Assembly (NCBI RefSeq): GCF_009389715.1
Contig: NW_024067667.1
Span: forward strand, 3,184,501-3,248,500
DNA: 64,000 nucleotides
Source: Phoenix dactylifera
Lineage: Eukaryota > Streptophyta > Magnoliopsida > Arecales > Arecaceae
Direction: 5' to 3'
Each line of letters starts with the position of its first letter. The first letter of the stretch is position 1. Both the position numbers and the translations under genes were made by a program. Positions 1 through 64,000 of this stretch are shown here, one piece after another. The notes beneath the pieces were generated by a model that worked only from the letters and a program-made list of their open reading frames with translations, searched no databases and had not been told where the DNA came from.

Positions 1-537
1 GCCCACGAATCCCAGGTCTATCAAACCAGTCGATGTCAGAAAATCCTGAAACTCCGTAATCTTCCTCTCAAAAGTAAACTGTCTACCCCCCATCTTCTCA
101 GAAGGATCTGTAATACAGTTAAAATCACCTGCAACTAACATGGGGTAGCCCACCCTGATCAGCTGAGAAATCTCCTCCCACAGTATACGTCGCACCCTGA
201 AATCAGTACTAGCATACACCGCGGCAAATACCCACGGCCTCATACAACCCTCCGAAATCACCATAATCACCTCCTGGGAACAGACATGGAAAATATCCAC
301 CTTACATGGCCCCTGCGCCCATGTAACAATAATACCACCTGATAGCCCTTGAGACTCCACTGAGTAGAATCCCCATGACCTCGGAACCGCTCTCCTAGCT
401 TTCTGTAAGCTCTGTCCCGACAACCGGGTCTCCAAAATTACACAAATGTCCGGATTGTGCTGCTGCACAACCCTCCGAAATGCCGGGGCAAAAGAAGGCT
501 TCCCCGCGCCACGGCAATTCCATAGAAGAACCTTCAT
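1..537 (-). CDS. LINE (L1-type) ORF2, N-terminal endonuclease part, truncated by window edge
   Basis: Reading the minus strand from the ATG at 537 gives an uninterrupted frame of about 179 codons that leaves the window at base 1. It opens with MKVLLWNCRGAGKPSF, the usual start of plant LINE endonucleases (exonuclease-endonuclease-phosphatase fold). It also contains the ICVILETRLSG segment and the GDFNCI motif near residue 150, which carries catalytic/metal-binding Asp and Asn. In this family the protein nicks target DNA and the downstream reverse transcriptase (outside the window) copies the RNA there. The ATG overlaps the ORF1 stop as ATGA, and an in-frame TGA lies two codons upstream, so this start is well supported. 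No stops or frameshifts are visible, which suggests a recent insertion. Confidence 0.88.
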   Translation of the reverse strand, partial: MKVLLWNCRGAGKPSFAPAFRRVVQQHNPDICVILETRLSGQSLQKARRAVPRSWGFYSVESQGLSGGIIVTWAQGPCKVDIFHVCSQEVIMVISEGCMRPWVFAAVYASTDFRVRRILWEEISQLIRVGYPMLVAGDFNCITDPSEKMGGRQFTFERKITEFQDFLTSTGLIDLGFVG

Positions 538-2702
538 AAATCACCCATGGGTTTATCACAACCCCCTCCCCCGGGGTTGCAATCATGGAAAACCACCTCC
601 TCCAAGGTCCCTCCACTAGCCGGCTCCACTGGACTTACCTGCATAACCGCTGCCTTTAATTGGAATAGAATGTGGTTGTGATCCCCTCCATCAACGGATC
701 GTGCCACAGTACCCGATTGCTGTGCCGTGCCACCAGCAACATTGCATCCCGCCACAGTACCCATAACCCCCTCCGTCCCCCCACACGGCAACACACTGGT
801 CCCCCCAGCTCTTCCACCGCCATTAAGGTCCTCACTAGAGCATGGATCCCTCGCCTCCTGTCTCCCAAGAGCACACTCCCCACGGCTTGACATGGGTGCC
901 GTGCCGTGGCCCAAAGAACCGGGCGAAAGGGAAACAGATAACAAGTCAAGCACAGGAGCCTTACCTCGCCTGACATTGTCCGAAGCCGTCCCACGCCGAT
1001 CCAGCCCGTCCTTACGTCCCACCTCCTCGATCGCACAAAACGGAGGTCGCCGTCCGGCTGCCGAGAGGCCCGCCGCTGCCGAGCTTGCCCTCTTCACTTT
1101 CCTTCCAGAGGCCGCCATCATCCCCCGCCGTGATGTGTCGCCGGCCCCCCTGCCATCGCGCTCCGCCCGCGGGGGGCGGTTGCTCGTCGCCGAAAGCGGT
1201 GGAGGAGAACTCCAGCTCCTCCGATGGCCCCCAGCGTCCGGCCGACCATTAGCATAGCTCCCCATCGCACTAAGCCCTTTTGACCCAAACCCACGACAGG
1301 GGCTTCTGGACCTCTTCCTCGGACTCGGCCCAATCCCACCACAGCCCGGATCAGCATCCGACCCATCCAGTGTATCAGACACCCGGCCCGGTCCAACAGA
1401 CAGCCCGCACTCACCTGGGCCAGTTCCCCGACCCACAGCCGCACCGAGTCGACCCCGCCCCGACCCGGCGCCTGGCTCGGTATCTGCTTCGGGTTGACTC
1501 AGCTCACCCGTGGCCGTCCCCGCACCAGCCATCGTGACGTCCTTCTCCGGCGTCTTCCTCCGCGCCACCTTGGAAGGCTTCTGCCACCCTTCAAGGTCGA
1601 CCGGTGAGGATACCCCAGAAGAAATCTCACTGGAGCGGGAGGGAGTGGTCACCGGATCCGGCCGAGAGCCCTCCTCAGGTGCCTCCTTCCTCGGCACCGG
1701 CTTCTTGGCCACCGACTTATGCCAGGTACGGCTCGTCACCATCCATGGCCCATACACCGCCGGCTCCTCCACAGCATCCGCCACCCCAAGCTCCGGTTCA
1801 GCAGCCCCCTGGTCATCCACTCCAGTACCCGTCATCTTCCTCCCCCCTGTCTCCATCGTCTCCCCCAGACCTACCACCGGAGGGAAACGCCCGCACTCCG
1901 GCGCCGCGTGCCCGATCCGACCGCACTTGGAGCACGGCGCCGGCAAATTCTCATAGACGAAGCTTTGCCAAAAAGCCTCATCGACACCGCCGGATCTTCC
2001 CCTCACCAGCGTTCCGGGTTTAAGGGGGCCAGAACAGTCGAGCTCAATTTTGATTCTTGCGAACCCAAACCTCCGCCCCTGCTCCGTGAATCCATCCAGT
2101 GCCAACGGATTCCCAGCTCTAGCAGCGATCTTGTAAATGGTTCCCTTCCTCCAATAGTCGACTGGAAGCCGTGGCAGCCGGAGCCAGACGACCACCCTGC
2201 CTACCCCCGTGGCACCGGGCACGAAGTTCGGTCGCCACCTCTCCATCGCCAACAACTGCCCGGCCACCATCCAGGGGCCATTCATCACCGCAGCCTCGCG
2301 ATCATTCTCCTTGGAAAACCGGATAACTGTGACCCCATCCATCAGCGGGAAGACCTCCACGGTATAATCCAACTGGCAAACCCTCTTAATCTCCCTCGCG
2401 ATCCACTCACCTGGCACTGACCTCCCCAAACTTCTTACAATGATCGCCGTGCTCCTCCATTCCGCACGAGCGACCTCCAACTCCTCCTCCGAGATGTCAA
2501 CCACCTCGGCGGAAAACCTCGCCTGCAAAACCTCCAGCTCACGGGGAGAAGGCTGCTGGCAGGACCACGCCGGCTGCCGAGCAGATCCCCTTGCAACATC
2601 CGCCCATGAGCGCTCCTTCATCACACCCCCCCCACCCTGCGCAGCAGATCCCCCAGCTTCTCCGGCCACCGGTCGAGCCGAAGCCCCCTTCCGAGGATCC
2701 AT
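534..2702 (-). CDS. LINE ORF1 (gag-like, DUF4283 plus CCHC zinc knuckle)
   Basis: This is an open frame of 722 codons from the ATG at 2702. The frame extends a few codons further upstream, but only to a GTG. Roughly residues 45-200 resemble the DUF4283 domain of plant LINE ORF1 proteins, including RSLGRSVPGEWIAREIKRVC and the WLRLPRLPVDYW segment. A zinc knuckle of CX2CX4HX4C type (CSKCGRIGHAAPEC) follows near residue 265. The C-terminal half is low-complexity, rich in Gly, Arg, Ser and Pro, as is common in such proteins. The product is expected to bind LINE RNA in a ribonucleoprotein. The frame is intact and ends in the ATGA shared with ORF2. This is a mobile-element gene, not a host gene. 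Confidence 0.9.
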   Translation of the reverse strand: MDPRKGASARPVAGEAGGSAAQGGGGVMKERSWADVARGSARQPAWSCQQPSPRELEVLQARFSAEVVDISEEELEVARAEWRSTAIIVRSLGRSVPGEWIAREIKRVCQLDYTVEVFPLMDGVTVIRFSKENDREAAVMNGPWMVAGQLLAMERWRPNFVPGATGVGRVVVWLRLPRLPVDYWRKGTIYKIAARAGNPLALDGFTEQGRRFGFARIKIELDCSGPLKPGTLVRGRSGGVDEAFWQSFVYENLPAPCSKCGRIGHAAPECGRFPPVVGLGETMETGGRKMTGTGVDDQGAAEPELGVADAVEEPAVYGPWMVTSRTWHKSVAKKPVPRKEAPEEGSRPDPVTTPSRSSEISSGVSSPVDLEGWQKPSKVARRKTPEKDVTMAGAGTATGELSQPEADTEPGAGSGRGRLGAAVGRGTGPGECGLSVGPGRVSDTLDGSDADPGCGGIGPSPRKRSRSPCRGFGSKGLSAMGSYANGRPDAGGHRRSWSSPPPLSATSNRPPRAERDGRGAGDTSRRGMMAASGRKVKRASSAAAGLSAAGRRPPFCAIEEVGRKDGLDRRGTASDNVRRGKAPVLDLLSVSLSPGSLGHGTAPMSSRGECALGRQEARDPCSSEDLNGGGRAGGTSVLPCGGTEGVMGTVAGCNVAGGTAQQSGTVARSVDGGDHNHILFQLKAAVMQVSPVEPASGGTLEEVVFHDCNPGGGGCDKPMGDL

Positions 2703-2803
2703 CCACCCCTCTCCCAACACTGTTCAGCCCCACACCAGGTGTTTGGGAGAAAGCCCCACCCACCGCACGGGAATTGGCGCACCTAGGTACGCATCCCGAG
2801 TCA

Positions 2804-2835
<32 letters not shown>

Positions 2836-2860
2836 CTCTCCACCGAGTCACCCTTGAAAA
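2703..2860 (-). other. LINE 5' leader with CT/GA microsatellite
   Basis: The stretch upstream of ORF1 is GC-rich near the ORF. It ends in an interrupted CT repeat (GA on the element's strand) at about 2806-2840, flanked on both sides by the octamer CGAGTCAC. From about 2855 the composition drops to AT-rich background, so the element's 5' end is probably there. No target-site duplication can be tested because the 3' end lies outside the window. Confidence 0.5.
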
Positions 2861-4445
2861 AAAATATGTTATTTGACAGGATGCAGTAACTGCATAAGGA
2901 GAGCCAAAAATTTTCCTACTATTAAGAGTCTCTCCGCAATGGTCAGGTGAGGAAACTCAATAGCCTGAGTTGAGGCTTTGACAAAAATTAATCTAGTACT
3001 CTATCTCATACCTTAGAAGATGCAATCATTTTTTGCAAATCAGATATTATAAACAATGTAACAAATCAAACTTGCTTCCTCCTTTCTCTCATTGCTAAAA
3101 ACAATGTAGCTGATACTATGCTATTTCCAGAGAAACAATGCAATCCTGAGATGCTCTCCAATCATTCAGATGCAATTAATATTCTAAACTAGTTGAGGCT
3201 TGAATAGAAAAAATCTATCGAGATTAGATACCTTGATAGTCAAGCCAAACGATGGACCCGAACTCAGCCTGTCACCACCTGATATAGGAATCGACAGAAC
3301 TTTATCCATTAACTTATGTGAGACTAATATCAGAAATTATCAGATCTTTAACCATAATATTTTGTAATGCCAAAATATCAACAAATGTCGGTCATCTTGC
3401 TAAAGGTATAGATGATAACTATGGATCCTAGAGTATACTAATAGATACACTATCACCTACACTCAATTTAATGCTAGAATAAATAATTGGAGCATGGGAA
3501 CAAATCTTCTTTCAAATCGGGAGGCAGTTCGTGGACAATTCAGGTAAGACGACAATGACCAAGAACCATCTTTTGCCTACATAAAAGAACTCCAAAAATC
3601 ATCCTATATTGATAGAAACCTCACATTTTCAGAGCTAAAATTCAACAAAACATCGTATTATGCCCATGATGATATTAACTTTTACATCCCTATGATGTAT
3701 ATAGTATAGAGACCTTAAAAAACAAAAAAAGTTTATAAGCATTTTTAGAGGCATGGATCAATATTAATGGTTTGCATCTATGATTAGATGGCTTGCTGTT
3801 GAGTTTGAATTTATTAAATTGTTTTTAAAGTAATATTATACTCCAAACATAAATAGATGCAAGTACAATTCTAATTTGAATGAGATTCTATCAGTAAGAA
3901 AGTATGAGATTATGCCTTGGTAATATTCAAGTCAGTGCATTGCAAGATGTTCTAAGTTCTCCAGGACTGGATGGAATGGCGCGCCTCCATATGAACTGGT
4001 ATAACATGACGTCTCTGTCTTCTCTCCATTTCTGCTTTAATTTTCTGACTCCTCTTTGCTGCCACTTTCTATCAGGATGTTCATCAAACTCTCATTGTGG
4101 GAGATAGTATTGATACTTAAACCAACAAAGTGACTGCCTGATGCTTCTCGATATATTTGAGATTTCCAGGGACAAATTAAGTAGCCCAACCTTTTTTTCC
4201 CCACTATTCTCAGTGAATTTTTTTCCTCGTCAAGTTTCTTTATCCTTTTCTTAATTTTTTTGTGCATGTTCTTAATGAAATTTCATTCTATCACCACATC
4301 CTGACCATCGTTCTATATACTCTCCTCCTCCAAATCCATCCAAGACACTGGATGTGCCAAGTCTACACATTTTGATTCAGAAGACTCGTTACAGCACCAT
4401 GAACCACACTCGTTATCCAACAATACAAGCTAAACATCATTTTCT
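2861..4445. other. AT-rich intergenic DNA, nothing recognised
   Basis: I see no open frame of credible length or composition, no terminal repeats and no RNA gene here. Short open frames in this stretch have no recognisable motif. Confidence 0.5.
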
Positions 4446-4604
4446 TCATTGCCAAGTCCCCTTCAAAGCCTGGAACGGTGCATTGACTATGGAGAACCCA
4501 CCATCCACCACCAGGTTGGGCCACCTTACGTATCTCGAGCCATCACTCGCCAGGTAAAGCACAGCATTGGCGATATCCTCCTTCTTGAACGTGTCCCCCT
4601 TGAG
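4446..4604 (-). pseudogene. C-terminal fragment of a short-chain dehydrogenase/reductase (SDR)
   Basis: The minus strand reads [20 protein letters not shown], then [20 protein letters not shown], and stops shortly after. This is the C-terminal signature of SDR110C-type enzymes (secoisolariciresinol dehydrogenase or zerumbone synthase-like): the KxEDIAxAxLYLASD helix, then the YVSGxNLVVDGG strand. Here SG is replaced by RW. Nothing of the Rossmann fold or catalytic Tyr/Lys is found upstream, so it is a relic. It resembles a different SDR subtype from the cluster at 46-61 kb (FSIVN tail instead of [12 protein letters not shown]). Confidence 0.72.
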
Positions 4605-4656
4605 TTTATTAAACTGCATGTAATTCTTTGGTGCTTATTAAACAGTCGCTAGAATG

Positions 4657-5328
4657 ATGGCCATAAGTTCATTCTTTGGTGGTGGTTTGTAAGAGAAGTG
4701 AAATCACTAGGTGTTGAGAAAAAATTTCTGATAATATTTACACTGGATTAATGTATTTGGAGATCATGAACAACATATTAACAAATCGTTAAACTATCTG
4801 TTGTATAATTTTTGTTTGATTCCACGCTTGAGTGTAATATGGAAAGTCATTTGTTCAACAAAGAAACTGTAAATAAATAAATAATCTTTTCAGCAAATTG
4901 AAGAATAGGCTCATTTGTAAGTCTTCAAATTGTGCATACTTCTGATTGCCAATACTTCTGATTGTGAATTAGTAGAAGAAAGCATTTACACTAAATGGCC
5001 ATAAGTTCACTCTTTGGTAATAGTTTGTAAAAGAAGTGAAATCACTAGGTGTTGAGAAAAAATTCTGATAATATTTACACTGGATTAATTTATTTGGAGA
5101 TCATGAACAACATATATATTAACCAAACGTAAAACTATCTGTGGTATAATTTTTGTTGATTCCACACTTGAGTGTAATATGGAAAGTCATTTGTTCAACA
5201 AAGAAACTGTAAATAAATAAATAAATAAATAAATAAAATCTTTTCAGCAAATTGAAGAATAGGCCCATTTGTAAGTCTTCAAATTGTGAATACTTCTGAT
5301 TGTGAATTAGCAGAAGAAAGCATTTACA
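4657..5328 (+). repeat. Direct tandem duplication, two 334-bp units
   Basis: Unit 1 spans 4657-4990 and unit 2 spans 4995-5328, separated by CTAA. Both begin ATGGCCATAAGTTCA and end AGAAGAAAGCATTTACA. They differ by point changes, an expansion of an AAAT microsatellite in unit 2 (near 5213-5237) and a compensating loss of a short repeat near the 3' end. Non-coding. Confidence 0.85.
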
Positions 5329-6199
5329 TCCAGCATCATTACAATCAGCACTTGGTAAATGTGTAATGCACCGAAGGAAAGGGGAAGATAAAAATAGGAA
5401 ACTTGCAGATGCTTAACCTGCCTTTCAGATAACATATCTGCTGCCTTAATTAATAGGAAACTTGATGCAGCCAATCCTCTAATTTGAATAACTAACTTTC
5501 CTTAATGAGGTAAGATAGGCACTCCAGGAAATTATTTCCAAATCCATATCAACATGTTCCTTGGTAGTTAGATGAGGTAACAAGTCGAATTTGCTATGTG
5601 CACATGTTAATGAATCATCAATTAGTAGGTCATGTTTAATGCTCCAAAATATCCTGAAAGTATCCTTTCTTCAACTTGAATTTTGTAGAATTATACATCG
5701 GCATCCATGGAAGCTAAGATCAAAGGGAATGCATATGTAACCTAATTTTTAATGGACATTAGCTCCAAATTATTCATTTCACTATTCTTTTGCTTACTCC
5801 TTCCCTCTCGTCTTGTCTACTCTGCCTCTACAATGGCGCTAACAGAGTATTATAAAATAATTCAGAATCTATGAAACCTTCAAGAGTTACTTATCACATG
5901 GATTACACGTTGCAATTTTGCCAATTAAATGTCCTCCTCTCTTTGAAACAAGGGACGCTTCCGATTTTGTGCATGCTTCAAACAATATGGGTGCACATGA
6001 GTCGGATCGGATAGTTTTGGAGCTAAATCTGAAACCGAACCTGTTTAAACCGATTCTCTAAAATCGAAACCGAAGCTAAACTGACCATTCTTAGAGGAGA
6101 TAGAAATAATAGTTTCTAGCGAGAATTGTTAACATGTTACCCGTTTTACGGGTAAAAAGATAATTTCATAATTTTAATTAATTTTTAATTGAAATAAAT
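5329..6199. other. AT-rich intergenic DNA, nothing recognised
   Basis: No gene, terminal repeat or structured RNA is evident in this stretch. Confidence 0.45.
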
Positions 6200-6234
6200 A
6201 TAATTTTGGCTGATCACTATGTTATAGGTATTCA

Positions 6235-6450
6235 AATAAACCTAGTATTTTGTGAGGGCATACATGCAAATATCAATATGGGAGGGTATTTAGGCAAATT
6301 TCAATATTTAGGAGAGTATTTATATAAAAATTTAAGACTTTTTTTTTTGTGTGTATACCCTTCTAAGTATATAAAATTGCATAAATATCCTCTTTAAATT
6401 TTTATTTGCATATATACCTTTACAAACGTTTATTTTTGCATGCTTACTCA
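6235..6450. repeat. Small AT-rich inverted-repeat element (MITE-like)
   Basis: A left arm containing GAGGGCATACATGCAAAT and GGGAGGGTATTTAGGCAAAT is followed after a poly-T run by a right arm with TATACCCTTCTAAGTATA and GCATAAATATCCTC, in inverted orientation. A second copy of the same theme lies at 63600-63880. No clean target-site duplication was found. Confidence 0.45.
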
Positions 6451-6489
6451 TTAAGGGTTTTTCAATCATTTTAAATTTAAACTGCTAAC

Positions 6490-6650
6490 AACTTAATGAT
6501 GTTAGACGGTATGAGAGCATATGCGACGAGTCTTGAGTCGTGATCTCTGATTACAAAATCTACTCCTCCTCTACCTTCATCCTTAGAAATACTATCATCA
6601 AAATTTATTTTAAGAGAACCAAGAGGTGGGCTCCATAGATACAAACCGCC
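6490..6650 (-). pseudogene. RNase H-like (RVT_3) retroelement fragment
   Basis: The minus strand reads WSPPLGSLKINFDDSISKDE, then GRGGVDFVIRDHDSRLVAYA, then LIPSN. This matches the opening of the plant RNase H-like domain of non-LTR elements, which normally reads PPxGxxKxNFDGS then GxGGxGxVIRD. The catalytic Asp in NFD is present but the usual GS reads DS. The fragment ends after about 50 residues and is a relic in the region upstream of the ILR1-like gene. Confidence 0.65.
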
Positions 6651-6953
6651 CTAGCAGCGCTGGTAACTTTTGTGGCATGAAGTAATACTCTGTCTACTAT
6701 TATTCTTTGGTGCACTTTTGTATTCTCGAATATATGTCAAGTATAATAGGCTTGGTGAGAATATTTGATACCTCATTCCTGTGTTCTGGGCCCCGCATAG
6801 CGTACTCCCAAACTTTGAGCCGCCGGCGAAAAAAAAAAAAAGACGGATAATCCCGTCTACGTCAGAGTATCCCTCACATATTGAAGCGCCAGTACGCCCT
6901 TAGTCGGCCATGAGCAAATGAACATTCCACTCCACTAATCTATTTTGGTGTCG

Positions 6954-9900
6954 ATGGCCTCTTCTCGCCGTCTCCCGCTAACGCCTCACCTCTGCCTCTT
7001 CTTCTCCCTTCTGACCTCCAATCTCCTCTCCTCATGCGCGTCGCAGAACCCCTCAAAGGAGATTGGGATCTCCCCTCGCGAGCTCTTGGAATCGGCTCGA
7101 GAGCCCGAGTTCTTCGACTGGATGACGAGCATCCGCCGGAGGATCCACCAGCACCCGGAGCTTGGCTTCGAGGAGTACAAGACCAGCGAGCTTATCCGGT
7201 CGGAGCTCGATGCCCTCGGGATTGAATACTCTTGGCCGGTCGCCAAGACCGGAATCGTAGCTTCCGTCGGATCCGGCGCTAGCCCTCTCTTCGCTCTCAG
7301 GGCAGACATGGATGCTCTCCCGTTGCAGGTATCTCTTATCTCTTTGATTTCGAAATTCTTTATATTCATGCGGGAATTCGTTATTTGGTTGGGTTTGGAG
7401 CTTGAGTGGATGAACAAATGAAGAAAAGTTGAGATTTTGATGCAAAATGAAGTAGTAGACTGAAATTACTGCGGATGAAGAGAACATGAAGTATTTCGAT
7501 GTATCTATTTGATTTCGGAGCTTTTTATTTTGATGATTATTTGGTTATTTGGTGGAATTTTTTGATCTTATGTGGATGGTGTTTTGATCTTAGAAACACT
7601 GAAATTGTGCATATGGTTTCTGTCTTACACCGACAGATGATAAAACTAGGCTCGATGATTTCTGCAAGCAACTAATATGTAAGGCTAGGTTACATCCAGA
7701 ACATATAATGTTTCACATTCCAAGGCATGGTCGTGTTGTTCTTAATAGGTTGTTTCAGTAAATGCCCTTGCAAATCTTGCCCAAACTAGTTATTGGTCGT
7801 TTCTTTTAAAGTTCAAAAATTCCTAATCAGGTATGAGATATTCAAAAAATGGTTGGCTAGAACTTTGAATTTCAACTTTGATTGTGGGTCCTCCCAATTT
7901 GTCCCTAAAAGAAACAAAATTGAAGATAATATGCAATTCATAATCTCATATGTGCTTCGAAGAAATGTGAAATTTTCAAATTATTTCTACAACCATCCCT
8001 CAACACATGGTTCAGCAATTAGGTCACCCCATTTATCTTTAACTTGAAGTTTCTCATGAGTTAAATTTTTTTTGAATTGAATGTTTTTATCAACTTACTT
8101 TCAGAAAAACCAAAATTTGTATAAAGAAGCTCTTAAATATTTTCCAACAATACCTTATCTTGTTCTGACCTGCACTATACTCCACTTCAATTTTTGGTGT
8201 ATTATTGCTGCTTTAGTACCATATGAACTCAATAAAAATTAATAAGATGTAATTAAAGAAGGTAAGGAATATATTCTAGAATTCACTCAGTTGTACAAAA
8301 AATACTGTTTAAAGTTAATCTAGTTTTTCTAGTCAATAATAAATCAACATTAAATCCTAGAATTTGTGATATATATAAATTGGAAACTCTTGAGAGAACT
8401 TTTTGATAACTTTCAATCTCAACAAAATTATTTAGAGGCTCATGCTTTGATGGAAGCTTGGAAGACTAGCTACAGCAAAGTACCTACTTTGCTTCTTTAG
8501 TGTTTTCTTAAAATAAATTAACAAGATTATTCAAAAAACTTAGTAACCTCAATGGAATAAATTTAGTTAGTGAAATATATTAGACCTTTGGACTTCATTC
8601 TTAATTAATAATCCTTCTCAATTTAGACCTTACAGGAAGTTTGGATGCTTCCATGAATTATCCCTGGAATTAACCAACAATAGACCATTGAGAGAGGGGT
8701 GTAAACGGTAGGGGAGAATGAGCAATCCTGAAAAATGGGGATCCTGCAAATTTCCTTTCAAAAGGGACTCATAATTTCCATTTTTCCAGGATACTCTGAT
8801 CGGAAGTACCATGAGTGGTTTTCTTTTTTCTGATCACTCGTGTATCTCTCAGTTTGGTAAAATTGGTTTTATCCATGGAACAAAATATCTGGGAAGTCAA
8901 GCAGGCCCTACAAGTCCAAGTTACACCATGACAGCAATGCTACCAGTCTTTTTATAAACACTTGCATGCAGATGGCTAATGAGGGCATGATGATCTACCA
9001 GGAGAAGTCTATTGATGGTGCTGTGAATTTTCCATTTTATGGATCTAAACTGTTTTAACTCTTAAGAGCAGCTGATTGATTATCTACTAATTGACAGCTT
9101 TTCAAATCCTCTTATAGGTTTCCATGACAAGGGTAGAATATGTTGGTTCAAGCACATATTTCCAAAATATTCCCTATGTACTACTGAGATTTAAAATATA
9201 CAAGTTTTTGTCCATTGTAAAAGAATCTCTGATGTCTTGAATACCTTTGATTTCTTAACTAAGTAGACCTTCGTGATGAGATGACTTGATTTCAAGCAAG
9301 TTTTTTTGCAGAGCAACACTAATGACTGAATGGATTGTTTATTTATACTCTTAGTATTAAACTGGGGTTTTATTTTTTTTAATTTTATTTTAAGTTTTGT
9401 TCAACCTTTTCCTAGCACCATTCTTCAAGAGTATACTAGTAACAAGTTTCTAATTACTTTATCTTGACCTTTTGGAAGGAGCTGGTAGACTGGGAGTACA
9501 GGAGCAAGCAAAGTGGAAAAATGCATGCCTGTGGTCATGATGCTCATGTGACAATGCTCCTAGGTGCTGCTAGGTTGCTTCAACATCATAAAAACAAATT
9601 GAAGGTACAGTTGTAACCGGTAGTCTCTATAAGTTCCAAAAGTTAGTTCAATATAATAATGCTGTAATCCAGCTTAATACCTCTATGTTGTTTAGAGATT
9701 ATGTTATACGGTTTGGTGAGTTTCACTCTTAAGCTTGAATTTAGTTCTGGAATGTTGTAATTGCTTGATGCTTACTTGTTTAGTGGCAGGAAATTTCTAC
9801 CTAGGGTATGGTACCCACTGTCTTTCCGAAATCTTCCCAAAATCTTGAAACTATGCTTGCTTCCTAAGCGCTTCCTTACTATGTCTTTTTTAAAATATTT

Positions 9901-12900
9901 GTTTCTCTGCACCTGTGCTGACTCCTGCTTCTGCACCTGCACTGACCCCCGATTCTGCACCCACTTCTGATTCTGGCAACTAAGATTTGATGGCATGCAG
10001 GGCTTGCATTTTTTTTTGTTCACATTCTCATCTTCTTGTTGTTTAGCTAGTTATTATTTATGTTGTTTTCTTTTTTCCCCCTTTCTAAGGGAACCGTGAA
10101 GCTCGTTTTCCAACCAGCCGAAGAGGGTCAAGCTGGTGCTTATCACATGTTGCAAGAGGGTGCTTTGGAGGATGTGCAGGCCATCTTTTGTATCCATGTT
10201 GAGCCTAGTCTTTCAACTGGAGCCATTGCGTCAAGACCTGGACCTCTGCTTGCAGCATCTGGTCGTTTTACAGCAACAATTAAAGGAAAAGGTGGGCATG
10301 CAGCTTTCCCGCACAAAACCATAGATCCAGTTCTTCCTGCATCCTTTGCAATCCTCAGCCTTCAACAACTCGTATCTCGAGAGTCAGATCCTCTTGAAAG
10401 TAGAGTAAGCCCTCTTTCTTTTGAGCTAATTATATTGGATCTCTTTTCTGTTGAATGAGGAATATCCTTTTTTTTTTCACATGTAACTGTTAATGGCTCA
10501 TTGTATTTGGTGATTTTATGGTATGCAGCGTTTAGAAGTCCGTTAGTGTTGTGGAAATCTTTTTGCAATAGCGCACTGCATTCCTATGATGAGTAGAGAG
10601 CTATCATTACCCAGGCATTTACAACCTTTTCTTTGCGCATTCCATTATCATATAAGAGAAAACCACCCAAGTGTTGCTCATACTCCTTTGAGTCTTATCT
10701 ATTTGTTCAGGTTGAGAAATCACTAGTTCAGAAATGACCACGGTGATAAGAGAAACTGAATACCAGTATGCTCTGGAGCCCGTTACCACTACCCCAAAGG
10801 TACACTAGAGAAATGTTGCACTAACGGCACAGAGAGGTTGCTAGATCTTGATTCTTCTGCGGGTTGATTTCTATGTCCAGGAGAGAAATTACTGATTGAT
10901 GCATGGGGTCTAAAAACGATATATAGGTTTGGCTATCCCTCGGAATCTAACTAACGATCGTCATGGAGAACTGGATAGCTGGCTTGTGAGCAAGTACAGT
11001 GCAACTTAGACCTTAATGGACGAGAGGCTCTTTCTTATTCTCGAATCCCCTGCTCTTAGAGGCTCGTACAAAGAAGAAAAGAAGTTCCATGCCATGGCAC
11101 TTGCCTTCCCTTGCTCTTACTAATACTAACGTGCAATCATTCCCTCCCTCACATGCATTTGCAACAGATTCTAACTAAGACCGGTAATCCCTGGCCATTC
11201 TCGGCATCTTCACTAGTTTCCCCTCTTCTAGGGTCATCTATTTTTCACTGCTGAGTTGCTTTCGGACATTACCTAAGGCAAGGGGATTAGTTCATAATGG
11301 CCAGGCGGGTTTTATACGGATTCTTGGGCCTCTCCCTTAGCCTCCAGATTTTCTGCCTTTGCAGTTTTCAAACTATCCTTATCTTGATTAATGATATCCA
11401 GGTTGAAGAATGCTTTTCGTCGGTGATATCCCCAAACCATCTGGAATCTCCCTTTGCAGCTTCCAGCTCTGGAACCTGCTATAGAGGAAGTTGAACAACT
11501 CTTGCAGCTGATTCAGCTCCAGTCCTTTCTCACGAATTTGATGTGGGCTCAAATAGCCAAGATTCATCAAATGCAAAACAAAAGGGACATTCCAGTGATG
11601 ACGACTCTTCCCCAGACATTACCTTTCTGCTCTCAGGTACTTTGTCCTAGAATGGGGTTTGTCTTCCCTCAATATAAATTACTGGGCTAGGTCAGTGGAG
11701 AAAGAAATTACAGAATGGCTTTGACTTGTCGCAGAAAGATAGGCTGTCTTTGTTCCGGAGGCACATACCTAAAAAAGGGTGCCAGCCCTATAGCACAAGC
11801 TGGGGTATCTTACTCGGAATGGAAAGAAGTAGCCTACGATAGACGACAGTACTAATTATGAAGCAGACTTCAAAGCCTAGGATTGGGAATAGACAGTTTC
11901 TACTTGAAAGCCAGTGTACCGAAAGCAAGTGAGGGAACTAACAAAGTAAGTAGGAGCTATAGAATGAAACTTGTCACAACTCATCCGTTGATTCTTCAAC
12001 ATCAGTCGGTTCGGACCTCCACTTAGTTTCACCCAAAGCTTCATCCTGGTCATGGATAGATCACCCAGGTTTGGATCCATAAGCAGTGACAATCGTCGTG
12101 ATTTTTAGATAGGAGAACTATAATGAGGAGGACGATAGACCCACTCACGATCTACTAAAAGGAAAGTTGCTTTATTGCTTCGAATCCAATTCGTGAGATG
12201 GCCTCACTTAGTGAAATTGGATACTAAGTTGTTTCTTCCTTAGCCAAATCTTGGCTCCTTTCCTATCGTATCACCCACTTCAATCAATCCGGCCTTCGTA
12301 ACTTGGTAAATCTTAAACCAAGCCCGCGTTGTAGTGAACCTGGGGACTAATTCCCGTTTTGTCCGACATTCTATTTACTAAACTCAATAACCCCTTATTC
12401 TTTGATCGGAGATTATGTTGTTTTCACTTCTATCACTTCTAAGAATAGAATCATAGGTAATAATAGCGAATATTGTATGATTGGTGTGAGGACAGATAGT
12501 TCGAACAAGAAGGTTTGTACTGGTCTAGTGGCAACAACAAGATTTAGATGTCGGATTGTTGTTATAAGGAATGAACGTTCCAAGAGAGCGAAACCGGTGG
12601 AAAGGAGGATATGCAATTGTTTACACACGTCAAGATGTATATACTCAAAAAATTTTGAGGAATAGCAAGACCGGCCTTGCCATTGCTTATTAGGGCGGCC
12701 GTTTGGTCACCTATGATACTAGGAAAAAGGGTGGTCCCTATCAATCCTTTGATAGGAATAGCCTTTATCTTCTCTGCCCTTTTTGTCTTTGCTGCTTGTG
12801 AAGGAATCGGTTAGCCCTCGTAAAGCATTTATCCCTCATTACGCTGACAATAGGTGTGATTTGAAGGATATGCATCTCCTCGTTGCAGCCTCTAAAGCTA

Positions 12901-15900
12901 GTGAAAAAAGAGAGGTAGTGTTAACTAAGCATCAATCCTTAATCCGAAAATCGTAGATCTACGCCTTCTTTAGTCTAGGCCTATCTGTGCCCCCGGATGT
13001 AGGTACCCGCTTGGGTGCTGAACCGAGTGACCAAAGTGACGATAAATAAAAAAAGAAGGAAGTTTTGGGTTTATTCCAAAATGCAGGTTCGAGTCCTGCT
13101 CGTAACTTGTGTATATCAATCCATTCATTAATTTTTTTTAATAATGAAGTCCACGTTTTTCTTGGGTCAAACTCTCCTCTATCTTAACATTGGGCACGCC
13201 CAAGGTGATCTTCAATCCCTGGCTGCCATCCAACAAGTTTTCCAAGAGTTCGAAGCTCTATCTGGCCTCTTTATTAGCCAAGAAAAAAAGAGTAAGCTTG
13301 ACTTTCACCGGGCCACCGTCTTTCTTTTTTCTATCTCGTTGTTAAAGTGCTCCTACCGAAGTTGCTGCGTCTACCTGTTTCCCTATTCCCGTCGTTGTTG
13401 CTGCTTGCGGGACTATTGTATATATTTATATAGTTATAATACTAAGCCCTTATGAATTAGGGCCAGGGAAATGGTTTTATATGCAATTTCTTAGTCCTAA
13501 AACGAATCTACGTATTAACAAGGTGTTTAATCATCAAACGAGGAGAAAGTGCTTTCTATTTTCTTTAACAGGTCGAACCCTCTCTGAAGATCTTGAGGGA
13601 AGAACAAAATATGGGGAACAAGAACTCGGTAAAGGAGATTCTTTAGAAAAATGTTTGAGTATAGTATTTTTCGATAGGACAGGACTTTGCTTCGACTTCA
13701 GTCAACACGCTTCAAATAGCTCTGGTCACTTTCAAGACCCATCTATTTCCTATCTTCAGATTGGTACCCTCCGCTCTGGTACCCGGCTAAGGTCCCGCCC
13801 CGAATCTTATCAGCAAAGTCCACTTAGGGCCAGCCAGATGGATATACCCATTCTCATAGGTCTTGGCCAAAAAACAAGTAGCATCGGAGAAAGGTGAAAG
13901 AGGGGTTCTCAAACGGCGAAGCCTTGCCTCTTACCCGGTATTGAATGCCCTCCCTTAGAGATGGCATCCAATACCTGTCCTCCTCTTCTATTTATGGAAC
14001 GTTCCCCCCCAACCCCCTCGGGGGGAGTGGTCACAAGTATTAATAAAAAAGTATTCATTTCGTTCGGCTTTGAAAGCCTCACTTTTGCCTACCACTCACG
14101 CCATCTTCCAAGCAATTCATTCTTCTCGGCTGCCTTTAAGGCCGCACCCCCCGATGGATCCTGGATAGCCCCAGCGCGGAAAGAACATGAACGCATCCGT
14201 TTTCTTTCTGTTTGGATGGCTAGTGGCGTTTTTATCTCTCTCTTGGCTTTACCTTTTTTTAAAAGTATGTATGTGCGTAGTTCAAGTTTTCGCCCGATTC
14301 ACCAAGGAGTATTTTGGTTGCTTTTGGCGGATCGCTTACTATTAGGTTGGATTGGATGTCAACCTGTGGAGGCACCATTTGTGACTATTGGACAAATTCT
14401 CTCGGCTTAACTTCACTTGCGTTCGGTTTCCCTTGTGACTATGGGAATGATGGAATAAGCTCTAATAATAATAAGTAATCATTGTAGGGATATGAGAAGA
14501 ACTGACCAAATTTCCTTGTGCATCCTCAAGCTCCTTGATAAAGGTGGATGATCGGTCAGCCTGGGTAGACGACACGAGGAAAGAATAAATAACAAAACAG
14601 TGGAGTAAAGTATCGAGACGTCCAATCAAGGTTCTCATGCTTAAATGGCCAAAGGTGGGAGGCCGTTAAAGGAGATAATAACTCCTGGGCCTCTTTGCCC
14701 CAAATCCCGGTCTTTTATAAAGTAGCACGTTCTCGGATATCCTTGTAGAAGGTGCGTAGCATTTAGGCCACGGTAGCAAGTGTTCTGTAAGGAGCTGGGG
14801 ACTAATTTCCGTTTTGTCGACCCTCATTAGCAACCCCATTGAGTGGTTTAACCTTAACTCTTCCTTACTCAATAGCAGGAGCAAAATAACATAAATAAAA
14901 AGAGGTGTCAGAGCTGGCTGACAGTTAACAATTCTGCGCAGACAGACAGCAAGGCATTTATCTCCTGGTTTATAACGTTGACAAAACCTCGCCTTTTTTT
15001 ATGCTTGTCTACTTTGCGAATGAGAATGAGTACATGCTGCTCAATGCCCTTGTCCTGGCCTTCCTTATCTATGAGTCCTGTGCCTTTCCTCGTCCCTCAA
15101 ATCTGAGGTTATGATAGAACTTTTATCACTCGAGATGACGACTCCCTGTGGAGCCTGGTCGCCCACAAAAGATAGCCGAGCATGGAAACTCTTCTTCTTT
15201 ATCGAATACCTAATTGATTGAGAGACGAACGAGATAGATTCTATTAAGCACAAGCGCTTGCCTAGAGTAGGATTGGCTCCAACCGGATTAGAAAAAGCCT
15301 ATCTCTGCAGCAGTTGCATGGCAAGGGCAAGGGCTGTTGTGATTCAACGGTTTAGAGCATTACCCAGATAGCTAGTAAGCTCCTAGTGCATATTACGGAA
15401 TATAGCTGCTATGAACTAGTTGTAGGTAGGGATGCGTATATACCCTCACCCTCTATACCAGTAAATGATTATGTCCCCTGGGATCTTACCAAGGTTTGCC
15501 GTCTCGGTACCGGACCCCATACCGGTACCATCCTAGTATAGTATCGATAGGCAGTATGATACGAGATGGTGAGGCATACCGAATATTGGTACAGTATGAG
15601 ACTGCATACCGATTCGGTACTAGTATAGTACGGTACGCCCAGTATGGCAAACCTTGTATCAAACCATTGTATAATTGTCAACAATCAAAATTTATTCTGC
15701 TCTTGGTCACAAGGATCTTAAAATAGTTGAGGCACAACTTTGAACACATGTTGCGGATTTACTTCTATGGTACTCACACTTTAACATGAATCTTCTTGGT
15801 TGAATACATAGGGAATAAACATTACTAAGAAAAGCTATGGTAATTGTACATAAATTGGGAAATGCTAGAACCATTGTAATTCTTTACTGACATCAACCTC

Positions 15901-18900
15901 ACCGAGATACCTTACCCTGACATTTGCAGCCTTTTATTTGTGCATTCCATTACCTTTGATCATATAATAGACAGCCACCCAAGTGTTGCTGATACTCCTT
16001 TGAGTAGTTTAGCTTATCTTACCATTGCATAATTGTAAACAATCAAAGTTCACTATGCTCTTGGTTGTAAGGATCTTAAATAGTTATGAGGCACTGGTAC
16101 CCAAAAAAAAAAAATGGTTATGATGCACAACTGTGCACACTTATTATGGATTTATTTCTGTGGTACTCAAAGTTTAACATGAATCTTATAGGTTGACACT
16201 CAGGGAAGACACATTACCAAGAAAGGCTAAAGTAGCTGTACATAAATTGGGAAATGCTGGAAACCTTGAAATTCTTTATAGACATCAAGCTCACTGAGAT
16301 TTCAGCTATCAGTGCGATGCTTTCCTTGCAGGGTCTGCAAATGCAAATAAAAGTATACTTGATCATACCATATTCCTGCCAAGTGCCAACTGAGAATTAA
16401 AATATTTTGTTACATGACAAGCCAGAGAACAGCGAAGGGATAAGATTTCTAATAATATTCTCTTGATGATGTCAATATGCTGTTCTGTCATACATGTCAA
16501 AATTATGATTAATGAAATACATCTAGTAACATTTTCTTTATCTTCATGTTGATCTTCTTTTTGCTTGCATAACGGAAGATCAAGTAAAAAAAGCCTGTCT
16601 TCTTAGATACTTTGTATGAAATTGAATAGTGCATAGGATGCCTTTGAGGTCTATAGGAAGTGTAACAAATTTTCATTTGAAGCACAATGAATTCATTATT
16701 CTGTAGCATCTACTTTCAGGATTATAATTAGGAAAAACTTTTTCTTTACTAAATTTTATTTTATAACCATGGCCTAACTTACAACATCCTAGTATGCCAT
16801 AACCATATCTGTTTAGCTTGGTTTGATTATTTTTTGTTATGGCTACCTTTGTGTTATTGCAAGCTTTTTCAATATTGTCCATCCATGCTACTTTAAGTCT
16901 ACCCCTTCTCTTTCTAAATCCTTCATCATAGCTTCCATTCTCTCTCCTTTCTAAGGCCTCCTACGATTTTAGTTATACATGTCCATTCTATGTAAATCAG
17001 TTCCTCCATTACCTAATCCTCAATTGATATAATTTCTCTGTCTCCGTAAATATTTATATGTTCTTCACTCTATTCTTCACTCTATTCCTCCATTACCATA
17101 TTCCATTTTAGGATAGCAATTCTAGTACATTCATCTTATGTTCACTATTAGCCAACATTTTTAGCCGTTCAACTTTTTGGGTCTAAGTAACAGCAACAAT
17201 GAATCCATCGGACTACAAGAAAAGCTATATCATCTTCAAGATGGAGAGAGGTAGCGCGATTGAGAGACGCCGGGTTTGAGAGAGGCAAACATTGCAAATG
17301 CCTATCCATGCCTTTTAGTGGTTGGATAGGGTTCTTGAGAGTTGCCTTCGCCTTCTGGTTTCGATTAGCAATCTTCAAGGTCCTCAATGTGAAAGGTCTG
17401 TCTGTAAGTGGCAGACAATTTGGCCATAAGCAAAATCATGATTCCCATTAGAGGAAGCGGATGGATGGACCAAAGGTTCTAGAGGTAAGAAAGGCCCACC
17501 TAACCAGAGGCTCCCTTATAGTGACGTTTGCACCATCGTACCATAGGGGAGGCTAATTTCTGGCCACACTTCGATGTAGCGCCCCAATGAGAAGCATGGT
17601 CAGGATCAAGATGATACTCCGTGGCTATACTAATATCATTCAAGGGATCTGCTGACACCACCAAGATCTCTTATGGAGATATGGTGCAACATGCCAAGCC
17701 ACATGCTATAGATTTGTCTAGCCCTTGTGATCAGAACAGGGTTGAGAGCATTCTCACTTATTTAAGCTTCCTTGGAGTAGGTGAACTAGTGCAAAACACA
17801 TTGTTTTGGATGTGGTGAGATTTGTGGCAAAAAACTCTAGTCCCAGAACTTTGTTAGGTGCCTTTGTTGTGGTTTCCTTGGCCATTGCTGGTGTAGGTGC
17901 AAGTTAACCCTGAAAATGCCTAACTAGGACACTCTTGCCTAATTGGAGTGAAGCATTGCCCGCATTATCCCTGACGAGGGGATAAGGGACTGCTATGATA
18001 TTCCGAAGAACAAGGCCAACATCTTGGTTATATGATCAAGATTAAAGGAGGTGGAATTCACCGGACTCCTAAACTAGGAGGGAGAGGGAAAATGGAATAG
18101 GAACACCAAGGAGCTGGTATATGGATCCATACTAGTCTAGTTCCCCGATCAAAGGCTTATCTTCAAGATGATGGAGAGGGCCCCCATCAACCTTCCCCCC
18201 ATCTTCAAGTTTCCCACTTGTGTGGAGGAGATATTGGGGTATCTTATCTGCACCAGCACCGAGCCAAGCTCATTCTTAAGGGAGTCTCGCTCAAGTACTG
18301 GAATTATGAATCCATCTCAACCTCTGTCAGCAATTTCATTTTTCTAAAAAATACAGACAAGGGATGTGAGAAATGGAAGGAACTAAATAGCTACAGCATT
18401 ATCGCCTCTCGTTGCTTACTAGCCATTTTCCCTAGGGTCGTGGACCTAGTCATGAGGACTTTAGATACACGGTGATGTTGACCATTTGCAATGCCTTCTA
18501 GCTAGGGGATGGATAGCCGCCTTCACCCCTCATTGGAGGATGATCATGACCTTTGAAATTGGAGTTGGACATTGGCTCCGATCTTTGGACGAAACCTCAC
18601 CCAATGGAGATGATCGGCTCTAGCAACAACCTAGGAGGTAACAAAGGCAAGCAATCGATATTGAATCGCTGTGTACACCAGTGCAGCTCTCTTTGTCCAA
18701 TGAAGTAGGAACCCAAAAAGCAACACTCTTCAGCAAGGAACTACAACCAAGGAAGATGTTAGTGGTCTAGAAGCTAGAGTCGAGTTGGGCCCAATTTGGT
18801 TCTTGACTTAATAGGGTTAGATCGAACCAAAAATCGCTCTGTGCTTAGAGGTATGATGATCACTGCCCTACCAAGGCCCTCACTTTTATTGTTTGAACCT

Positions 18901-21900
18901 TGGTCCCAACTCCAATGATAAACGGATAGGACTGTGATGAGCTGTTGATTAAAACAGACGAGGCCTCATCAACAATTGATTTGAAAGGGTTCCCGCCCTC
19001 AAGGGATCCCGTGGTGCAGCTGAGCCTAGCTTGTCATATTGTAGCCTAAGAAGAGGGGCATGAATGACCATTACCATCATAAGAGATAGAGGACAGTGTG
19101 GACTAGTTGACTTAGGCAAGAGTTGGATTGTCCTATCCAAGGTTCTAGAAAGTAAGGAATACCAATCTCTGGCAGGTTACAAATGCATGGCTGCTGGACA
19201 AGGTAGGTGTTGAGTGTGTCTCGGCTTTGTAGTTCGCCAAAAATTGTACAAAGACATGGGCCCTCTAGGAAGCATCTAAAGTGCCCATTCTCCAGAGAAT
19301 GGATCAAGATTCATCTTAGTTTGCATTTGGACTATGGAAGCCCTGACAGAGGAAGATATCATCAACATTTGATGTAAGTGTAAGGTGACCTCACTAATTC
19401 AGCAACCCAAGTGAATTTAATGACTGAACCATCAATATCCATGGAGGTCCGTATGGATTGGAGCCTCAGATTGCCAAATGATTGATCAGGCTACCTCCCC
19501 ATTTTGGAGCCCTGCCATTGAGGTGGGACGTTTTGCCAGGCCTTAGGAGTGGCTAAAAGGGTCTTTATGCTGGTTTTTTGTTTGACTTGTTTGGGAGTTA
19601 GTCTTGTTTATTTTGCTATTTTTTGAGAGTTTGATGGCGGGACATTGGCGTTGGCTTCGCCAGTGCCTTGTCTTAGATCTTTATGTTGTGGAGAGGGTCA
19701 ACCTTGTAATGGGCTTTGTCTTCACTTAGTAGTGGTAATTGCTTTGGCATGTGTTTCTTATGTTTCTCTACCTAGAGAGTTCTAGTGGTATGTTTTTCTT
19801 TCCTTTCTCTATAGCATTAAAGATGACTGGCTCTGTTTTCCCTGTGGGGCATCTGAACGTAGCCTCGAAATAGCCTTAAGTCCTGAGTTTTCCCACTCCC
19901 ATAGATGAGCTATCTATCATGGAACATTAGGGGTCTAGGGAGCACCACCACCAAGTTACCATTCAGGACTCCAGCTGCTCGATCATTGGCCTCCAAGACA
20001 CTAAAGTGTTGAACCTATCCCCATGGTTCTTTAAAATTCCTTGGCTCAACGAATGGTGGATGAATGGACCAAATTGCCGGCTTTTGGAGAATCAAGAGGT
20101 ATCCTACTGGGTTGGGATTTTGCTGTGCTAAAGGCCTCAAGCACCACCATCGGTTGTTTCTCCATCATGGTCACCCTAGCTCGCCACCTTGACAACTCCA
20201 CTTCGGCTTTTATTGTAGTGGTTGGACCGGTTAATAGAGACTTGAAGGAGGCTTTATGGGATGAACTCAGATATGTGAGGAATCCTTTTGCAATCCCCTG
20301 GATTATCACTGACATCTTCAATGCCACCCTTTATGGATCTAACCAGAATAACAATCATAACTGTCGAGTAGACTAGGAACAATTTAGTAAGCTAGTGCAG
20401 GATCTTGAGCTCATGGACATATCTCTAGTCAGTGCATCTTTCACATGGTCTAGCAAGTAGGAAGGTGTAGTACTTACAAGACTGGACAGATTTGTGGTTT
20501 CAACAGACTTTGAATCTGAATTCCGGCTCTGTAGCCAAGATGTTTTCTTAAATATAGCCTCCAACTATGCTTATATCAGGCTCACTGGAATATTAGCTCA
20601 AGCTTTACTAGGCTACCATCAACAATTCAAATTTGAATCCATATGCCTTCACAACCTAGACTTCCTGAAAGTGATCTTGACCTTATGATGCTGGTGTCTG
20701 GATGAGGACCCTATCAGAAGGTTTGCTAATAAATTGTAACGATTTTGATTTCTAAGGACTATCATTGGTAAAGAGGGGGAAATTTGAAAGAGCAAAAGAG
20801 GTGTTGGGCCGCAGAGATTCATAAATTGGATGTCCTGGAGGAATCCAGGCCAATCACAGAGGAACAGATACTGGCTCGGGAAAGAGCTCAGATTGCACTC
20901 CATCAATTCACCAAGGCAGAAGTGTCTTATCGATGGCAAAGATCTTAGGTGCGGTGGCTTAAGGAAAGGGAATGTAACATGGCATCCCTTAAACATTGTA
21001 CGAACCTTGTAGCCCTAGATCGTGTGGTGAATTGTCATTTGAGATTCAGAATTACAAGGACTTTCCACTCCCATTACAAGAATATCTTTGGATTTGGCTA
21101 CACCCGGAAGCTCAGCCATTTGGGAGGAGCTTTATCCCCAACCACTGTCTTCAAAATCTCGACCAGTCCTTTGAAGTTGCAGAGATTTGGAAGGCTATAT
21201 TCAAACTAGGAGACAAATTCCCAGGCCCGACGGGTTCCCTTTCTCTTTCTATGGAACTTTTGGTCAGTAATTGAGAAGGACATGATCTGATGCGAGCTAT
21301 ATCAGTAGATCCCTCAGGGTTTAGTGCTTCAATTCAACTTGGATGGTCTTGATACCAAGGAGGGATCAACTAGGGAGGGCGACCGTCGTCCAGTCAGTCT
21401 ACTTACTAGAGTGCATAAATCTTGACTACTATTCTGGCCAGAGCTGAAGAAAGAGAGCTGATTGTAGGTCTGGGACCAAGTGCTTTGTCCTCTTCTATTC
21501 GCTACCTTCAGTACTGTGGTTGACTAAAATCTGTCTGTATTACATAACCTTCTTTCTATTACTTATTGCTCTTCTTATTCATCTCTTTCAGTTGGAACAT
21601 TCCTATCCACCTTCTTTCTCTCAGTATCATTTATTGGTAAAAAGAGTTAGAACTACAAGGTTTACATTTCTGCCACTTCACCTGAATAAAAAGAAGGCTG
21701 ACAAGCGGATACTAAGATTACAATGTCATAAGGTTTCACGGACACTATTCTGTTCCATCGGATGAGCTCAGACCAGATCATTGCATTGAAGTTGATATTG
21801 CTAGCTTTTTATCTCTGCTCTCCTCTTCAAATCAACTTCAACAAATCCAAGGTGGTGCGCACGATATTAGTAGTGAATGTGTGATGCAGCTTGCTGAAAT

Positions 21901-24900
21901 TCTTGGATGCAGGATTGCCAGCTTCACTCTCCAATACCTTTGGCTCCCTTTAGGCTTTTGCAGTCTTACTAAAAGCCACTGGCTTCCCCTGATTCATAAG
22001 GTGCAGTAGGGGCTTTCAGGGTAGAAGGTCAAATTGCTGTCAGCTGGTGGCAGGTTAACCCTCAGTGTACTGGATAAGCATCTACTGGCTGCCTTAGTGT
22101 GTGGTGGACAAGCTTGAACCACACAAAGCATCATTCTTTTGGAAGTGGCGTGACCTTGGGCGTGGGATACACTGTATCAACTGGCGGGGAGTATGCAAGA
22201 GCCAAGCAGGAGGTTTAGGGGTCCTAGATGTGAAAAACTTTAATAAGGCACTATTATGCATATGGTGGTGGAAAACAGTAAGCCCAGGGAGAGGCCTTTA
22301 TAAAGGCTTAATACTGGTCATATTCACCCTGATCAATTACCTAGGAACTTTCTTACCATGCTTCGAACACATGGATCATAGATGTGAAGCAGTCTTGAAT
22401 GTGTGAAAGATTTACTTGTTGTGGGCTTGCACTGAGTTCTGGTTAATGGAAAGGATGTCTGCTTTTTGACTGACAGCTGAGTCTCCGAGATCAGCTTGCA
22501 GAGTCTTCTCACTCTATTAGCAGCAGCCTCTGTGGATATGAATGAACCTGTTAGCAATTACTCGGATGGACAAAGTTGGCATCTACATCTGCAACAACCG
22601 GTCATGGATGACATGGTGGTTAGATCTGATTGTTATACCAGCTACTCTGGGATAGACAGGTCTTAAACTGGGACCATCGTGCAATTTGGAAACACAAAGG
22701 TAAAGGTGCCTTCTTGATAAACTCCACTTATGGAAACATCAGCATGGGAGGGCCAAGTTTTGCTCCGGCTAAGTGTCTCTGGAATGCTCGAGTATGATTG
22801 AAGGTCAGATTGCTCACTTGGGCCCTTACCCATAATCAGGTCCCAATGAAGGACAACCTTGTGGCAAGGACTGCCAATTGGACTTGATATGTGTGCTTTG
22901 TGGAGAACAGGAGACAGTGAACCACATGTTCTTCCAATGTCGTATTGTTACATGTAGTTGGAGCCATTTACTTCGAGGGATGCATGTGAGAAATATAGCA
23001 CTAGACAGAGAAATGTGCTCCATGGAGAACAGGAGACAGTGAACCACATGTTCTTCCAATGCCATATTGTTACAGGTAGTTGGAGTCATTTACTTTGAGG
23101 GATGCATGCGAGAAATAAAGCACTAGACTGAAACGTTCTGGGTGAGATGGAGGACGAAAATTTTGCTGCCACACATCAGCTGGTCTGGGGCTTAATTGCT
23201 TCAGCGGTGGTCTGGATATTTGCAAACTCAGAATCACTTTATATTCTGAAATGAACCAGTAGTGCAGGCAAGCTATGGATGCTGCTATATACCACTGTGT
23301 CTGACTAGTTCTCCATGTTCAAGGATGATGAGAAGGTTAGGGCAGTTCACGCGCTATAGCAGACCCACTTCCTCCCCCATGCCGGCTCAACCAATCTCCT
23401 CCTCCTTAGGCCAACTTAACAATTTTGCCCATTTATGGCTTTTTTCTTCTGTATCTCCTATATTTTCTTTCCTAGTCTCAGCCCCTGTCATTGGCCATGT
23501 CTTGGCCACTGACTGGCTAAGTATTGTACCTCTTTCATTTTTTTATTGAAGGTTTTGATCATAATCTGCTGTATAGATATTGGGCATCGGACCGGTTGTC
23601 CGGCGGCACGGGTCGGTACGGGCTTGCGCCGTGTTGGGCCGAGCCTGTACCGATATAGTAGAGGAGGTGGGGGAGAGGGCGAACGGGAGAGAAAAAATGA
23701 GGGAGAGAAGGGGAAGAGGGAGAGAGGTTGGCAGAGGGTGGCGGAGGCCGGCAGAGGGCCGTCGAAGGCCGGCTCCTGGGCAGTAGGCGGAAGCCGCGGC
23801 CTTTTTCCTGTTTTGTTCGAAATAGGGGATCAACTGCTAAAAAAATTCGCTATTTTTAAGTGAGGTCGGAAAATCGCTTGCAGACTTCACTTAAAAATCG
23901 CAAAATTAGCTGGCCTCCGCCATCCTTCGCCGGCCTCCCTCCCTCTCTCCCTTTCTCCCTCCCTCGCTCGCTCTCTATTTTCCTCTCTTCCGTCTCTTTC
24001 TCCCCCTCCAACAACAGGTTTCATTTCTGTTGCTGGAACTGTCCCAGTCCGCCGCCATGACGGCTCGATACGACCGAAACTGTCCGGTTCGGGACGGTTT
24101 CACCGACCCTACTTTTGATTGTCTCCTAACGGTTGTCCGATCTTTTTTCCTAAAAAAGAAGAATTTATTGCTATTTATGAAATTTCCGCTTAAGTTGCCA
24201 ATAAATACCTTGGTTAAATAACAACCTGAAAGATCCTGTTCACTTCATTGATTCATCACTAATTCTATTTACATATACTTTTTTCCCCATTCTTCTGCAT
24301 AATAAATTGTAAATGATGAAGTCAATCATTCCGTAGCATCTCTTGTTCATCAATTTTTCTGAGTCTTCAACTTCATTGAAATTATATTGCATATAATTGA
24401 TTTTGATTATCTTGATTTTGGCCCTTATTTTTTATATTGCTTTTCTCCTGATTTTATTTCAGCACATTACCTTGCCCTCTTCTTATTAATCAATGGTATC
24501 TGCCTGTGATAGGCATAGACCATGGAGCATTCTCCTAAACATTATCAGCACATCTATGACGTGTAAATGGATCTTTGGTTTAGTCCCATTATGAATGGAA
24601 ACACACTTGTGACACAATTACTGCGAATGCTGGTTGCTCATGCTTGTCACCACTCACCATATCTTAGTATTATGTATTCACTTTGCTAGAGAGCCCGGTT
24701 GAATCCACTTAAAGTTTTTTTGCAATTTATCATATCACTCTATTTCCTTCACATTGCAGGTTGTTTCAGTTGGGTTCATAAGAGCTGGCGAAGCACCCAA
24801 CGTTATCCCAGATTCCGTAACTTTTGGCGGCACTTTTCGAAGCATGAAAACAGAAGGCTTCACATACCTCTCAGAAAGGATTAAAGAGGTACGACATGTA

Positions 24901-25492
24901 CCTTATTCCAAGCACAGTTCTTGAGCTTCCCAATCCTACACTAAAATTTAAAACAACTTCTTGAGTTGCAGTACCTGCATTTATTATGAATTATAAGCAT
25001 GGATTATTTTCGCGCCATCCATCAGATTCTTTTTTTTTTTTCTGACATTGGAGATGAAGCCCTTGAATAATTCAGTTAAAAGTTCAGTTGCTGATCTGCT
25101 TACACTTTGCTTAACAGGTTATAGAGACACAGGCTGCTGTCCACCGTTGCACTGCTATGGTAGAATTCATGGAGAACACACGCATACCATATCCTGCAAC
25201 TGTCAATGATGAAGGGATGTATGCCCATGCAAAGAGGGTGGGGGAGGATCTGGTCAGTGAAGCCAACGTCCGCCATTGCCCACCAACTATGGGAGCGGAG
25301 GACTTTAGCTTCTATTCACAAAGGATGCCTAGTGCTTTCTTCTGGCTTGGAATTAAAAACGAAACTCTGGGATCAACCTACCCATTGCACTCTCCTTACT
25401 TTTTCTTTGATGAGCAGGCACTACCAATTGGAGCTGCCCTGCATGCTGCTGTTGCCATGGCTTACTTGGATAATCATTCAACAGAAGTTTAA
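6954..25492 (+). CDS. ILR1-like: IAA-amino acid hydrolase, ILR1-like (M20 amidohydrolase), five exons
   Basis: Coding exons are 6954-7328, 9479-9604, 10090-10404, 24760-24888 and 25118-25492. All junctions are GT-AG and phase 0, giving about 439 aa, the usual family length. The start is the ATG of MASSRRLPL and is followed by a hydrophobic signal peptide, so ER targeting is likely. Family motifs in order are [11 protein letters not shown] and [10 protein letters not shown] (exon 1), [18 protein letters not shown] (exon 2, metal-binding Cys and His), [17 protein letters not shown] (exon 3, catalytic Glu), [16 protein letters not shown] (exon 4), and [14 protein letters not shown] with [10 protein letters not shown] (exon 5, metal-binding His). 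The enzyme family releases auxin from amino-acid conjugates. The C-terminus (STEV) lacks a canonical KDEL-type ER retrieval signal. Exon 3 has CIHVEP where relatives have a GxHV segment. No damaging change is seen. Confidence 0.9.
7329..10089 (+). other. Introns 1 and 2 of the ILR1-like gene
   Basis: Intron 1 is 7329-9478 and intron 2 is 9605-10089. Both start GT and end AG. Intron 1 is AT-rich with no recognised element. Intron 2 holds a short run of CTGCACCTG-type imperfect repeats near 9910-9965 and a poly-T tract near 10010. Confidence 0.75.
13189..13310 (+). pseudogene. Reverse transcriptase fragment inside the mitochondrial-like block
   Basis: The plus strand reads [20 protein letters not shown], then [14 protein letters not shown]. 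This matches the segment of plant non-LTR reverse transcriptases just after the YADD motif (a helix ending FxxxSGLxxNxxKS). It lacks the catalytic aspartates and extends for only about 40 codons. Confidence 0.55.
14228..14398 (+). pseudogene. cob: Apocytochrome b (cob) fragment within a chimeric ORF
   Basis: The frame reads [20 protein letters not shown], then [20 protein letters not shown], then [16 protein letters not shown]. This is the C-terminal membrane part of mitochondrial cytochrome b (complex III). It sits inside an ORF at 13961-14410 whose first 85 or so codons are unrelated and whose last codons replace the normal C-terminus, as in chimeric ORFs of plant mitochondria. DR replaces the usual DC in LLLADCLLLGW, which may be a real change. 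The fragment is non-functional in the nucleus. Confidence 0.85.
15490..15656. mobile_element. MITE with CAAGGTTTGCC terminal inverted repeats
   Basis: A 167-bp element with perfect 11-bp inverted termini (CAAGGTTTGCC at 15490, GGCAAACCTTG ending 15656) and an interior full of GGTACCG and TAGTATAG motifs that extend the fold. Related sequences start at 29863 and 34093. It lies at the right edge of the mitochondrial-like block. Confidence 0.75.
15663..16320 (+). repeat. Degenerate tandem duplication, about 358-bp unit
   Basis: Unit A starts at 15663 with ACCATTGTATAATTGT and unit B at 16021 with ACCATTGCATAATTGT. They share long blocks including TGTACATAAATTGGGAAATG and TTTAACATGAATCTT. Part of unit A (15895-16005) also matches 10595-10700 on the far side of the mitochondrial-like block, including CCACCCAAGTGTTGCT and ATACTCCTTTGAGT. 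A tandem array may therefore have been present before the insertion. Confidence 0.75.
17600..23130 (+). pseudogene. Decayed LINE (ORF1 knuckle, endonuclease, RT, zf-RVT)
   Basis: Fragments of one plus-strand LINE appear in the expected order. A perfect CX2CX4HX4C zinc knuckle ([15 protein letters not shown]) lies at 17859-17900. An ORF2 start reading [13 protein letters not shown] lies at 19905. Endonuclease remnants follow ([26 protein letters not shown]). The RT-distal segment reads [20 protein letters not shown] then [17 protein letters not shown] near 22150-22250. A zf-RVT knuckle ([17 protein letters not shown]) lies near 22890-22940. The frame is broken many times by stops and shifts. 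Limits are approximate. Confidence 0.75.
22892..23130 (+). repeat. 122-bp tandem duplication of the zf-RVT segment
   Basis: Unit 1 starts at 22892 (TGTGCTTTGTGGAGAACAGG) and unit 2 at 23014 (TGTGCTCCATGGAGAACAGG). Both continue through CCACATGTTCTTCCAATG to AGCACTAGAC. The duplication lies in the dead LINE and duplicates its zinc-binding motif. Confidence 0.8.
23588..24120. mobile_element. Fold-back element with purine/pyrimidine arms and central hairpin
   Basis: A purine-rich left arm (about 23660-23760, GGGAGAG-type) faces a complementary pyrimidine-rich right arm (about 23910-24010, CCCTCTCTC-type). Between them is a central hairpin at about 23845-23905 built on ATTTTTAAGTGAGGTC and GACTTCACTTAAAAAT. 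Outer flanks are rich in CGG/GGTACGG and ACCGTCC motifs. The same central hairpin occurs at 34411-34453. Short open frames here are by-products of low complexity. Confidence 0.6.
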
Positions 25493-26900
25493 ACTGTAAT
25501 GAAAATTCGGATATACTTTCCATTCAGAATTCAATAGCTTGTAGAAATTAAAATTTGCTAATAGATGTTGTTACTAGTATCATGTGGTCATGGACTTAAA
25601 TCAGTTGTTAGGTTTGGGCATAATTCCTTTGTGCTCATTATCTCCTGTGCTGCAACTGGAACTTTACAAAAATTGTGATTCTTGCTACTATAATACTCCG
25701 TCCATGATCCTTGGTGAGTTCTGATTAGATTGTTTGCTGCTCCCCATTATAATAATAATTCTGTACAGATATCAGATTTTTCCATTCCAATTGTTTAGCT
25801 TCTAATTTCCATAAAGAATTACTCTAGTGTTTGTAATCTCTAATTAATTGGAAAATGTCGCAATACAATTTAAGAATCAAGATATGGTTCTGCATATTCC
25901 CTGTTTTATTTGGGAAATTATTAGTTTGGCATGGAAAGAACATGCATATTGGGTTTGTAGGTGGGAGAAGTGGTGTCCAGGAGACAGTTGCTAACCCTCT
26001 GAATCAAAATCAGCTGCCCTTGTGTCCTCTCTGTTCCCTAATACGAGTTCTTTGTTATTTGACCAAGTCCAGCATGTATTTCTGTCAATTACTGGGGGCA
26101 TTAGTTAACCTTCAGGCCTTACGTAGGTGAAGAAAGGTGTGGGTCACCATGACCTAAAACACACCCTTGCTGCATATTCTACAAACTGAAGCTATTATGT
26201 TTTCTTTGTAGTTTTTCCCCCTTTTTTCACTTCTTTTCTTTTTTTTGGGGAAAAATGGGAGGGTTGGGATACCCAGCTTGATTTCATTCCCTCGATTTTG
26301 TTAAGAAATTAAAATCAAAGAGGATGTGGAAGGAGCAAAGAGAAAGAAGAATGGTAATAAGATTGAAGGGGTCAGAGAAGCTGATTTGCACCAGTTCGGC
26401 CCCCTATATTTTCAATATCTTAAAAAGCTTGATGGTCTGTTAAACTGGGTTCACCTCATACTGAACTGGTATCGTACCGAACTGGTAGCTGACTGGCATA
26501 AGTCCTAGTATTAGTTCAACTAACCTTGGTTGAGATAACTGATAAAATCTTTTTTGGAAACAGAGCTAATTCGAAGTATGTTCCCTGATGCATGAAGTCC
26601 AATCCAGGAAGATAGTGATAACTTTGGTGAAGTTCTCTCTGCTGGAGTAACACTTATTATTGAATAGCTGATTATTTTGCTCTGTCCATCTCTCCTTGAT
26701 GATTTCATTAAGTAAATAAAATCATGAAAAAAAAGTAGAAATGTGGAAATAAAAGAAATAAGAGATCATCAAAAAGAATAATGGAAGAGAAGATTAAGTC
26801 TAAGAGCTTGCCCCAGGAAGGCATGATATAGCATCTTCTATAAGTAGAAAAATATATCACGTGGCGAATTAATCCCTACTATCAGTCTGAATATTCAATA
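25493..26900. other. Downstream flank of the ILR1-like gene, no gene recognised
   Basis: AT-rich DNA that presumably includes the ILR1-like 3'UTR just after 25492. I cannot place the polyadenylation site with confidence. No coding or element signature was recognised. Confidence 0.45.
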
Positions 26901-27650
26901 ACTTCAAGATGATCTGACCATTTGTACATAAACATGTAATATTTTGTGCCCGGTTGGTAAGGTTTGAATTTCTTTACAATTTTCCAATGTTTCATGTCTA
27001 ATACCGTCCAAGCATTGATATAGCAAAAGTAATGTATGAATGTTTGGTTTCCTTAAGTAGACCAAAATTACTATTGGAAAGAAAAATATCATCCACATAT
27101 AATCCCAAAATTATGAACTTGCCCCTACTGGCCTTCGAATATATACATTGATTAACAATACTTTGTTTAAACCTAATGGAAGTGATTATCTACATTAAAT
27201 TTGAGAAGCTTGCTTAAGTCCATAGATAGATTTCTTTAATTTGCAAACCAGGTGCTCTTGTCCACTAACGACAAAATTCTCAAGTTATTCCATATAAACC
27301 TCTTCCTCTAAATCACCATTGAGAAAGGATGTTCTCACATCCATTTGATGTAGCTCTGAAACAATATAAACCATTAAGGCTATGACGATCCCAAGAGAGT
27401 TGATGAAACTGAAGAGTAGGTCTCTTAAAGTTAATGTCTTCCTTTTTGTGTGAATTCCTTTGCAATAAATCTAGCTTTATAGCTTTCAAACTTACTGCTA
27501 GAGTTCTTCTTGATCTTATAGACCCATCTACAATCTACTAGTTGCACTCACTCAAGTAGGTCAACTGAATCTTAGACTTGGTTATTATCCATAAAAGGTA
27601 ACTCTTCTTTCATAGTATCCAACCATTGCAAAAAGTTCTCACTTTTTTCT
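26900..27650 (-). pseudogene. Ty1/Copia reverse transcriptase relic
   Basis: Minus-strand fragments match Copia pol. CIYSKASRGKFIILGLYVDD contains the catalytic YVDD box (codons at 27088-27099). Upstream pieces near 27200-27600 read EHLVCKLKKSIYGLKQAS, VDCRWVYKIKKNSSSKFESY and KARFIAKEFTQKE. Stops and frameshifts break the frame repeatedly. No LTRs were found beside it. Confidence 0.75.
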
Positions 27651-29040
27651 AGAAGGGTGTGCCTTTGATAGGCATTCTAGATGGCAGGGATGCTAGCCCT
27701 AGGTGCTAGCTCTCGTTTTAGATCCAACCTGAGTATAATTGAGTGCATTTGGCCAAACTAAGCTAGGTCTTGCTTAATGTAACCTATCCTAACAACTATA
27801 TTTGTGCTAATTTCATAGCCTAATTTCTTCTCTAATTTAATCCAGACCTTTCTTGGTCTAATCAATGAGAGAACCCTTGATTAGAATTCAGTCCCAATTA
27901 AATTGGAAACAGATTGCACATACTAGATACGTTATTGGGATAAGTCATCTTTGGTTCCCACTTACCAAAAACTTGATCCTTCAGGTCTGCTTAGTCACAC
28001 ATCAACTACATGATCCATATTGGAGATATAGAGCCTATATCGCATTACAGAGCTTTTTAATGAGTAGGATGAGCTAGTTGATCTCTCTATTCCTATACAG
28101 TTCTCCATCATTTCAGTATCCCTATATGATTATTGAGCATGACACTATGATACTTTTAGTTATAGGGTTTCATAGACCATTAGATCCCTAGATCATGTCA
28201 AACATCCTTTCACAAAAAACATTCGTGCAAAAAAATTATTTTGAAAATAATTTAGTAATACATAATAATTTATAGAATAGTTATTTTCAGAAAAAAATCA
28301 ACTTACTGCCTTCACCCAGGATTTATATGTCTGATCATGTCTTTGTTCTCACATGGACACTACGTCGTTATGTTGGTTTATAAGTTGGACAACCTAAACC
28401 TCATTCTATTAGAATCTAGTAAACTAATGTGCTCCCTATTAAGAACAAAGTCTAAGGTGTTACGGTTAACACTAGTTCCACAGCAAATTTACTAGCCTCC
28501 AAATTACATCATGATATCCTTCCCATTGGGTTAAGTGACCATTTACAAGCTCATACATTTGGTTCACTCATCTAACCTTAATAATACATTGGAAGGTGGA
28601 TTGCCAATATTGACGGTTCATTGTAATAGCACACCTAGGTATTAGACAAGAAACTCCATGCCATCCCTATCCATCTTGATAGCTTTATTCTTGCGATCGC
28701 CAACTCACCCATAATTGTGAGCAAATTTTGAGTATCTAAGTCCTTCCAATCCTCCCTATAAATTCTATCCAACTAAATAAAACCCCGTAATAATTGTAGA
28801 TTATTTTGTAGCTTAGTAGCTGATGCATGACACTGACCCTAAACTATATGTAACTATGGAAGAGGAAAAGTTTATGCATTAATCCTATAAGTGTTCATAA
28901 GCACATGCAAATGGCTTTTAGGGCATAAACTACTCTTAACATTTGGAGTTTTCTTCCCTTCAGGAGACTATATCTTCTTTTTCTCTCACAATGTGAGAAT
29001 AGCTCTGCAGACAATTAATGCAGATGAGGTGGCAGTGAAC
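27651..29040. other. AT-rich DNA, probably old retroelement sequence, not resolved
   Basis: The stretch lies between the Copia relic and a LINE relic. I recognise no terminal repeats, primer-binding site or coding motif in it. Confidence 0.35.
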
Positions 29041-29049
29041 CCCTTTCCT

Positions 29050-29860
29050 GCTCTTTCTTCATGATTGTCATTGTTTGGAATTGTAGGGGGTGAATATTTG
29101 TGTTTTTGTTGGGTCAAGATTATCTATTTTTTTGACAAAGTTCATCACGCATAGGCCCTAAGTGGAGCTATAAGAGTATCCTTTCACGAGGGCTATCTAG
29201 AGGCATCATAGTTATCTGGAAGAGGGACTTTGGTGAGGTTGACTTCTTCTTGAAATCTTCTCAAGTGCTGTATGGAATAATTACTACTAAGTAATCATCC
29301 AGTTAGCTATTGGCTGCTATCTATGCTAGCATTGATGGAGGGAAAGAAAATCACTTTGGATAGAACTTTCTAGTGTTCTTGACAAGGGAATTTCGACCTT
29401 TGTGGCAAGAGATTTCAATTGCAATATTTGCCAAGTTGAGAAAGGGGTGGTAGGAGCTCCATTCAAGATTAGGATGTTAAGGGGTTCAAAAGTTTTATTT
29501 ATCAGAATAATCTCATTGATATGGAATTTAAGGGCCCTCAATTTGCTTGAGATGATGCCTTTAGAATATGGGAGAGGTTCAACTACGCCTTGTGCAATGG
29601 GAGTCGGCTAAATACTTTTCTTGATCACAAAAAATATCTCTCTCTCGTGTGGCTTCAAATCATTGTCTAGTTCTTATCATCACCTCTTATCCAAATGAGG
29701 TCTATTCTCCGATCAACTTTTGGATGTGCTATGAGAATTCTTGGAATGTTGCTACCTAGAGGCCCCATGTAAGCAGTGGCACACTAAACAGGCACTCCTA
29801 CCTAGAACAATGGAATCCCTTGAGAAGGATGTTTATGACCTGTAATTGAAAGTATCAAAA
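29050..29860 (+). pseudogene. LINE endonuclease relic
   Basis: The plus strand opens with VIVWNCRG (about 29066-29090), the usual start of a plant LINE ORF2 endonuclease. Further on it reads RDFNCNICQVEKGV, corresponding to the GDFNC box. Frameshifts and stops follow and no RT is seen, so it is a 5' piece of an old insertion. Confidence 0.6.
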
Positions 29861-29862
29861 GG

Positions 29863-29990
29863 CAAGGTTCGCCATCTCGGTACCGAACTTTGTACCGATA
29901 TCATACTAGTACAGTATCGATATGGTACGATATAAACTTTTGTTAGCATACCGAGTGTCGGTACGCCACCTATACCAAGTATCGGCCTCA
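29863..29990. mobile_element. Partial copy of the GGTACCG fold-back MITE
   Basis: It begins CAAGGTTCGCCATCTCGG, nearly the same as the element at 15490, and continues through GGTACCG and TAGTACAGTATCGATA motifs to CGGTACGCCACCTATACC. The last terminal bases are missing, so the right end is truncated. Confidence 0.6.
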
Positions 29991-30502
29991 TCAATCAATG
30001 ATGGAGACAATGGGGTCGGTATCCATTGTCTCCATCATATCTTCCATGATTTGAATTAAAGAATCTTCCACAATCCAAATCCAATAAAATAATAGAAATG
30101 CCAGAAAAAATTATTCAAATCGATGGCTTAGGGATGACGCTACTGGGACGTATCATAATGCATAGTTTATAAAGTAATCCAACTTTCGTAGTGCATAGTT
30201 GCCATGAAATGGAATAATTTATGTGGGAAACAAAACAAACTCATTAAAATAAGCCAAATGCATGTGAATCGCATAATAGAATATTCAGGACATCTTAAAA
30301 TTGTCATGGTTGTTCTCTACGGTCATTGGACGAAAGTAGACAAACAAAGCATATTCTTGACTAAAGAAAATTCGGAGGAGAAGTAAACCTTTAAGAAATG
30401 GCAGTGAAAGAAGTCGGTGAAGAAGGAGAAGCTCAGTGGATCGAGAGGTAGTACGTCGGTGCTAAAGAGGTGGTGGAGCTGGGGGAACTCGTCGGCGCTA
30501 GA

Positions 30503-32817
30503 TGTTAGGTGTATGCCCTACAAGCCAATTTGGCAGACGCATTATAATTATTCTGGAGGTAATAAATTTATATTTGATCCCTTATTAATAAATAAAATCA
30601 GGCATTTTGTTCATTCATGTTATTATGTGTCCATTAATTATCCTAAAAATTAATAAAATGATAACACATATTCTCAAGAGTTGAGAATTTAAGGCATATG
30701 TAATTAATAGTTAATTCCTGAATTGCTCCTGATCGATGGATCATCACGAAGGACGGTGATTGATCCGATGAGATTAGTGCACATATCTCTTTTCTTGATG
30801 GACGAGTCTTAAGTCCATAGTATGGGAACACTAGGATGATTGTGCAAGTGCTTGTTAGAGAATAAGGATACTGAGCGTGACTAAAGCAAGAAGTCACTTG
30901 AATGTCTATTCACTTGTCAGTGACTTACTTGATGCTGCAGTTGTATGACTAGTACTTAGACCTGCGATGTCTCAGCTAATCACGGTGAGGTTACTGTAGT
31001 TTGACGAGCATGTAAACATGGACCCTAAGGATCCTTGTGGTGCAGATTGGCTGCAGTAGGTTCACTGTCGGATTAGGGCTGCATCTAGATGGGATCTATC
31101 GATTTTAATAGATTAGGAGTGATCCTATTTGATTTATGAGACTAAGTTCGAAAGACCTTGGGCAGGGCAGTTCTGAAAAAAGAGTTTTCTAATCTTGAAC
31201 TTAAGTCAAATAAATTTATCATAAGACAGATGATGGAGTTTGACGAGTTATCCATAACCTCCATCATATCGGAATCCACGATAGAGGTACTGTATTATAC
31301 GCTAACTGCACCTAAAGGTTCATCCATTTCGTTCTGCTGGGTTGTCACTATATGCTGCTAGGTGTCACTAGTGGATTGTGAGACTCGAAGGCGTTTACTT
31401 GGTGATCAGTGAACCCTAAGAGTAGAGTTGAAATTGTTTCAACCCATTGAAATGAGTTTCAATGATATTATAATAGAGATCATAATATATCTCATTACCA
31501 ATCAGAATAGAACCTACGGGATCACACACATTAGAGATTTTGGTCGTTCCGATGGTTAGATAGCTTTTTAAAATCGCAATCGATCTTGATTGTCAATTTG
31601 ATTGACAGTTGGTTTAACCCACTAAGAGATAGTGAATTAAAGAAGAAGAATTTGCAATTGGATTGCAATTTAATTGATTTAATTGGACTTAATTAAATTA
31701 GGCTTAACCTTATTGGATAAGAATAAGAAGGCCTAATTAATTAGAACTCCTTATTAGATAAAAAATTTAATTTATAAAGTCCAATTTGGATCCTAATTAG
31801 ATTAGGATTCGCATAAATCAATTTGGAGGGCACATTGGGTTCTAATTGGATTAGAATTCAATTGATTAAGTGGGACCATGTAAATCCTAATTGGATTAGA
31901 GGAACCATGCATGGAAGGAAGGGAAAGATCCCGTCCTCCATGTGTGTGAGGCAAAGAAGGAAAGAGGGAGGGGCGTCCGCCCCTCCTCCTTCTCACACGC
32001 ACAAAGAAAGGAGGGGTGTCCACCCCTCCTTTCCTTTCATGGTCCACACGCCAAGAGGAGAGGCAGATGCCCCTCCTCCTCCTCCTTGTTCACACGGATG
32101 GCCACATGACACAAGCACGTCCCTTGGATTCTCTCCAATCTCTTTTAAGTAAGGGTTGCGATAGAATTAAGTAAGGGGTGTAGCTGATTTTAGAGGGATG
32201 AATCAAGGAGTGATTGATTGTTGAAATTTTTTCTTGTTTGTATAGGCATGAGATGCCTATTTAAAGAGACCTGGCATGATGCATAGATGTATTGAAGTTC
32301 CCTTGTAGCCGGCCACCCTTCCTCCCTTCTCCTTCCTAGCGTGAGCAAAGAAAGAAGAAGAGGCATCTTCTTCATCTTCTTCCTCCTCCTTCTTCCTCTC
32401 AAAGTAATCAAGGAGTTGATTCAAGGAAGAGAAATTCAGCCATCAAAAGTGATCTCTGCAAGGGAGCTAGCACTACGGTGAGATCTTGGAGCGATCTATA
32501 CCTCGTGTGGATACCTGTAGAGGCTGGATGCTTGTGCGGCTTCGAGCGAACCAAAAATCCTACAATCATCAGATGGCGGTGAAGTTCTACCCGCTCAAAG
32601 GTAAAAATTAAATCATTACAAATTCTATACAATTAGAAATTATAGTAGATCTGAAATTAATCTAGTCTTTTAATTTTAATCTTTTCTTTAGATTTCATAA
32701 ATCTGAGTTAGAGAACTCTAGAAAATTTTTGAAATCTACGTTTTCTAGAATGTTCATGAGATGAATGAACCCCGGCGTGTCTTTCTACTGCAATCGTCCG
32801 CATGCGGTAACCCGACA
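30503..32817. mobile_element. Solo LTR, 2,315 bp, TSD CTAGA
   Basis: It starts TGTTAGGTGTATGCCC and ends GGTAACCCGACA, so it has the TG...CA ends of an LTR. It is flanked by a perfect 5-bp duplication, CTAGA, at 30498-30502 and 32818-32822. No internal region or second LTR is present. The paralogous block at 53.5-55.1 kb has the uninterrupted target (near 54018). A TATTTAAAGAG sequence near 32259 could be the LTR TATA box. It is 3 bp shorter than the related solo LTR at 41321. Confidence 0.9.
31967..32078. other. Three GC-rich palindromes in solo LTR 1
   Basis: Hairpin 1 is at 31967-31986 (stem GGAGGGGCG, loop TC). Hairpin 2 is at 32006-32033, with a perfect 13-bp stem GAAAGGAGGGGTG and loop TC. 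Hairpin 3 is at 32055-32078, with an 11-bp stem and one mismatch. Counterparts occur in the other solo LTR. Confidence 0.85.
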
Positions 32818-33160
32818 CTAGAGAGGCAGTGGAGCAAGGGGGAACTCATCGGCACTAGAGAGGCAGCGGAGGCAGACAGAGCTTGCGGTGTGGGCAGCAG
32901 TGAGAATAAAGGGGCTGGGTCAGGCTAGGGATTTGGGATATTAATGGATCTCGACTATGCTTATTAGTGTCATGGTATTTTTGGCTTCCGATCATGGTTT
33001 AAAGCGTCATAACATAACGATGCTTTGCAAAAAGCTTCGAAAAAAACCTAATTCTGGCGCTACTAAAAAGCATCAGCATATTTTGGCGTGCTTTGTTAAT
33101 TAACGACGCTTGCATCTAGCATCAACAAATTAGTATCGACGAGTTAGTATTATTTTTCTT

Positions 33161-33396
33161 TGTTAGCATGATTTTCTTAGAGTAATTTTAGGAATCATAT
33201 AACAACTTGTATCAGTAAGTGATATTTTTTTAGTATAATTCTATACCAGCCTATATTATTTTTTTATGCAATCTATATACTAGTATATGTAACTCTTGAG
33301 ATGTACCGAATATGATGGAATAGATAAATAAAATCAATTTTCTCTCTCCTATTTTTTTTCTTCTTTTATAAATATTTTAATATAGTATTAGAGCCA
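33161..33396 (+). mobile_element. Short Copia-type LTR with decayed primer-binding site
   Basis: A sequence starting TGTTAGCATGATTTTCTTAG and running to about 33380 is followed by TAGTATTAGAGCCA at 33383-33396. This resembles the initiator-Met tRNA binding site TGGTATCAGAGC of Copia elements. The same arrangement is at 54325-54560 in block copy 2. No intact gag or pol follows. Confidence 0.5.
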
Positions 33397-34092
33397 CCGA
33401 TCACCTAATTTATTGTCGTCATCTTTTTCACCTTTGCTGTAGTCATCATTGCCATATCTAGAAGCTTTGATAATCTCTATTGTCGTATTATAGATCTCTA
33501 TTTCTAGTGAATCAATACCCAAAGATTTTCTATTTTCTGATGGATTCGTAGATCCTCTGTTTCTTTGTAAATCCTTTATTTACTAATATCAACATTCTAA
33601 GATCCTATATTTTTTAGTAAATTTGCATACTTTTTATTTTTGGTAGATTAACATTTGAAGATCATTAATGTTCTAATGGATCCGCAGCTCTTCTCCGCCA
33701 CTTTTTTCTCAGTTTCATATCTTCAGTCGTATCTCTTCACCATCGCTCGGCCTCTTTCTTTCTATCTTCAGTTTTATTTGCTTCCTTCGGCTCCTTCACC
33801 ACCCAGTTTGGGGTCTCTTACTCCTCTTTTATTATGCCTCCATCTACGAAGATTATCGACCTTTGATTGCCTTCTCTCTGAGCTCTATCCTTAGTGCAAC
33901 TGTCATTTTTTATATCTCTTCTCGCTGCCATATTATTAGATAAGTCAATCAGCTACATCGGCAAACACATTAGTTTGTCACGTCAGTCAGACATACATAC
34001 CTATTTGTTATGTTGGTCAGCTATGTCAGTGGACACATTAGTCTACTGCATCAGTTAGCTACGTCATCATTGCCAAATATATTAGTTTGCTA

Positions 34093-34500
34093 CAAGGTTC
34101 GCCGTACCGCATCCAGTAGGCGTATCGGTCGTCAACCGAACCGGTACGATTTTGGTTCATATTGAAGCCAGACGGTACGAACCAGCCAGCTCTCTCCCGC
34201 CAGAGCTGGAGAAAAAGAAGAGAACGAGAGAGAGCACGGAGAAGAGAGAGAGGGAGAATACCTGGGGCCGCCATCGGAGTGCCGCAGAGGGGCGGTGGAG
34301 CCTAGCGGGGGGCGAGGGAACCCGCAAGGGTGCGGAGAAGGCCAAGGTTGCGGCTGCGTCTTCTGTTTTGAAAGAAGCAGGGGACGCGGCCGCGGGTTTT
34401 ATTTTGGGGGTTTTAAGTGAAGTCGGCAAATCGGTTGCCGACTTCACTTAAAAATCTTCAAATTAAAAAATTTGAGAATTTTTTTCCATAACTATTTTTT
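34093..34500. mobile_element. Fold-back element, left half plus central hairpin
   Basis: It begins CAAGGTTCGCCGTACCGC like the MITE at 15490. A purine-rich arm (GAGAGAGAGGGAG) follows, then a perfect hairpin at 34411-34453 with 19-bp arms (TTTTAAGTGAAGTCGGCAA) and loop ATCGG. The pyrimidine-rich right arm seen in the 23.6-kb relative is absent, so this copy is truncated. Confidence 0.65.
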
Positions 34501-37014
34501 TATAGATATGGTCATTGGTATCATCAATACAGCTCATAACATTCACTACAGGAAAAAAGGAAAAAGCCGACGCTTAAATGCCGACGCTAGGGAGAAGCGT
34601 TGGTAAGTTTTGCTCCCGCGCCAAATTTGGCCGACGCTTTTAATGAGCGTCGGCAATTTGAAATAGTGGACGATGCTTAAAAGCATTGTTGTAGGCCACC
34701 AAGTAAACGACGCTTTGAAGCATCGTTTTTGTCACCTAAGACGACGCTTATAAGCATCGTTGAAGGTTAAGCCTAAAATGACGCTTATAAGCGTCGGCGA
34801 AGGTGAAGCCCCCTCCAAACCCAGCAGCCGACCCCGAGCTCGCATATTTGTCCTAGCTACTCCCCGAGCCCCCTCATTCTCCTCTTCGGTGTTGCCCTGG
34901 CCCTCGTCTTCCTCCTCTCCGGTGCCACCTTAGCCCCCATCTTCCTCCTCTCCGGCGCGGCGTCCGACTCCTACATCCTTTCCTCCTCCCTCCTCTCCGG
35001 TGTCGACCGACCGACCCAAACCCCTTCTGCCTGAGGTATATTTCTCCTCCTCCCTCCTCTCCCTCTTTCTCGCTTGTTCTCCTCCTCCTCTTCTTCGTGT
35101 GTTCATTGCTTCGATCGAACTTCACAATAGCCCTCCTCTCCGGAGACCGGCATCGACCGACCGGCCCAAAACAATGATTGATCGAGGCCGCCTCTGCCCA
35201 AGGTAATGCAGTATCTTTCCTTTATTCTTCTGTGCTTAGTCATATACTCTAGGTTTTAAAGTATCTTTCCTTTATTCTTCTGTGCAGATATATCAATTGT
35301 TTGACATCTTTATTTTGTTATGAGACATTCTTATTTTTCTTTCTTTTTTTTTGGAGAGGATTTGTCTTCCATTCGGAACATCTAGCATAGATTTCAAATT
35401 TTTAACAAAATTTCCCAGGTGTTGAACATGCTATTATGCCCTTAATAAGATCTATTTCCTTGATTACCTGTACTTTTAGCTATCTTTGTAAATACTGAAT
35501 AGATGAGTTTTGCTATTAAGTGAGGTCTGACCCTTGCTTTCTAACAAGCTTAGACCCCCTTACACCTTTATCTGATCAGTTAAATGAATTCTGCATGGGT
35601 TTTCCTTTTCTTTTCCTAATAAGTTTTACCTTAAAAGTTACATGCAAGGAATAACTGAAGGGATCAAGAAGTCTCCTAATTTGCAGACTGATATACAAAA
35701 TATCTTTGTGCCAGGTAACTTAAAGTTTTGATAGATCTAGTTCTTATTATCTAAATATGACCCATACAGCAGCCAGCACATGGATTTAAATGGATGTGTA
35801 GGAGACTAGCTGCATATGCAGTTCAATTGGTCAACTGGAAAATTCCATTCATGTCAGATTTATTTGATTATTTCAAGTAAAGAAGAAGCAAGCACGGAAC
35901 AGTAAAAGATATTCAATAGACTCTTCAAGGTTCAGTAGTGCATTATCTGTGGTCTCACCCAGCCACAATTTACTGAGCAAAAAATTGGATGATCATAAAT
36001 GTATATGCTTCAGGAAGCCAAGATCATCTAGCTATTGCAGGGAGCCACCACCTAGATCTTTTAATTTCCACTGAAGGGTGTATGCCCATTTGATCCATGT
36101 AAGGCACTACGATGGATTTGAATGACAATATAGATCTGCATTTGGTTGAAGTTTTATTTATAAAGCTCATCCATAGTTTTCCCATAACACACACACACAC
36201 GCACACACAGAGAGAGAGAATTGTAGCTCCAAGAATTGCAGCTCTTATGGTAATGGATGGGGTTCTTAATGCTCCAAGAATTGTAGATATTCTCGGTTTG
36301 AAACTTAAGTTCCTGACTATGCTGCCAAAAATGTGCTGGTCAATGCAATGTAATTTTGACTATGCTGCCAAAAATTCCTGAGTCCAAATTATTTCACTCT
36401 TGGCTTTGGGGAATACTTTGAAGTCTGAATGAGTTTTGTGATTGGAGGGAGACAAGTGCAACTCCCAGATTTCATCTAGTTCAATCTGTGGGTGGTGATT
36501 AAAGATTAAAAAATAACTTAACAGCTCCTTACACTACAGGAGAACTTACCTTTCCCGACGCTTTTTAGGGCCTTTAGCGACGCTTATAAGCGTCGGCTAA
36601 AGCTTCCGCGACGCAAACCAAAGCGCCGCAGAAGCGTCGGCGATACCGGAGTGGAAAAACTTTTTGCCGACGCTAGATTAAAGCGTCGGCAAAAATTGGG
36701 ATTTGCCGACGCTTTTTTCCGACGCTATAAAGCGTCGGAAAAAACCGTCGTGGCACGCGGGTGCCTAGGCCGACGGTTTTTACCGACGCTTTAAAGCGTC
36801 GGGAAATGTAATTATTTTAAAAAAAATTAAAAATATCAAACTCTATAAATTTACATAAATCATAAAACACACATTATACAATATGAACCAAACATTCAAA
36901 TTACATTGATATTGACAAACATTTAGATCATTCGAAATATAAATTTACATAAAAAGTTATGAATTACAATGTACTTTTACATATCAAACTTCATAAAAAA
37001 CAATCTACAAAGTA

Positions 37015-38746
37015 TCAGGGACGAGATTCAACTCCATCATCATCATCTATGCGAGCATTTGAAGGATCAGGAATCTACAAAAAAAAAAGAAAAGAGAAAC
37101 CTTAGATATTTGTAAAAATGGGATACATTAACTTATACATCATAATTGATAATATGTAAATTTTTATTCAGCCATAGCTCCATTTAATTTATCAGATATG
37201 CCGAAAATTATCATCCAAACAAAGTGAGACAAGAACTGTGATGGACATGGAAAAAATGTCGCAATAAATACTTAAAGAACAGAGAAAAAACATTACCAAA
37301 ACACCTGCAGGAGGATCACGATATCCCGTGAGTAGGGCAAAAACATAGTTTTGGCCATTGTGTCGTGCCTGGAGGAATATGCAGGAGAACATTAGTAAAA
37401 GAACCAGACAGACATTGATGCAAATCTGAGTCCAAATTTTCAGTGATACTACCTTGGTGATAATGCTTAAGTCTGGAGGATATGCTCCTCCATTGGCAAA
37501 TCTTGCTGCTTGTTCATTTGGATATGGCTGAGGGAAACGATCGCTTAATTTACCTTTACTAGGACGTGTGAACATTTCACCTTCACCATTTGGCCCATCA
37601 ACCACCTCAACCTCAGCTGCCATAGCCTTTGTCTCCACTTCAGTGTATGCTACACCAACAAGATCTCGATATGAAATCAAAGACATTGAATGGCAAGAAG
37701 CACAAACTTGTTGGTAAACTTGGTGACTGCGCCGAATTCTGCTCAAGTTCATTATAATTAGTATTTCAATCATTGTACATCCACATTAAAACTAGTATAC
37801 AGCTTTGCTTATTTCGTTGTGCAGATGAACAAAATGTTAGTTATCTAAAACGGACAACCTTTTTTTGCAGCCAAGCTACTAAGCTACTCAGGTTAGCCAT
37901 TAACTGATAACAAGAGATCTCTTCAAAGTTGATGCAGCAGATCTCAAAGCATAAATTCATTCAAATTCATGTAATATATAATTAATATCAGTATAGCGAA
38001 TATAAGAATCTTATAGAAATGAGAAAAAAATTAGTAAATATAGAGATGGTACTCCACTTACGATGCGTGGTCATAGGAACTAAGAATGCCTTTGTGAGGC
38101 CAAGGATAGATTGGACATGGTAGGCCATGCTCAGCTTCATCAGCAGATGCCAAAGTAGCCAGGCTCTTAGTGATTTCACACCAGAAACACCTGCTCCAAG
38201 GAATGCCAATGCTCTTAGTGATTTCACACCAGCAGATCCAACACTTTCTTGATCTTGCTTACACACATAAGATGGAAGCAAAAACAGAGCCTGCATGTGA
38301 ATGATAGATAGTTAAATGCACAAAGAATGGAAACAATAAAATTAATGCAACTTGACTAGAAACCACCACCAAAACTAGAAAATGGAACTCCCTTCAACCA
38401 GAGGAATATAATAACTGGAAAGGCCATCAGTAATTTTTGTTCTTCGCCTACTGCTCAGAGAACAAGTTTCATCTATTTGCGTAATGAAGATTAAGTACCT
38501 GGGTGGAGGAAGATCTCTCTTATGGCTGTGCTGGGAACTCCCTCATCTTCTTGCTCCAGGCGAATCTTTTTCAGAGCTATCATCTCATTGGTCGGACGGT
38601 CTCGAGCCTTGTACACCACTCTGTAGGTCCCTTCCCCAATCTTCTCCACCTTCTCGTACTGCGACCAAAATCCTCACATTATCACTCAAAACATCACATT
38701 CTACTACCAGAAGAAGGGAAAGCACATTGCTTCTAACCTGGTCCAT
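37015..38746 (-). pseudogene. Chimeric captured gene: CDKA exons 1-2 + cytochrome c1 exons + CACTA terminal exon
   Basis: Minus-strand exons in order are as follows. CDKA: 38738-38746 (MDQ) and 38499-38658 ([20 protein letters not shown] to [11 protein letters not shown]). Cytochrome c1: 38062-38290 (ALFLLPSYVCKQDQ to GILSSYDHAS), 37453-37738 ([20 protein letters not shown], with heme motif CASCH, to [13 protein letters not shown]) and 37297-37368 ([20 protein letters not shown]). CACTA: 37015-37074 (DPSNARIDDDDGVESRP, stop). Every junction has GT/AG and the cytochrome junctions keep native phase. The kinase piece ends after IREI, where the family continues into the C-helix, and its glycine loop has GEGTYR instead of GEGTYG. 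Joining CDKA to cytochrome c1 shifts the frame and gives an early stop, and a 22-bp direct repeat breaks the first cytochrome exon. The CDKA/CYC1 identities are firm; transcription is inference. Confidence 0.85.
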
Positions 38747-39345
38747 TAGATCCCAACCAAACTCTACTGGGGCACGAACACAAGAAATCCAAAACCTAGC
38801 ATTCCATAAAGGAGAATAAACGAAGAATGTGAGTTGAGAGCAAACTCAACCAGACAAGAAACAAATCTAGACCGCGCATGCCACATTCATCAAAAACCAT
38901 ATCGATCAAGATCATAGAAATCGATGGCATTTAACCAGAAACCAATTCCGATCGGCGAAGACAAAGCATTCGGAACAAAGCCCTAAAGTCCGATCAAATC
39001 CATCAACAATCATGTAATCCAGCGGATCACTTTCCATAAGCATTCGTATAGAAGGGGAAAATCAGAAACAACAAAAAAGGAACAAGATCGGAAACGAGGT
39101 GTAGAGAGCTAAGTACCGAGCTACGACGGAGGATCGGATCCCCGAGACAGCGGAGGAGCTGCCGGAATCGAACGGAGTCGGGCGTCGAAACCGAGGAGAC
39201 GAGGGTTACTCTACTTTGTGGGCTTCGAAAGAAAAGAGAGTATGGGGGCTAGGAAGAGAGCACGCGCGAGAGAGACACGGAGATGCCTGAATGCCTCTCC
39301 GCCCCTCTCCCTCCCTATCTCTCTACCCTTTTTCTTCTCCTCCCT
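38747..39345 (-). promoter_or_regulatory. CDKA: Captured CDKA 5' region (leader, 5' intron, probable promoter)
   Basis: Upstream of the captured MDQ exon the minus strand carries leader-like sequence and a possible 5'UTR donor (GTAGCTCG|GTACTTAG near 39112-39121). Beyond it is a CT/GA-rich tract at 39230-39330 of the kind common near plant transcription starts. The captured piece therefore probably includes native leader and possibly promoter sequence in the same direction as the chimeric exons. No TATA box was assigned. Confidence 0.45.
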
Positions 39346-39644
39346 GCGTAGCTGGTGGATGGCTCTTCCTGCAGCCATTTTAGTCAACTCCTCAAAGAGA
39401 TTTGGTTTTCCTGTAGTGTTAGCACTTCTTCAGTCTAATAAATTTTGCCACAGATCAAACTAGGGTTGTAAATATTTTGCTTCCGAAAATAAAATTACTT
39501 GACCTTGATGCAATGCATGACAAAATTTAAGATTTAATGAAATGAACCTGATATCAAGGGAGACTTGAGAAAACAATTTTTTGGGTGATGATAGCCATTT
39601 CTCTTTAGAGTAACTCCTTCAATTTCTTCTTCTTTTTCCATTAG

Positions 39645-40120
39645 GTAATAGAAGTTGGCTTGGCCCAGAACGTTATGGTCGCGTGAGGGGTTACGGTGTC
39701 GGAGTTACCCCCACTCAGCTGTCTGCAGTGAGCCGATATACCCAAGATGCCAGACAAGATACTAGCACTGCAGAAGTTTGTAGTTTGAAGACAGAGATGG
39801 CACAGATAAAGCAGTCATATGAGACAAAGATAGAGGAGATGAGGCAGAGTCATATGACTGATATGGCGAAGTTGAAGCAGAGCCAAGAGTTGAAGATACA
39901 ATCTTTGCAGGATCAGCTTGACCATATTTCATCTTTTTTGCAGAGATTTGCTCCTCCGGTACATAACTAAATCTATTTGAATATTTTATGTAATTATAAT
40001 GTATTCTTGTATGAGCGTGATGACTTTTGTATTTTTAGTTTCTAAAATATTTTTTTTTCTTTCTTGTAGGTTGATGATACTTCATCTACTCGTAGAGATG
40101 ATGATGTCGTCGACCCTTGA
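39645..40120 (+). pseudogene. Terminal exons of the outer CACTA transposase-associated gene
   Basis: Exon 39645-39958 encodes NRSWLGPERYGRVRGYGVGV, then TPTQLSAVSRYTQ, and a coiled-coil-like segment rich in K, E and Q (LKTEMAQIKQSYETKIEEMR). This is typical of the C-terminal part of plant En/Spm TNP-like (Transposase_24) proteins. The donor CCG|GTACAT and the acceptor TTGTAG at 40069 lead into exon 40070-40120 (VDDTSSTRRDDDVVDP, stop). Homologues of this last exon occur at 37015-37074 and 57822-57872 on the minus strand. Upstream exons are missing or displaced by the nested element. Confidence 0.75.
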
Positions 40121-40681
40121 TACATATCGTAGATTGTGTACTTAGGAATTTGAGATGTATGCTTTTAGAATGTTTTTGAAGTACAATGTAATCAAATATG
40201 ATAATATGAATGTAATCAAAGTTCTTGTTTGTGACGTGTATTTTGTTATATATGTGATTTAGTGTATTTATTTTGTTAGAATTTAATGTATACAGAGTAT
40301 TAGAAATTACTTTTACGAGAAAAAAATTTAAAAAAAAAAATGTTATTGCCGACGCTTTTAAGCATCGGAAAAAGCAAGTGGCACGAAAACTGGCGCGCCT
40401 TTAACGACGCTTTATTGCGTCGGCCTAGTCCTACAGTAACCAACGTCGGTCCCAGTTCCCCGACGTTTTTAAGCGTCGGTTACGTCGATGATGAACGACA
40501 CTTAAAAGCGCCGGCATAGATCGAGGACGCTTTCTTGACGCGTCGGCCTAAACCGAGCCCACGCCCACCTGTTCGACGACATACCCACGCTTTGGGGGGC
40601 GTGGGCAGGAAATATACCGACGCTTAAAAGCGTCGGTAAAGACCAAACAAAGCGCCGGAAGATATTATTTCTTTTGTAGTG

Positions 40682-41320
40682 GCGGGTGCAGACAATGCCT
40701 GACTAACCATAGATGCAAGTATGCGATCATACTCATCTTGGCGAGCCATTATCGTGGTCATCTACGTTGAGACAATGTTCAAGTAACGTTAAAGTACATG
40801 TTACGGTGAAGGAAAAGGGCGATGCTAGCAGGACCCAAATGGGAAGTTTTAGTAGGTTATAGATGATGCAACTTACACTTATTCATTAATAAATTACCGA
40901 CTTATGCATCAAGCAGATGTCATGTTAAAGAAAATGTCAGTCTCACATTATTATTATTAATTTTTCATCAGCATAATATCAAATGGAATCACAACTTTAT
41001 ATCAAATTGATAAAGAAGTGGAAGGAATGTAGGTTAAACTTTTGCATCAATATCGCTTCAACATCTACATCAAGTTGATATTATCCTAAAAAAAATGTCG
41101 ATCAATCACAAGTCCAATATCTTTTGGAAATATGTGGGGACATAGTAGTTGTAATTAACATTTTCCATCATGTTATCACCTCGTCTCGCAATTTTATATT
41201 ATATTGATGAACAGGTGTTGAGCAACACTAATTCACCTCTAAATCAATCCTAAATGAGCTAGGTTAGAGAACATCTGACCTGTTATGAATTTTAATCATC
41301 ATGACATTAGATAGGCTCAC
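40682..41320 (-). other. Flank between outer CACTA and solo LTR 2, with a possible CACTA coding scrap
   Basis: On the minus strand about 40684-40765 reads MTTIMARQDEYDRILASMVSQALSAPA. The RQDEYDRILxxxxxQAL pattern resembles a segment of plant En/Spm transposase-like proteins. The rest is AT-rich with no recognised feature. Confidence 0.4.
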
Positions 41321-43638
41321 TGTTAGATATAAGTCCTGGAAGCCAATCTGGCTGACACATTATTAATTCTAAGACATAGTTTTGTACTTGATTTTATTAT
41401 TATTGAATAATAAATGGGCATTTTTTTTCATTCATATTGTTTATGTGTCTATGAATCGTCCAAGAAATTAATAAGATGATGTTGCAGATTCTCAAGAGTT
41501 GAGAATTTGAGCTATGTATCATTAGTGATTAATTTCTTAATGCTCCTGATCAATGGATCATCACGAGGACGGTGATTGATCCAATGAGATCAGTGCACAG
41601 ATCGCTTTTCTTATGGATGGACGAGTCTCGAGTCCACAGTGTGGGGACACTGAAGTGAAAGTGCAGGTACTGGTTAGAGAACAAGGGTACTGAGCGTGAC
41701 CAAGACAAGAAGTTACTTGGATATCTATCCACTCGTCAGTGACTTATTTGATGTTGCAGTAGTATAACTGGTTCTTTGACTTGCGGTGCTTCGGCTATTC
41801 ACAGTGAGGTTGTTGTAGTTTGACTGCACATATACATGGTCTCTAGCCATATAGGTCCTTGTGGTGTAGATTGACTACAGTAGGTTCACTGTAGGAGTAG
41901 CGTATGCACTTACATGGAATCTATCGACCTTGGTAGATAAGGAGTGATCCTATGTGATTTATAAGACTGAGTTCGTAAGACCTCGGCCGGGGCAGTATGA
42001 ACAGTGGAGAAAGAGTTTTTCACTCTCGAACTTAAGTCGAATAAATCTACATAAATGACAAACGACGGGGCTTGACGAGTTATCCATGACCTCCATTCTG
42101 CAGGGATCCACGATAGAATAATTGTATCATACGTTAATTACACCTAGAGGTTCATCATTCTATTCTGCTGGGTAGCTACTACATGCTGCTAGGTGTCACT
42201 GGTGGATGGTGAGACTCACAGGGACTATTTTGATGGTCGATGATTCCTGGTGAGTTGAGTTGGAATTGTTCCAACTCATTGAAAGGAGTTTTTAATGATA
42301 TTGTGATAGAGATCACAATATATCTCACTACCAGATAGAATAGAATCTATGGGGTCACACACTTTAGTGGTATTATCGATCCGATGATTGTATGGTGATT
42401 AGGAATTACAAATAATCAATTTTGATTGATAATTGGTTAACCCGCCAAGAGTTAGTGAATTGAAGAAGGAATAAATGCAATTGGATTGTAATTTAATTTA
42501 ATTAATTGGATATAATCAATTGGACTTGATCATATTAAATACAAGTCCTACTTGGAGTAGGATTTCTAGAATCCTAATTGGATTAGAATTTCAAATTAAA
42601 TTAGAGTCCTACTTAGAGTAGAATTTCTAGAGTCCTAATTAGATTAGGACTGAAATTTTAATAAGTCCTAATTAGATTAGGATTTTTTAAGTCCTAATTA
42701 ATTTAATCTAATTAATCTAATGACTTCTAATTGGATTAAGATTGAAGAGTTCAACTGAATCATGGTTCAATTAAATCATAATTAGATTAGGATTTAAATG
42801 AAAGATAAATTGAGTTTACATAATTCTTTTTAGAAAAGGATCAGGCTCCCATCTATGTGGCTACACCCCCCACTTAATATGATTAAGTGGGGCATGGGAT
42901 TGGAGGGAATAAGAGGGAGGGGCGTACGCCCCTCCTTTGCTTACGTGAAGAGGAAAGGAGGGGCGCACGCCCCTCCTCTCTTTGAAATAAAAGGGATAAG
43001 GATGAGCTCCTAAAATTTAAGAGCTCATCCCTATCCGCTAGGGGTTCAAAGGGAGGAGGGGTACGACCCCTCCTTTTATGTGTTCTCCCTTGGCTATCAC
43101 GGCAGCAAAGCCCCCTTTCTTCCTCCTTTCAACCGCAAAAGAAAGAGGGAAAGAAAAGTTTGTGGCATGGCCTCCTTCCTCCCTTTTCTTTGGTTCCAGC
43201 GCAAAAGAAAAACAAAAGGCTGCAAAGGGTTTTTGTTCTTCTTTATTGAACCATCCTTCTTCTTCCTCCTCCCTTAGGCATTCAAGAGTTGATTCAAAGA
43301 GAGGTTATCAGCCATCAAAAGTATTCTCTGCAAGGAAGCTAGCATCCTGAAAAAATTTGAGAGCTTTGATCGGTCCTCTGCCTCGTGTGGATATCCGTAG
43401 AGGCCGGACGCATGTGTGGCTTCAAGCAAACCTTCCAATAAATCCACGATCATCAGATTTGCGGTGATCATCTATCCGCACAAGATGAAGATCTAATCTT
43501 CTTAATCTTATAAAAAGTTTTTAATCCTAATATATCTACGAACATCGGTTTTAAAATACGTTCATCCGATGAACGGGATCTCGCGCATGCCTTTCCGCTG
43601 CGTTCTGATTTTTCTGCAGCGTGCGAGGGATCCCAGCA
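41321..43638. mobile_element. Solo LTR, 2,318 bp, TSD CTCAC
   Basis: It starts TGTTAGATATAAGTCC and ends GGATCCCAGCA, with a perfect 5-bp duplication CTCAC at 41316-41320 and 43639-43643. It aligns end to end with the solo LTR at 30503, sharing AATGGATCATCACGA, GGACGAGTCT and TTCTGCTGGGT blocks, in the same orientation. Around 42540-42800 it has expanded copies of a TCCTAATTAGATTAGGA-type motif. No internal retroelement sequence adjoins it. Confidence 0.9.
42916..43074. other. GC-rich palindromes and a long stem-loop in solo LTR 2
   Basis: The 20-base stretch 42916-42935 is a perfect palindrome (GGAGGGGCGT and its complement). Hairpin 2 is at 42956-42977 (10-bp stem, loop CA) and hairpin 3 at 43054-43074 (GGAGGGGT stem, loop ACG). 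Between 2 and 3, about 42990-43036, a 16-bp stem with one mismatch (GGATAAGGATGAGCTC against its near-complement) occurs only in this copy. Confidence 0.85.
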
Positions 43639-44169
43639 CTCACAACTTGTAATGTTGATGAGAAAAAGCAAATCATATTCGCGCACTATTTGGGAAAAAA
43701 AATCTCAATAAAATTAAAAAATTAAGTTGGTGGATGATACCTCTCTCTCTGTGATCCGATACAGAGATGTTTCTCTTTAGTTAGTACACTTCACCACTAA
43801 AATAATTTTATTGTGAGATAGAATAAGATCATAGAATGCTATCTTAATTTCATTTGACTTCTTTCTCTGCATTATATCCTTTGTGAATGAGATGCATAAA
43901 AACAAAGTGCTTATTAGGGCAGCCAAATAAATATTTTCAGATGCAAGTCGCTCCTTTAGAAAATAATCCCATCATGATCCCAAATAAATATAGACATGCT
44001 CCTAGATAAACATCCTATATTATTTTCAATCCCCTTGAACATTTGCAGAGCACCAGTTCGGTGGAGTTGGCAAGAGGAGAAAAATAGCAAAAAAGAAATA
44101 AATTAGTCGAAGTGTAGATAGCAGCCATTCATGCAGTTCAACCCAAATATAATGAGAATCAAGCATAAA

Positions 44170-45456
44170 TAGGGCTGCAAATGGGTTGGGTCGACCCGTG
44201 ACCCGACCCGACCCAACCCGCTTAAGACCCGACCCGACCCGCATTTTAGGACCCGCGGGGCCGGGTCGGGTCCTAAATTTGGACCCGTTCTATTTTTCGG
44301 GTCGGGTCGGGTCTGCCCAATTTCGACCCGCACCCCGACCCGACCCGACCCAATTTTTTGGACCATTTTTTTAAGACATGCAGCCCATTGGGCCGCAGGC
44401 CCGCAGTGCTACTGACTACTGTGCTCTGTGCTTTGCCCGCAGCCCGCAACGGATGATATATAAATCATCCGCTGGACCGCTTCACCTGTTGGACCCCTTC
44501 CTCCCTTTTTCTCTCCCGTGCGGCGCAGCGGCTGTGCCCTAGCCCTAGATCTCCCGTGCGGCGGAGGATCATCTGGAGGAGACGAGGACGTCGAGGAGTA
44601 GACCGCTTCCGTGCTCGGTGCCCTAGATCTCCCGTGCGGCTGTGCCCTAGATCTTGAGCTGCGGCGGAGGATCATTTGGAGAAGAGTAGCCCGCTTCCGT
44701 GCTCGGTGCCCTAGATCTTTCGACTTCCGACTCCCCATTCCGCGGATCTCCCTCTTCCCATTCTTCGGCGTCCCAAGGTATGTCCCTCCTCCAGTCCTCC
44801 GTATTTTTTTTAGCATAGGCCGGGAGATGGTTCCGGCGAAGGGGGCTTATCTTGTAACAGGGCAACGACGCCGGACTTGAGGGAGAGGGAGAGGGAGAGG
44901 TGGGGGTCGTCGGGGTCCTCGAGGATAGTCGGAAGATTTGGAGGAGGGGCGTGCCACACTTGGGGAGCATCATTTCGGCCTACTTGTTTTATTTTCTACC
45001 AATCTGTGAGATCTAACCTAGTTTGCACAATTTTTTTGAGATTTAATCATAGTTTTCAAGATTTTATATGCACGACATTCTCTCTGCTAAAGTCTTCCTT
45101 GATCTGGTTTTGAACAGTGCTGTGGTTTTTGTTTTTTTTTGCATAACTTGTGATATTCTGCAAGAGGTTTTGAACAGTGCTGTGGTCTTCCTCGATCTAC
45201 TTTCTCTGCTTGGGTCTTGACTGGAGGATCCATATAGTAGGGATTTCTATAGACCCGACCCGGATCCGATCCAGACCCGACCAGATCCGGACCCGACCCG
45301 ACCCTAATGACCCATCGGGGTAGGTATGGACCCGACCCGACCCGATCCGTTTTTCAACCGGGTCGGGTCTGGGTCCAAAATTAGGACCCGAACATGCAAC
45401 CGGGTCGGATCGGGGTCACCTAGGACCCGACCCAACCCGACCCATTTGCAGCCCTA
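44170..45456. mobile_element. hAT-type non-autonomous element, 1,287 bp, TSD AGCATAAA
   Basis: Terminal inverted repeats are TAGGGCTGCAAATGGGT and its complement. The 8-bp duplication AGCATAAA (44162-44169 and 45457-45464) fits the hAT superfamily. Both ends carry dense GGGTCGGGTC/GACCCGACCC subterminal repeats. The interior is GC-rich with repeated CCCTAGATCTCCCGTGCGGC units near 44545-44660 and has no recognisable transposase. Block 3 has the intact empty target near 59600. Confidence 0.88.
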
Positions 45457-46300
45457 AGCATAAATACTGAAAAACCAGGGTGTTAACCAAAGGAGGGATC
45501 ATACATAAAACCAGAAATGGTGACATATCATTCAAGAACTAATTAAAGATTTTCTCTTCTCCCATTCCCGATCGGTTGAATGCAATGATGCTGCGAACCT
45601 GATGCAAACCTTTGTTAATAATTTAGAAGATTCAGAAATCATCAGAAGCGGACGTTTATTAGAGACAAGGATATCTTGACCCTCTCCCATACATATGCGA
45701 AGTCATCTCTATGCTGGCACCTAACCGGACATATTCATTTATTGCTCATGTGAGATGGCTTTGGATCATCCTTCTGCACATAGTTAATGTCCTCCATCAC
45801 ACAGTTAGTACCTACATGCAATTGGTTTCTTTTTACATTTCATTTCATATGAGCCCAGAAATAGAAATTCAGCTAAGTTTATGACAGTAACTATTTTACA
45901 ATAACGAGAACATATAAAGAAGTGTCAAGTGCATTAATATATGTCCTTAAATCATAATAAATGATTGTAAACGCAAGCGGCAAACTTTTGCCAGAGGTGG
46001 GTAGAGGGAGGTAGGTGGCCGCTTGATGGTTGACTGAACTGGGGATCGAGATGGGCGTTGGGACGTTGGCCAAGGTCTGGTGGTTGGCTGAGATCAAAAG
46101 ATGGCTAGAGGGCCGTTGATCAAGTGAGGTTAGGGATTTTTTTTTTTTTTGGGTAGGGAAGGGCGATTTGAGATTTTGAAGTGAGAAGGAATGAGATGGG
46201 AACCAGATGTTAAAGCAGCGTCAAGTAAACAACAATCAAGCAGGGCTTCCTGGTACAACTGGGTCCATAAAAAGACCGGTACTTGAATTACTCAATCAAA

Positions 46301-46378
46301 AACAGAGCCTGCACCTACGTGGAAGAAGCCTCTACCCTCGTCTCTCTCATCTCTACTCCTTCCACCAGGAGACCCGCG
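46301..46378 (+). promoter_or_regulatory. Conserved leader with ACGTG core, SDR copy 1
   Basis: AGAGCCTGCACCTACGTGG, ending at 46322, lies about 57 bases before the ATG. It is kept almost unchanged before copy 2 (near 56058-56078) and copy 3 (near 60313-60333). TACGTGG contains the ACGT core bound by plant bZIP factors, but the site could equally be transcribed 5'UTR. Confidence 0.35.
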
Positions 46379-47304
46379 ATGGGAAGCGCCGGCGTCCTCT
46401 CTTCAGTCGCAAGAAGGTAAAGGCATCGCGCAACTTGACCAATGCTTGTTCTTAAAATCATCATAGAAACCTATCATGCATTAAGCTGAGCTTTTATATA
46501 TGGAATGCTCGCAGGCTCGAAGGCAAGGTGGCACTCATCACCGGCGGCGCAAGTGGCATCGGCAAAGCCACCGCCAAACTCTTTGCCCGCTACGGTGCCC
46601 GGGTGGTGATTGCCGACGTCCAAGATGACAAGGGCCATGAGCTCTGCCGCGACCTCGGCCCCAACGTCGTCTCCTACGTCCACTGCGATGTCACCGACGA
46701 ATCTCATGTCCGAGAGGCGGTCGACTCCACCATGTCACGCCATGGAAAGCTCGACATCATGTTCAACAACGCCGGCATCATCGGCTCGCCAGGCATGCAG
46801 ATCCTGGAGACCGACAAGGCCAACTTCGAGAAGGTGGTGGGGGTCAACTTGGTGGGTTGCTACCTGGGGACGAAGCAAGCGGCACGGGTGATGATCCCTG
46901 CACGCCAGGGCAGCATCGTCATGACCGCGAGCGTCGCGGGGGTGATAGGGGCCCTAACGCCGCATGCATACACTTGCTCGAAGCACGCCGTGGTGGGCCT
47001 GATGAGGGGCGCAGCGGTGGAGCTCGGGCAGTTCGGGATCCGTGTGAACTGCGTGTCGCCTTATCTGGTTGCCACGCCGCTGGCGTCCAAGGCGTTTTCT
47101 AGGGACGAGGAGAAGCTGGAGGAGTTCGCGGAAGAGCACGCCGTTCTCAAAGGGAAGACGCTCAAGGCGGAAGACGTGGCGGAGGCGGTGGCGTATCTCG
47201 GGAGCGATGAGGCCGGGTACGTGAGCGGGCTCAACCTTCCGGTGGATGGGGCCTTCACAAAGACCAATACGGCACTTGGGTTGCACTTGTACTCGGATCT
47301 GTGA
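46379..47304 (+). CDS. Short-chain dehydrogenase/reductase (SDR110C-like), copy 1, intact
   Basis: Two exons, 46379-46416 and 46515-47304, with a 98-bp GT-AG intron that splits an Arg codon; the product has 275 aa, usual for this family. From the N-terminus it shows the NAD(P)-binding TGGASGIG (TGxxxGxG) motif, an acidic residue after the second strand (VVIADV, favouring NAD), DVTDE, NNAG, the catalytic Ser in SIVMTAS, YTCSK (catalytic YxxxK), and the C-terminal DEAGYVSGLNLPVDG segment. Relatives include zerumbone synthase, xanthoxin dehydrogenase and momilactone A synthase-like enzymes, which oxidise small alcohols in specialised metabolism. The substrate cannot be told from sequence. It is the only copy of three with an unbroken full-length frame. 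Confidence 0.9.
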
Positions 47305-47591
47305 TGATCCAGGTCTGCTTGCTTTCCTGGGGTTGCTACTTGCCTGGCTACATGGATGGCGATCTTTGGCTCAATAAGGTCATCCGCTAGTCTGCTCTGT
47401 TTTGAGTCCAGTATGTTTGCTCCGTAGAGTGCGATCATCTAAATAATGTTGGATTTTAAAGATACCATGCAGAAGATTAAAACACAAAAAAACCATAGAT
47501 CAACCCATAAAGATTGAAGCACATCTAATTACAAGCATTGAGCAGCTATTGATAATCGCTACAGCAATACCTGTGGAAGAAGAAAAATATA

Positions 47592-48058
47592 GGGCTCGTT
47601 TGGTTCGCGGGAAGCATTTTCCTTCCTAGGAATATGATTCCTGGGAAACAAATTCCTAGGAAGAGGATGCCTAGGAAAGTACTTTTGGCATGTTTGGTTG
47701 ACCATGGGAAAGTGACAAATTTCCAAGATGCTTATGTTTGGTTGGCCATCCACTTTCCTAGGAAAGTTATATATAATTCCTATTATGCCCTTAATAAAAA
47801 TTAGGTTTTTAATGCCTCTTTAATGCTTCTTTAATGCTGAAGGGACTTTTTGGGAAAAAGTAAAAATGGAGTGATTCCCGCCTCATGGGAAAGTTCTCAT
47901 GGGAAAGACTTTCCCATGAAATGTGGGAATCACATTCCCATGGGAATACAACTTTCCCTTCTCTCTCCTTTGAAAACTCCAACCAAACAAGAGGCATCTC
48001 ATTACTTTTCCGTTGACCACACTTTCCCCCCTTCTTTTCCCGCGAACCAAACGAGCCC
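47592..48058. mobile_element. Harbinger/Tourist-like MITE, 467 bp, TSD ATA
   Basis: Perfect terminal inverted repeats of about 22 bp (GGGCTCGTTTGGTTCGCGGG at the left end) with a 3-bp duplication ATA (47589-47591 and 48059-48061). The interior contains CTTTCCCATGGGAA-type self-complementary motifs. Block 2 has the empty site near 56769, which proves the boundaries. Confidence 0.9.
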
Positions 48059-48735
48059 ATAAAGATAGGATAGATTTTCCTCTCCATCTACTCCTTTATG
48101 CCTTTCTCCTCAATGGGATAGGTGTCCCTAAGGAAGATAGAGAACTTGATGCCCTAGAGTTTCTCTAGGGCAAATATATATGAGAGTAGGTTGGAGATTT
48201 AGCCCAATTAGTAATGTTAATGGGTCTACCCATTACAGAGCTCATTAACCAAATCAAGTTAAAATCAGTCCATAATCAATGGAAGCTCAGCTTTATGAGA
48301 AATTCCAGCATTCTCTCAATTGGTGGATATTGATGAAGACTTAAATTTTTTAAAAAATATATATTTATTATATATATATATGTAGTTTGAAAATGACTCT
48401 CGGGCTAAGTTTCTCCCGTGTAGCCACATATAAAGATGTCTTGAATGAACAACATCTTAAGTCAAAAAATCCGATTCAACAAAACAACAAACATCCAATC
48501 ATAGTTGTCCTTTTATCATTTATTGATACAACACCCTTCTACGGTTACAAATGTTAGTAATCATATTGATGCAGGACAACTGCGGGAAGGAGAAGGAAGA
48601 GGGAAGAAGAGGAGAGGGAGGAAGAAGAACCAGACTTCTCACCTAGCTCCCTCTATTGCTTCACACCAGGGCTTCAGAAAGAAAAAGGCCTAATTTTCAT
48701 TCATCATTCATCAAATCCTAAACATGAGTATGGAC

Positions 48736-49093
48736 TTAGAGCTGATCACGGGCCTTCTGGCCCGTCCAGCCCGACCCGAAATTTTTCGGGCTTGGGCATT
48801 AAAAAAAGGCCCATGAGTCGGCCTGGGCAAGAAAAGCGGCCCAACCAAAAAAATCGGGTCGGGCCTGGTCGGGCCATTCTGACCTATTTTCAGATTCCAA
48901 ACAAAGAAAAAATCGAGCCTGTCGGGTCGAGCCTATCGGGTCGGGCCGGGTTAGACGGGCCTAGAAGCAGATTTATAAAATCGGATCGGGCCTGGATAAA
49001 AATTTAAGCCCGACAGTCGGGCCAGGTCGGGCCTGGGCATAGCCATCGGGCCTAATTTCTGCTGTAGAGCCCGGCCCGAGCTCGGCCCGGCCC
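48736..49093. mobile_element. GC-rich insertion in the Gypsy 3' LTR
   Basis: The 5' LTR reads continuously across this point (near 53112), whereas the 3' LTR has about 350 extra bases full of CGGGCCTGG, GGGTCGGGCC and CCCGGCCCGA motifs. It resembles the subterminal repeats of hAT-type elements, but clean terminal repeats and a duplication are not obvious, so the class is unsure. Confidence 0.55.
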
Positions 49094-49510
49094 GATATAT
49101 ATAGGGTCACAAAATAACAAATAAACAATCCCAAAAAAGCCCTAAAATGACAATATGCAAATAAACCCAAATGACAATATGCAAATAAACCCAATCAACG
49201 TAAAATTAACCCAACTAAAATAAATTAATCCAAAATAAAATCAAACTGGCTACTAAGACCCACTGAACTGGCTGGATCGTGTGGCGATCGGTTGACCTGG
49301 CACTGGTGTCCGCACCAACTCTTTCCAGGTGGAAAGAAGTCGACCTCGACGAAAGCGGCTCGGTAAAGCCCCGGTAATACTCCAACATGTCCGGGTCAAT
49401 TGGTGGTATTTCCTCGTGATGGATCCAAGTGTAACCGGACTTTGGTCGTCCACGCCAACGAATCAAAATGTGTTGGATGCCTCCATCACTGTCAAAAACT
49501 ATTTGTGTGG

Positions 49511-51065
49511 CTAAAATATAATCAATATACTTTCTTTGTGCTTGATGGAGGAAGATGGCATGGAATCAATAATAGGATAAACATCGGGCGCAGGAGAGTG
49601 TGCAGCAAAAGAGTCAACAGGGATTGCAACCAAATCTTTAATATTAAGAGTAAAGCTATGACCAAAATCAAATGGAAAGTCAATGGCATAGGCATCAATG
49701 CCATCCTTGTGCAACATCCCGAATGATCCAATACTAAGAGATTGCAATTTCTTAAGACGGATCATTACGTAACCCCAAATTTGAAATTCTTTAGCATGAA
49801 AATTAGCTTGCATCTTATATTGAGCAGTACATGCATGAATGCCTTTATGGATTTTCTGATGCAATTTATGAATGTGCTGTGCAAATGCATGCAGCTCAGA
49901 AATTCTAACATCAGTTTCGATGGGTTGTGCGAGGGCATATCTAACTACACGCAAGGTGGACTGGTCAGACTTGCTATCTGATTGTGCAAGCGAGCTAAGT
50001 GTAGTGTGGGTGCATCCTAATGTTTCAGGGTTGTCATCACACTCTTCCTCAATATTCTGAATTTCATCGAAGTTTGGTTCATAGATTTGCACCTCTAAGT
50101 CATCTGTGTCGCCTCCCAACTCTTGCTGAGCAATAACGAAAGATTTGTTAGCACATTAGGAGGCAACATGACTAAAATCTTGGCATTTGTAACACCGAAT
50201 TTTGAAATGTGGTTTGGAAAGCTCACCAAGAATTCCCTTGTCGTTAGTGTCTCGGCTTGGGACATGGACAGTAGGAGGGGGCCTAGGAGTAGTGGACCCG
50301 ACAGAAGGTTTGGGCCCTGAGGAATTAGGGCTCGTGGAAGTGCTCCATGTATTAGGGCGCCTTACAAATATGGACTTAGTGTTCCATCGGTTAAGGAGGT
50401 CATCCTGGTAGTTACGGGGTAGGTATTTTTCTTTAAGTCTCTCTTTCATTTCTACCCAATCAATAATTACATATTGATATCTTCTAGCTAACAGTTGTTC
50501 CGTGTTTTGCCAGAAAAGCTTAGCTCGACCAATAAACTTTATTCTGGCAAATCGGACCTTCTTGTTATCAAACAAATTATACCACTCAAAGAAATGGTCC
50601 ATTTCGTGTAACCAGTCTGAGAAGACTTTCGGGTCAAGACGACCATCAAAAGTGGGGGTTTCAACCCTAATGCCTCTCATTACATCTTCATTAGGGTCAC
50701 GAGGTTCTCTGAGCTCGACATTATATCGGTAACCTCTATCAATATTAGAAAAGGGACCAGGTCCTCTAGGATGAGGGTAGGCATGATGATGATCTGGAAC
50801 AGACCTATTATCAAAATTGCCATGCCGAACAGAGCCTTGTTGTTCTAGGATTTGTTCTAGGGTTTCATCCCCTTCAAGATCCGGTAAATGGAAAGCACTA
50901 GCATCCTTGGAGTCAATAACCCTCTGAAGTGAAGCCTTAATTGAATCAAGTCGGGCATTATTAGCTTAGACTTGAATATTAGTGTCTTGGATAACTTTTA
51001 ATAGAGCTTCGATTTTGGAATCTATGTCTAATTGAGACTCAGAATAAGATGCGACACGACCACTA
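49511..51065 (-). pseudogene. Gypsy gag fused to integrase C-terminus
   Basis: On the minus strand, gag reads through NARLDSIKASLQRVIDSKDA and VETPTFDGRLDPKVFSDWLH to a zinc knuckle, CYKCQDFSHVAS. There a TAA (about 50153) falls where a Gln codon is expected before the last Cys. A second TAA interrupts gag near 50967. In the same frame the sequence then passes directly into RISELHAFAQHIHKLHQKIH, GYVMIRLKKLQSLSIGSFGM and DFGHSFTLNIKDLV, the C-terminal domain of a Gypsy integrase. A deletion has therefore joined gag to the end of pol. A chromodomain-like tail (IRWRGRPKSGYTWIHHEEIP) lies out of frame at about 49350-49466. No active protein is expected. Confidence 0.8.
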
Positions 51066-51099
51066 CATAGATGCATAAAATGAATGAAGATATGTATGA

Positions 51100-52915
51100 T
51101 CGTACCGACTATAGAGGTTCCTAAGTAGACCTAATGCATGAAAGTAAGTTGAAATTACAAAGTATATGCTCAATATAATCGGAAGCTAACTCTAGCAATA
51201 GAAATTGGCTTTGAATTACGTAATAAATTCAGGTATTAGTTGCAGTCAAATAGTACTAGTTTTCAGTATGTTGCAGAGCTGCACAGAGCCTCAAAGAACT
51301 GCCAAAGATTAAGTAGCCCTATGATTAATGACAAAGATAGGCCACTACTAGGGTTTTGGTGTTGTTTGGAGTAGGTGTTGTGAAATTTTCAAGGAGTAAT
51401 ATCAATAAAGCACTTAAGAGTTAATTGATACTAAATTTAGACAAACAAATAGAATTTTCAGTAAAAGAAGAAACTTGACCTAGGTTGGGGTGACGATCAA
51501 CCTATGGTAAGTCGGCTCGTCAGATGGCACGAATCTGATCGAATCATAGCAACTGGTGTGGTCTGATTGGCCTGTGAACAAAAGAGGAGGAGGAGATGTT
51601 CTGGGTCATTGCAAAAGGGCTTGCTAGACCTGATGCCTGATGGAGGGGTCTGTTGGGCCTTTGATGTGAAGAAGGGGTGGAGAGGTGATGGATCGGGCCT
51701 GTACAGGGGAGGGTGAGCTTCTGAGAGCTAGATGGAGCGGAGGGAATGAAGAAGACAAGGGGGGGAAAACGGCGGAGGGGAAGAAGAACGAGGGCGGCAG
51801 AATGGCGGTGGTGCTCGGCCCGGTGGTGGACTTCGGTGGTGACGGCTCGGACGAGGGCTCGGCGGAAAGAAGAAGAGGTTCGGGCGAAGGGAGGTGAGGG
51901 CTTGCGGCGGGGAGGCACTGAGGCGGTGGAACTCAGGCGGTGGAGATGATGACGGCCATGGCTCGAGGAAGACGAAGAGGTAGCGGAGAAGGGAGGTGGC
52001 CGCAGTACTGCAGTCGGCCGCGGGGAAGGAGATGCTCGGCGACGGCAAAGGCGATGTGGCGGCAGGGCGGCGTGGAGCAGCGGCGCTTGGGTGGCGACGG
52101 CGGACTAGAGCGGAGGCGATGATGGTAAAATCGGTGGCAGCGACGACGTTCATGAAGGGTGGGCGACGCGGCGGAAGAAGAAGCGGCGGCCGATCGGGAA
52201 GATGAACAGAGGTAAGGGTTTTCCTTTTTTTTCGCGTGCCAGGCACGTGCTACATTTTTTTTGCGTGCATGGCACGTGCTACTTTTTTTTTTGGATCCGG
52301 ACTACCGGATTAACGAGTTTTGTGACTTATCCGTTAATCTTTTCTTCAACATCCCGATGGGTTCGAGAGGACAGGTCGATCCCTGCGGCGGTGGCTGCGG
52401 GCAGGGGTGGAGGTCGCAGCGGCGGCTTCGGGGCTTGCGGCAACAGTCGGCGGCCGACCACGAAGTTTCACGGCATCGATCTCCTCTACGAACCCGACGC
52501 AGGCGGCCGGTAGTGGATGCAAAAAGTTCGGGGGCACGTGGCGACGCCCTTGGCAGCGGCCCTTGCAGCGGCGTCAAAGTCCTCAGACGAGGGGAATGGA
52601 GAGGAGGTGATTCGGAACTATGAGAGAGGAAGGAGAAAAGGAGCATAGAAGAAAAGGTTGTTTTCTCCCCCCTTTTTTTTGTGTTTTCCCGTAAAACCTG
52701 ATGAGAGGGGTGAGTGGTGTGAGTCGGCTGAGAGGGGGAGGGATCGGGAGTTGCAAGCAAACGAAGGAAGCTGGGTGTGTGGTGAATCGATGAAGGTCCC
52801 CCTTTTCTGTTTTTTTTTTCCGTGTGAGACCCGAGAGAGAGAGAGGAGAGGAGAACAGAAACTGGATCAAGGCTTTAACAGCAGGGGCAAAGTCGGTCTG
52901 TTCTGATACCAAAGC
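51100..52915 (-). other. Gypsy 5' leader (GC-rich, no real gene)
   Basis: This is the untranslated stretch between the 5' LTR and gag. Bases 51550-52620 are very GC-rich and produce Pro/Ser/Arg-rich open frames on both strands with no domain. Two tandem copies of a unit with a CGTGCCAGGCACGTGCTAC-like palindrome lie at about 52230-52285. Confidence 0.6.
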
Positions 52916-53510
52916 TGATGCAGGACAACTGCAGGAAGGAGAGATAGGAGGAAAGAAGAGGAGGGGGAAGAAGAAGAAGAGAAGAAGAGGAGAGGAAGGA
53001 AGAAGAACCAAGCTTCTCACCTGGCTCTTACCATAACTTCACACCAGGGCTTCAAAAGAAAGAGGACTAATTTTCATTCATCATTCATCAAATCCTAAAC
53101 ATGAGCATGGACCCATATATATAGGGTCACAAAATAACAATTAAACCCCTACGAATAAAACAATCCCAAAAATGCCCTAAAATGATAATATGCAAATAAA
53201 CCAAAATGACAATATGCAAATAAACCCAATCAACATAAAATAAATCCAACTAAAATAAATTAATCCAAAATAAAATTAGATTGGCTGAATCGGCTGAGAT
53301 CCATTAAGCTGGTTAGATCCTGTGGCGACCGGCTGACCTGGCACTGGTGTCCACACCACATATCGATATGGATTTCAGTGATGTAATGCATGTAGTGTGA
53401 ACTTAATTAGATAAACTTATGGCATCTTTGATTGCTATATCCATTACTAAATTCCAATGGCTCTAGAGGAAAAGCTCCCTCAATCAAAATGCATACTGAC
53501 CCCATTGTCA

Positions 53511-55107
53511 CCATCTTATCTTCCATGATTTGAATTAAAGAATCTTCCACAATCCAAATCTAATAAAATAATAGAAATGCCAGAAAAAAAATATTCAAAC
53601 CGATTGCGTAGGGATGACACTACCGGGACGTATAATAATGCATAGTTTATAAAGTAATCCAACTTTCGTAGTGCATAGTTGCTTTGAAATGGAATAATTT
53701 ATGTGGGAAACAAAACAACCTCATTAAAATCAGCCAAATGCATGTGAATCGCATAATAGAATATTCAGGACATCTTAAAATTGTCATGGTTGTTCCCAAC
53801 GATCATTTGACGAAAGTAGACAAACAAAGCATATTCTTGGCTTAAGAAAATTCATGGGAGGAGAAGTAAACATTTTAGAAATGGCGGCGAAGGAAGTCGA
53901 TGAAGAAGGGGGAGCTCGGCAGATCGAGAGGTAGTACGTCGGTGCAAGAGAGGCAGTGGAGCAGGGAGAACTCGTCGACAATAGAGAGGCGGCAGAGCAG
54001 GGGGGAATTCGTCGACGCTAGAGAGGTAGTGAAAGTAGACAGAGCTTGCGGTGTGGTCATCAATAAGAAGAAGGGGCTCGGTCGGGCTAGGGATTTAAGA
54101 TATTATCAGATCCCGACGATGTTTATTAGCATCGTGGTATTTTTGGCTTCCGATGATACTTTAAAGCATCATAACATAACAATGCTTTGCAAAAAGCTTC
54201 AGAAAAACCCCAATTCCGACACTACTAAAAAACATCGGCATATTTTGGCATGCTTCGTTAATTAACGACGTTTGCATCTAGCATGGGGCAAATTAATGTC
54301 GACAAATTAATATTATTTTTTTTTTGTTAGCATGATTTTGTTAGAGTACTTTTAGGGATCACATAACAACTTGTGTCTGTGAGTAATATTTTTTTTAGCA
54401 TAATCCTATACTAACCTATATTATTTTTTTTTATATGCAGTCTATTTACTAGTATATATAACTCTTAAGATATACCGAATGTGATGGAATAGATAAATAA
54501 AATTAATTTTCTCTTGTTTTTCTATTCTTTTACAAATATCTTAATATAATATTAGAGCCACTGATCGCCTAATCTGTTGTCGTTATCTCTTTCATCTTTG
54601 TTGTGGTCATCATTGCCATATCTAGAATCTTTGAAAACCTCTATTGTTGTTTTATAGATCTTTATTTTCTGGTGAATTAACGCCCAAAGATTCTCTGTTT
54701 TTTGATGGATTTGTAAATCCTCTGTTTTCTTGTAGATCCTCTATTTACTAGTGAATCGACATTCGAAGATCCTATATTTCTTATTAGATCTGCATATTTT
54801 ATATTTTTTGTAGATTATTATTCGAAGATCATTAATTTTCAAATGGATCCGCAGCTTTTCTCCACCACTTTTTTTTTCAACTTGAGATCTTCAATCATAT
54901 CTCTTCACCGTCGCTCGAACTATTTCTCTCTATCTCCAGTTTTATTTGCTTCCTTCGGCTCATTTACCACTTAGTTTGGAATCTCTTGCTCCTCTTTTAT
55001 GATGCCTCTATCTACAAACATCGACTTTTGATTGCATTTTCCCTGAATGCTCTCCTCACTGCAGCTGCCATTTTTTATGTGCCTCCCTGCTGTCACATCA
55101 TTAGGTT
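53511..55107. repeat. Repeat block copy 2 (uninterrupted)
   Basis: Aligns with 30037-30502 plus 32818-33940. It has the intact target of solo LTR 1 (CGCTAGAGAGG near 54016), the CACTA-like subterminal stretch near 54120-54290, and the Copia LTR from 54325 with a decayed primer-binding site at about 54547-54560. No intact gene. Short GAGA-coded open frames are by-products of the minisatellite. Confidence 0.8.
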
Positions 55108-55184
55108 TTCGATAAAAGAAAAAAAAAAAAAGTAAGAAGGAGGACAAATGGGTCCATGAAAAGATTGGTAGTTAAATTCCTCAA

Positions 55185-56039
55185 GGGTGGTTCTATATAC
55201 ACCCCCCCTATTGCTCAGGACACCCCCCAAAAATTAAAAAAAAATTAAATACTCTCTACACCCCCCATTTGCTAAGGACACCCCTAAAAAATTAAAAATT
55301 CCTAAATTACCCCCCACCCTCCCCACCCCCTCACCTAAATTGCTCTCTACACCCCCCAACCCCCCCCCCCCACCCCGCTCTTCCCCTCAAAACACCTCGC
55401 CAACGCCCAAAACCCCCCCGTTCCCCCTTCTCCCTCTCGTCGCCGGCATTCTCCCGATCTCCGACCACCTCGCCGGCTTCTCCCGGAACCACCTCGCCGG
55501 CTTCTCCCGAATTTTTTTTTTTTCACGGTTCGTGCTCCGTTCGGCACTGGATCGCCGAACAAAAGGCTTCTGTTCGGCTGAACAGTGCCGGACAGAAGCC
55601 TTCTGTTCGGCACTGTGCAGCCGAACAGATCTGTTCGGTTGAGGGTTGCCGAACAGAAGGCTTCTGTTCGGCACTGTTCAGCCGAACAGAAGCCTTTTGT
55701 TCGGCGATCCAGTGCCGAACGGAGCACGAACCGTGAAAAAAAAAAATTCGGAAGAAGCCGGCGAGGTGGTTCCGGGAGAAGCCGGCGAGGTGGTCGGAGA
55801 TCGGGAGAATGCCGGCGACGAGAGGGAGAAGGGGGAACGGGGGAGGAGGGGTTTAAGGGGGGTTTGAGGGGTGTTTTTTTTTTTTTCTTTTCAAAACGAA
55901 ACGGAGGAGGAGGAAGGAGGGTGTATGAGAAAATTTCAAGGGCAATATGGTAATTACACTAAAGGTTAGTTTGGATATTTCTTTTTTGGTTTTTGGGGGG
56001 TGTCCTGAGCAATACGGGGGGTGTATATAGAACTACCCT
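55185..56039. mobile_element. Large fold-back (hairpin) transposon, 855 bp, TSD TTCCTCAA
   Basis: Ends are GGGTGGTTCTATATACACCC and its near-complement, with about 43 bp of matching terminal repeat including TTGCTCAGGACACCCCCC. The 8-bp duplication TTCCTCAA is at 55177-55184 and 56040-56047. The interior is a near-perfect inverted repeat: roughly 55430-55620 pairs with 55640-55830 (CGCCGGCTTCTCCCG, GGTTCGTGCTCCGTTCGGC and others). The centre is the 18-base palindrome CCGAACAGATCTGTTCGG at 55621-55638. Open frames in it are by-products of the repeats. It lies just upstream of SDR copy 2. Confidence 0.88.
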
Positions 56040-56132
56040 TTCCTCAAATCAAAAGCAGAGCCTGCACCTACGTGGAAGAAGCCTCTGCCCTTCGTCTCTC
56101 ACATCTCTACTCCTTCCACCAAGAGACCCGCG

Positions 56133-56485
<353 letters not shown>

Positions 56486-57149
56486 TGATCCAGGTCTGCT
56501 TGCTTTCCTGGGGTTGCTGCTTGCCTGGCGACATGGATGGCGATCTCTGGTTCAATAAGGTCATCCGCCCGCTAGTCTGCTTTCTGCTTTGAGTCCAGTA
56601 TATTTGCTCCGTAGAGTGCGATCATCTAAATAATATTGGATTTTAAAGATACCATGCAGAAAATTAAACACAAAAAAACCATAGATCAACCCATAAAGAT
56701 CGAAGCACATCTTACAAGCACTAAGCAGCTATTGATGATCGCTGCAGCAATACCTGCAGAAGAAGAAAAACATAAAGATAGGATAGATTATCCTCTCCAT
56801 CTACTCCTTTATTAATTACTTTCTCCTCAATGGATAGGTGTTCCTTAGGAAGGTAGGGATCTTGATGTCCTAGAGTTTCTCTAAGGCAAATATATATAGG
56901 AGTGGAGTAGCCCAATTAGTAACGTTAATGGGTCTACCTATTACGGAGCCCATTAACCAAATCAAGCATGTATCGTTACACCACATGACTAACACAATAA
57001 AGCCTAAAATAACTATATGGTTACAAATTAATTATGAGTTTCTTAATTATGAGTTCAGATAACAACTTAGACCGTATTACGTTAATCAAATTAAAATCAG
57101 TCCATAATCAATAGAAGCTCACCTTTATGAGAAATTCTAGCATTCTCCC

Positions 57150-57890
57150 CACTATAAAAGACCTAATATTTTTCGGTGCTTTTTAGAGTCCTTTTCGACG
57201 CTTTTAAGCGTCGGTAATTTTTCTGCCGATGCTTCCAAAAGTGTTGAGAAAGCATCGGGCAGGTGGGGGTAGGAGTTTTTTTTTTCCAACGCTTTTTCAA
57301 AGTGTCGGTATAAACTGGCTCTATACTGATGCTTTTAAGCATCGTATCGTTTGGGGTTGACCGATGCTTAAAAGTGTCGGCCAAAATAGGCTGACGCTTC
57401 CTTAGGTCGGCTTGCTTTGGACTCTGCCGACTCTAATTAGTCGCATCGGCCCAAGCTAGGGCCTTTGCCGACGCTTTAAAGCGTCGGCATCAGCAAGCCA
57501 TGCCGGGCCAGTGTCCTATTGCCGACTCTTTAAAGCGTCGGCAAAGGCCAGCCGTGTTGTGCCAGTTTGCTTATTGTCGGCACTTAAAAACGTCGATAAT
57601 AGTGATTATTTTTTAAAAAAATAAAAAAGTAATTTTAAAACCTGGATACATTACTTTCCAATACAACAAATACACAACCTAAATCACCTAGATAACAAAA
57701 GTTACGTCACAAACAAGAACTTTTCATTCGAAGTATTAATATTATCATATTTGATTACATTATGCTTTGAAAATATTAAAAACATACATATCAAATTTCT
57801 AAATAAACAGTCTACAATGTATCAAGGGTCGATGGCATCATCATCTCTATGAATAAATGAAGTATCAGCAACCTACAAAAAAAAAAGACT
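57150..57890 (-). mobile_element. CACTA terminal fragment with transposase-gene last exon
   Basis: It begins CACTATAAAAGACC at 57150, has about 430 bp of CCGACGCTTTAAAGCGTCGG-type subterminal motifs, then AT-rich 3'UTR-like sequence. The minus-strand exon at 57822-57872 encodes ADTSFIHRDDDAIDP then stop, behind a TTTGTAG acceptor. It corresponds to the right end of the outer CACTA, inverted. The opposite terminus was not found. It is inserted in the 3' flank of SDR block 2, where block 1 continues unbroken (near 48328). Confidence 0.75.
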
Positions 57891-59196
57891 CTTTAGAAAG
57901 TAAAAATACGAAAGTCATTACACTCGTACAAAAATAAATTATAATTACGTAAAATATTTCAATATATTTAGTTATTTATCGGAGGGGTAAATCTCTGCAA
58001 TAAAGATGAAATCTAGTCTAGCTGATCCTGCAAAGATTTTATTCAACTTTTGTCCATTTTATTAGAATACCGATTGAACTGTAATTTATTTGAAAAAGTA
58101 GACAAGGATAATTTCTATATGAAAAATCAGAGAAAAAAAAAAGGATCATTTCAACTACTCCTTTCTATATGACCATTTCACACTAGTAATAACTTCTTCT
58201 AGTTACATGATCAAATAGTATCATAGTTTTTCTAGGACCACAATCCATGACTTATCCAAGGCCCAAAATTATGGCTTGCATGAATATTCTAAATCGGGTG
58301 CATTACCCTAAGTAGAAGGTTCTGGCCACCAAAGTATAAGCACTCCTTACAGCAAACAACATATCTACCCATCAGCACAATGTCCCTAAGTTTCAATATT
58401 GCGATTTGGCATCATAGGACAGAAAGTAATAGACCAGTTTATTAATCAAGGAAACTAATTAACAATTTTAATTTTATATTTTTATTTAATTTGTTTCTAT
58501 TTTCAGTTATTCATGCCTATAATATTATGTTTTCATTTATTTCTTATTTTGTCAATTTGCCATCTGATTTTATCTATTCGTGTGTATGTATATCCGAAAA
58601 TATTTGATAATTTCTGAACAAATTATCAAAAAATTTTTCGTTCCAAACATTATCTAGAGTAGGTGCACTTTAATTTAAACTCAAAAACGAACATATAGCT
58701 CTTTCTCTTTGGGACCAGTTGCACCATCACAATTTTGCCGATGCCTCCCATGCTCACTCCGACAAAAATACAAGAATTTTTTTTTTTTTTCCCATCCCCA
58801 CCAATCTCCCATATCACAATACTCTCTTTAAAATCGACTCTTCTTCCACACACCTGGCATATGCTTAACAGTGAAGCAGATCCACCATCCCCTTGTCTCC
58901 ATGGGGCTGAACTCTGTTGAGCAAATCTACCACTTCTCCCTCGCTCTTTTCTTGAGAAATACATAGATTGACCTCTCAAGATTTGTAAGAACACAGCTAG
59001 CACTCAAGATGATTTCAGTCCTCCATAACAAGTACTTGAACATTAAATCACTTCTCGAGATGCTTCAGCTATAGATTTTTGAGATCTATATGAAGTCCAA
59101 TCCAATAATTGCCATTACGAAAGAGAAAAGACGGATCATCGTGGGAGCACCTCTCAAGTTCCCATCACACAACAGTCGATTCATGCCCTAATTGCA
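57891..59196. other. AT-rich DNA between the CACTA fragment and SDR block 3
   Basis: May include further CACTA interior, but no terminus or coding exon was recognised. An open frame on the minus strand at 58650-59003 has no family motif that I can defend. Confidence 0.35.
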
Positions 59197-60384
59197 TACA
59201 GAGATGTTTCTCTTTAGTTGGTACACTTTACCACTAAAATAAATTTATTGTGAGATAGAATAAGATCATAGAATACTATCTTAATTTCATTTGATTTCTT
59301 TCTCTGCATTATATCCTTTGTGAATGAGATGCATAAAAACAAAGTGCTTATTAGGGCTGCCAAATAAATATTTTCAGAAGCAACCGGCTTCTTCAGCAAA
59401 TAACCCCATCATGATCCCAAATAAATACAGACATGCTCCTACATCAACATCCTATATTATTTTCAAGCCCCTTGAACATTTGCAGAGCACCAGTTCGGTG
59501 GAGTTGGCAAGAGGATTAAAATAGCAAAGAAGAAATAAATTAGTGGAAGTGTAGATAGAAGCCATTCACGCAGTTCAACCCAAATATAATGAGAATCAAG
59601 CATAAATACTGAAAAACAGGGTGTTAACCAAAAGAGGGATCATACATAAAACCAGAAATGGTGACATGTCACTCAAAAACTAATTAAATATTTTCTCTAT
59701 TTCCATTCCCGAGCGATTGAATGCAACGATGCCTGAACCTGATGCAAACCTTCGTTAATAATTTAGAAAATTCAGAAATCATCAGAAGCGGACGCTCATT
59801 AGAGACAAGGATATCTTGACCCTCTCCCATATATATGCGAAGTCATCTCTATGCAGGCACACAGTCACTCTCTACCTGCACTATGCAGGCACACAGTCAC
59901 TCTCTACCTGCACACAGTTAGTATCCATATGCACACAGTTACTATCCTCCATCACACAGTTAGTACCTACATGCAATTTGGTTTCAGGGGGTACTCTGCC
60001 TTCGGCTCATCCCATGCTAATGATTCTGACCTTGGAAATGAGGAAGACCCTATCATCCTGCGTACCAAGATCCGTGGACACGGAACGAGAGTTCAAAGTT
60101 TTTTTTTCTTATCCTTTTTACATTACATTTCATATGATAGAAATTCAGGTAAGTTTATGACAGTAACTATTTTACAAGAACGAAAACATATAAAGAAGTG
60201 TCAAGTGCATCAACATATGTCATTAAATCATAATAAACGATCGTAAATGCTAGTGGCAAACTTTTGCCAGAGGTGGGTAGGTAGAGGGCGGTGAATTCCT
60301 CAATCAAAAACAGAGCCTGCACCTACGTGGAAGAAGCCCCTGCCCTCGTCTCTCTCATCTACTCCTTCCACCAAGAGACCCGCG
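59197..60384 (+). repeat. SDR-locus duplication block 3, 5' flank
   Basis: Aligns with 43761-44169 and 45457-46000 of block 1 and holds the empty hAT target (GAGAATCAAGCATAAATACTG near 59600). A local difference at 59848-59975 has repeated CACACAGTCACTCTCTACCTG-type units. About 270 bp present before copy 1 (46010-46285) are missing here. Confidence 0.8.
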
Positions 60385-61314
60385 ATGGGAAGCGCCGGCG
60401 TCCTCTCTTCAGTCGCAAGAAGGTAAAGGCATCGCGCAACTTGACCAATGCTTGTTCTTAAAATCATCATAGAAACCTATCATGCATTAAGCTGAGCTTC
60501 TATATATGGAATGCTCGCAGGCTTGAAGGCAAGGTGGCACTCATCACCGGCGGCGCAAGTGGCATCGGCAAAGCCACCGCCAAACTCTTTGCCCGCTACG
60601 GTGCCCGGGTGGTGATTGCGGACGTCCAAGATGACAAGGGCCATGAGCTCTGCCGTGACCTCGGCCCCAACGTCGTCGATCTCCTACGTCCACTGCGATG
60701 TCACCGACGAATCTCATGTCCGAGAAGCGGTCGACTCCACCATGTCACGCCATGGAAAGCTCGACATCATGTTCAACAACGCCGGCATCATCGGCTCGCC
60801 AGGCATGCAGATCCTGGAGACCGACAAGGCCAACTTCGAGAAGGTGGTGGGGGTCAACTTGGTGGGTTGCTACCTGGGGACGAAGCAAGCGGCACGGGTG
60901 ATGATCCCTGCACGCCAGGGCAGCATCGTCATGACCGCGAGCATCGCGGGGGTGATAGGGGCCATAACGCCGCATGCATACACATGCTCGAAGCACGCCG
61001 TGGTGGGCCTGATGAGGGGTGCAGCGGTGGAGCTCGGGCAGTTCGGGATCCGTGTGAACTGCGTGTCGCCTTATCTGGTTGCCACGCCGCTGGCGTCCAA
61101 GGCGTTTTCTAGGGACGAGGAGAAGCTGGAGGAGTTCGCGGAAGAGCACGCCGTTCTCAAAGGGAAGACGCTCAAGGCGGAAGACGTGGCGGAGGCGGTG
61201 GCGTATCTGGGGAGCGATGAGGCCGGCTACGCGAGCGGGCTCAACCTTCTGGTGGATGGGGCCTTCACAACGACCAATACGGCACTTGGGTTGCACTTGT
61301 ACTCGGATGTGTGA
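60385..61314 (+). pseudogene. SDR copy 3, frameshifted by a 4-bp insertion
   Basis: Exon 1 is 60385-60422 and exon 2 is 60521-61314, the latter 794 bp against 790 in copy 1. The only length change is four extra bases (GATC at about 60678-60681) between codons for GPNVV and SYVHCDV. This shifts the frame before the catalytic residues. Past the insertion the other frame keeps [16 protein letters not shown] and a normal C-terminus with few substitutions ([12 protein letters not shown]). It is either a very young pseudogene or a sequence or assembly error in a real third gene. Confidence 0.85.
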
Positions 61315-61579
61315 TGATCCAGGTCTGCTTGCTTTCCTGCTGTTGCTGCTTGCCTGGCTACAAGGATGGCGATCTCTGGTTCAATAAGGTCATCCGCTAG
61401 TCTGCTCTCTGTTTTGAGTCCAGTATGTTTGCTGCGTAGAGTGCGATCATCTAAATAATGTTGGATTTTAAGGACACCATGCAGAAGATTAAAACACAAA
61501 AAAACCATAGATCAACCCCTAAAGATCGAAGCACATCTAATTACAAGCATTGAGCAGCTATTGATGATCGCTGCTACCA

Positions 61580-63590
61580 TAGATATGCCAAAATATAAAT
61601 GGGACTGTGCCTATGCTAGCATGTCTTTAATCCCATATTAGATCGATCTTACACATATTTATACAGAGCCAACAAGTCTAAATAACTACATCTTAGCTAG
61701 CTCTTTTTTTGGATGAGATCCCGCATCTAGGAGCTTTGGAAGGAGCGTGATGCTCGAATCCTCAACAACGAGTCCAATGATCATGCTATGATCATTAAGC
61801 ACATTGCAAACTTCCTACATCAAACCTCACGGCTCCAAGCAAAAAGTATTCAAGATTTGCTGCTGTTTGAACTATGATAGTTTCCTAAAACATCTTAGCA
61901 TCTTTGCGTGTTCCATTTGTTACTCTCTTATCTCGTTGAAATCGCCGTCTCCTCTCCAGCTCTGTGTATTTCTCTTTCATCATCTCAATAACTCCAGGCG
62001 GGCCTGAAGCCATCCTATTTCCCAGGACAGGAAACGGCAGTGTAAATTGCCTGGCAGCAGTTAGGAGCCATCATTGAAGCAAGGTTTAGATGATCCATGC
62101 AACCTGTTTTATCACTCAGATATAATCGCATATCCATGGATGCAAGCAGCAGCAATTATTGGTTTTAATTTGAAGGTATGACAACGATTCCCCTGCACAA
62201 AAAAGCAAAGCACTAAACCATTTAACCCAGCTTATGGATTGTCTTCCGCGAATATTCCAAAAACCCTTCATTTTACAAAATCTATTCATGAATTTGTTGA
62301 ATGGCTGGTTCATATCTCACTCTCGGTAAAAGAATGGAAAATAAGGATGATTTCTTAGCTTCATTTTCAGTATTGCAATTCACCAGTAAGTTCTCTAAAT
62401 GCAAATGCTGGCAGAAACCAAGATCCAAAGCCAAAAGCATCTGAGCAGTCTTTTCTTCTCATGACAGTAGAATTTTCTGTTGGCAACTTAGTTATAAAGA
62501 ATTTTCTGTCCATCATGTAAACTGCAAATCTCCATCAGTGTACGAGAAAGAGATGGATTTGTTATAAAGCATCACGCACTAAAATTATTTTTATTGCCAC
62601 TAAATCTTTCTATGAACTACAAGAATTATGAAGTTAAAGTACCCTCATGCGAGCACGAGATTGGCTGCTGTTGAGTAAGAAACTTTAGATGGCCAGTTCA
62701 GGACTCCATGATTTTTGAGGTTCCCATGTAGCAAACAAACTTGCTGTATTTTTACATTCAGAGAGTTTCTTAAACTAAATCACACCTTTCAGTCCTACCA
62801 TTGGCAAATAAGAAAAAACTCACGTACAAAAGATTTCCATGACTAGCTACGATGATTTACAACCGCCCATTTTAAAAGCACATAACTAAAAGGCTGCATG
62901 ATCAAAAGAGCACTCAACCACCTATCATGAATAAAAAGCATTCAGCATCTCCTGGTACACCATATCGATGAATTGGTTATTCTGTAACAAAAAAACATCC
63001 AGATTATCTTTACCGCTGCATCATGCAGATTATCTTTGCTGCTGCATCATGCAGATTCAAAAAGGTGGTGTGGAAAAAAAAAAAACCAAAACTACCGCAA
63101 AATTAGTATCTAAATCACTGAGCTAGAATACACATGATTCACAAATCACCTAAGGAGGCAACATGAAACTCATTCAGTCAAGTATTACTAAAAGTGGAGG
63201 GAGGCCCAAAACACTGCACCCCAAGCCAATTACAAAACAGAAAATGTCAAGCAGGCGAATATCCCTTTTTTTTTGAATGAAAGCCAGGCAGGTGAATATC
63301 ATCAGACAAGGCATTATGTAAATTGAAAATGATGAGCTGGGAGCATTATGATAACATACTAAATATCATAATGAAGACTAGCTTTGATGAGAACAAAGAT
63401 GCAGAAAGCATAAGATGTGAGCGGACTGAAAGAAGGATCAGAGGAAATTAGATGATGGAGGAGACTCAAGGATTGAAAAGAGAAAAGTATAGTACCATCA
63501 GCAGGAAAAGAAAAAGATGCAGCAAGGAAGAAAAGAAGTATTAAATTTAACGAGAACAAAGAAAGAAGCATATAAGAAGACAATGGAAAA
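61580..63590. other. AT-rich flank beyond the SDR cluster, no gene recognised
   Basis: The duplication ends near 61575. Short open frames (for example 62116-62313 on the minus strand) have no recognisable domain. A 28-base tandem repeat (ATCATGCAGATTATCTTTGC-like) lies at about 63000-63060. Confidence 0.4.
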
Positions 63591-63599
63591 AAAAAAGGG

Positions 63600-63880
63600 G
63601 ATTTTTTGCATGTATACCCTCTTCAATATACGAAATTGCATAAATATCCTCGTAAAATTACTATTTGCATGTATATTCTTCTTTTTTTTTCCTTTTTTTT
63701 CATATGAACCCGTACTATCTAACACCGTTAAAAAATAAATGGATTAAAACTAAAATGATTGAAATACGCTTATGAGTAGATATGCAAAAAAAGTTATAAG
63801 GGTACACATGCAAATAATAACTTTATGAGGGTATACATGCAATTTCTCATATTTAGAAAAGTATACATTCAAAAAATCTA
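63600..63880. repeat. AT-rich inverted-repeat element related to 6235-6450
   Basis: The left arm has GCATGTATACCCTCTTC and ATTGCATAAATATCCTC. The right arm has GAGGGTATACATGCAAT and CATATTTAGAAAAGTATAC in inverted orientation. The arms match those at 6.2-6.45 kb. Confidence 0.45.
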
Positions 63881-64000
63881 TTAAAAAAAGATCAAAACTC
63901 GGTTGGAACTTGCTAAATCTTTTATGATTCGGTTGGATTGACAAGTCAAAATACATTGTCAATTTTCTTTTTTAAAATCATGACTCGGTCAAATTAGAAT

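Follow-up and report, generated by a model that had tools for sequence, protein, structure and literature searches.

A date palm Pack-CACTA transposon with a CDKA fragment nested in captured cytochrome c1 sequence

Analysis of a 64,000-nucleotide stretch of the date palm (Phoenix dactylifera) genome, here called the window, revealed a 2,887-bp non-autonomous CACTA transposon at positions 36532-39418, whose terminal repeats match each other and which is flanked by TTA on both sides. The element carries parts of two host genes, encoding the kinase CDKA and cytochrome c1 (CYC1) (Table 1). The whole is best explained, and very probably, by a Pack-CACTA element that gained host sequence stepwise and was then amplified. 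Capture of host genes by Pack-CACTA elements is already known, and the date palm element is a clearly readable further example, not a new kind. What is new is the legible order of capture and the nesting of CDKA within a gene captured earlier. The manner in which plant DNA transposons gain host genes is still debated; here, the order of capture can be read directly because the donors, two CDKA-free elements, six CDKA-bearing elements and empty sites share one genome.

Table 1. Features of the element and its borders in the window
Feature	Positions	Strand	Basis or remark
Target site duplication TTA, left	36529..36531	.	single TTA in both empty paralogous sites
Terminal inverted repeat CACTACAGG	36532..36540	+	
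Subterminal repeats, CCGACGCTT / AAGCGTCGG units, both orientations	36541..36811	.	families D1-D4, inverted pairs
Short terminal exon IPDPSNARIDDDDGVESRP-stop, polypyrimidine tract and AG acceptor	37015..37074	-	alignment of 10 family ends; phase-0 reading
Captured CYC1 segment: exons 2-4 with introns 2 and 3 between them, and parts of the flanking introns 1 and 4	37161..38512	-	donor C18:846k (L015)
CYC1 exon 4	37297..37368	-	
CYC1 exon 3, CASCH haem-binding motif	37453..37738	-	Pfam and chain matches; borders by comparison
CYC1 exon 2, frame shifted in window copy	38062..38290	-	
Predicted fusion exon: CDKA exon 2 (...PSTAIREI) plus 12-13 nt of CYC1 exon 1/intron 1 sequence	38499..38658	-	
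Captured CDKA segment, inside CYC1 exon 1: leader with its intron (intron by eye), MDQ exon and following intron, exon 2 truncated after PSTAIRE	38512..39349	-	
CDKA start exon ATGGACCAG (MDQ), GT next	38738..38746	-	
50-bp CYC1 remnant (ATGGCTGCAGGAAGAGCCATCCACCAGCT): 5'UTR and beginning of exon 1	39350..39399	-	100% to L015 2773-2822
Remaining terminal sequence with inverted repeat CCTGTAGTG (39410-39418)	39400..39418	-	
Target site duplication TTA, right	39419..39421	.	

The flanks were joined without the element, giving a query of 530 bases with one TTA. This query matched C141:368970-369482 at 98% (query 1-513) and C150:294714-295124 at 95% (query 69-489), in both cases across the joint, and base alignment at both sites gave ...CTCCTTA/GCACTTC... 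(slash at the joint). These two paralogous empty sites show the window element to be a genuine insertion. An earlier note on this DNA had described a CACTA element with inverted ends and the duplication TTA, which was confirmed by the ends CACTACAGG and CCTGTAGTG and by the two empty sites.

A genome search returned at least six loci with both CDKA and CYC1 (the window copy, C7, C2a, C131, C361 and C14). CACTA-type ends were present on both sides at all six, three of which have the variant left end CACTACAAAA; the arrangement without such ends, which the earlier note had named as evidence against capture, was not among the loci returned. In every copy, CDKA lies within CYC1 exon 1, with the CYC1 order kept. 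Two further elements, C168 and C4, carry sequence of another gene (gene X) together with CYC1 exon 1 and the sequence upstream of it, without CDKA, and retain the 59 bp that CDKA replaced. C168 holds CYC1 exons 1-4, and C4 holds CYC1 only at element positions 1769-1981 and 2819-2868. Gene X had no match in Pfam. The 3-bp duplications are identical in five of the six CDKA+CYC1 copies (C2a has ATC/ATG) and at both loci with gene X and CYC1.

The window copy has subterminal repeats at one end only and lacks about 160 bp of them beside the CCTGTAGTG end. At that other end they are present in C7, C131 and C361, which have another 171-176 bp outside the common part, and are shortened or interrupted in C14 (98 bp kept) and C2a (492 bp, including an insert). 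The short terminal exon also occurs in family members without CYC1, and in C4 its 5' half is replaced. As judged by eye, it is probably the final exon of a TNPA-like gene belonging to the element; the TNPA-like frames tried against Pfam gave no match above the cut-off. If this TNPA-like tail sets the direction, the CACTACAGG terminus is the element's own 3' end. The open reading frames of at least 80 amino acids in the window element fall in CYC1, in the CDKA part (in another frame or antisense) or in subterminal repeats, and none of them encodes a transposase. Among the loci fetched, which included one long candidate (C139), no transposase-bearing partner was found; C139:249.5-262.9 kb was rejected as an autonomous partner, with an LTR retrotransposon lying inside it.

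The CDKA and CYC1 parts are both on the minus strand and have kept their introns, which supports the earlier claim of one orientation with retained introns. The CDKA exon gave a Pfam hit to Pkinase (8.2e-9) and matched PDB chains of CDK1/CDK2; the CYC1 exons matched Pfam Cytochrom_C1 at 4e-45 as well as plant cytochrome c1 chains. The CDKA exons and leader reported previously are present, but the coding sequence extends further than was stated, past PSTAIRE up to residue 52. Likewise, the three CYC1 exons and the CASCH motif were correctly recognized, but the frame shift in exon 2 and the exon 1 remnant had been missed. This remnant lies on the far side of CDKA, and CDKA therefore sits inside CYC1. 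The frame shift results from duplication of a 22-bp stretch in exon 2 of the window copy (net +8 bp; 229 versus 221 nt). In exon 3 there is an in-frame insertion of 6 bp, found in C7 and C131 as well.

The CDKA donor was located on C2 (13.78 Mb) and the CYC1 donor on C18 (0.85 Mb). The possibility that the two host genes are merely adjacent in the genome, a test suggested in the earlier note, was rejected, since the donors are on different contigs. Both persist outside the element, which indicates that the sequence was copied, not moved. For CDKA, divergence was 0.6-1.8% between the donor and the six copies and 1.3-3.0% among the copies. For CYC1, it was 2.7-3.7% from the donor and 1.3-2.2% among the copies. 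These ranges leave out C361, which gave 5.0-6.7% because of misalignment at its deletion, and C4, which differs from the donor by 2.4% over only 206 bases. At noncoding positions, summed over six copies each, the differences to the donors amounted to 58/4000 for CDKA and 149/4250 for CYC1, with exon columns off by a few bases at the CYC1 exon ends. The greater number for CYC1 indicates that it was captured before CDKA.

In the proposed sequence of events, an element bearing gene X would first have captured a 1.74-kb stretch of CYC1. Repair of a break in CYC1 exon 1 within this element would then have copied in about 0.83 kb of the CDKA locus in place of 59 bp, and gene X and the CYC1 promoter would have been lost during this step. 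The product may then have transposed to at least six places, with a CACTA transposase acting in trans. Short runs of shared bases occur at the four joints (3, 3, 3 and 2), a sum reached in 0.275% of random-joint draws, or in 1.0% when the outer CYC1/CDKA joint is omitted; this joint is an imperfect zone of 8-12 nt that could be filler. In the route published for Pack-CACTA elements, two elements insert to the left and right of a stretch of host DNA, and the whole is subsequently mobilized as a single hybrid. This route has been reported for Arabidopsis Pack-CACTA and other Pack-TYPE elements (PMC8903248, PMC13317346). In its favour, the C2a copy lies about 0.27 Mb from the CDKA donor, and the capture of CYC1 could also fit, both its sides being halves of a CACTA element. 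For CDKA, however, the borders are CYC1 exon 1 in its original order with only 59 bp missing and no element ends, and we consider the two-element route very improbable. The nesting of CDKA in CYC1 is more readily explained by break repair with filler DNA than by tandem insertion followed by hybrid excision. An artefact of assembly, or terminal repeats that surround a duplicated host gene by chance, could be suspected because the contig of the window, C20, is unplaced if contigs 1-18 represent the linkage groups; against the two empty sites, which already refute an artefact, and six loci with different 3-bp duplications, its probability is negligible.

Changes private to one of the six CYC1 copies comprised 25 nonsynonymous changes, 3 stops and 6 synonymous changes (28:6; random expectation, 2.4:1); they look unconstrained, with little constraint after the spread. 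Relative to the donor, nonsynonymous to synonymous counts per copy were 10:8, 6:8, 8:8, 3:8, 7:7 and 9:10, i.e., about 1:1 and below the 2.4 expected without constraint, with C361 (37:15) omitted. The changes common to the six copies were 2 nonsynonymous and 6 synonymous (4 of these donor-side), so that the shared past of the copies may have been constrained. The CDKA ratio of 6:4 is too small to judge. In the predicted fusion exon, CACCCAG/GTACTT is a possible splice donor; in the window copy and C7, the CDKA frame stops 14 residues past the joint if this donor is used or 6 residues past it on reading through. C2a behaves like these two, and C14 stops 3 residues past the joint. Translation of the window copy from the CDKA ATG would thus yield an N-lobe stub of 58 or 66 residues, ending soon after PSTAIRE. 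Because of these early stops and the unconstrained private changes, the window element is a Pack-CACTA that is probably a passenger without protein function; such function is expected to be absent and silencing is probable. A functional chimeric kinase-cytochrome protein was rejected for the CDKA copies with the joint read, in which a frame shift is followed by a stop.

A functional product of another kind might be a truncated CDKA whose PSTAIRE helix competes for cyclins, or small RNAs acting on the CDKA or CYC1 donors. The CDKA frame is intact from the ATG through PSTAIRE in five of the six copies (window, C7, C2a, C361 and C14), and of the 2,864 24-mers of the window element, 564 occur exactly in the CDKA donor stretch and 577 in the CYC1 donor stretch, introns included; interference by CDC2 pieces has been proposed for soybean Tgm-Express1 (PMC1947982). 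However, C131 has a frameshift and a stop in CDKA, C14 has a secondary deletion at the joint, the window copy reads GEGTYR instead of GEGTYG, and the private CYC1 changes speak against selection for a product. A promoter may also be missing, since the captured stretch extends upstream by no more than about 0.22 kb from the leader splice site (judged by eye). Such a product is therefore very unlikely. A similarly low probability is given to C168, rather than the window copy, encoding CYC1 residues 1 to about 211 with the targeting sequence, spliced to a 19-residue element tail. C168, in which alone the full CYC1 frame was read, has CYC1 upstream sequence, an ATG and stop-free exons 1-4, and joins the tail in phase 0, for a predicted length of 230 residues. 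Its splicing to the tail is a prediction, though, with a one-in-three chance of a phase match, its private changes are 6 nonsynonymous versus 1 synonymous, and the other CYC1-only element, C4, has only parts of CYC1. It is also unlikely, if slightly less so, that this CACTA family works as a promoter-swapping machine, exchanging its own front end for host gene fronts to make units of host start and element stop, of which the CDKA version would give a PSTAIRE stub or small RNAs touching the host cell cycle. Irrespective of function, false CDKA and CYC1 genes may appear in gene annotation at the element loci.

As in the Pack-MULEs of rice, host gene pieces lie within non-autonomous elements. Pack-MULEs have Mutator-type ends and target site duplications longer than the 3 bp of CACTA elements, whereas the date palm element has CACTA ends and a 3-bp duplication. 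It also resembles the Pack-CACTA elements of Arabidopsis, rice and maize, which are non-autonomous, carry host coding DNA between terminal repeats and target site duplications, are present in several copies and sometimes hold several loci in one element (PMC8903248, PMC13317346). Tgm-Express1 of soybean is likewise a CACTA element that contains parts of several host genes, introns as well as exons, in which a CDC2 (CDK) kinase fragment lies next to fragments of metabolic enzymes, and it gives chimeric transcripts with premature stops (PMC1947982). That account concerns five genes in one studied insertion with transcription driven by the F3H promoter; in date palm, by contrast, the donors were located, CDKA is nested in CYC1 and CDKA-free elements survive. 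The novelty implied in the earlier note thus holds only in part, as a combination of CDC2 with metabolic-enzyme fragments was already present in Tgm-Express1. Neither CDKA with CYC1 in a transposon nor a Pack-CACTA in date palm was found among the literature matches listed, which covered titles and abstract starts and lay mostly outside subscription journals.

The captured starts of gene X, CYC1 and CDKA all face inward from the same end, toward the last exon of the element. A related nested element contains the first exon of an HSF gene in the same inward orientation.

The element at window positions 36532 to 39418 is flanked on both sides by TTA, and its ends read CACTACAGG and CCTGTAGTG. 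The joined flanks with a single TTA were used as the query and revealed matches continuous across the joint on contigs C141 (98%) and C150 (95%). The empty-site alignment was exact at the joint, with 1 mismatch 17 bases further on. Because both empty sites read through the joint, the element is a genuine insertion with exact borders; the end reads and the two empty sites thus bear out the transposon with inverted ends and TTA duplication proposed in the earlier note. An older CACTA-like repeat may be its host site. Loss of subterminal repeats was seen in the window copy only, with GAAA at its joint. A flanking open frame at window 39614-39970 has a coiled-coil end (LQDQLDHISSFLQRFAP) and by eye resembles a TNPA-type C terminus; its comparison with Pfam revealed a sub-threshold FBF1 match and nothing else.

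The earlier note had called for a genome-wide look for further copies and for the location of the CDKA and CYC1 donors, and both searches were performed. The whole genome (773 Mb, 2,391 contigs) yielded at least 84 matches, with both genes at six loci.

Copies carrying CDKA and CYC1, and pieces of gene X (C-numbers, genome contigs; L-numbers, fetched loci)
Feature	Contig	Locus	Flanking triplet
Window copy	C20		TTA
C7 copy	C7	L009	TTG
C2a copy	C2, 13.508 Mb	L010	ATC/ATG
C14 copy	C14	L011	ACA
C131 copy	C131	L012	AGA
C361 copy	C361	L014	TGC
Gene X pieces		L018:1531-2142, L013:2060-2808, L025:199-687	

The left end differs in the C2a, C14 and C361 copies (CACTACAAAAG or CACTACAAAAA) as far as about element position 301, and this variant terminus is joined near the same place in these 3 of 6 copies (L010:1756, L014:2881 and L011 reverse strand 2253). 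The variant left end indicates that element ends are exchanged within the family while the captured cargo stays. Part of CYC1 is present twice in the C131 copy, the two stretches being separated by other DNA of about 1.1 kb (L012:3841-4955). This DNA contains a reading, RGPTQAKDVWKLPPSEKIIIRCNELGQPINRAGSLLSSFLGS, which we take to resemble TNPA-type CACTA proteins at their N terminus; no match to this reading was found in Pfam. An insert of about 400 bp in the C2a copy (L010:4801-5230), close to its 3' subterminal repeats, contains a tRNA-like box (GATTCGAAC) and may be a SINE.

CYC1 sequence without CDKA was found in two elements, on C168 (L013; ATC/ATC) and on C4 (L018/L019; CAA/CAA), and in the latter is reduced to element positions 1769-1981 and 2819-2868. 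In both, CYC1 retains exon 1 together with about 0.3 kb upstream, and is adjoined by pieces of a third captured gene, X (MAGDRRALPVRCLFFFW...), for which Pfam gave no match. The likely donor of X is C3:4928770-4929321 (96%). More than 20 places hold pieces of X, 14 having the second part only (query 6-220), and these pieces appear to represent a larger captured-gene lineage. The TNPA-like tail lies towards one end, and X, CYC1 and CDKA all point inward from the other. One end of a nested related CACTA element (L028:3053-6664; ends CACTACAAAAG...CTATAGTG, AAC on both sides, adjoining another family end) resembles the left end of the window element, and from its other end a heat shock factor (HSF) first exon (Pfam 9.5e-20) points inward. 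These four genes were picked by what was fetched and do not prove a preferred inward orientation.

The CYC1 donor was located at C18:846272-847723 (L015), where the coding exons lie in order through the protein end. A CYC1 paralogue lies at C17:10.47 Mb, and more CYC1 loci at C18:3.76, C18:3.78 and C17:13.74 Mb, the last of which contains a stop. The CDKA donor match is C2:13782793-13783621. Residues 1-265 of the donor gene were identified in C2:13.7756-13.7836 Mb (L016 and L029), and the last CDKA exon was not found within this fetched stretch; a CDKA paralogue is on C5.

In the captured arrangement, CYC1 exon 1 (...CACCAGCT) is followed by CDKA from its leader to exon 2 (...GAGATCT) and then by CYC1 (TCCTCCACCCAGGTACTT). 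At the CDKA insertion 59 bp of CYC1 are absent, probably including the native splice donor TCT/GTAAGC. We assume GTAAGC to be this native donor, judging by the length of plant CYC1 N termini; in that case the CYC1 bases past the joint would be intron 1. Shared bases, as judged by eye, are TTT (CYC1/tail), CTC (terminus/CYC1 leader) and CT (CDKA/CYC1); GCT at the CYC1/CDKA joint is uncertain, with an imperfect 8-12 nt zone next to it. Random joints reached the summed overlap of these four joints (the X/CYC1 joint was left out) in 0.275% of 20,000 draws, and that of the three clear joints alone in 1.0%.

Catoni 2019 is reportedly the original source of the capture route proposed for Pack-CACTA elements. 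In this route, as described in PMC8903248 and PMC13317346, two neighbouring insertions are joined, which could fit CYC1 lying between two element halves but leaves unexplained why CYC1 exon 1 sequence borders CDKA on either side. We infer that the position of CDKA is explained by copying into a break within CYC1 exon 1, in which short shared bases would have been used. The window element is well bounded and its capture history unusually clear. The combination of a kinase with metabolic genes in a CACTA element is already known, because the soybean element Tgm-Express1, which produces chimeric transcripts, carries CDC2 with fructose-6-phosphate 2-kinase/bisphosphatase, malate dehydrogenase, cysteine synthase and an unknown gene (PMC1947982). 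The novelty implied earlier is only partly borne out. None of the literature matches listed concerned CDKA with CYC1 or a date palm Pack-CACTA.

When six copies of each captured gene were compared with its donor and the counts added up, noncoding differences came to 58/4000 for CDKA and 149/4250 for CYC1, and exon differences to 10/911 and 87/3396 (CYC1 sum: first C131 copy, C14, C168, C2a, C7 and window, without C361, C4 and the partial second C131 copy). The host paralogues differ at 3/152 exon and 87/464 noncoding positions in CDKA and at 33/565 and 143/698 in CYC1. Exon:noncoding ratios for CDKA and CYC1 are 0.76 and 0.73 in the elements and 0.11 and 0.29 in the host paralogues. Judged by divergence, CYC1 was captured before CDKA, and both long after the paralogue split.

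The nonsynonymous:synonymous ratio of CYC1 versus its donor is about 1:1 per copy (random change, 2.4), which by itself would suggest some constraint. Of the changes private to one of six copies, 25 are nonsynonymous, 6 are synonymous and 3 are stops, versus 2 nonsynonymous and 6 synonymous common to all six, 4 of these 6 synonymous changes being on the donor side. This split places the apparent constraint in the shared past and the donor, with none seen after the spread. For CDKA, 6:4 over six copies is too small a count to judge. A product of the C168 element, with CYC1 exons spliced in phase to the element tail, is suggested by a predicted open frame of 230 residues running through CYC1 exons 1-4 into the element's last exon; the private changes of this copy (6:1, nonsynonymous:synonymous) lower the odds, and we consider such a product very unlikely.

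Starting at the CDKA ATG, the frame of the window copy runs for 52 CDKA residues to PSTAIREI, followed by FLHPGSVFASILCV-stop (66 residues) if the predicted donor CAG/GTACTT is used or by FLHPGT-stop (58 residues) if read through the joint. The C7 and C2a frames past CDKA resemble it. In the C14 copy the joint carries a secondary deletion and a stop follows ISEQ, the CDKA frame is shifted in C131, and the start of CYC1 exon 2 is gone in C361. Trees group the window, C7 and C131 copies (support 93 for CDKA and 87 for CYC1, the latter without C361, C4 and the second C131 copy), with little else resolved.
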